A stretch of 33,185 bases of DNA from an uncultured Bacilli bacterium (GTDB lineage Bacteria; Bacillota_I; Bacilli_A; RF39; UBA660), in contig CANQWT010000008.1 in NCBI GenBank assembly GCA_947627635.1, positions 1 through 33,185 of the forward strand, in the 5' to 3' direction. Each line of letters opens with the position of its first letter. Within the stretch, counting starts at the first letter, position 1. Made by a program: the position numbers and the translations under genes. The notes beneath the pieces were generated by a model. It had not been told where the DNA came from. It worked only from the letters and a program-made list of their open reading frames with translations, and ran no database searches. Positions 1 to 33,185 of this stretch are shown piece after piece.

Positions 1-83
1 TTCCGATTTTTTATTTCCTTTACTCTGAGAATTGATTTACTTATCTCTATCAGTTTCCGTTACTTTGAGAAGTCACCCTGTTT

Positions 84-105
84 AAAAAAACTAGACTAAG
101 TCTAG
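84..105 (-). terminator. Rho-independent terminator downstream of tRNA-Glu
   Basis: Perfect inverted repeat CTAGACT-A-AGTCTAG (91-105), followed on the minus strand by T7. Confidence 0.75.
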
Positions 106-116
106 TATATTTCATT

Positions 117-193
117 TGGTAGTCCGTACGGGGTTTGAACCCGTGAATACGAGCTTGAGAGGCGCGCGTGTTAAACCACTTCACCAACGGACC
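117..193 (-). tRNA. tRNA-Glu (anticodon CTC)
   Basis: Minus-strand cloverleaf: acceptor GGTCCGT/ACGGACT, D-arm GTG..CAC, anticodon loop CTCTCAA, T-arm ACGGG-TTCAAAC-CCCGT, encoded CCA. One C-U mismatch in the anticodon stem. Confidence 0.88.
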
Positions 194-220
194 AAGACTT
201 GTTCCATTAGGAACAATATT

Positions 221-249
221 ATTTTAGCACACTTATTTCTGCTTTTCAA
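221..249 (-). promoter_or_regulatory. tRNA-Glu promoter embedded in the 3' end of the ywaF-like CDS
   Basis: Minus strand TTGAAA-17 nt-TAAAAT just upstream of the tRNA. Confidence 0.65.
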
Positions 250-1015
250 CAGTTATCTTTTTTCGCTTAGAACTCGCTTTTATAGTCACCTTTTCGTTGG
301 TTTTATTCCACCATTTGGTAAGCAAATATGCAAGATAAAATACTAAAAATCCTGTAAGCATTAGCCAAATAATTGGATGGTCGAAATATGTTAAGAATGG
401 GAATAGTTTCAGCATATGGTCAGGTAACTTATTCATCATAATATAGTTCGTACCAAAAATGTGATTATAAATAAACATAATTCCAAAGATACCAAAGGCA
501 AACAACAAAGCTTTTGGTAAATCTTCTTTCTCAATTTTATAGTCAAGAACAAATAAAGTATATAAAGAAGCCGTCAAAAAGAAATGATGACTGATAAAAA
601 ATTGCCAAAAGATAAAACGGTCAGGTCCACAAATTAAATCAGGAAATAGAATAGCAGGAAGTGGTCCTAGAAAAGAAAGAAAATAAACTCGTTTAAACAG
701 CTTACGATTTCCTGTCAACATAGTAATCATAAATAAGCCGCCACTAATAAAACAAAGATGAAATGGTAAATGAACTCGAACATCCCAAGTTCCCATAATT
801 ATCATTGGTACGTAGTAAACAACCATATTTAAAAACATAAATATTGCAATAAAATAACGAACAGGTTTATCATGATATTTCCATTTTCTGATTTCGTTTC
901 TCTTTTTGTAAATAAGAAAAATGGCAAGTAGCATCACTAAAGTCATTAAAATATGCCAAAAACCAAATAAATGAAAGTGAAATATTCCTGGTACTTCTCC
1001 AAAAAATTCTTTCAT
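233..1015 (-). CDS. YwaF/TIGR02206-like integral membrane protein
   Basis: 260-aa multi-TM protein with the HLPFHLCFISG and HHFFLTASLYTLF patterns of this family. Confidence 0.75.
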   Translation of the reverse strand: MKEFFGEVPGIFHFHLFGFWHILMTLVMLLAIFLIYKKRNEIRKWKYHDKPVRYFIAIFMFLNMVVYYVPMIIMGTWDVRVHLPFHLCFISGGLFMITMLTGNRKLFKRVYFLSFLGPLPAILFPDLICGPDRFIFWQFFISHHFFLTASLYTLFVLDYKIEKEDLPKALLFAFGIFGIMFIYNHIFGTNYIMMNKLPDHMLKLFPFLTYFDHPIIWLMLTGFLVFYLAYLLTKWWNKTNEKVTIKASSKRKKITVEKQK

Positions 1016-1048
1016 TTTTCATCACCTCTTTACTTCTTTTTATTGTTT

Positions 1049-1993
1049 TTATAATTCTTGATTAAATAATTTTTCTACATTATCCTTAGGAATTAGCATT
1101 TTAAAGCCTTGTTTTACTTCTAAGTGATAATCTTTTTCTGTACTTTTATATTCTTCCCCATCAACACACCATGAAGAATGAGGAACTTCCTCAAAATGAA
1201 TATCAATATGGTCAGTTTGATAGTAAGTCACTCCTGGAATTTTACTTAAATCGACAGTCCTTAGGCCATAAAGCGCAGATAAAATCTCTTTCTTTGTCTT
1301 TAAATCACAAAGAGCAACCTCAAACATGTGGTCATTTAACTTAACGTCTTTATAGATATTTTCAAGTCCTAGACCTGCTAAGTGAGAAGTGTTTGTAATA
1401 AAGAGAAAAGAATAGTTTCCACTATGTTCTTCCTCGCCTACTTTGTATGTGAGTTGATACTGGTGTATCTTCTCATGTAATTGCGTAATTCCATATAAGA
1501 TATAGGCTGTTTTTCCATATTTCTTTTTTAATTCCCGTGGAGTTTGATAACTCACATTGACATAATTTCCAAGGCAAGCCACATAGATAAAAGGTTGTTG
1601 ATTGATAAGACAGATATCAATTTCTTGTATCGTTCCATTGATAATTCGCTCAATATTAGAACGCATATCTTTAGTAAAACCATACATTGCACCTACGTCA
1701 TTCGTTGTTCCAAGTGGCAAATAAGAAAGAAGCAATGGTTCTTTTCGTCTAATATTTCCAGTTACAGCTTCATTTAAAGTTCCATCTCCTCCTGCTACAA
1801 CAACAAGGTCCATCTTCTCCATTTCTTCGATGATTTTAGTCGCATCCCCTTTTTGTTCTGTATTTCTTATAGATACTTCGTAGCCGTTTGCTTCAAAAAT
1901 CTCTTGAAATAACACCCTGAAATCTTTCTGTTTCTTCGCAAGTCCACTCTCAGGATTATAAATTAAAGTACATTTTTTAGACATTTTAGTCAC
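1049..1993 (-). CDS. Diacylglycerol/lipid kinase (DagK/YegS family)
   Basis: NPESG near the N-terminus and VVVAGGDGTLNEAV catalytic motif; PLGTTNDV. Confidence 0.92.
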   Translation of the reverse strand: MTKMSKKCTLIYNPESGLAKKQKDFRVLFQEIFEANGYEVSIRNTEQKGDATKIIEEMEKMDLVVVAGGDGTLNEAVTGNIRRKEPLLLSYLPLGTTNDVGAMYGFTKDMRSNIERIINGTIQEIDICLINQQPFIYVACLGNYVNVSYQTPRELKKKYGKTAYILYGITQLHEKIHQYQLTYKVGEEEHSGNYSFLFITNTSHLAGLGLENIYKDVKLNDHMFEVALCDLKTKKEILSALYGLRTVDLSKIPGVTYYQTDHIDIHFEEVPHSSWCVDGEEYKSTEKDYHLEVKQGFKMLIPKDNVEKLFNQEL

Positions 1994-2017
1994 CTCAAAG
2001 TTTTATCCTTTATATGA

Positions 2018-3682
2018 TTATTGATTGATATAATCTTGATAAAATTGTATGCGTTTTTGGAGTTCATCTTTTCCTAATATTGCAAGAATTTGGAAAAGAT
2101 TTGGTGTTTCTTTTCTTCCTGTAATCACACGACGAAGAGCTTCACAAATCATACCAACATGACCCTGATATAAAGTTGGGTCTTCTTGGTACATTTTTGG
2201 ACTTGGAGCAAATTGATGGGTTATCGCAAATTGTTTCATTGCCTCAAACCACTCATTTTCAGTAGGATAGTCTTGATATGTTGAGGCATATTCTTTTAAA
2301 AGCTCAACATTTTCAACCTCTTCTAGCTCTTGATAAGTCTTTTCTTTATCTTCATAGAAATAGTCTTCATAAAAATAAGAAACTTGAGATTTGATACTAC
2401 TCCAATTGATATAATCTTTTCTTGGCTTTTTTTGTTCTCTTTCAATATTAAAGATAGCAAGTGATTTTTCTTTTTCGTCTTCTAAATGTTTACAAAAATC
2501 AGCATCATATTTTTTCGCCCAAGAAAGAACACCATTGTAGACTTCTTCTTTGGTTAATCTACTAATATAGTTTTTTGAAATATTATCTAACTTTTCTAAA
2601 TCAAAATAAGCACCACTAGAACTCATTTTTTTAGGAGAAAATGGAAAATCTGTAAAGTCCTTTTCAGGATGAGCTTGATGCCATTCTTCATAATTGGAGT
2701 TGGCAATTGTCATAATTGCTTCAATGACAGCATATGTAGGATAGCCTTTTTCTTCATAATAACTCATAGATGCTTCTTTATCTTTTCGTTTACTTATCTT
2801 TCTAGCATTTCCCGTTTCTTCATCCTTTTTCATAATTAGTGGAATATGAATATATTTAGGTGGCCTAAAGCCAAAAGAACGGAATAAGTCAATATGAAGT
2901 GGAACAGAACTTAACCATTCTTCACCTCGTACTACATGAGTTGTACGCATCAAATGGTCATCTACTAAATGAGCAAAGTGATAAGTTGGTAGCTGGTTAT
3001 CAGACTTCATAATTGGCACATCTTGGTCATTTTCAGGAAGCTCTATTCTTCCTTTTACAAGGTCATCAAAAATAAATTTCTTTTCAAAATCACCTGATGA
3101 CTTGAAACGAATAACATAAGGAACTCCTGCTTTAATTTTTTCAATTTGTTCCTCAATGGTTAAACTTCTACAGAATGCATAATCTCCATAATATCCAGTT
3201 CTTTCCTTATCCATTTCTTGATTTTTTCTTTGTTCTTCAAGCGTTTCTCTTGTACAAAAACAAGGATATGCTCTTCCAATTTCAATTAAGTGTTTGATAA
3301 AAGCATGATAGATTTCTTTTCTTTCACTTTGAATATAAGGTCCATAATTTCCTTTTGTTTCTTCTTGAAATTCATATTCATCAGGGTATAAATCATAAGT
3401 ACTTAAAATTTTCATAATGGATGAGACTGCATTTTCTACTTCTCTTGTCTTATCTGTATCCTCATTTCTAAGATAAAATACTCCTTTAGAATTCTTGGCT
3501 AAAACATAGTCAATGACTGCACTTAGAAAGTTTCCAATGTGCATGAACCCGGTTGGACTTGGTGCAAAACGTGTGACTTTAGCTCCCTCTTCTAAATCTC
3601 TTTCAGGGTACATTTTCTCATAATCCTCAATAGTTTTGTCTATATTTGGAAAAATTAAGTCTGCTAAATCTTTAGAAGTCAT
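2018..3682 (-). CDS. gltX: Glutamate--tRNA ligase, divergent form with N-terminal extension
   Basis: RFAPSPTGFMHIGN, FYLRNEDTD and a KISKRKD (KMSKS-like) motif. Start moved from the GTG at 3724 to MTSKDL because an AGGGAGG ribosome-binding site precedes that ATG. Confidence 0.88.
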   Translation of the reverse strand: MTSKDLADLIFPNIDKTIEDYEKMYPERDLEEGAKVTRFAPSPTGFMHIGNFLSAVIDYVLAKNSKGVFYLRNEDTDKTREVENAVSSIMKILSTYDLYPDEYEFQEETKGNYGPYIQSERKEIYHAFIKHLIEIGRAYPCFCTRETLEEQRKNQEMDKERTGYYGDYAFCRSLTIEEQIEKIKAGVPYVIRFKSSGDFEKKFIFDDLVKGRIELPENDQDVPIMKSDNQLPTYHFAHLVDDHLMRTTHVVRGEEWLSSVPLHIDLFRSFGFRPPKYIHIPLIMKKDEETGNARKISKRKDKEASMSYYEEKGYPTYAVIEAIMTIANSNYEEWHQAHPEKDFTDFPFSPKKMSSSGAYFDLEKLDNISKNYISRLTKEEVYNGVLSWAKKYDADFCKHLEDEKEKSLAIFNIEREQKKPRKDYINWSSIKSQVSYFYEDYFYEDKEKTYQELEEVENVELLKEYASTYQDYPTENEWFEAMKQFAITHQFAPSPKMYQEDPTLYQGHVGMICEALRRVITGRKETPNLFQILAILGKDELQKRIQFYQDYINQ

Positions 3683-3742
3683 TTTCTTCCCTCCCTTATC
3701 TTTTATATAAAAAAAATCTTTCACGATGCTTCTTTTTCATTT

Positions 3743-3818
3743 TGGCTGCCCCGGTTAGATTCGAACTAACGCAATCGAGCGGTCAGAGCGCTCTGCCTTA
3801 CCACTTGGCCACGGGGCA
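3743..3818 (-). tRNA. tRNA-Gln (anticodon CTG)
   Basis: TGCCCCG/CGGGGCA acceptor, D-arm GCCAAGTGGTAAGGC, anticodon arm GAGCG-CTCTGAC-CGCTC, T-arm GTTAG-TTCGAAT-CTAAC, encoded CCA. Confidence 0.92.
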
Positions 3819-3836
3819 AAAACAAAATCTATTTCT

Positions 3837-3865
3837 ATTTTATCGTAAAAACCTTTTTCTTTCAA
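3837..3865 (-). promoter_or_regulatory. Promoter of tRNA-Gln (and possibly gltX)
   Basis: Minus strand TTGAAA-17 nt-TAAAAT. Confidence 0.65.
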
Positions 3866-3874
3866 GGGCTTTCA

Positions 3875-3905
3875 TAAAAAAGAAAGCGAGTTTCTAGTCG
3901 CTTTC
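3875..3905 (-). terminator. Rho-independent terminator of ORF 3908-4546
   Basis: GAAAGCGA-CTAGAAAC-TCGCTTTC then TTTTTT on the minus strand. Confidence 0.88.
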
Positions 3906-3907
3906 CG

Positions 3908-4546
3908 TTATTTCTTATATCTCTCAAGAATTTTTTGCTTCTGTATCATTTTTACTTGTTTCGTCATTACTCTATCAAGAGGTGTAATAAATCCATAATG
4001 ATAAAGAGCATCTTGTTTATCAATACCGTTTTCAAGAAGAATTAAAGAAGCATTTCGCTCAAAACTTTCATTTGTCTCCGTTTTACCATCATTTGGTAAC
4101 TCTTGAATTGCAAGATATAATAATTCTTTTTTGTTCTTTAAGTAGTAGAAACCTTGAATATTTTCTTTTCGAGTGAAAGAACCAATATTTTCCATTTGTT
4201 TTTCTGTTCTTTGATAGTCAACTCTTAATAAAAGGTCAAGAAATGAAACATAAGCTTTTTCTTCTTCATCTAGTAAATTTTTAGCAAACTGACTACGATG
4301 ATTTAATCGTTTCGCTTGACTTAATTCCTTCTCATAGACTGATAAAGCTTGATAAACTGTATCAAATGTATTTACTTTATCAAGAGATGCCACTTGTTCT
4401 TCCAATTGATTTACAAGTTTTCTTCTTTCAGTAATATCACAAGGTAGTTCTAGACTTCTAAAACAAATTTTACCAGATATTTCCTTTTTCTCTTGAATAT
4501 CTTCTAACGTTTTACAAATATGGAAGATGATATGTTTATCATCCAT
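3908..4546 (-). CDS. Hypothetical protein
   Basis: Open 212-aa frame with its own terminator; no family recognised. Confidence 0.8.
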   Translation of the reverse strand: MDDKHIIFHICKTLEDIQEKKEISGKICFRSLELPCDITERRKLVNQLEEQVASLDKVNTFDTVYQALSVYEKELSQAKRLNHRSQFAKNLLDEEEKAYVSFLDLLLRVDYQRTEKQMENIGSFTRKENIQGFYYLKNKKELLYLAIQELPNDGKTETNESFERNASLILLENGIDKQDALYHYGFITPLDRVMTKQVKMIQKQKILERYKK

Positions 4547-4604
4547 ATAAACCCCTTCTTTCTTTTGTAGGGCATATTATAACATAAATTCGTGAAAAAG
4601 ACAA

Positions 4605-4624
4605 GAAAAAAAGGCCTAAGCCTT
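4605..4624 (-). terminator. Rho-independent terminator of the yneF-like gene
   Basis: AAGGC-TTAG-GCCTT followed by T-run on the minus strand. Confidence 0.65.
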
Positions 4625-4638
4625 ATTCTTCTTGATCA

Positions 4639-4848
4639 TTACATATACTTTTCCATCGATTTCATCATTTGATTGATTTGCTTTTGACTAGGCTTTCTAC
4701 CCATCTGCATCATCAAAGTTTTAATCATATCCTCATTGATAGGAGGATTTTTCTTTAAATACTTTTTCATGACACTTCTTGCAACAAAGAAGCCAATTAC
4801 GAAACCAATAATCAGTCCAACTAAAACTAATAGAATATCATGTAACAT
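4639..4848 (-). CDS. yneF: YneF family (UPF0154) small membrane protein
   Basis: 69 aa; single TM then [33 protein letters not shown], characteristic of YneF. Confidence 0.9.
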
Positions 4849-4888
4849 ACATTATCCCTCCTCTTTTATTGTACTAAATTGTCTTTGA

Positions 4889-5326
4889 TTAAACAAGTGC
4901 TTTTATGTCTTCTAAAAAGAAATAATCTTGATTTTTAAAATCACACACAAAATAATGAGTGTTGAGTTTATAGAGAAATTCAAAGAATTCTGTATAATCT
5001 TTATTCGTATGGATTTGGATATATGTGCTTTTCACCTTTAAAGTACTTATTTCATCTCGATACAAATTGTTAATATAATGTGTATTTCCTTTTTTACTAT
5101 AAGGAATAGACCCATGGAGTTTTAAGAATAGTTCATAATCGATTTTTTCTTTATCAATTTTTTTAGTTAATTGTTTGAACAAACTATATCCATAGGCCAC
5201 ATCTTCTTTTGGTAATTGATAGATTTGCTTAAATGTCTGATATAAAATCACTTGATTTTGTTGATAGAGTTGTTTAAATTCCTCTTTGACTTGAAAAATA
5301 TAATATTCTCTCATTTTTATCACCAC
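4889..5326 (-). CDS. Hypothetical protein
   Basis: Open 145-aa frame in the same orientation as neighbours; no family recognised. Confidence 0.65.
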   Translation of the reverse strand: MVIKMREYYIFQVKEEFKQLYQQNQVILYQTFKQIYQLPKEDVAYGYSLFKQLTKKIDKEKIDYELFLKLHGSIPYSKKGNTHYINNLYRDEISTLKVKSTYIQIHTNKDYTEFFEFLYKLNTHYFVCDFKNQDYFFLEDIKALV

Positions 5327-5364
5327 ACCTATTATAGAAAATAAGATGTGGGAGTTTTGTCGAA

Positions 5365-7350
5365 TTAGTGAAGTAACTTTTCAATTTTTTCTTCGATGAT
5401 ATCTTGAGTAAATTGATATTTCAAATCTAAGTCACTTGGACTTCCTGATGCACCAAACTGGTCTATAGTAAAGAGATACTTTTGGTCATATACAAACTGA
5501 TGCCATGAATAGGAAGAAGATTTTTCAATGACAAACTTTTTAACCCCAACAGGAAGCAATTCTTCTTGCTCTTCCTCTTTTAAAGTCAAGTATTTTTCAA
5601 TACATGGGAAACTTACTAATCTAAAGTCATATCCTTTTCTAAATAAGCTTTCAATAACATTTAGTGCAAGGCTTAATTCTTCTCCTGTAGCGATGATAAT
5701 ACCATCTAATTGTCGTTCTTCAGCTTTGACAATGTAGGCACCTTTCTCAACACCGGCAGTTGTTGTTCCTTCAAGGACTGGAACGCTATTTCTTCCAAGA
5801 ACCATACATGCAGGATGATTACTCTCAAAAATTGCTTTGTAGCTTCCAATAATTTCATTGGCATCTCCTGGACGATAAACATCAATATTTGGTGTTGCTC
5901 TTAAGGATACTAATTGTTCAACAGCTTGATGAGTTGGTCCATCTTTACCGACACTAATGGAATCATGAGTGAAAATATAAATGACAGGTAAATCCATTAA
6001 AGCAGTCATTCTAAGAGCTGGTTTTAAATAGTCGCTAAAAGCTAAATAGGTAGAAACAATTGGACGAATACCACAAAGAGCAAGTCCATTTGCAATTGCA
6101 GCCATAGCGTGTTCTCTTACTCCAAACCAAATATTTCTGCCTAGGTAGTTATTCCTACTAAAGTCTTCTTTTTCTTTAAAATAGTTCTTACAAGATGCAA
6201 AAAGGTCAGCACTTCCATTTAAAATAAATGTATATTTTTCGCAAATGGATGAAAGGACTTTAGAAGATGTGTCCCTTAAAGATTCTATTCCATCGGTTGG
6301 TGGTGCATAATCGAATTTGGAAAGTTTAATTGATTTATCAGGATTTTCAAGAAATGCAAGCTCTTCTTTGGCTTCTTCACTTAAGGTATTTTTCTTCTTT
6401 TCCCACTCATCTACTAAGTTACCACAACGGTTGGTAATTTGATATTGGAAGTCTTCAATGGCTTCACTAGAAATTGTAAATGGAATATCTCGAACATGAA
6501 GTTTTTCTTTTAATGATGTGATTTCTTCTTTAGATAATGGATTACCATGAACTTTATTTGTTCCTTCTAACGATGAAAACTTTCCAATGGTTGTGTGTAC
6601 TTCGATAAAGGCAGGTTGTTTGGCTTCTTTAGCATCTTCTATTGCTTTATCAAGGCTTGCTATATCTTCACTGTTTGAAACGTCAAAAGTTGCAAAACCA
6701 AAAGAGGCCATTCTATCCTGAACATTTTCTTTGAATGTTTTTTCCGTTTTTCCGTCTAAACAAATTTGATTCGAGTCATAGATGAGAATGAGATTATCTA
6801 GGTTCAAAGTTCCTGCAAGGCTTAATGCTTCGTAGTTGATTCCCTCCATTAAATCTCCGTCACCTACTAGACAATAAACGTTATAATCAATGAGGTTATT
6901 CTTTCCTTTATTGAAAACTGCTTGTTGATATTTTGAGGCAATGGCCATACCTACTGCATTGGCAACTCCTTGTCCAAGAGGTCCTGTTGATGCTTCTACT
7001 CCTGGTGTTACATGAACTTCAGGATGACCTGGTGTTCTGCTTCCTAGCTTTCTAAAGGCTTTTAAATCTTCTATTTCAAGGTCAAAGCCTGCCATTGCAA
7101 GGGTTGCGTATAAAAGAGCAGAACCATGCCCTGCACTCATTACAAAACGGTCTCGATTAAAATATTGTGGATTTTTTGGGTCAATTCTTAAATGATGGGC
7201 ATAAAGTGCATATAAAATAGGTGCAGCCCCTAAAACAATACCTGGATGCCCACTTTGAGCTTCATCAATCATATCAATTCCTAAAGCCCTTATGTTTTCG
7301 ATAATTTTTCCTTCATTGATTGGTGTAGTATTTCCTTTCACTGCAATCAT
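5365..7350 (-). CDS. tkt: Transketolase
   Basis: GHPGIVLGAAPILYALYAHHL, GDGDLMEG, HDSISVGKDGPTHQ. Start set at MIAVKG (7350): GAGGTG RBS precedes it and the TATAAT box lies between it and the ORF-track start. Confidence 0.96.
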   Translation of the reverse strand: MIAVKGNTTPINEGKIIENIRALGIDMIDEAQSGHPGIVLGAAPILYALYAHHLRIDPKNPQYFNRDRFVMSAGHGSALLYATLAMAGFDLEIEDLKAFRKLGSRTPGHPEVHVTPGVEASTGPLGQGVANAVGMAIASKYQQAVFNKGKNNLIDYNVYCLVGDGDLMEGINYEALSLAGTLNLDNLILIYDSNQICLDGKTEKTFKENVQDRMASFGFATFDVSNSEDIASLDKAIEDAKEAKQPAFIEVHTTIGKFSSLEGTNKVHGNPLSKEEITSLKEKLHVRDIPFTISSEAIEDFQYQITNRCGNLVDEWEKKKNTLSEEAKEELAFLENPDKSIKLSKFDYAPPTDGIESLRDTSSKVLSSICEKYTFILNGSADLFASCKNYFKEKEDFSRNNYLGRNIWFGVREHAMAAIANGLALCGIRPIVSTYLAFSDYLKPALRMTALMDLPVIYIFTHDSISVGKDGPTHQAVEQLVSLRATPNIDVYRPGDANEIIGSYKAIFESNHPACMVLGRNSVPVLEGTTTAGVEKGAYIVKAEERQLDGIIIATGEELSLALNVIESLFRKGYDFRLVSFPCIEKYLTLKEEEQEELLPVGVKKFVIEKSSSYSWHQFVYDQKYLFTIDQFGASGSPSDLDLKYQFTQDIIEEKIEKLLH

Positions 7351-7404
7351 GTTTTTCACCTCTACTCTTATTATACTATAAACTTTTGTATCTTCCAAAA
7401 AGAT

Positions 7405-7433
7405 TTGCATTTCTTTTTAGAAATTGTTATAAT
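7405..7433 (+). promoter_or_regulatory. tRNA-Thr promoter
   Basis: TTGCAT-17 nt-TATAAT. Confidence 0.65.
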
Positions 7434-7445
7434 TTAGCTATATTT

Positions 7446-7519
7446 GCCGATATAGTTTAGTGGTAAAACAAATCCTTGGTAAGGATCAGCGGACAGTTCA
7501 ATTCTGTCTTTCGGCACCA
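7446..7519 (+). tRNA. tRNA-Thr (anticodon GGT), somewhat degenerate
   Basis: GCCGATA/TTTCGGC acceptor, D-arm GTTT..AAAC, anticodon loop TTGGTAA, T-arm GACAG-TTCAATT-CTGTC, encoded CCA. T-T mismatch in the acceptor and A-C at the top of the anticodon stem. Confidence 0.8.
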
Positions 7520-7532
7520 GATTGATAGAAAG

Positions 7533-7558
7533 CTCGGACTTTTATAGTTCGAGTTTTA
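7533..7558 (+). terminator. Rho-independent terminator after tRNA-Thr
   Basis: CTCGGAC-TTTTATA-GTTCGAG then TTTTATT. Confidence 0.78.
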
Positions 7559-7690
7559 TTATGTTTTGATTTATCTAAAATATGTTTAAATTGAAATTGA
7601 TATATTTGACAATTTAGAAAACACTAAATTGTTTTAAACTATTATAAAATAGTGATATAATAAGTGGTAAAAATTATGGGAAGTGATTCT

Positions 7691-8962
7691 ATGTACAAGT
7701 ATTTTTCGGAATTAGAGAAATCAAGTGATTTTAAAACTTATTTACTTAGAGAAACTTTTGATAAAAATCAGGATTGTTTTATAAGAGAGATACCTTTTTC
7801 TATTGAGCTTTTAAAACAATTAGAAACATTATTTCCAAAATTAAATAAAATAGATAAATTGATAATTGCTCTTGATGAGAATCTTCTCTTAAAGACACCT
7901 AATTATAGTTTGTTTCCCTATGAATTCTTATTAGACTGTGGATATTTTTTTCAAAATAGAGATGAAAATTATTGTCAAACGCATTATGACTTAAAAGAAA
8001 ATATAAAATTAACATCTTGGGATTTACATTTACTATTAGATGAGATGCTTTTATATATACCTTATTTAACTAGTTTTTATCCAGATTATCAAGATTTTTT
8101 ATTAAATGTCCAAAAAGAAATACAAAGGAGTTTAGTTACGTTGAATTTAAAATCAACAATCAAAAATCCATCTAAAAATGATAGTAAAATGCTTATTTGG
8201 CCAAATGCTTGGTATATAACTCCTAGTGGTTATTTATATAATACTGGTTTTGGACATACACAAGGGAATTTAAAATATCAGCTTTACATGGTAATATATA
8301 AATCCTTAAAACAAAATAAGAAAATACCTAATATAAATAATTCCCAACATATTGCTGATATATTAAAACGAGGTTATATTACTTATAATGAATTTGAACA
8401 TTATTCACATTTAATGTATAAACTTCCTACCATTATCACTCCTGAAGTAAAACATGATAGAGAACGCTATCAAAATATGTTAAAATCATCTAAAGAAGAA
8501 ATAGAAAAACGAATACATTCTTCTAAAATAAACTGGCCTTATCCTGAAAGAAGTTATCAAAAAAATCTTATCACACTAATCATTGGTCATTTAGCTGCAG
8601 AGTCATCACTATATTCATCATTTAGTAGAATAAATGAATCAAGTCATAAAAAGGAAATAATTGAAAAACTCCAAAATTTAACCGCTAATGACATTAGAGA
8701 TGTGTTTGTAAGATTTTGTGGTTTTCATAAAATCGAATCAATAATTGATAAGACTATAACAACAAGTTCATTAAATGGAATAACAGAATTTTCTGAATAT
8801 TTGAAAAAAGGATGGAATCTTCACATCGTTCCTAAAATTATATATGATAAATATAATGACGAATTATCACAGCTAGATTTTAACTCTTATTTTGTTAACA
8901 AACATATAGATAATGAACTAGCCAAATATGAAGGAACTGGAAAGATTTTAATAAAGAAATAA
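7691..8962 (+). CDS. Hypothetical protein of unknown function
   Basis: ORF track begins at GTG 7664, but a TATAAT box at 7656-7661 makes ATG 7691 (GGGAAGTG upstream) a better start. No recognised domain. Confidence 0.75.
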   Translation: MYKYFSELEKSSDFKTYLLRETFDKNQDCFIREIPFSIELLKQLETLFPKLNKIDKLIIALDENLLLKTPNYSLFPYEFLLDCGYFFQNRDENYCQTHYDLKENIKLTSWDLHLLLDEMLLYIPYLTSFYPDYQDFLLNVQKEIQRSLVTLNLKSTIKNPSKNDSKMLIWPNAWYITPSGYLYNTGFGHTQGNLKYQLYMVIYKSLKQNKKIPNINNSQHIADILKRGYITYNEFEHYSHLMYKLPTIITPEVKHDRERYQNMLKSSKEEIEKRIHSSKINWPYPERSYQKNLITLIIGHLAAESSLYSSFSRINESSHKKEIIEKLQNLTANDIRDVFVRFCGFHKIESIIDKTITTSSLNGITEFSEYLKKGWNLHIVPKIIYDKYNDELSQLDFNSYFVNKHIDNELAKYEGTGKILIKK

Positions 8963-9038
8963 ATTTTAAATGCTATTATTGTTATGGTACCTCAAGTTGT
9001 TGTACGTCTTCCTTTAGGGCACCAGTTTTGTTATAAAG

Positions 9039-9059
9039 TCCTTATCATTAAGGATTTTT
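9039..9059 (+). terminator. Rho-independent terminator downstream of the 7691 gene
   Basis: TCCTTA-TCAT-TAAGGA then TTTTT. Confidence 0.8.
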
Positions 9060-9103
9060 CTTTTATTTTAGAAAGATTAAAAGACTTGTAAAGGAATAAA
9101 ACC

Positions 9104-11185
9104 CTACAAATCTCTTTCATTCTTAATAATATTTTTACTACAATAGTATGTAATTAGGAAATATCCTCCATAGATAATAACGATAATGATAGCCGTTGTA
9201 ATGATAGATGGTAATAATTGTTCATTACCAAATACCTCTAATACTTTGACAGCAAACAAAATACCAAAGATGGAATGAATTAAAGCAAGTATTAACGGTA
9301 GTAGAAAGAATATAGCTATTTGTCTAAATAAAGCTTTATCAAGCATTTTCTCATCTGTACCAATTTTTCTTAATGTTTTAAATCTTTCTTTATTATCGCT
9401 ACTTTCAGACAATTCTTTTAAACCTAAAATTGCTGCACTACTAATTAAGAAAATTATTCCTAAATAAAGACCAATAAATGTAACCATTGCCGATAACCCT
9501 ATTGTTGCTTCCTGAATAGCGAGTTTGGTTGAACCACTCGGAAGCAAGTACTCATTTGCTTTACTGCTTTTGTCTAATTGATTGATATGATTTTCTATTT
9601 TCGTTATTTCTTTTCTATCTGTTGTTTTATAGTTTCCTATCAAACAATTTTGAACTAAATATTCTTCATCTATAATATCATCGGATACTAAAATTATACC
9701 TGTATTGATATGCTGGCTAGACATTTCTAAAAAACCATCTTGGCAAGTATCATATTTAGGCTTTAAAGTATGTCCAAATAAGCTAATTTCTTCACCATTT
9801 GAAAGAGCAACATTTCTAATATTAACCATGGATTTAAAATCTGCAACTATTAGATATTCATCATGATTTAAAGAATATTCTGGTATTCCATAAAATTTCG
9901 CAACTTTATTATAATCACTAATTTTCATAATCGTTTCCATTGTATCGTAAGCTAAAAACGGAAATTGTGTTCTGATACTATCTAGTCTTGAACCTAGGGT
10001 ATGATTAAGAGTTAAATCTGGTGTTGCATAGGTATTTACTTCTATATAATCTTTAAAGTAAGAAAGAATATCTAAATCAAATAGTTCAAACTTTTCTTTC
10101 ACTGTATAGTGAGAATTTTTTATTTGAAAATCATTATATCCATAATTCCTATATTCATCATAATATTTATCCATATTGATATTTACTGTAAACATAGCAT
10201 CTACTGGAGCAAGTTCTTTAATATTCGCATTCATAGAATTTTTTATCGTAAGACAGGAAGATAACAAACAAATCGTTATGAATAACATTAAACAAATAAT
10301 TGTTGATGAAAATACTGTTGTGTTAATCTTGCTTGAAAATTGTCTTAGTGTAAAACTATTTAAACCTTTGTAGTAAAATTTTTTAATGCCCATTGCTATT
10401 CTTAGAATTAGTCCTGACAAAGACCAGAAGATAAAGAAAGTTGATACTGCACCCATTATAATAGGTTTTAATATGTCAGTAACTTCTTGCAATGTAAGAA
10501 AATCATGTGTAACTATGTAATAAGCTCTTCCTAAAACAAAACAGGAAATGATAAAAATAAGCATACATAAATAAGGATTTTTTAGTTTAATTTTTTCAGT
10601 TTTCTTCGCACCATTTAGTAAATCTATTAACTTACACTTGCTGAGGCTATAAGTATTAAATATCATCACAAGTAAATACATCACACTAAAATAGATAATC
10701 GTTTTAATAAAAGCAGATGATGAAAACACAAAGGCAAACTTTGTAAGATTTGCTTCAAACATATTCGCAACAACCAAACTCATAGCTTGTGATAGTAATA
10801 CACCAAGTCCTAATCCCACTAAAAGTGAAATGATACCAATCAATAATGTTTCAAAGAATAAAATTAAAGATATTTTTCTTTTACTCATCCCTAAAGTCAA
10901 ATAAATTCCAAACTCTTTATTTCTTCGTTTGATTAAAAATCTAGAAGCATATATAATGAGAAAACCTAAGATAAATGATACAAAGACACTCACTCCAGAT
11001 AACATTGTCATCATAAGCTCAATAATATCTTGTGTGGAGGATGAAACATCCATCATGACAGTTTGACTATCTAAGGCATTAAAAACATAAAAGATTGCTA
11101 CACCAAGAATGAGTGTAAAAAAGTAGATGGCATAGTCTTTAATACTCTTCTTGATATTTTCGAGTGATAACTTACAAAGCATCAT
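9104..11185 (-). CDS. FtsX-like ABC permease, BceB type
   Basis: 693 aa with about 10 hydrophobic segments and a large extracellular insert; FGIYLTLGMSKRKI motif. Overlaps the ATPase gene by 14 nt. Confidence 0.9.
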   Translation of the reverse strand: MMLCKLSLENIKKSIKDYAIYFFTLILGVAIFYVFNALDSQTVMMDVSSSTQDIIELMMTMLSGVSVFVSFILGFLIIYASRFLIKRRNKEFGIYLTLGMSKRKISLILFFETLLIGIISLLVGLGLGVLLSQAMSLVVANMFEANLTKFAFVFSSSAFIKTIIYFSVMYLLVMIFNTYSLSKCKLIDLLNGAKKTEKIKLKNPYLCMLIFIISCFVLGRAYYIVTHDFLTLQEVTDILKPIIMGAVSTFFIFWSLSGLILRIAMGIKKFYYKGLNSFTLRQFSSKINTTVFSSTIICLMLFITICLLSSCLTIKNSMNANIKELAPVDAMFTVNINMDKYYDEYRNYGYNDFQIKNSHYTVKEKFELFDLDILSYFKDYIEVNTYATPDLTLNHTLGSRLDSIRTQFPFLAYDTMETIMKISDYNKVAKFYGIPEYSLNHDEYLIVADFKSMVNIRNVALSNGEEISLFGHTLKPKYDTCQDGFLEMSSQHINTGIILVSDDIIDEEYLVQNCLIGNYKTTDRKEITKIENHINQLDKSSKANEYLLPSGSTKLAIQEATIGLSAMVTFIGLYLGIIFLISSAAILGLKELSESSDNKERFKTLRKIGTDEKMLDKALFRQIAIFFLLPLILALIHSIFGILFAVKVLEVFGNEQLLPSIITTAIIIVIIYGGYFLITYYCSKNIIKNERDL

Positions 11186-11936
11186 TCAAATCTCCACCAA
11201 GTAATGTTACAACATCAATAATCTTATCAAAAAATTCTTTACGAGTATCTTTTCCTTTATGTATCTCCTTAAAAATTTTACCATCTTTGATAAAGATTAC
11301 ACGTCTAGCATAACTTGCTGTGAAAGCATCATGGGTGACCATAAGAATAGTAGCTCCTAGTCCATCTAAAAACTCTAATTTTTCTAGTAACATTTTAGAT
11401 GATTTGGAATCTAATGCTCCTGTTGGTTCATCTGCTAAAACAAGTTTAGGGTCTGTAATAATAGCTCTAGCACTTGCTACTCTTTGTTTTTGTCCTCCAC
11501 TCATTTGATATGGATACTTATTTAAAACATCTTTTATATCTAATTCCTCTGCCACTTTCTTTATCTTTTGTTCAATGATAGATGCACTAATGCCTTGAAT
11601 TGATAAAGCAAGAGCGATATTTTCATAAGCCGTTAAAGTATCAAGTAGATTAAAATCTTGAAAAATAAACCCTAACTCTTCCCTTCTAAACCGATTGAGT
11701 TCATTTCCTTTTAACTTAGTAATATCAAATCCTCCAACAAAGATATGTCCAGAAGTCACTTTATCTATTGCTCCAATACAATTTAAAAGTGTTGTTTTTC
11801 CTGACCCTGATGCTCCCATAATAGCCACAAACTCGCCTTTTTCTACTTCAAAAGATAAATTATCAATTGCTTTCGTTAAAGATGAACGACTACCATAGTA
11901 TTTTTCAATTTTGTCAACTTTTAAAATATTTTCCAT
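11172..11936 (-). CDS. ABC transporter ATP-binding protein, BceA type
   Basis: GASGSGKTTLLN, MSGGQKQRVASARA, LVLADEPTGALD. Confidence 0.95.
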   Translation of the reverse strand: MENILKVDKIEKYYGSRSSLTKAIDNLSFEVEKGEFVAIMGASGSGKTTLLNCIGAIDKVTSGHIFVGGFDITKLKGNELNRFRREELGFIFQDFNLLDTLTAYENIALALSIQGISASIIEQKIKKVAEELDIKDVLNKYPYQMSGGQKQRVASARAIITDPKLVLADEPTGALDSKSSKMLLEKLEFLDGLGATILMVTHDAFTASYARRVIFIKDGKIFKEIHKGKDTRKEFFDKIIDVVTLLGGDLNDAL

Positions 11937-12007
11937 ATAGTTTCTCCTTTCATAAGCAATAATAATCTATAAAAACGATTTTGTCGCATCTCTAATCTTA
12001 CAAAACA

Positions 12008-12021
12008 TTACAATTTTGTAA
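12008..12021. promoter_or_regulatory. Putative BceR-like operator upstream of the ABC operon
   Basis: TTACA-ATTT-TGTAA; same pattern at 13768-13781. Confidence 0.7.
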
Positions 12022-12023
12022 CA

Positions 12024-13043
12024 CTACTTTAAAACATCATAATATTTATTTTTAGCAAATGTTATAGAAACTTTTGTATATTCATTATATTTAGATTTTA
12101 TATCTATTTTATGTCCTAATTTTTTACACATATTTTTAGCAATAAATAATCCCATTCCCGTAGATTGATTTGTATTTCTTCCGTTTTCTCCTGTAAAGGA
12201 TTTATCAAAAACTTGTTTTAAATCAGATTCTTTAATTCCTATACCGTTATCTTCAATGATTAAAGTTGTTTGTTCTTCTTGCTCTTCTACAGTTATTTTA
12301 ATATAAGAATAATCAATATCTCTTTTATATTTAATACTATTATTGATAATTTGACCTAAAATGAATTCTAACCATTTTGAATCTGTTAATACTTGATATT
12401 GAACATTTTCTACAATGAAATTGATTTTATTTTCAAGTATTTCATCCATATTTTTAAGACCTACATTTTTAATGACTTTGGATAAATCTATCTCTTTGAT
12501 TAAATAATCTTTTTCAGCATTTTCACATCTAGCATAATAAAGAACTTGTTCTATATAATCTTCTAATCTTTTTAATTGTAATTTTGTTTTTGTATCAAAT
12601 TGTTCTTTATGATTATTGCTGATTAACACTAAAGTAGATAGTGGAATTTTAACTTCGTGAATCCACATTTCAATATATTCCTTGAAGTTTTGTAAATGCT
12701 CTTCAATCAGTCTTACATTTTCATTCATAGATTTATTGATTTCATATAATGCTTGATAAAGTAATTCTCCTTCATAAAATTCTGGTTTTGATAAAGTTTC
12801 TAAAACCAAATAGCTTTTGTCAAGCAAAGAAATGTTCGCAAGTAAATCATTATAAAACTTCTTCTTTCTAAAATATGGTACGAATAAAATAAGAAAAAAA
12901 CAAATAAGATACAAAAATGTTGAGGATAAAATCACTTGCTTTCCAACTTTAAACGCAAAGAAAATCAGCAAATTAAAAACGTAACAAATGATAAAGGCAA
13001 AAAACTTATATAAATTATCTTTTAAATATGCTCCTATGTTCAT
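12024..13043 (-). CDS. Intramembrane-sensing histidine kinase, BceS type
   Basis: Two N-terminal TM segments with almost no extracellular loop; EMWIHEVKIPLS H-box; ILGQIINNSIKY; GMGLFIAKN. Confidence 0.92.
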   Translation of the reverse strand: MNIGAYLKDNLYKFFAFIICYVFNLLIFFAFKVGKQVILSSTFLYLICFFLILFVPYFRKKKFYNDLLANISLLDKSYLVLETLSKPEFYEGELLYQALYEINKSMNENVRLIEEHLQNFKEYIEMWIHEVKIPLSTLVLISNNHKEQFDTKTKLQLKRLEDYIEQVLYYARCENAEKDYLIKEIDLSKVIKNVGLKNMDEILENKINFIVENVQYQVLTDSKWLEFILGQIINNSIKYKRDIDYSYIKITVEEQEEQTTLIIEDNGIGIKESDLKQVFDKSFTGENGRNTNQSTGMGLFIAKNMCKKLGHKIDIKSKYNEYTKVSITFAKNKYYDVLK

Positions 13044-13723
13044 GATAAAATGTACCCTAATCCTTTTCTTGTATCTATTGCATCAGTATAACCTATTTCT
13101 TTTAATTTATTTCGTAGTCTATTGATATTCACTGTCAAAGTGTTATCGTTAATATAATCAGCAGTATCCCAAATTGCTGTTATAAGTTCATCTCTTGATA
13201 CGATTTTGTTTTGATGATTTAGTAAATAGGAAAAAATAATGATTTCATTTTTGGTAAGAGTGATTTCAATATTATCTTTTTTTATTGTTCCTTTTGTAAT
13301 ATCAAATTCTAAATCTTTGTAAGTGAATAGATTTGCATTTGTATTATAATTTGTTTTGGTTCTTCTTAGTACTGCACCTATTCTTAAAAGCAGAATAGTA
13401 GGATTATATGGTTTAGTAATATAATCATCTGCTCCATAGGAAATAGATAATGCTTCATCAGTTTCTTGATTGATGCTTGTAACCATAATCACTGGAATAT
13501 TAGACACTTTCCTTAAATTTTGGAGTAGTGTCTTTCCATTTATAAAAGGTATATTGATATCCAGTAAAATTAAATCTGGAGATGCTTCTAGTATTTCATT
13601 GAAAGCATTTTTAAAATCGTTTAAAATAACCGTTTCATAATTGTTGTTTTCTAAAAGTTTAGAAAGTTCATTACAGATTATGGTATCATCTTCAATAATC
13701 ATAATTTTACTCATAGAATACAC
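13040..13723 (-). CDS. OmpR-family response regulator, BceR type
   Basis: Receiver domain (LILLDINIPFINGKTLL, YITKPYNP) plus winged-helix DNA-binding domain (VSRDELITAIWD). Confidence 0.94.
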   Translation of the reverse strand: MYSMSKIMIIEDDTIICNELSKLLENNNYETVILNDFKNAFNEILEASPDLILLDINIPFINGKTLLQNLRKVSNIPVIMVTSINQETDEALSISYGADDYITKPYNPTILLLRIGAVLRRTKTNYNTNANLFTYKDLEFDITKGTIKKDNIEITLTKNEIIIFSYLLNHQNKIVSRDELITAIWDTADYINDNTLTVNINRLRNKLKEIGYTDAIDTRKGLGYILS

Positions 13724-13767
13724 CCCGCTTTATTTATTATTATACTATAAATCAGATGATTTTAACC

Positions 13768-13781
13768 TTACAGTTTTGTAA
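13768..13781. promoter_or_regulatory. Putative BceR-like operator upstream of the RR/HK operon
   Basis: TTACA-GTTT-TGTAA upstream of a minus-strand TATAAT. Confidence 0.68.
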
Positions 13782-13978
13782 CATTAGTTTACTTGTATGT
13801 CAATGATTTTCAACGAACCTTTCTCGTATTATGATCACCATTATTAGAGCATTTTTTCTTTGCTAACAATAACTCTGTGTCATAGGATTAAATACATAGA
13901 TAACTTTATCATGTTGTTGTCTTACGTTTTTATCGCCTAATATGAATAAGAACATGATATAATGAATAAGGTGATTAT

Positions 13979-14680
13979 ATGAAAAGGAACACATCTTACC
14001 TAAAAAATATGACTTTTGCTCATCGTGGAATTCATGATAATACAATAATTCCAGAAAATTCAAAAGAAGCTTTTCAAAAAGCAATTGAAGAAAACTGCGC
14101 AATTGAACTTGATATTCAATATTTAAAAGACAATACAATTGTTGTTTTTCATGATGATAATCTAAAAAGAATGACGGGAAAAGATGCACAAATACAAAAT
14201 GAAACTTATCAAGATATTAAAAAACTTCATCTTTTAAATACAACCTCTAAAATTCCTACCTTCGAAGAAGTTTTAAAACAAGTAAATGGTAAGGTCCTCC
14301 TTAATATTGAAATCAAGAAAACAGAACGTTATCAAGAACTATTAGAACAACTCTTTCCTCTTTTAGATGCATATCATGGAAAGTTTATTGTTCAATCTTT
14401 TGATTTTAGAATTCTTCGTTATCTTAAGAAAAAAAGATCTAATTATATTAGAGGTCTTCTCGTTAAAGAACAAGATAAACTTTCAATGCATTTTGTAAAT
14501 TTTTTCCTTACAAGAAGTAATTATCTGAAAGTTGACTTTATTTCTCACAGTAGGAAGGGTCTTACTTCTAAAGGCATTCAAAAGCGAAGGAAGAAAAAAT
14601 TCGTCTTTGTTTGGACGATTAAAGAACAAGATATTTTTAAATACAAAGATTTAGCGGATGGCTTTATTTTCGAAAAATAA
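13979..14680 (+). CDS. Glycerophosphodiester phosphodiesterase
   Basis: FAHRGIHDNTIIPENSKEAFQKAI, ELDIQYLKDNTIVVFHDDNLKRMTG. Confidence 0.94.
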   Translation: MKRNTSYLKNMTFAHRGIHDNTIIPENSKEAFQKAIEENCAIELDIQYLKDNTIVVFHDDNLKRMTGKDAQIQNETYQDIKKLHLLNTTSKIPTFEEVLKQVNGKVLLNIEIKKTERYQELLEQLFPLLDAYHGKFIVQSFDFRILRYLKKKRSNYIRGLLVKEQDKLSMHFVNFFLTRSNYLKVDFISHSRKGLTSKGIQKRRKKKFVFVWTIKEQDIFKYKDLADGFIFEK

Positions 14681-14688
14681 TTCATATC

Positions 14689-14717
14689 TTGTAAAAGATT
14701 AGATTTTAAGATACAAT
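14689..14717 (+). promoter_or_regulatory. tRNA-Arg promoter
   Basis: TTGTAA-17 nt-TACAAT. Confidence 0.6.
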
Positions 14718-14727
14718 TTCATTAGTT

Positions 14728-14804
14728 GTTCATGTAGCTCAGTTGGATAGAGTGCTTCCCTCCGAAGGAAGAGGTCACGAGTTCGACTCTCGTCATGAAC
14801 ACCA
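14728..14804 (+). tRNA. tRNA-Arg (anticodon CCG)
   Basis: GTTCATG/CATGAAC acceptor, GCTCAGTTGGATAGAGT D-arm, CTTCC-CTCCGAA-GGAAG anticodon arm, ACGAG-TTCGACT-CTCGT T-arm, encoded CCA. Confidence 0.95.
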
Positions 14805-14846
14805 TGATAAAAATGTATCCTGATGAACGGATTTTATATAGAAGAC

Positions 14847-14875
14847 TTGTCACAAAATATTTTATTTGATATAAT
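14847..14875 (+). promoter_or_regulatory. Promoter of candidate small RNA
   Basis: TTGTCA-17 nt-TATAAT. Confidence 0.75.
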
Positions 14876-14881
14876 GAATGT

Positions 14882-14992
14882 GTCAAGGATACCTTGCATA
14901 AAATAAAAAGGAACATTCAATTTCGCTATGTTGGATGTTGCCCAAATTGTGCACCACCTAAATCATTGCTGAGTTAGGTGGATCTCTTTTAT
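14882..14992 (+). ncRNA. Candidate ~110-nt small RNA, family unknown
   Basis: Promoter upstream, hairpin CAAGG-ATA-CCTTG, 11-bp hairpin GGAACATTCAA/TTGGATGTTGCC (one bulged G), terminal hairpin CCACCTAA/TTAGGTGG with a U-rich tail; no ORF. Confidence 0.6.
14954..14992 (+). terminator. Rho-independent terminator of the candidate sRNA
   Basis: CCACCTAA-N12-TTAGGTGG then ATCTCTTTTAT. Confidence 0.72.
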
Positions 14993-15017
14993 ATTAAAAC
15001 TATGACTAGTACATTGT

Positions 15018-15053
15018 AAAACAATCGAACAACTACAAGTTTTTGATTGTTTT
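15018..15053 (-). terminator. Terminator of the FemAB-type gene, possibly bidirectional
   Basis: AAAACAATC / GATTGTTTT inverted repeat flanked by A/T runs. Confidence 0.5.
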
Positions 15054-15054
15054 T

Positions 15055-16338
15055 TTACTGTTCACGTTTTTTCTTTGCAACCTTCTTAACAGCATTGCGA
15101 TAGAAAGGTACAAGCTTTGTAAAAACAAAATACATAATAGGATGAATAACATAATCAAATTCACCAATGAATTCAACATAATTACCACCAAATTTCTTCT
15201 TAAATTCATGAAGTCCCAATAAAGGATTTTCTTTTTGTAAATCTCCAATTGTCCCAAATTGGTCATAAATTTTAAGCTTCTTATCATGACAATACCTCAA
15301 ATGCTCTTGATAAGTTTTGTAATTGGTATAAGTATCTGTCAAAATATTGTGATTTCCAGCATAAAGCACCCAAGCCTTATCACCATATTCAATAATAAAA
15401 TGTGCACTTAAAACAATAGGACTTGAATATTCTTTAGCAAGTGTTTGATATCTTACTAAATCACCCTCAATTTTAGTCTTTCTCTTTTCAATTTCTTGCT
15501 TCTTTGTATTTTGACTTTTACTTAAGTTCTCTTTCGGTAAGCTTTCTAATTCTTCTTTCAAGCCTTTTAAAATTTCTTCCTGATGCGCAATAATCTTTGT
15601 TAAATCTACACTTCCAATAAACAAATTACAACAATTATCTTTATTCCAAATCGAATATAGTGACTGATAATACTGTTCATCATGCGTAATAAAATCTTTT
15701 CTGTTTTCTGTTAGAACCATGAGATTATAAAATGTTTTGATATCTTTTTCCGTTCCAATTTCAACTTTTACATCAAAATCCTCAGCTTTTTTAATTCGTT
15801 GCTTGGTTGTCTTTGAAAAGCGATTTTCAATTTGTTCCAAACTTTCCGTTAAATCAATTCGAAAAGAATAGCGAGGTTGCATCGTTTCAAAGTTTTTAGT
15901 AAAACCTAAATGTTTGTAGCCAAGAGACTTCAAAAACAAATAAACTTCATCCTCTTTTTCTTTGATAACATTTCCTAAAGCATCCTCTTCATGATAAATA
16001 ATATCAGGGTCAATTTTAAAGAAAATTCCTTTATGTTCCTTCACATATTTCTTAATATTTTCCGTAAATTCACGGACTAATTTTTGATTGTGATAATCTA
16101 AAACAAAGCCTCTTGGAATATAAAAGTAAGAATAACCTAAAGGAAGATGCTTTTCCAAAAGAAGGGCTGTTGCATGCAATTTGTTTTTTGTATCTACTAA
16201 TCCAACATAGTGTGGAGTTAAGTGTTTTTCGCATTTTGAAAACTCACCCCAAGCATAAGCTTGTAAGAAATGTCCCTTAGGATGGTTTTTTACAAATGTT
16301 TCATATTTTTCTTTGTCTACGTTTTCTATCCATTTCAT
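15055..16338 (-). CDS. FemAB/FemX-type peptidoglycan bridge aminoacyltransferase
   Basis: HFLQAYAWGEFSK start, coiled-coil insert, LSAHFIIEYGDKAWVLYAGN and GLHEFKKKFGGNYVEFIGEFD. Confidence 0.93.
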   Translation of the reverse strand: MKWIENVDKEKYETFVKNHPKGHFLQAYAWGEFSKCEKHLTPHYVGLVDTKNKLHATALLLEKHLPLGYSYFYIPRGFVLDYHNQKLVREFTENIKKYVKEHKGIFFKIDPDIIYHEEDALGNVIKEKEDEVYLFLKSLGYKHLGFTKNFETMQPRYSFRIDLTESLEQIENRFSKTTKQRIKKAEDFDVKVEIGTEKDIKTFYNLMVLTENRKDFITHDEQYYQSLYSIWNKDNCCNLFIGSVDLTKIIAHQEEILKGLKEELESLPKENLSKSQNTKKQEIEKRKTKIEGDLVRYQTLAKEYSSPIVLSAHFIIEYGDKAWVLYAGNHNILTDTYTNYKTYQEHLRYCHDKKLKIYDQFGTIGDLQKENPLLGLHEFKKKFGGNYVEFIGEFDYVIHPIMYFVFTKLVPFYRNAVKKVAKKKREQ

Positions 16339-16394
16339 AAGTATCTAACCTCATTTCTTATTATACCACATCTTCCATATTTATAAGATATAAA

Positions 16395-16417
16395 AAGAAG
16401 AGACTTTTACTCTTCTT
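16395..16417 (-). terminator. Terminator overlapping the trxB stop codon
   Basis: AAGAAGAG-TAAAAGT-CTCTTCTT then TTT on the minus strand. Confidence 0.8.
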
Positions 16418-17306
16418 GATTTTTCATCTCTCTAATTGCCACAGTTGCAGCTAAACTTCCATCACTTACTGCAGTAGTTAACTGTCTTAATAACTTGACT
16501 TGATTATCACCTGCCACATAAATCATAGGGGTTTTGGTATGAACACCATCTGGAGATAAGATATAACCTTTCTCATCTAAATCAATGACATTCGAAAACA
16601 TTTCATTCTTAGGCTCTTGTCCAATGGCAATAAATAGTCCATCAACTTCTAATTCTTCTTCTTTTCCTTCCTTGAGTACTGTAATCTTCTCTAGCTTAGA
16701 ACTACCATATAGAGCCTTGACTTCAGCATTCATCACAAACGATACATTTTCACATTCTTCTAGTTCTTTTGCATACTTTTCCTCTCCCCTAAAACGGTCT
16801 CTTCGATGGATTAAATAAACTTTCTTGGCAATTTGAGATAAGTAAATTGCATCTTCCAAAGCACTATTTCCACCACCATTTACAGCAACAACCTTATCTT
16901 TAAAAAGTGGTCCATCACAAGTTGCACAATAAGAAACACCTTTCCCAATAAAGTCTTGTTCTCTATCAAGATTTAGCTTTCTGTTTTTCGCACCTGTGGC
17001 AATAATGATGCTTCGTCCTTTGTATGTTCCTTTATTTGTAGTAACTTCCTTGTCTTCACTAATGTGCAATGCTGGTTCAAAACGAATTTCTACTCCTAGT
17101 TTTTCAACTTGATGAAAGAGTGTCTTCGCAAACTCAACTCCACTAATACTTTCAATTCCTGGATAGTTTTCAACTCGATGAGCATTTAAAATTTGTCCTC
17201 CATATGCTGTTGCCTCTAGCATTAACACTTTCTTTTTCGCACGAAGTGCATATAAAGCACTCGTAAGTCCCGCAGGACCTGCACCTATAATAATAATATC
17301 GTACAT
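16407..17306 (-). CDS. trxB: Thioredoxin-disulfide reductase
   Basis: GAGPAGLTSALYALRA, CATCDG redox motif, GGGNSALEDA. Start set at MYDIII (GGAGGAAAT RBS). Confidence 0.95.
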   Translation of the reverse strand: MYDIIIIGAGPAGLTSALYALRAKKKVLMLEATAYGGQILNAHRVENYPGIESISGVEFAKTLFHQVEKLGVEIRFEPALHISEDKEVTTNKGTYKGRSIIIATGAKNRKLNLDREQDFIGKGVSYCATCDGPLFKDKVVAVNGGGNSALEDAIYLSQIAKKVYLIHRRDRFRGEEKYAKELEECENVSFVMNAEVKALYGSSKLEKITVLKEGKEEELEVDGLFIAIGQEPKNEMFSNVIDLDEKGYILSPDGVHTKTPMIYVAGDNQVKLLRQLTTAVSDGSLAATVAIREMKNQEE

Positions 17307-17411
17307 ATTTCCTCCATTTGAACTATTTTTAATAGTCTTTCCTAAATTTACATCCATATTCTTTTATATTTTCACATCTACCACTTAATTGTAAAAAATC
17401 ATTCAAAAAAA

Positions 17412-17433
17412 ATCAACCTTTTCTAAGGCTGAT
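17412..17433 (-). terminator. Terminator of ORF 17461-18150
   Basis: ATCAGCCTT / AAGGTTGAT 9-bp stem followed by T8 on the minus strand. Confidence 0.75.
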
Positions 17434-17460
17434 TGACAGAATTGAAAATCCATTTTCTTT

Positions 17461-18150
17461 CTAATTATAATCTTTTAATTTGTTCATTCTCAGTAAAATT
17501 TTGGTCTCGATATTGTCATACTTTGCCGTAATTTCTAAGTGATAGATACCTTTATCTTGAATGTATTTTGTAACATCACTTATATATTTACCATCATAAA
17601 GTTCTTTATCCTTCTTCTCCTTTTTTATAATCGTAAGATGGGTGTATTTCGTATCACTCATTTTAACCCATTTTTGATTTCTACCATCAAAACTACAACG
17701 AACTTGCTTCTTATTTTTAAGACAACTATAAGATTGGATTTTCAGTTTGAAATCTCCTCGATGATGGTTATACTCATAATAAAAATTCTCATTCCCATAA
17801 ATATAGTCAATATTGCGATAATAGCGATTTACATTGACTAAATAAGGAATTACAGAGATTTTTTGCTTCAGATGGGTTTCTACTGCCACAATTGTATCAT
17901 TGACTTTGACTTCATAGACACGACTTTTATTTTCAGGGTATTCAAAAGGAATATCGATTTCTATCGTATGAAAAATCAGTTTAATCAAAAGAACTACAAG
18001 TGCGAGAACAACCAAAATCAAAAAGTACTTTTTCATTTGAGTTCGTTTGACTTGATTGTCATACTTTTTAAGTTCCAAAACGATTTCTCTACTCTGTTTT
18101 ACCAATTCTGCGTTGTTATGAGCCTTGGGTAAATCTTGTTGTTTCATCAC
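17461..18150 (-). CDS. Hypothetical single-TM protein
   Basis: 229-aa frame with one TM helix (YFLILVVLALVVLLIKLIF) and a predicted external domain. Confidence 0.75.
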   Translation of the reverse strand: MMKQQDLPKAHNNAELVKQSREIVLELKKYDNQVKRTQMKKYFLILVVLALVVLLIKLIFHTIEIDIPFEYPENKSRVYEVKVNDTIVAVETHLKQKISVIPYLVNVNRYYRNIDYIYGNENFYYEYNHHRGDFKLKIQSYSCLKNKKQVRCSFDGRNQKWVKMSDTKYTHLTIIKKEKKDKELYDGKYISDVTKYIQDKGIYHLEITAKYDNIETKILLRMNKLKDYN

Positions 18151-18222
18151 TCCACCCCCTAAAGGAATTTTCTTACTATAATAACAAAAGAGGTGAAAAA
18201 TGTCTACTTAAAATTGAGAGAA

Positions 18223-20061
18223 TTACCCTAAAATTCGACGAACCCATTTCACATATTCTTGTACAACATTGCTAGTTTTACTCTCGTAAATGGTATTTTT
18301 AGCTAAAGTGATATTGTCTGTGATAATATTATCAACGTTTAAATCTATCATTTTCTGAATATTTTCTTTTGTATTAACTGTCCAAACATAAAGTTCTTTT
18401 CCAGCCTTATGAACTTGTCTTACTAAAGTTCTAGTGACACTAGATGCTTCTATACTAAAATGGTCGGCAGCATCAAGCTCTGTAATCTTACCATAAGCAA
18501 GGCTCATGACATAAACTGTTTCAACATTTTTAGAAGCTTTTTTAACTTTTTCTAAGACTTCATAGACTTGAGAGGTAATCACACAATTCTTTTCAAAATG
18601 ATATTTTTGAATGAGTGACACCACATCTTCTTCAAAATGTTTCTCTTTGCCTGTTGGCTTTAACTCAATGTTTAACTTGATACGGTTTTCTTTGGCATAA
18701 CGAATAACTTCTTCTAAAAGAGGAATTCTCGCGTCTTTATATTTAGGATTTAGAAAACTTCCAGCATCTAAGTTTTGAACCTCATCATAAGTTACATCCC
18801 ATGTGTTCTTATTGACGCCTGTAGTTCTTTTTAAATTGGTATCATGTAGGACAATGAGCTTTAAATCTTTGGTTTGCTGCACATCAAGTTCTACCCATGA
18901 AGCTCCTAGTTTTTTCGCGCCTTGAAAAGCAAGCATTGTATTTTCAGGATATTTGATAGAAGCTCCACGATGGGCTGTGACTTCCATTGTTCTTACATAT
19001 TCAATATTCATATTATATCCTCCATTGAGGACTGAAGTTGTAAGTAACGTACCACTAAGAAGAACTAAAACAAGGATAACATATTTTAAAATTTGTGCCA
19101 TTTTCTTCTTCTTTTGAACCGTTTTACCCTTTTCTTCTACTGGAATAGAAATAATTTTTTCCTGTTTTTCTTCTTTATGAAGATAGAATAAGACACTAAT
19201 CATTGCATAACTAATCGGTGTTGTCAAAAGGAACATGACAATTAAAGAAATGGCAATCAGCATCCAAACAACAGTAATTGATAGATTTTCTATCACTTTA
19301 ATTTTTCCTAAAAATTGGTAAACTAAAACGATGATAAAGATACCTAAAACAAGCATAAAGATATAGAATATAGCAATTAAAACTTGTGTAAGTATTAAGA
19401 ATAAGCAGTCTTTTATTCTGTGCTTTTTACTTAAACAGATACTTCTTTTTCGAGCCTCTTTAAACGTACAGTTTTCAAGTACAAAGTAGTGTAAGACATA
19501 AAACCATCTAAAAAATAGATAAAGAAGTCCAAGAAATAAAACAGCATACAAAAGAAGTAAGAAGGAATTTTGATAAATATAGTCTTTAATAAACTCAGGA
19601 ATTTTAATGGTTGTAATAAAGCCCTGTGATATTCCTATGTTTAAAAATGGAATTAAAAACAAAACTAAGAACGGTAAGAAAATATTGCGAACGTGAAAGA
19701 CTTGAAGTGACTTAGAAAGTGCCATTAAAAAGGCATCTTTTATCGTGATTTTCTTTTTCTCATTGGAACAGGCTAAAATAATGATGACTGTACTAATATC
19801 TAATAATGTATAAAAGGTAAGTACAATGAGTAACAAAACTAAAAAGAAAAGTGTAAACGGATGAAGTAAAAAGGAAATACAATTTTCAAATGTTAAGTAA
19901 TCATAACCACTCCATTTTGTTAATAAACTAAACAATGTTAAAAACAAAGGTACAAAGATGAGCGTTGTCAAAAGTTTATAAATAAGTTCAAACCCTAATA
20001 GTGTTTTAAAATTATAGTTTAAGAGTTGTTTGAATTTTTTACGCATAGTCATCACTTCCAA
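18223..20061 (-). CDS. Membrane-anchored glycerophosphodiester phosphodiesterase
   Basis: N-terminal multi-TM domain, C-terminal GDPD domain (VTAHRGASIKYPENTMLAF, LIVLHDTNLKRTTG, KLNIELKPTG). Confidence 0.93.
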   Translation of the reverse strand: MEVMTMRKKFKQLLNYNFKTLLGFELIYKLLTTLIFVPLFLTLFSLLTKWSGYDYLTFENCISFLLHPFTLFFLVLLLIVLTFYTLLDISTVIIILACSNEKKKITIKDAFLMALSKSLQVFHVRNIFLPFLVLFLIPFLNIGISQGFITTIKIPEFIKDYIYQNSFLLLLYAVLFLGLLYLFFRWFYVLHYFVLENCTFKEARKRSICLSKKHRIKDCLFLILTQVLIAIFYIFMLVLGIFIIVLVYQFLGKIKVIENLSITVVWMLIAISLIVMFLLTTPISYAMISVLFYLHKEEKQEKIISIPVEEKGKTVQKKKKMAQILKYVILVLVLLSGTLLTTSVLNGGYNMNIEYVRTMEVTAHRGASIKYPENTMLAFQGAKKLGASWVELDVQQTKDLKLIVLHDTNLKRTTGVNKNTWDVTYDEVQNLDAGSFLNPKYKDARIPLLEEVIRYAKENRIKLNIELKPTGKEKHFEEDVVSLIQKYHFEKNCVITSQVYEVLEKVKKASKNVETVYVMSLAYGKITELDAADHFSIEASSVTRTLVRQVHKAGKELYVWTVNTKENIQKMIDLNVDNIITDNITLAKNTIYESKTSNVVQEYVKWVRRILG

Positions 20062-20096
20062 ATTTATTATAACATAAACTATCTCATGCGAAAAAA

Positions 20097-20115
20097 GAAT
20101 TGTTTTCTACAACTC
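20097..20115 (-). terminator. Terminator of the MMPL gene
   Basis: GAGTTGT-AGAAA-ACAATTC then TTTTTT on the minus strand, overlapping the stop. Confidence 0.7.
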
Positions 20116-23100
20116 TTTTCTTCTTTTCTTTATAAAGAGCTTATCACAACAAGCTAAAATGGCAGGAAGTAAGACGAGTATCAAAATGGTAGAACAAATT
20201 GTTCCTTCTGAAATGGTCTTACAAATTTTAGAGGCAATTGCTGAAGTAAAACAAGCAATAATCAAAGTTACTATAATTAAAATAGAACTAGAAGTAAAAA
20301 TGGTATGAGCTGACTGTTTATAGGAAGATATGACAGCATCTTTAATGGACATACTTTTACGGTGTTCCAAATAGTATGAAGTATATAAAATCGCATAATC
20401 AATGGTCGCACCCATTAAAATACTTTGAACAATAAGTAAAGCAATAAAGTAGACATTATCACCTGTAATCGTAAGTATTCCCATAGTTAAGTAAACAGCA
20501 CACTGAATGATAAACACTAAAATCAAAGGAATAATAAGCGACTTAAAGGTCAAGGCTACCACAATGAAAATTGCAAGCATTGTGATAATGGTTATCAAGT
20601 TGAGTTCATTATTAAACGTCTTTTGCATTTCATTTGCCATTGGTGAGTTTCCAATGATATAAAATTCCTGCATCTCTTTTTTTAGAAGTTTTTCCAGCGT
20701 ATCTATTTTCTTAAATAGCCTCTTGCTTTCAACATTCAAATTGGTATTTAACACAATTCTTGAATACTCTTTTCCCACTAATTGCTTTTTCGCATCTAAA
20801 ACGGTCTTCTTCGCATCAGTAATATCCTTTCGCATCGTGCCATCTATAAAATCTTGATATCGTTCATCTTTTAAAATGGTCTGATTTAAATAAGTTACAA
20901 ATTCTTGAATAGTCATCATCCATTCTTCGTGATAGTTTCGAGAGCTTCCATAATAAGTATAGAGTACATCAATTAAGTTTTTCTCTACCGTATTAGAAAG
21001 TGTCGATAAAATTGCAAAGATTTCTTTGGAAGTATAACACACATGATTTTGACTAGCTTTCATAATTGCCTGAGCTGTTTGAAGTTTACTCAACTTGTTT
21101 GGAGTAAATTTATCTTGATAAGCTTCGTTTGTTGCAACAGTATTGAGTAAAAAATCAACAAACTCTTCTAAAGATGCGAACTTCTCTGTAGAACGGTACT
21201 GATAACAATATAGTCCATATAATAACTGAACACTTTCTCTATCTAGTCCAAGTAAGTTGGCTAAAGATGTACTATCATATTTTTGATTTTCTAAGACACT
21301 TGTAATAATTGTTCTTACCCAAGTAAGTTCCTTCAGCATAGAGCCTGTTAAAGCATTTTGAAATACGGAAGCATCTTTGTTATCCAAAATAAAGTCAATG
21401 AACTCTAAAGGTGTTAAGACCGTGGTGTTATTCATAGTCTTATAAAGGGTGTAAATCTTTTCAAATGTTACCTCATCAGCTTCTAAGAAAGCTGATAAAT
21501 CTTTGGCACTAAAGCTTTGATTATTTTCCGCAGAAGTCATTATCTTTTCAAGGAACTGAAGTTTTAAAACAGTCGCATCATCAAGCTCTATGAACTTATT
21601 AGTTTCTAAAGTTAATAAGTCGTTAACAAATTGAGATGGAGTAGTTTGTAAAGATAGTTGTCCTCTTACTAAATCGATGAAATGATAGAGTTGATTGATT
21701 TGCTTTCTATCCAAATTTAAAAGGCTTGCAAGAGACGTGTAATCATACTCTGTTGTATCACTTAAAAGTGTTTGATTTTGTTTGAGTTCTTCCAATAGAG
21801 TTGTATCAAAGTCTTCTAAATACGTTGTCTTTTCTTGGACTTCTAAAAGTCCATTCAAAAAGTCCATTACTGTATGAGTGTTCGTATTTTCTTGCTCTAG
21901 CTCTTTTAAAAGTAATAGTTCTTTTACCTTCTCTTCACTCATTTCAAAAAGAGTAGAAATTTCACTAGTAGTCATTTCTCTTTGAATGGTCTTCACATTA
22001 CTGAAGGTCGATAAGAGTTTCATCTGCGTTTGCGTTTTTGTATCTAATAAGCTTTGGTAAGAAGGATTTTTAGCAACAGTTTCTAAAACAAAGCTAGAAA
22101 AATCTTGAATGGTCAGTGTTGGTTCTTCGAAATTGAGAGAAACATAATATTGATAGATTTGTCTAACAAGTTCTTCATCCAGTCCAAAGAACTTTGCCAT
22201 CGAAGAAAAATCTTTTGCCTCAGTTAACTGTTCTTCTACAAGGAAAGGACTTAGTCTTTCTATCTGGCCTCTTGCTTCTTTAGAAATTCTTCCTGCATAC
22301 TTTTCATTCGTTAAAACATTATGATTTATAAATTCAATGAAGGATTTGAGTGAGAGTTTTGTATCATGATTTAAGCTCAAGTAATAAATCATCAACTCTT
22401 CCTGACTGTCGTTATCAATTTCAAGGAGTTTTGAAAACTCTTCCTGACTTCTTGCTCTAGTCCTCTCATTTGTCAAGACAAAGTTTTTTAAACGAGTAAT
22501 ATCCTGTCTTGTAGCTTCGTCAATTTCTTTACTGGTCTTAGGATTTGTTAAAGCTTCTTGTTCAATAAAATCAATAAACTGTTCGAAAGTCATTTTGGTT
22601 TGGGTCTCATCCTGATTATAATAGTTATAATAAATGATTTTTAATAAGTAATCATCGACTTCTACATTAGAACCTAAATCTTTCAGTTGTTGTTTTAAAT
22701 CCTTATAAGTTAAACGCTCATCAATGGTATTGCCATAGCCTAAAACTTCTTTGAAGTCTTCATCTTGTTCGAGTTTATCGAGATACTTTCTAATTTTTTC
22801 TTCTTCCTTATTATTATAGACAATTGCCATTTGATTATTTTCTTGGAAAACTTTAGAAATCTCATCTGACTGACGGTCCGTATAGTCAATTTTTAAATTT
22901 CCTTTCAATAGGAAGCTTCCTACAAAAACAAGAAGTAATAGTGGAAGTGATAGGAAGCGAAAGCGATAACTCATTTTTCCAAGAGAAGTGAGCTTTAATG
23001 CAGGGCTTTTCTTTTTGGTCTTCTCAATTTGCTTATCAAACATTAAAATGAGTGCGGGAAGGACAAAGAAAATACAAATTAGGCTAAATAAAACACCTTT

Positions 23101-23964
23101 AGCTAAAATGAAACCTAAGTCTTTTCCAATTTTAAAGCTCATGAAAACAAGCGCTAAAAGTCCTACAATGGTCGTAATAGAACTACTAGAAATAGACTGG
23201 AATGCTTGATGAAGTGCTTGTTTCATTGCCACAACTTTATCAGGTGTTTTCTTCTTTTCTTGGTCATATCGGTTCATCAACATAATGGAATAGTCCATCG
23301 ATAAAGCCATTTGTAATATCGCAGAAATAGAGTTTGTAATATGAGAAATACTAGGAAAGAAGATATTGGTTCCTTTATTGAGGACCACAGCCATCAAAAT
23401 AGTTATTAAGAATAAGAATGGTTCTACATAAGAAGAACACATGATTATCAAAATGATTAAAGCACAGAAGACTGCAAGGGCAACAATCCAAATAGATAAT
23501 ACTGTTTTATTACACTCATCAACTTCCCCACTTGTATAAAATTCATAATCTTGATACTTTTTGATGATGGTATTATAAACTTTTTTGGCAATAGATTCAT
23601 CTTCTTTCCCTTCGATGGTTAGAACATAAAGCGTATTATTGCCTTTGTTGTAGTCTTCAGTCTTGTCATAATCAACTTTTTTGACATGTTCTATTCCTTC
23701 TAGTTCTTCTTTAATGATTTCCTTTTCCTTTGCTTTTAAGTCTTTAAACATAATATTTAAACTACACTCGTCTATCCCTTTAAAAGCTTCTTCCATTTTA
23801 TCCATACCAATTCTTGTTTTTGAAGTATCTAGCAAGTATTTAGAAATATCATAGTTGATTTTGACAGAATTTGAAAAATATAGAGATACTCCTGTCAAAA
23901 GTATAAAAATACATAAAATTAAATATCGTTTATCAATAATAAAATCTGTTATTTTTTTCATCAT
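20107..23964 (-). CDS. MMPL/RND-family transporter with expanded repeat-containing ectodomain
   Basis: Two RND-like membrane halves (SMDYSIMLMNRYDQE and MGATIDYAILYTSYYLEHRK) separated by about 750 aa of extracytoplasmic sequence. Confidence 0.93.
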   Translation of the reverse strand: MMKKITDFIIDKRYLILCIFILLTGVSLYFSNSVKINYDISKYLLDTSKTRIGMDKMEEAFKGIDECSLNIMFKDLKAKEKEIIKEELEGIEHVKKVDYDKTEDYNKGNNTLYVLTIEGKEDESIAKKVYNTIIKKYQDYEFYTSGEVDECNKTVLSIWIVALAVFCALIILIIMCSSYVEPFLFLITILMAVVLNKGTNIFFPSISHITNSISAILQMALSMDYSIMLMNRYDQEKKKTPDKVVAMKQALHQAFQSISSSSITTIVGLLALVFMSFKIGKDLGFILAKGVLFSLICIFFVLPALILMFDKQIEKTKKKSPALKLTSLGKMSYRFRFLSLPLLLLVFVGSFLLKGNLKIDYTDRQSDEISKVFQENNQMAIVYNNKEEEKIRKYLDKLEQDEDFKEVLGYGNTIDERLTYKDLKQQLKDLGSNVEVDDYLLKIIYYNYYNQDETQTKMTFEQFIDFIEQEALTNPKTSKEIDEATRQDITRLKNFVLTNERTRARSQEEFSKLLEIDNDSQEELMIYYLSLNHDTKLSLKSFIEFINHNVLTNEKYAGRISKEARGQIERLSPFLVEEQLTEAKDFSSMAKFFGLDEELVRQIYQYYVSLNFEEPTLTIQDFSSFVLETVAKNPSYQSLLDTKTQTQMKLLSTFSNVKTIQREMTTSEISTLFEMSEEKVKELLLLKELEQENTNTHTVMDFLNGLLEVQEKTTYLEDFDTTLLEELKQNQTLLSDTTEYDYTSLASLLNLDRKQINQLYHFIDLVRGQLSLQTTPSQFVNDLLTLETNKFIELDDATVLKLQFLEKIMTSAENNQSFSAKDLSAFLEADEVTFEKIYTLYKTMNNTTVLTPLEFIDFILDNKDASVFQNALTGSMLKELTWVRTIITSVLENQKYDSTSLANLLGLDRESVQLLYGLYCYQYRSTEKFASLEEFVDFLLNTVATNEAYQDKFTPNKLSKLQTAQAIMKASQNHVCYTSKEIFAILSTLSNTVEKNLIDVLYTYYGSSRNYHEEWMMTIQEFVTYLNQTILKDERYQDFIDGTMRKDITDAKKTVLDAKKQLVGKEYSRIVLNTNLNVESKRLFKKIDTLEKLLKKEMQEFYIIGNSPMANEMQKTFNNELNLITIITMLAIFIVVALTFKSLIIPLILVFIIQCAVYLTMGILTITGDNVYFIALLIVQSILMGATIDYAILYTSYYLEHRKSMSIKDAVISSYKQSAHTIFTSSSILIIVTLIIACFTSAIASKICKTISEGTICSTILILVLLPAILACCDKLFIKKRRKEL
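20767..22713 (-). repeat. About 8 degenerate ~80-aa tandem repeats inside the MMPL protein (aa 418-1066)
   Basis: Recurring pattern (Y/F)-(T/S)-S-x2-L-x2-L-L-x-L-D..(L/I)Y..Y..T...F..F(I/V)..(L/V)L.. Confidence 0.75.
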
Positions 23965-24041
23965 TACGTCTTCCCTCTTTTCAAGTCCACACTACATTAT
24001 ATTAAGCACACTGTTGAAATGGAAGTATAAATATTCAAAAA

Positions 24042-24059
24042 GTGTCTAAATTTAGACAC
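24042..24059. promoter_or_regulatory. Putative TetR-family operator
   Basis: Perfect 18-bp palindrome GTGTCTAAATTTAGACAC in the divergent MMPL/TetR intergenic region. Confidence 0.75.
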
Positions 24060-24122
24060 AATTGTTAAAAATGTTTTATTATTTATCTTTTTGTGGTATA
24101 ATAAGCTTTGTTTTAAAAGGAG

Positions 24123-24683
24123 TTGAAAGAAATGAAAGTTCAATGTCTAAATTCTTCTTCTATCAAAACAAGAGAACGAATTAAAAAAGCTCTTGTCACT
24201 TTAATTCATGAGAAGAAGTGTCTTGATAAAATTACGGTCAAAGAGCTTGTAGAAAAAGCTGATATTACAAGAAGTACTTTTTATACGCATTATGATAATC
24301 TTGACCAAGTTGCGAATGAGTATCAAATGCAAACAATTGAACTTTTATGTAGTGATGATTTAAAGCTTTATTCAAAAGATGATATCTTAAATTATTTTAA
24401 TACACTCTATACTTGCCTAAAGGAAAATGAAGAAACTTATCGATTACTATTAACGTCCAATGATACTCTTTTCTTTTTAGAAAAGCTTAAGATTATTGCT
24501 AGTAGAAAAATCAAGGATGCTTTAGGAATAACGATGAATAGTGATGCTAAAAATCTTACAATATCCTTTTTTATGAATGGGATTATGATAGAAATTGTAA
24601 GATACTTTCGAGGGGAAAGTACTGTGACTTTAGAAGAATTATTTGAACAAATAAAAAAATGGTTTGAACGACTATTCATTTAG
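24123..24683 (+). CDS. TetR/AcrR-family transcriptional regulator
   Basis: TRERIKKALVTLIHEKKCLDKITVKELVEKADITRSTFYTHYDNLDQV helix-turn-helix. Confidence 0.92.
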   Translation: MKEMKVQCLNSSSIKTRERIKKALVTLIHEKKCLDKITVKELVEKADITRSTFYTHYDNLDQVANEYQMQTIELLCSDDLKLYSKDDILNYFNTLYTCLKENEETYRLLLTSNDTLFFLEKLKIIASRKIKDALGITMNSDAKNLTISFFMNGIMIEIVRYFRGESTVTLEELFEQIKKWFERLFI

Positions 24684-24712
24684 TTTCAAATCATTTTTTA
24701 TAGGGTTTTCTC

Positions 24713-25345
24713 TTACAGTTCCTTCTTGGAATATACTTTGAGTGAAATAAAATAAGAAAGAGCAAGGATTATAAGAGATAAGAGAATGAGGGTTGGTACC
24801 CAAATATTTTTAAAGAATGCCAAACCATTAAGGATTTGATTCAAATCTATAGCACTTGCAAGTGCCTGTACTGCAAAAGCTAATACAAAAACAACTAGGA
24901 AGATACCAATTCTTGCTTTTTCAAGACCAAATTTATAGATGGCAGGATAAGAGATGCAAAGAATGGTTATGGTTGTAAAAATTGTACCAAGCATTTTTTC
25001 TAAAAGAAGCACAAGCTCTAGTGGTTGCTTTTTGATACAAATCAAAATCACTTGGAAAAAGAACGTTATCAAGCTCGTCAGTAAAATTAGAATGAGGGTT
25101 GTAATATATTTTGCTCTCACACTGCCTGCTCTACCTTTGGGAAATGTTGCAACATAGCTATCCCAATGATTAAAAGTATCATAACTAAATGTCATCATCA
25201 TGAGTAAAACACTCATAAATGGAAGGATAAAAGAAAAGTCCATTTCGCCTATAAATCCTAGAAAAAGATAGATGAGAAGAACTAGTAAATAACTTTTACT
25301 ACTGTTTTTCAAAAGAAGAAAATCTTTCTTAATAAGCCCTAACAT
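24713..25345 (-). CDS. ABC-2 type permease subunit
   Basis: 210-aa six-TM protein; overlaps the ATPase gene. Confidence 0.8.
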   Translation of the reverse strand: MLGLIKKDFLLLKNSSKSYLLVLLIYLFLGFIGEMDFSFILPFMSVLLMMMTFSYDTFNHWDSYVATFPKGRAGSVRAKYITTLILILLTSLITFFFQVILICIKKQPLELVLLLEKMLGTIFTTITILCISYPAIYKFGLEKARIGIFLVVFVLAFAVQALASAIDLNQILNGLAFFKNIWVPTLILLSLIILALSYFISLKVYSKKEL

Positions 25346-26205
25346 TTTAAATCATCTCCTTTAATCATCAATAACATTAACTCATCTAAAGTAATAGTAT
25401 CTAAAACTTCACAGTTGTATTTCTTTTGAAAAGCTTTTTTATCTTCTACCAATACTTCATAAAAGTATTTTTCTTTCTTATAGCTTAAATAATCCTTTTG
25501 ATTGATTTGTTTCCATGTATTTTCACTACACTTTGCAATGGCAAACTTATCCATAATTTCATCTCTTGTTTTTGAAAGGAGAATTTGTCCTTGATGAATG
25601 AACGTAATATAGTCTGCGATATGTTCTAAATCAGAAGTGATATGACTGGATAAGAATATGGAATGAGTGCCATCTTCAATGAATTCTTGAAACAATCTAA
25701 GGATTTCGTCTCTAGCAATTGGGTCAAGGCCATTTGTCGGTTCATCACAAATTAAAAGTTTTGGATGATGGGCTAAAGCTGTGATGATTTCTAGTTTTTT
25801 TCGCATTCCTTTGGATAATGTTTTAATCTGTTGCATAGGGCTTATAGAAAACTCCTTTAAAAGTTTATAAAAATAAGTACTATCCCAAGTCTCATAAGTA
25901 TCTTTCATAATCAAATCAATTTCTTTTGCGGATAAAATCTCAGGAAAAAACATATCATCTAACACAACACCAATTTCTTTTTGAACGGTATCAAAATGAG
26001 TGTCTTGACTTTGTCCTAAAATTTCAATTTCACCAGAAGACTTGTGAATTAAATTTAAAATTGCTTTAATCGTTGTTGTTTTTCCTGAACCATTTTCACC
26101 AATAAACCCCATAATCATTCCCTGTGGGAGTGAAAAACTAATATTGTTTAAAGTAAAGTTCTCGTACTTTTTACTTAGATTTTTAACTTCAAGTATTGCT
26201 TCCAT
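25339..26205 (-). CDS. ABC transporter ATP-binding protein
   Basis: GENGSGKTTTIKAIL, LSKGMRKKLEIITAL, LLICDEPTNGLDP. Confidence 0.93.
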   Translation of the reverse strand: MEAILEVKNLSKKYENFTLNNISFSLPQGMIMGFIGENGSGKTTTIKAILNLIHKSSGEIEILGQSQDTHFDTVQKEIGVVLDDMFFPEILSAKEIDLIMKDTYETWDSTYFYKLLKEFSISPMQQIKTLSKGMRKKLEIITALAHHPKLLICDEPTNGLDPIARDEILRLFQEFIEDGTHSIFLSSHITSDLEHIADYITFIHQGQILLSKTRDEIMDKFAIAKCSENTWKQINQKDYLSYKKEKYFYEVLVEDKKAFQKKYNCEVLDTITLDELMLLMIKGDDLKC

Positions 26206-26582
26206 TATTCATCCTCCTCATATAAAATCTCTATGATTTCTAATAATTTTTTCTTACTAATCTTGTTTGCTTTGGCAAGAAGAATAGAAGTAACCAATAA
26301 GTTTTCTATCTTTTGAAGTTGTTCTTCTCTTAAAAGTTCTTGACTAATATGTGCGACATAAAATCCTTTTGCTGGAATGGTTGTAACATACCCTTCTTTT
26401 TGTAATTCCTCATATGCATTTTTGGTAGTAATTACACTACATTTTAAATCTTTCGCAAGACTTCGTATTGATGGAAGACACTCACCACTTTGTAATTCTC
26501 CATTTAAAATCTTTGTCTTGATTTGTTCTTTAATCTGTTCATAAATGGGAACACCACTAGAATTACTAATTATAATTTCCAT
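26205..26582 (-). CDS. GntR-family regulator, YtrA-like
   Basis: GVPIYEQIKEQIKTKILNGELQSGECLPSIRSLAKDLKCSVITTKNAYEELQKEGYV. Start set at MEIIIS because the ORF-track start falls in the -10 box. Confidence 0.92.
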   Translation of the reverse strand: MEIIISNSSGVPIYEQIKEQIKTKILNGELQSGECLPSIRSLAKDLKCSVITTKNAYEELQKEGYVTTIPAKGFYVAHISQELLREEQLQKIENLLVTSILLAKANKISKKKLLEIIEILYEEDE

Positions 26583-26593
26583 ATCATCACTTC

Positions 26594-26634
26594 CTGTATA
26601 TATCAAATATATACAGTATGTACAGAAAAGTCAA
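26594..26634 (-). promoter_or_regulatory. GntR operon promoter overlapped by operator
   Basis: Minus strand TTGACT-17 nt-TATATT (26629-26634 / 26606-26611); inverted repeat CTGTATATAT-CAA-ATATATACAG (26594-26616) covers the -10. Confidence 0.82.
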
Positions 26635-26660
26635 GTCCTATTTTTTAGACATAAAAAAAA

Positions 26661-26677
26661 GATTACTCTAAGTAACC
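26661..26677 (-). terminator. Terminator of ORF 26700-27014
   Basis: GGTTACT-TAG-AGTAATC then T8 on the minus strand. Confidence 0.8.
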
Positions 26678-26699
26678 TTTTCATTCAAGGAAAGTCTTT

Positions 26700-27014
26700 T
26701 TAAAATTTACGTTTTTTCATAAAGAATTTTATCAAGTAAACTTCAAAAATAATCATGATGATTACAAATGCCCACACTAGAATATAGTAAATTGTGCCAC
26801 TTGTATATCTTCCTATCATGCCAATGACACTTTCTGGAATATATTTATCAATTAAAGCTGCGACATCTGGAAGAGGCAAATTATTTTTAAAGAATGTTAA
26901 GATGCGAAGCAAAATATCAAAGATAGCCATAAAATAGACAAAGCTTGAAAAATTTTTAAAAAACATGAGTACTAAAACAATGAGTACTATAAAGACAACT
27001 AAATCCCAATACAT
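26700..27014 (-). CDS. Hypothetical small membrane protein
   Basis: 104 aa with hydrophobic segments and own terminator. Confidence 0.75.
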   Translation of the reverse strand: MYWDLVVFIVLIVLVLMFFKNFSSFVYFMAIFDILLRILTFFKNNLPLPDVAALIDKYIPESVIGMIGRYTSGTIYYILVWAFVIIMIIFEVYLIKFFMKKRKF

Positions 27015-27029
27015 ACTAAAACCTCTTTT

Positions 27030-27554
27030 CTAAAAATAAAAATTATTCTTTTTCTCTAAAGCAAGTGAAGTGATTTCACCATGACCTGGATAAAGGGTTA
27101 CATCCTCTTCTATTTGCTTAATACGAGCAATAGACTGTTGCATATCTTTTTCACTACCCGTTGGTAAATCTACCCTTCCTACTGTATCTTTGAATATAAA
27201 GTCACCAGTGAACATAAAGTTTTCTTCTTTAAAATAGTAAGAAACAGAATCACTACTATGTCCTGGAGTGTATAAAGCTTCAAATTGAAAAGGTCCTACT
27301 TCATAGGTCTTACCATCTTCGACATTACTTTTCTTAAAGACTTTAATACTTTTTTTAGTTAAAAAATTACGAAGTGCCCCAATATGGTCAAAATGAGCAT
27401 GAGTAATTAAAACACCAACTACTTTTTTAGTTCCAATAGCTTCCTTGATTTTGTTATATTCATCACCCGGGTCTACTACTAAACACACATCATCTTGAAA
27501 TAAAAGATAACAATTTTCATCTAGTGTACCTGTAATAATTTGCTTTACCTTCAT
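27030..27554 (-). CDS. MBL-fold metallo-hydrolase (glyoxalase II-like)
   Basis: THAHFDHIGAL, YTPGHSSDSVSYY, FTGDFIFKDTVGRVDLPTG, LYPGHGEIT. Confidence 0.94.
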   Translation of the reverse strand: MKVKQIITGTLDENCYLLFQDDVCLVVDPGDEYNKIKEAIGTKKVVGVLITHAHFDHIGALRNFLTKKSIKVFKKSNVEDGKTYEVGPFQFEALYTPGHSSDSVSYYFKEENFMFTGDFIFKDTVGRVDLPTGSEKDMQQSIARIKQIEEDVTLYPGHGEITSLALEKKNNFYF

Positions 27555-27642
27555 TTTTTATCCTCTTTTCTATCTAAATATATTTTATCAAAAAGAAAAC
27601 AAAAAAGGAAGATATTGCTTCTTTTTTTGTCAGAATGTTTTT

Positions 27643-29211
27643 TTATAATGTGAAGACGAATGGGTCTTCTTTGGTTCCAGTACCACTAAGTTGAACATTG
27701 GATTTTAGATATACAACAGGCCTTACAGTAGTACGTGTACTGTAGGCACTATGACTATTTATTTCTCCATTAGCTGACACAAAGAACACATGAGCCATAT
27801 TGACAGATGATGGTGTAATAGTCCATTGAAAAGTATCATTATTTATTGGATTTATACTTTTAAATATCCAGTCATTATTTCTGCATGGATTTGTATTATA
27901 TTGTTCTGATTTTTGAGTTAAGCATGCAGTTTCACTTGTTGCATAACCGTAGTCACTTGGATAAATTAGTCCTACTTTTCCAAGCCATGATATAGATCTT
28001 TCACTTGTACAAGTTCCATTTGTTTTACATGTAATTGTTCCATGCTCACATTCATAAAGTTTATTTGTTTTAGTCTGATTAGTACTACAAGCACCCAAAT
28101 ACCACTTTGTATCTCCTATCATTTTTTGAGCTTCAGTTGTTAATCCAGTATTTGTGAAATCACAGTCCACAGTTTCACTTTCATTTTCTTCCAAATTGCC
28201 TCGTGGACATTTTCCGCTTTCACTCTCCCAATAGAGGCTTCCTTTTCCATCTGAGGCAAGAGGATTAGTTTCATATCCAGGATTTAGTAGCATCATTAGT
28301 CTTGCATCCGTCCAGTTATTACTTCCGTAATTACTTTCTGAAGAACCTACACCACTTTGCTTGTTATCTAATGAAATGATTTTACCAGTGCTTGTTTTTA
28401 GAGGACTATTTTTTATGAGTTTTATTCTTTGTTCTTTCTCTCCTTTTTCATTTTCGACTGTAAATACTCCAATAATCCTCCACCCAGCTTTTTCTCCATT
28501 AAAAGTTACATAATTGTTCGGATCAGTTCCTATATATCTATAATCCGTTAAATCATCATAAGTCCAATCTGTTTGCTGGCTTCCTGCTTCATGGTGATAG
28601 ATAAACATTTTATCTTTTGTTTCGTCATTATATCCCGTGTTCTCTTCGTTAATGTATTCTTTCATTGGTATATCTTCTGGTATTGTAAATTTTGTTTCTT
28701 CAAATAAATGTCCATTACTTGGAATATTTAAATCAAATTTTTCTAATCCAACGTCTAATTTGAGTTGTATTGTTTGACTACTTTCAGTTTTATTTCTTAC
28801 TCTTATTTTGTATGTTTCTGTTATATCTTTATCTATCTTTCTTCCTTTATCTTCAGGTGGTATTTGAAGTGCATTTCCAACTATATATCCTATTTCTAAA
28901 TTATTTGGGAATGTTCCTATATAATAAAGGAGATATCTTGCAGTCCTATCATTATTATTTTTTAAGGTAATTGTAAACTCTTTGGTTTCTCCTTGATTTA
29001 CTACTAACTTGTCTGTCTCTACATTATCAACTTTCAACTCTCCTGTTAGGGTTCCAGTAATAATTCTTATGGCTTCTTTCTGTTCACTACTTACTGTGAA
29101 CATAGCATAACTAAAGTATCCCACTACTATGAAAATGCTTAATATTGCTATTACAATTAAATAACTTTTTTCTATCTTCATTCTTTTTAGAAATAACTTT
29201 AATGTTCTCAT
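27643..29211 (-). CDS. Surface-anchored protein; N-terminal TM plus TasA/camelysin-like segment, C-terminal WRIIGVF...RPVVYLKSNV domain
   Basis: Single N-terminal TM, then LVVNQGETKEFTITLKNNNDRTARY. C-terminal pattern resembles a surface-protein family of uncultured gut Firmicutes (from memory). Start moved to MRTLKL because the ORF-track ATG overlaps the -10. Confidence 0.7.
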   Translation of the reverse strand: MRTLKLFLKRMKIEKSYLIVIAILSIFIVVGYFSYAMFTVSSEQKEAIRIITGTLTGELKVDNVETDKLVVNQGETKEFTITLKNNNDRTARYLLYYIGTFPNNLEIGYIVGNALQIPPEDKGRKIDKDITETYKIRVRNKTESSQTIQLKLDVGLEKFDLNIPSNGHLFEETKFTIPEDIPMKEYINEENTGYNDETKDKMFIYHHEAGSQQTDWTYDDLTDYRYIGTDPNNYVTFNGEKAGWRIIGVFTVENEKGEKEQRIKLIKNSPLKTSTGKIISLDNKQSGVGSSESNYGSNNWTDARLMMLLNPGYETNPLASDGKGSLYWESESGKCPRGNLEENESETVDCDFTNTGLTTEAQKMIGDTKWYLGACSTNQTKTNKLYECEHGTITCKTNGTCTSERSISWLGKVGLIYPSDYGYATSETACLTQKSEQYNTNPCRNNDWIFKSINPINNDTFQWTITPSSVNMAHVFFVSANGEINSHSAYSTRTTVRPVVYLKSNVQLSGTGTKEDPFVFTL

Positions 29212-29230
29212 ATGACACCATCCTAGTGTC

Positions 29231-29258
29231 ATTATATATCATTAAAAGTACCCCCCCC
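29231..29258 (-). promoter_or_regulatory. Promoter with G8 homopolymer at the -35/spacer
   Basis: Minus strand GGGGGGGG-TACTTTTAATGATA-TATAAT upstream of the surface gene. Confidence 0.55.
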
Positions 29259-29286
29259 GATTTATGAAAATTTAGCATAAGAAAAA

Positions 29287-29305
29287 GCATGGGATACAAC
29301 CATAC
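29287..29305 (-). terminator. Terminator of ORF 29341-30129
   Basis: GTATGG-N7-CCATGC then TTTTTC on the minus strand. Confidence 0.7.
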
Positions 29306-29340
29306 TTTATTGATTAAATTAAATAAGTTTTATAGAAAAT

Positions 29341-30129
29341 TTATTTCTCTACTTTTTCTAAGACATAACTACCTGACTGATATACAAAATAATAAGTTAG
29401 TAGAGGAATGTTTGCCTCATTTGCTTTAACCTGTTCATTTATTGCATTACTATATTCAGGAGTTTGTAGAAAAATCTTAGCATAAATTGCATTCAAATCG
29501 AATAGTGGAGCTTGTCCTCCAGCAATAGCTTCAACACTATTATAAAATTGGAAACCTTCATCAACATAGTAAAGTTGTCGAACTTGTACTTTAATATCCT
29601 TTGTTTCCTTGTTTTGAGTTCCTGATACAAAAATATTATAAGTTTTATATGGATAAGTATCAACATTCATCTTTAAAAATTGTGTGTTTTCTTGATCATA
29701 GAAGAAACAAGTTTCCTGGTCTTGACAAGTTGTCTCTGCTTCACTAAAATGTGTATTTTCTCCAAAGTATCGTCCTAAAATCTCATTGACTTTAGTAAGA
29801 GAAACCCCTTTTGTAAAATCAACATATTCTGTATCTCGAATTGAATCTATAAAACGAAGGGCTTGTTCATGATTTAAATTCGTTTTATCAAACGCACCAT
29901 AAGGTAACATTCCATCATAGAAATTGATTTTAGTAAGAACAGAATTTTTTTGAGCTTCTGATAACTCTTGTTCTACTATCTCTTCTTTTACCTCTTTTTC
30001 AGTTTCTTTTTTTCTTTCAGCTTCTTCTTTTAAATAACGACTAACACCATAATAGGCTACTCCTGAAAGGATCAATAGTACAATTACTACAATAATAACT
30101 TTCCATTTGGATTTTCTTTCTACGTACAT
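29341..30129 (-). CDS. Hypothetical single-TM extracytoplasmic protein
   Basis: N-terminal TM (KVIIVVIVLLILSGVAYYGV), charged linker, soluble domain; no recognised family. Confidence 0.78.
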   Translation of the reverse strand: MYVERKSKWKVIIVVIVLLILSGVAYYGVSRYLKEEAERKKETEKEVKEEIVEQELSEAQKNSVLTKINFYDGMLPYGAFDKTNLNHEQALRFIDSIRDTEYVDFTKGVSLTKVNEILGRYFGENTHFSEAETTCQDQETCFFYDQENTQFLKMNVDTYPYKTYNIFVSGTQNKETKDIKVQVRQLYYVDEGFQFYNSVEAIAGGQAPLFDLNAIYAKIFLQTPEYSNAINEQVKANEANIPLLTYYFVYQSGSYVLEKVEK

Positions 30130-30232
30130 AAAATCACTCCTATCTTCTTAATTATATCAAATAATTATGAAAGATTTTACTATCCTATACAAATTTTTTT
30201 AGACTTTACATCCAAATATTTCGAAAGAAAAA

Positions 30233-30250
30233 GACAATTTTAAAATTGCC
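30233..30250 (-). terminator. Terminator of ftsZ
   Basis: GGCAATTTT-AAAATTGTC then TTTTTC on the minus strand. Confidence 0.7.
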
Positions 30251-30261
30251 ATTTCTAATTT

Positions 30262-31413
30262 TTAAAAGTTTTTATCTCTTAAGAATGGAGGAAAATCATA
30301 GTCTCCATCATTGTCACTATCATCTGTATCAATAACAGGAGCTGGCGCTTTTGGCTCTGTAGCAATGTAGTCAAATTCAATATCCTGTCTTGCTCTTCTT
30401 TGTGGAGCTGCTTGAGCAACATTAGAGAAGATAGGTTGTTGAGTTTGCTCTTTTTGTCTTGTGCTTTTATCAAAACCTGTAGCAATTACCGTAACGATTA
30501 CTTCATCAGATAAGTTTTCATTGATGACTGAGCCAAAAATTGTATTGATATCTGTGTTTGCTGCTGCACGAACTACTTCAGCAGCTTGTTCTGCTTCAAA
30601 CAATGTTAAATTAACACCACCTGTAATGTTGATAATAGCATCTGTTGCTCCAGAAATAGATGTCTCCAAAAGTGGGCTAGATACTGCTTGCTTCGCAGCT
30701 TCAATAGCTCGGTCTTCTCCCATACCAATTCCAATTCCAATAATAGCATTTCCAGAATCTTTCATGACTGCTTTTACATCGGCAAAATCCAAATTGACAA
30801 GTCCTACAACAGCAATTAAATCTGAGATAGACTGAACACCACGTCTTAAAACATTGTCAACCTCTTTGAATGCTTCAAGCATAGGAGTTGTTTTATCAAT
30901 AATTTCTCTTAATCTATCATTTGGAATGACAATTAAAGTATCAACGTGTTTCTTTAAGTCTTCAAGACCTTGAAGGGCATTTTGCATTCTTCTTTTTCCT
31001 TCAAAAGTGAATGGTTTTGTAACAATTGCAACAGTTAAAGCTCCAAGAGCTTGAGCAATTTCTGCAACAACAGGAGCAGCACCTGTTCCGGTTCCACCAC
31101 CCATACCACAAGTGATGAACACCATATCTGCCCCACTTAAAGCATCTTCGATTTCCTTTTTAGACTCAACTGCAGCTTCTCTTCCAATATCAGGAGATGC
31201 ACCTGCACCTAAACCATCTGTTAGTGATGCTCCAATTTGGATTTTTACATCTGCTTTTGAATTATTTAAAACTTGCAAATCTGTATTCGCAACAATAAAT
31301 TCAACGCCTTTAACTCCTGATTCTACCATTCTGTTGACAGCATTTCCACCGCCACCACCTAGACCAATGACCTTAATCTTTGCTAGCTGGTCCATTTCTA
31401 ATCCATTTACCAT
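30262..31413 (-). CDS. ftsZ: Cell division protein FtsZ
   Basis: [27 protein letters not shown] tubulin signature; GGAGG RBS. Confidence 0.97.
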
Positions 31414-31425
31414 ACGATATCCTCC

Positions 31426-32661
31426 CTAATTATCTAAAAAATGTCCAAAAAATTTATTGAGACTTATTTCGCTTCCTATGTTACCTTTCTTTTTTAACGA
31501 CAACAAATTGTTTTGAGCTTCTTCCGTAAACATACTGCCTTCCTCTTCTTGAAAGGTACATTTTTGATGATAATACTTACAACTTCCAAAGACTGTTGAA
31601 AATTGATTGTGCCTTGCTCCTAGTACATTCATATTCCAAACGCTTGCCTTAGAGCCAAATAAATCTTCGACCAAATAGGCAAATCCAGCGAGCTCGCTTA
31701 TACCACCTAATATGATTATATAACTTATTTCACGTTTTGTTAAGTTATTTATTGCACTTTTCGCAAGTTTTAGTATTTCAGTAAGACGTGCTTCTATAAT
31801 TTTAGAAGTTTCTGTTTGATTGATTTGTAAGGTTTTTCCTTCTTGAGTTTCTATTTCCATCCATTCATTATTATCGGCATAGCGAGATGCTGTAATCGCA
31901 AAAGTCTCTTTAATTTTTCTTGCTGCTTTTAAATCAACTTTATAAATAAAGGATAAGTCCTTATCAACATATAAGCTTCCACCTTTAATCATTTCATTTT
32001 TAATGATAATGCCTTTATTATAAATGGAAACTGTTGATGTTTCTTCACCAATGTTGATAATTGCACCCATTTTACGATTAAAATCTTTCGTCTCACAAGT
32101 CTGATAATCCGCTTGTGGAGCAAGAATAGTATCAACTACTTTAATTCCAAGAGACTTGACCACTTGAATATAGGAATAAAGAATTTCCTTAGGCATTGTA
32201 GCCATTACAACTTTGGTTGATAAAGTATGACCTTCTGTTCCCTTTGGGTCTAAAACATTAGGACCATCATCAACGCTAAAAGAGATTGGAAATACGTTTA
32301 CAATTTCTTCATTTACAGGATGTTTTTTAAAAACTGCTTGTTTTAAGACTGCTTTTAAATCATAACCACTTACTGCTTTTTCAAATTCAATAGAACCCTT
32401 TTCCATGGAAAAAGTAGCTTCTAATGGAGGAATAACTAAAATTGCTTCTTCAATCTTCATGCCCAATTGTTCTTCGGATTTCTTAATAGCTGTTTGTAAA
32501 GCCGTTATACTTTCTCTAGGGTCAACAATTTCTTTCTTCTTAATTCCTTTTGTTGGTACGACAACAGATGATAAAACATAAAAGCTATTTTTAATTGCTT
32601 CAAGAACTAACACTTTTATTTTAGAAGAACCAAGTTCAATTCCAGTATAAATCTTCCCCAT
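31426..32661 (-). CDS. ftsA: Cell division protein FtsA (actin-like)
   Basis: [13 protein letters not shown] phosphate-1 motif, [26 protein letters not shown]; directly upstream of ftsZ. Confidence 0.88.
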
Positions 32662-32682
32662 ATTGTTATCCTCCTATTGTTC

Positions 32683-32712
32683 ATTATACACTACCTATTT
32701 TTAAAATGTCAA
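32683..32712 (-). promoter_or_regulatory. ftsA-ftsZ promoter
   Basis: Minus strand TTGACA-18 nt-TATAAT, then AGGAGG RBS. Confidence 0.8.
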
Positions 32713-32744
32713 AAACTAAATAGCGAAATGCAAAAGAAAATAGA

Positions 32745-32780
32745 AAAAGTAGGATTTTCGTCTCTACTCATCCTACTTTT
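32745..32780 (-). terminator. Hairpin terminator between relic and ftsA
   Basis: AAAAGTAGGA / TCCTACTTTT inverted repeat. Confidence 0.6.
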
Positions 32781-32826
32781 CTTTTATTTGAAATAGACTT
32801 TACAAAAATAAATTTTTCTTTTGTAA

Positions 32827-32979
32827 TCATACTTGGCGGAACGAAACATTGTTGTTCACATTACCATTTGTGTTGTTGAATGTGAAAACACCTGCGTTAG
32901 CTTCATTCTCAGCACGACCACCACGGATCATCCATGGGTTGGTCGTATTCACCATCCATGTGTCATCACCGTTCTTCGT
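32827..32979 (-). pseudogene. C-terminal relic of a surface protein
   Basis: Reads TKNGDDTWMVNTTNPWMIRGGRAENEANAGVFTFNNTNGNVNNNVSFRQV*, bounded upstream by an in-frame TAG and lacking a credible start. Confidence 0.6.
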
Positions 32980-33000
32980 CTATCCAACACTAGTTTAACA

Positions 33001-33185
33001 TTAAACGGATAATCTTTGAATAGCTTTTTCACTTAAGCCTGTCACTCTTGTTATGGTTGAAATATCCATATTCTCCCTTAACATATTTCTTGCTACATTG
33101 GTCTTTTCTCGACGTTCTCCTTTCGCTTCGCCCTTTTTCATAGCTTCTTGTCGTATCATATTTTCTGTAACTTCTTGTTTTTCTT
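33001..33185 (-). mobile_element. C-terminus of an Rpn/PD-(D/E)XK-type recombination-promoting nuclease/transposase (partial)
   Basis: Reads EKQEVTENMIRQEAMKKGEAKGERREKTNVARNMLRENMDISTITRVTGLSEKAIQRLSV*, the typical Rpn-family tail; truncated by window edge. Confidence 0.72.

Follow-up and report, generated by a model that had tools for sequence, protein, structure and literature searches.

A tandem array of helical repeats in the second ectodomain of an MMPL/RND transporter from an uncultured Bacilli bacterium

Introduction

In the Mycobacterium transporters MmpL5 and MmpL4 an insert forms an antiparallel coiled coil of 196 residues, with MmpS and AcpM as partners of the pump; in MmpL5 the insert lies in periplasmic domain 2 and is required for efflux (PMC12501195). 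MmpL10 is reported to oligomerise via its coiled-coil domain (PMC12183618). For Staphylococcus aureus, passages on FarE/FarR describe a divergent TetR layout and name fatty acids and phospholipid as exports of the FarE protein (PMC8844917, PMC10019231).

The transporter described here shares its core fold with MmpL5 and MmpL4, which are the best Foldseek matches of an ortholog model, and its second porter domain likewise bears a large helical insert, although this insert consists of ~640 residues of short-helix modules and has no recurring partner gene beside it. With FarE/FarR, compared by description and not by sequence, it has in common an RND pump, a divergent TetR gene and a monoderm Bacilli host, whereas the eight-unit array belongs to the protein described here and the FarE passages mention none. 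The present locus, with its divergent TetR gene and conserved intergenic palindrome, is a candidate for a FarE/FarR-type layout.

Results

The pump gene and the core of its product

The window, by which we mean the whole stretch of 33,185 nucleotides analyzed (contig CANQWT010000008.1, positions 1 to 33,185), encodes a protein of 1285 aa that is a real MMPL/RND transporter. It matches Pfam MMPL (PF03176) in two stretches with an E-value of 1.1e-42 (146.7 bits, against a cut-off of 20.5) and is the only protein in the genome with MMPL matches above the Pfam cut-off. A model of a full-length seven-unit ortholog (L103) finds MmpL5/MmpL4 in Foldseek with E-values of 2.5e-18 and 7.5e-15 and a probability of 1.00. 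Asp-Tyr pairs in TM4 and TM10 are proton-relay residues, as in MmpL3, and the corresponding pairs here, D224-Y225 (TM4) and D1189-Y1190 (TM10), are invariant among the 52 orthologs compared. The gene and the parts of its core are as follows.

20107..23964, minus strand: MMPL/RND transporter gene (ORF of 1285 aa; Pfam MMPL)
22909..23964, minus strand: N-terminal half, with TM1, the first ectodomain and the helices from TM2 to the one that precedes the second ectodomain, including D224-Y225 (from the L103 model)
22714..22908, minus strand: first part of the second ectodomain, a porter-fold beta-alpha-beta element (from DSSP of the models)
20110..20787, minus strand: C-terminal half, with the end of the second ectodomain (YSRIVLNT..), TM8-12 and D1189-Y1190 (from Pfam and the invariant pair)

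Only the second ectodomain is enlarged, the first being ~125 aa long and without insert in the L103 model, and the models place the whole array between the beta-alpha-beta element and the strands that complete the porter fold. Array-free MMPL proteins in this lineage are 687-701 aa long, so the insert adds ~600 aa to the 1285-aa protein; an earlier sequence-only reading had remarked that ordinary MMPL loops are much smaller.

Eight tandem repeat units

The array comprises eight tandem units of ~79 aa (range 76-87 aa) at aa 418-1059, and the unit starts that the sequence-only reading had given, at aa 418, 505, 585, 664, 742, 818, 896 and 977, are exact. The self-comparison proposed there places the repeats far above shuffled sequence: all-against-all BLOSUM62 local scores between units average 54.2, whereas shuffling the units gives a mean of 27.5 (sd 1.0), a z of 25.7. 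All eight are detected, with E-values from 6e-12 to 9e-23, by a profile that was made with the window units and then rebuilt on homologs; degeneration is greatest in units 4 and 5.

22453..22713, minus strand: repeat unit 1, aa 418-504 (HMM E 7e-19)
22213..22452, minus strand: repeat unit 2, aa 505-584 (HMM E 6e-19)
21976..22212, minus strand: repeat unit 3, aa 585-663 (HMM E 4e-20)
21742..21975, minus strand: repeat unit 4, aa 664-741, the least conserved (HMM E 6e-12; conservation)
21514..21741, minus strand: repeat unit 5, aa 742-817 (HMM E 5e-13)
21280..21513, minus strand: repeat unit 6, aa 818-895 (HMM E 4e-17)
21037..21279, minus strand: repeat unit 7, aa 896-976 (HMM E 9e-23)
20788..21036, minus strand: repeat unit 8, aa 977-1059 (HMM E 5e-20)

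The unit consensus spans 77 positions, SSKELANLLGIDKELVKLLYLLYNSKNNENNTKLTLKEFVNFILNDVLNNEKYKSKIDEETKNKLKLLKTIMNSSLN, with aromatic or hydrophobic residues recurring in each unit at Y20, Y23, F39 and F42. Units 1-8 of the window protein together contain 64 K+R and 102 D+E, and most homolog arrays are likewise net negative; this acidic character makes it less likely that the array simply binds acidic wall polymers.

Predicted structure of the array

The window array (aa 354-1112) was modelled with AlphaFold2 using 39 orthologs, with good local confidence (pLDDT 85.3, pTM 0.58), and L103 was modelled at full length (pLDDT 81); pTM values across the models, 0.52-0.58, are moderate and say little on overall shape. 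Each unit is predicted to start with a short helix, followed by a long one, one of ~12 residues and finally a longer one; most units have a very short helical turn before the last, and short beta bridges precede the first and third helices. The sequence-only reading had described a unit as one helix followed by a further segment; its helical nature holds throughout, although the models contain four main helices per unit. These helices are ~20 residues or shorter with loops between them, giving a string of small modules, and repeated four-helix modules are predicted instead of one globular non-repetitive domain. The long antiparallel coiled coil of MmpL4/5-type pumps is absent from the array models. 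The suggestion that the array is a helical stalk or docking arm survives in part: the array is all-helical, repetitive, located in the ectodomain and variable in copy number, but stiffness and docking are unsupported, with predicted helices that are short and separated by loops and no recurring partner gene.

A Foldseek search with the array alone gave no significant match, and no family in Pfam, NCBIfam or PDB profile searches with the unit accounts for the repeat. We found no binding function for the array, and nothing relevant in the literature on such repeats in MMPL proteins.

The unit recalls EF-hand pairs (calmodulin-like lobes) in its helix-loop-helix pairs, which short beta bridges connect, and in the (T/S)xxEF motif that opens one of its helices. 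An EF-hand was taken to have a calcium-binding loop with acidic residues at positions 1, 3, 5 and 12 and a significant profile match. The unit differs in being without the calcium-loop residues: the loop positions are mostly Asn or mixed, and the last acidic position alone is kept. A myosin light chain is matched with a phmmer E-value of 0.026, PDB profiles find an EF-hand protein at E 0.32 only, and no EF-hand family is among the 25 families listed in profile searches with 34 units. The likeness is thus a weak resemblance and no membership. A relation to HTH proteins was also rejected, the weak and scattered HTH-family matches stemming from the short-helix-turn-helix part of the unit, as was homology to a designed CAP repeat protein (E 9e-9), where the score is made up of five 26-residue matches that are nearly identical and reach 7 bits each.

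Distribution and copy number in relatives

Comparison of repeat number between relatives, also proposed in the sequence-only reading, shows that it varies. Among 80 related loci from GTDB species genomes, mostly 'Lapin'-series MAGs labelled Bacilli or Clostridia, there are 7 units in 14 loci, 8 in 47, 9 in 18 and 10 in one. At the genus level the pump gene is matched in 6/6 genomes, one of which contains a frame of 1372 aa, as long as in nine-unit members. A family-level search matches the 1285-aa protein in 70 of 145 genomes, many via array-free MMPLs alone, and complete genes contain 6 to 9 units, with six in one member. In MMPLs of 745-749 aa a single weak unit occurs, located as in the window protein. 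The presence of unit-less MMPLs in the same family indicates that the array is dispensable for MMPL transport as such.

Outside the family, MMPLs of other Bacilli families contain 2, 3, 5 or 7 units, some of these counts being taken after profile iteration, which inflates E-values; a search without iteration gives E 1.3e-8 for one of them. Seven Bacilli MMPLs (L055, L193, L191, L196, L190, L189 and L186) resemble the window protein in carrying the unit, in 1-7 copies, before a conserved Y.R(I/L) strand, and differ in having fewer copies, units of down to ~65 aa and, mostly, a source in other Bacilli families. Bar weak chance-level matches, every protein seen to carry the unit is an MMPL of Bacilli, in searches with no systematic coverage of true Clostridia. 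No match covering 80% of the 1285-aa protein is present in the plasmid collection.

Two further groups of MMPL proteins were seen. Three from other Bacilli families (L184, L187 and L188) have large second-ectodomain inserts that the unit profile barely matches or does not match, and these are possibly more diverged versions of the insert in the window protein. Four array-free family MMPLs (L051, L052, L053 and L056) continue without a frame break into ~550 aa of C-terminal extension, found in at least four genomes, with a signal-like segment at its start and small-residue/Leu patterns that resemble those of YhgE/Pip proteins; the extension reflects either gene fusion or read-through.

Evolution of the array

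Units of 54 eight-unit orthologs have the same-numbered window unit as their best match in 94.7% of cases, rising to 100% for units 1-3, 7 and 8. Members with seven or nine units have lost or gained units mainly around units 3-5, and conservation is U-shaped along the array, from 0.64 in unit 1 through 0.50 in unit 4 to 0.66 in unit 8. Positional orthology, mid-array copy change and U-shaped conservation together indicate that the array, which is not peculiar to the source genome, is old and anchored at both ends. Relaxed constraint in the middle could also produce the variability there.

A divergent TetR gene and a conserved palindrome

A regulator gene and an intergenic palindrome lie upstream of the pump gene.

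24132..24683, plus strand: divergent TetR-family regulator gene (TetR_C_8 E 1.8e-6, above cut-off; TetR_N weak)
24042..24059, no strand: 18-bp perfect palindrome GTGTCTAAATTTAGACAC, probable TetR operator, between the pump gene and the TetR gene

The start of the TetR gene was placed by eye at ATG 24132; the ORF list gives an in-frame TTG at 24123. Where 700 bp or more of upstream sequence is available (74 orthologs), 60 have a divergent TetR gene next to them. The palindrome GTGTCTAAATTTAGACAC has one site in the window, with 0.05 expected at up to 3 mismatches, and its 16-mer core, allowing up to 2 mismatches, is found upstream of 52/76 orthologs compared with 0/76 shuffled upstreams. It is placed as expected of an autoregulatory TetR operator, which it probably is. 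A regulon search with the exact 16-bp palindrome returned one site in the genome, at the pump gene, and at most one per relative, with no further target.

Other neighbors and the cell envelope

No neighbor gene other than TetR recurs often at the ortholog loci, be it a partner or a biosynthetic gene, a pattern that fits an inducible pump standing alone better than one within a dedicated biosynthetic cluster. A gene 45 bp downstream of the pump gene was considered and rejected as linked to it, since a homolog adjoins 0/80 orthologs.

18223-20061, minus strand: glycerophosphodiester phosphodiesterase (GDPD) with a membrane domain

Elsewhere in the window, a GntR regulator, an ABC ATPase and an ABC-2 permease (24713-26606, minus strand) resemble the PmtR/PmtA phenol-soluble modulin export operon at scores below NCBIfam cut-offs. 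ORFs of 229 aa (17461-18150, minus strand) and 529 aa (27643-29232, minus strand) have no Pfam match above cut-off.

The genome contains five PBP-type transpeptidase matches and several sortases, and there is a FemAB gene in the window. These genes indicate peptidoglycan, and the source bacterium likely has a cell wall; a wall is predicted in most species of order RF39 (PMC10868615), to which the source genome likely belongs, judging by its size and its relatives.

Discussion

The reading that we prefer, and to which we give slightly less than an even chance, is that of an inducible amphiphile exporter with a looped-out arm. The MMPL/RND pump would be proton-driven and would export a membrane-active amphiphile such as a lipid or fatty acid, with the divergently transcribed TetR regulator controlling the pump gene at the 18-bp palindrome. 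The array begins and ends at one subdomain of the second porter domain and should therefore loop out; from the conserved ends, the variable middle and the point of insertion we infer that the end units would be fixed to the pump, with the middle units as the distal, variable part. The array would then act as a modular spacer or guide that brings the substrate, or a surface for contacts, from the membrane out into the peptidoglycan zone. An arm is its most likely role in view of the MmpL5 insert, which sits in the same half of the protein, and a reasonable one to infer, helped by the variable middle and fixed ends.

The array may instead be a docking or oligomerization scaffold, its units binding a partner or other protomers and their number setting the geometry of the assembly, without guiding substrate. 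The positional orthology of the units and the high conservation of those at the ends would suit a distinct interface in each, and oligomerization has a precedent in the report on MmpL10 cited above, but no partner gene recurs beside the pump gene, and we consider a scaffold unlikely. Improbable, in our estimate, is a multi-lobe binding domain in which serial hydrophobic pockets take up the amphiphile and buffer or pass it on at the outer face; the residues repeated at Y20, Y23, F39 and F42 and the prediction of helical modules fit such lobes, yet an ordinary helical core needs such aromatic and hydrophobic residues too. That the array is an insert with hardly any specific function, which an exposed site tolerates and whose unit number drifts, agrees with the poorly conserved, number-variable middle units and with the unit-less MMPLs of the family, but sits badly with the positional identity kept in eight-unit orthologs, complete for units 1-3, 7 and 8, and with a match in every genome of the genus, and we think it quite doubtful.

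The spacer or guide arm of the preferred reading can be taken further, to a length-adjustable, wall-reaching arm of monoderm bacteria that carries lipid through the peptidoglycan and whose unit number is tuned to wall thickness. This is a long shot; if true, the arm would parallel the mycobacterial coiled-coil tube and be made of a different repeat.

The repeat is a helical unit that is in no library searched and that only Bacilli MMPL pumps were seen to carry, and the palindrome provides a candidate TetR operator for a putative lipid exporter of uncultured gut Bacilli. With the unit present in 0 to 10 copies, these transporters form a graded series that makes the role of an RND ectodomain insert testable by unit number, and the array may represent a second way of extending an MMPL pump outward, next to the coiled coil of mycobacteria.
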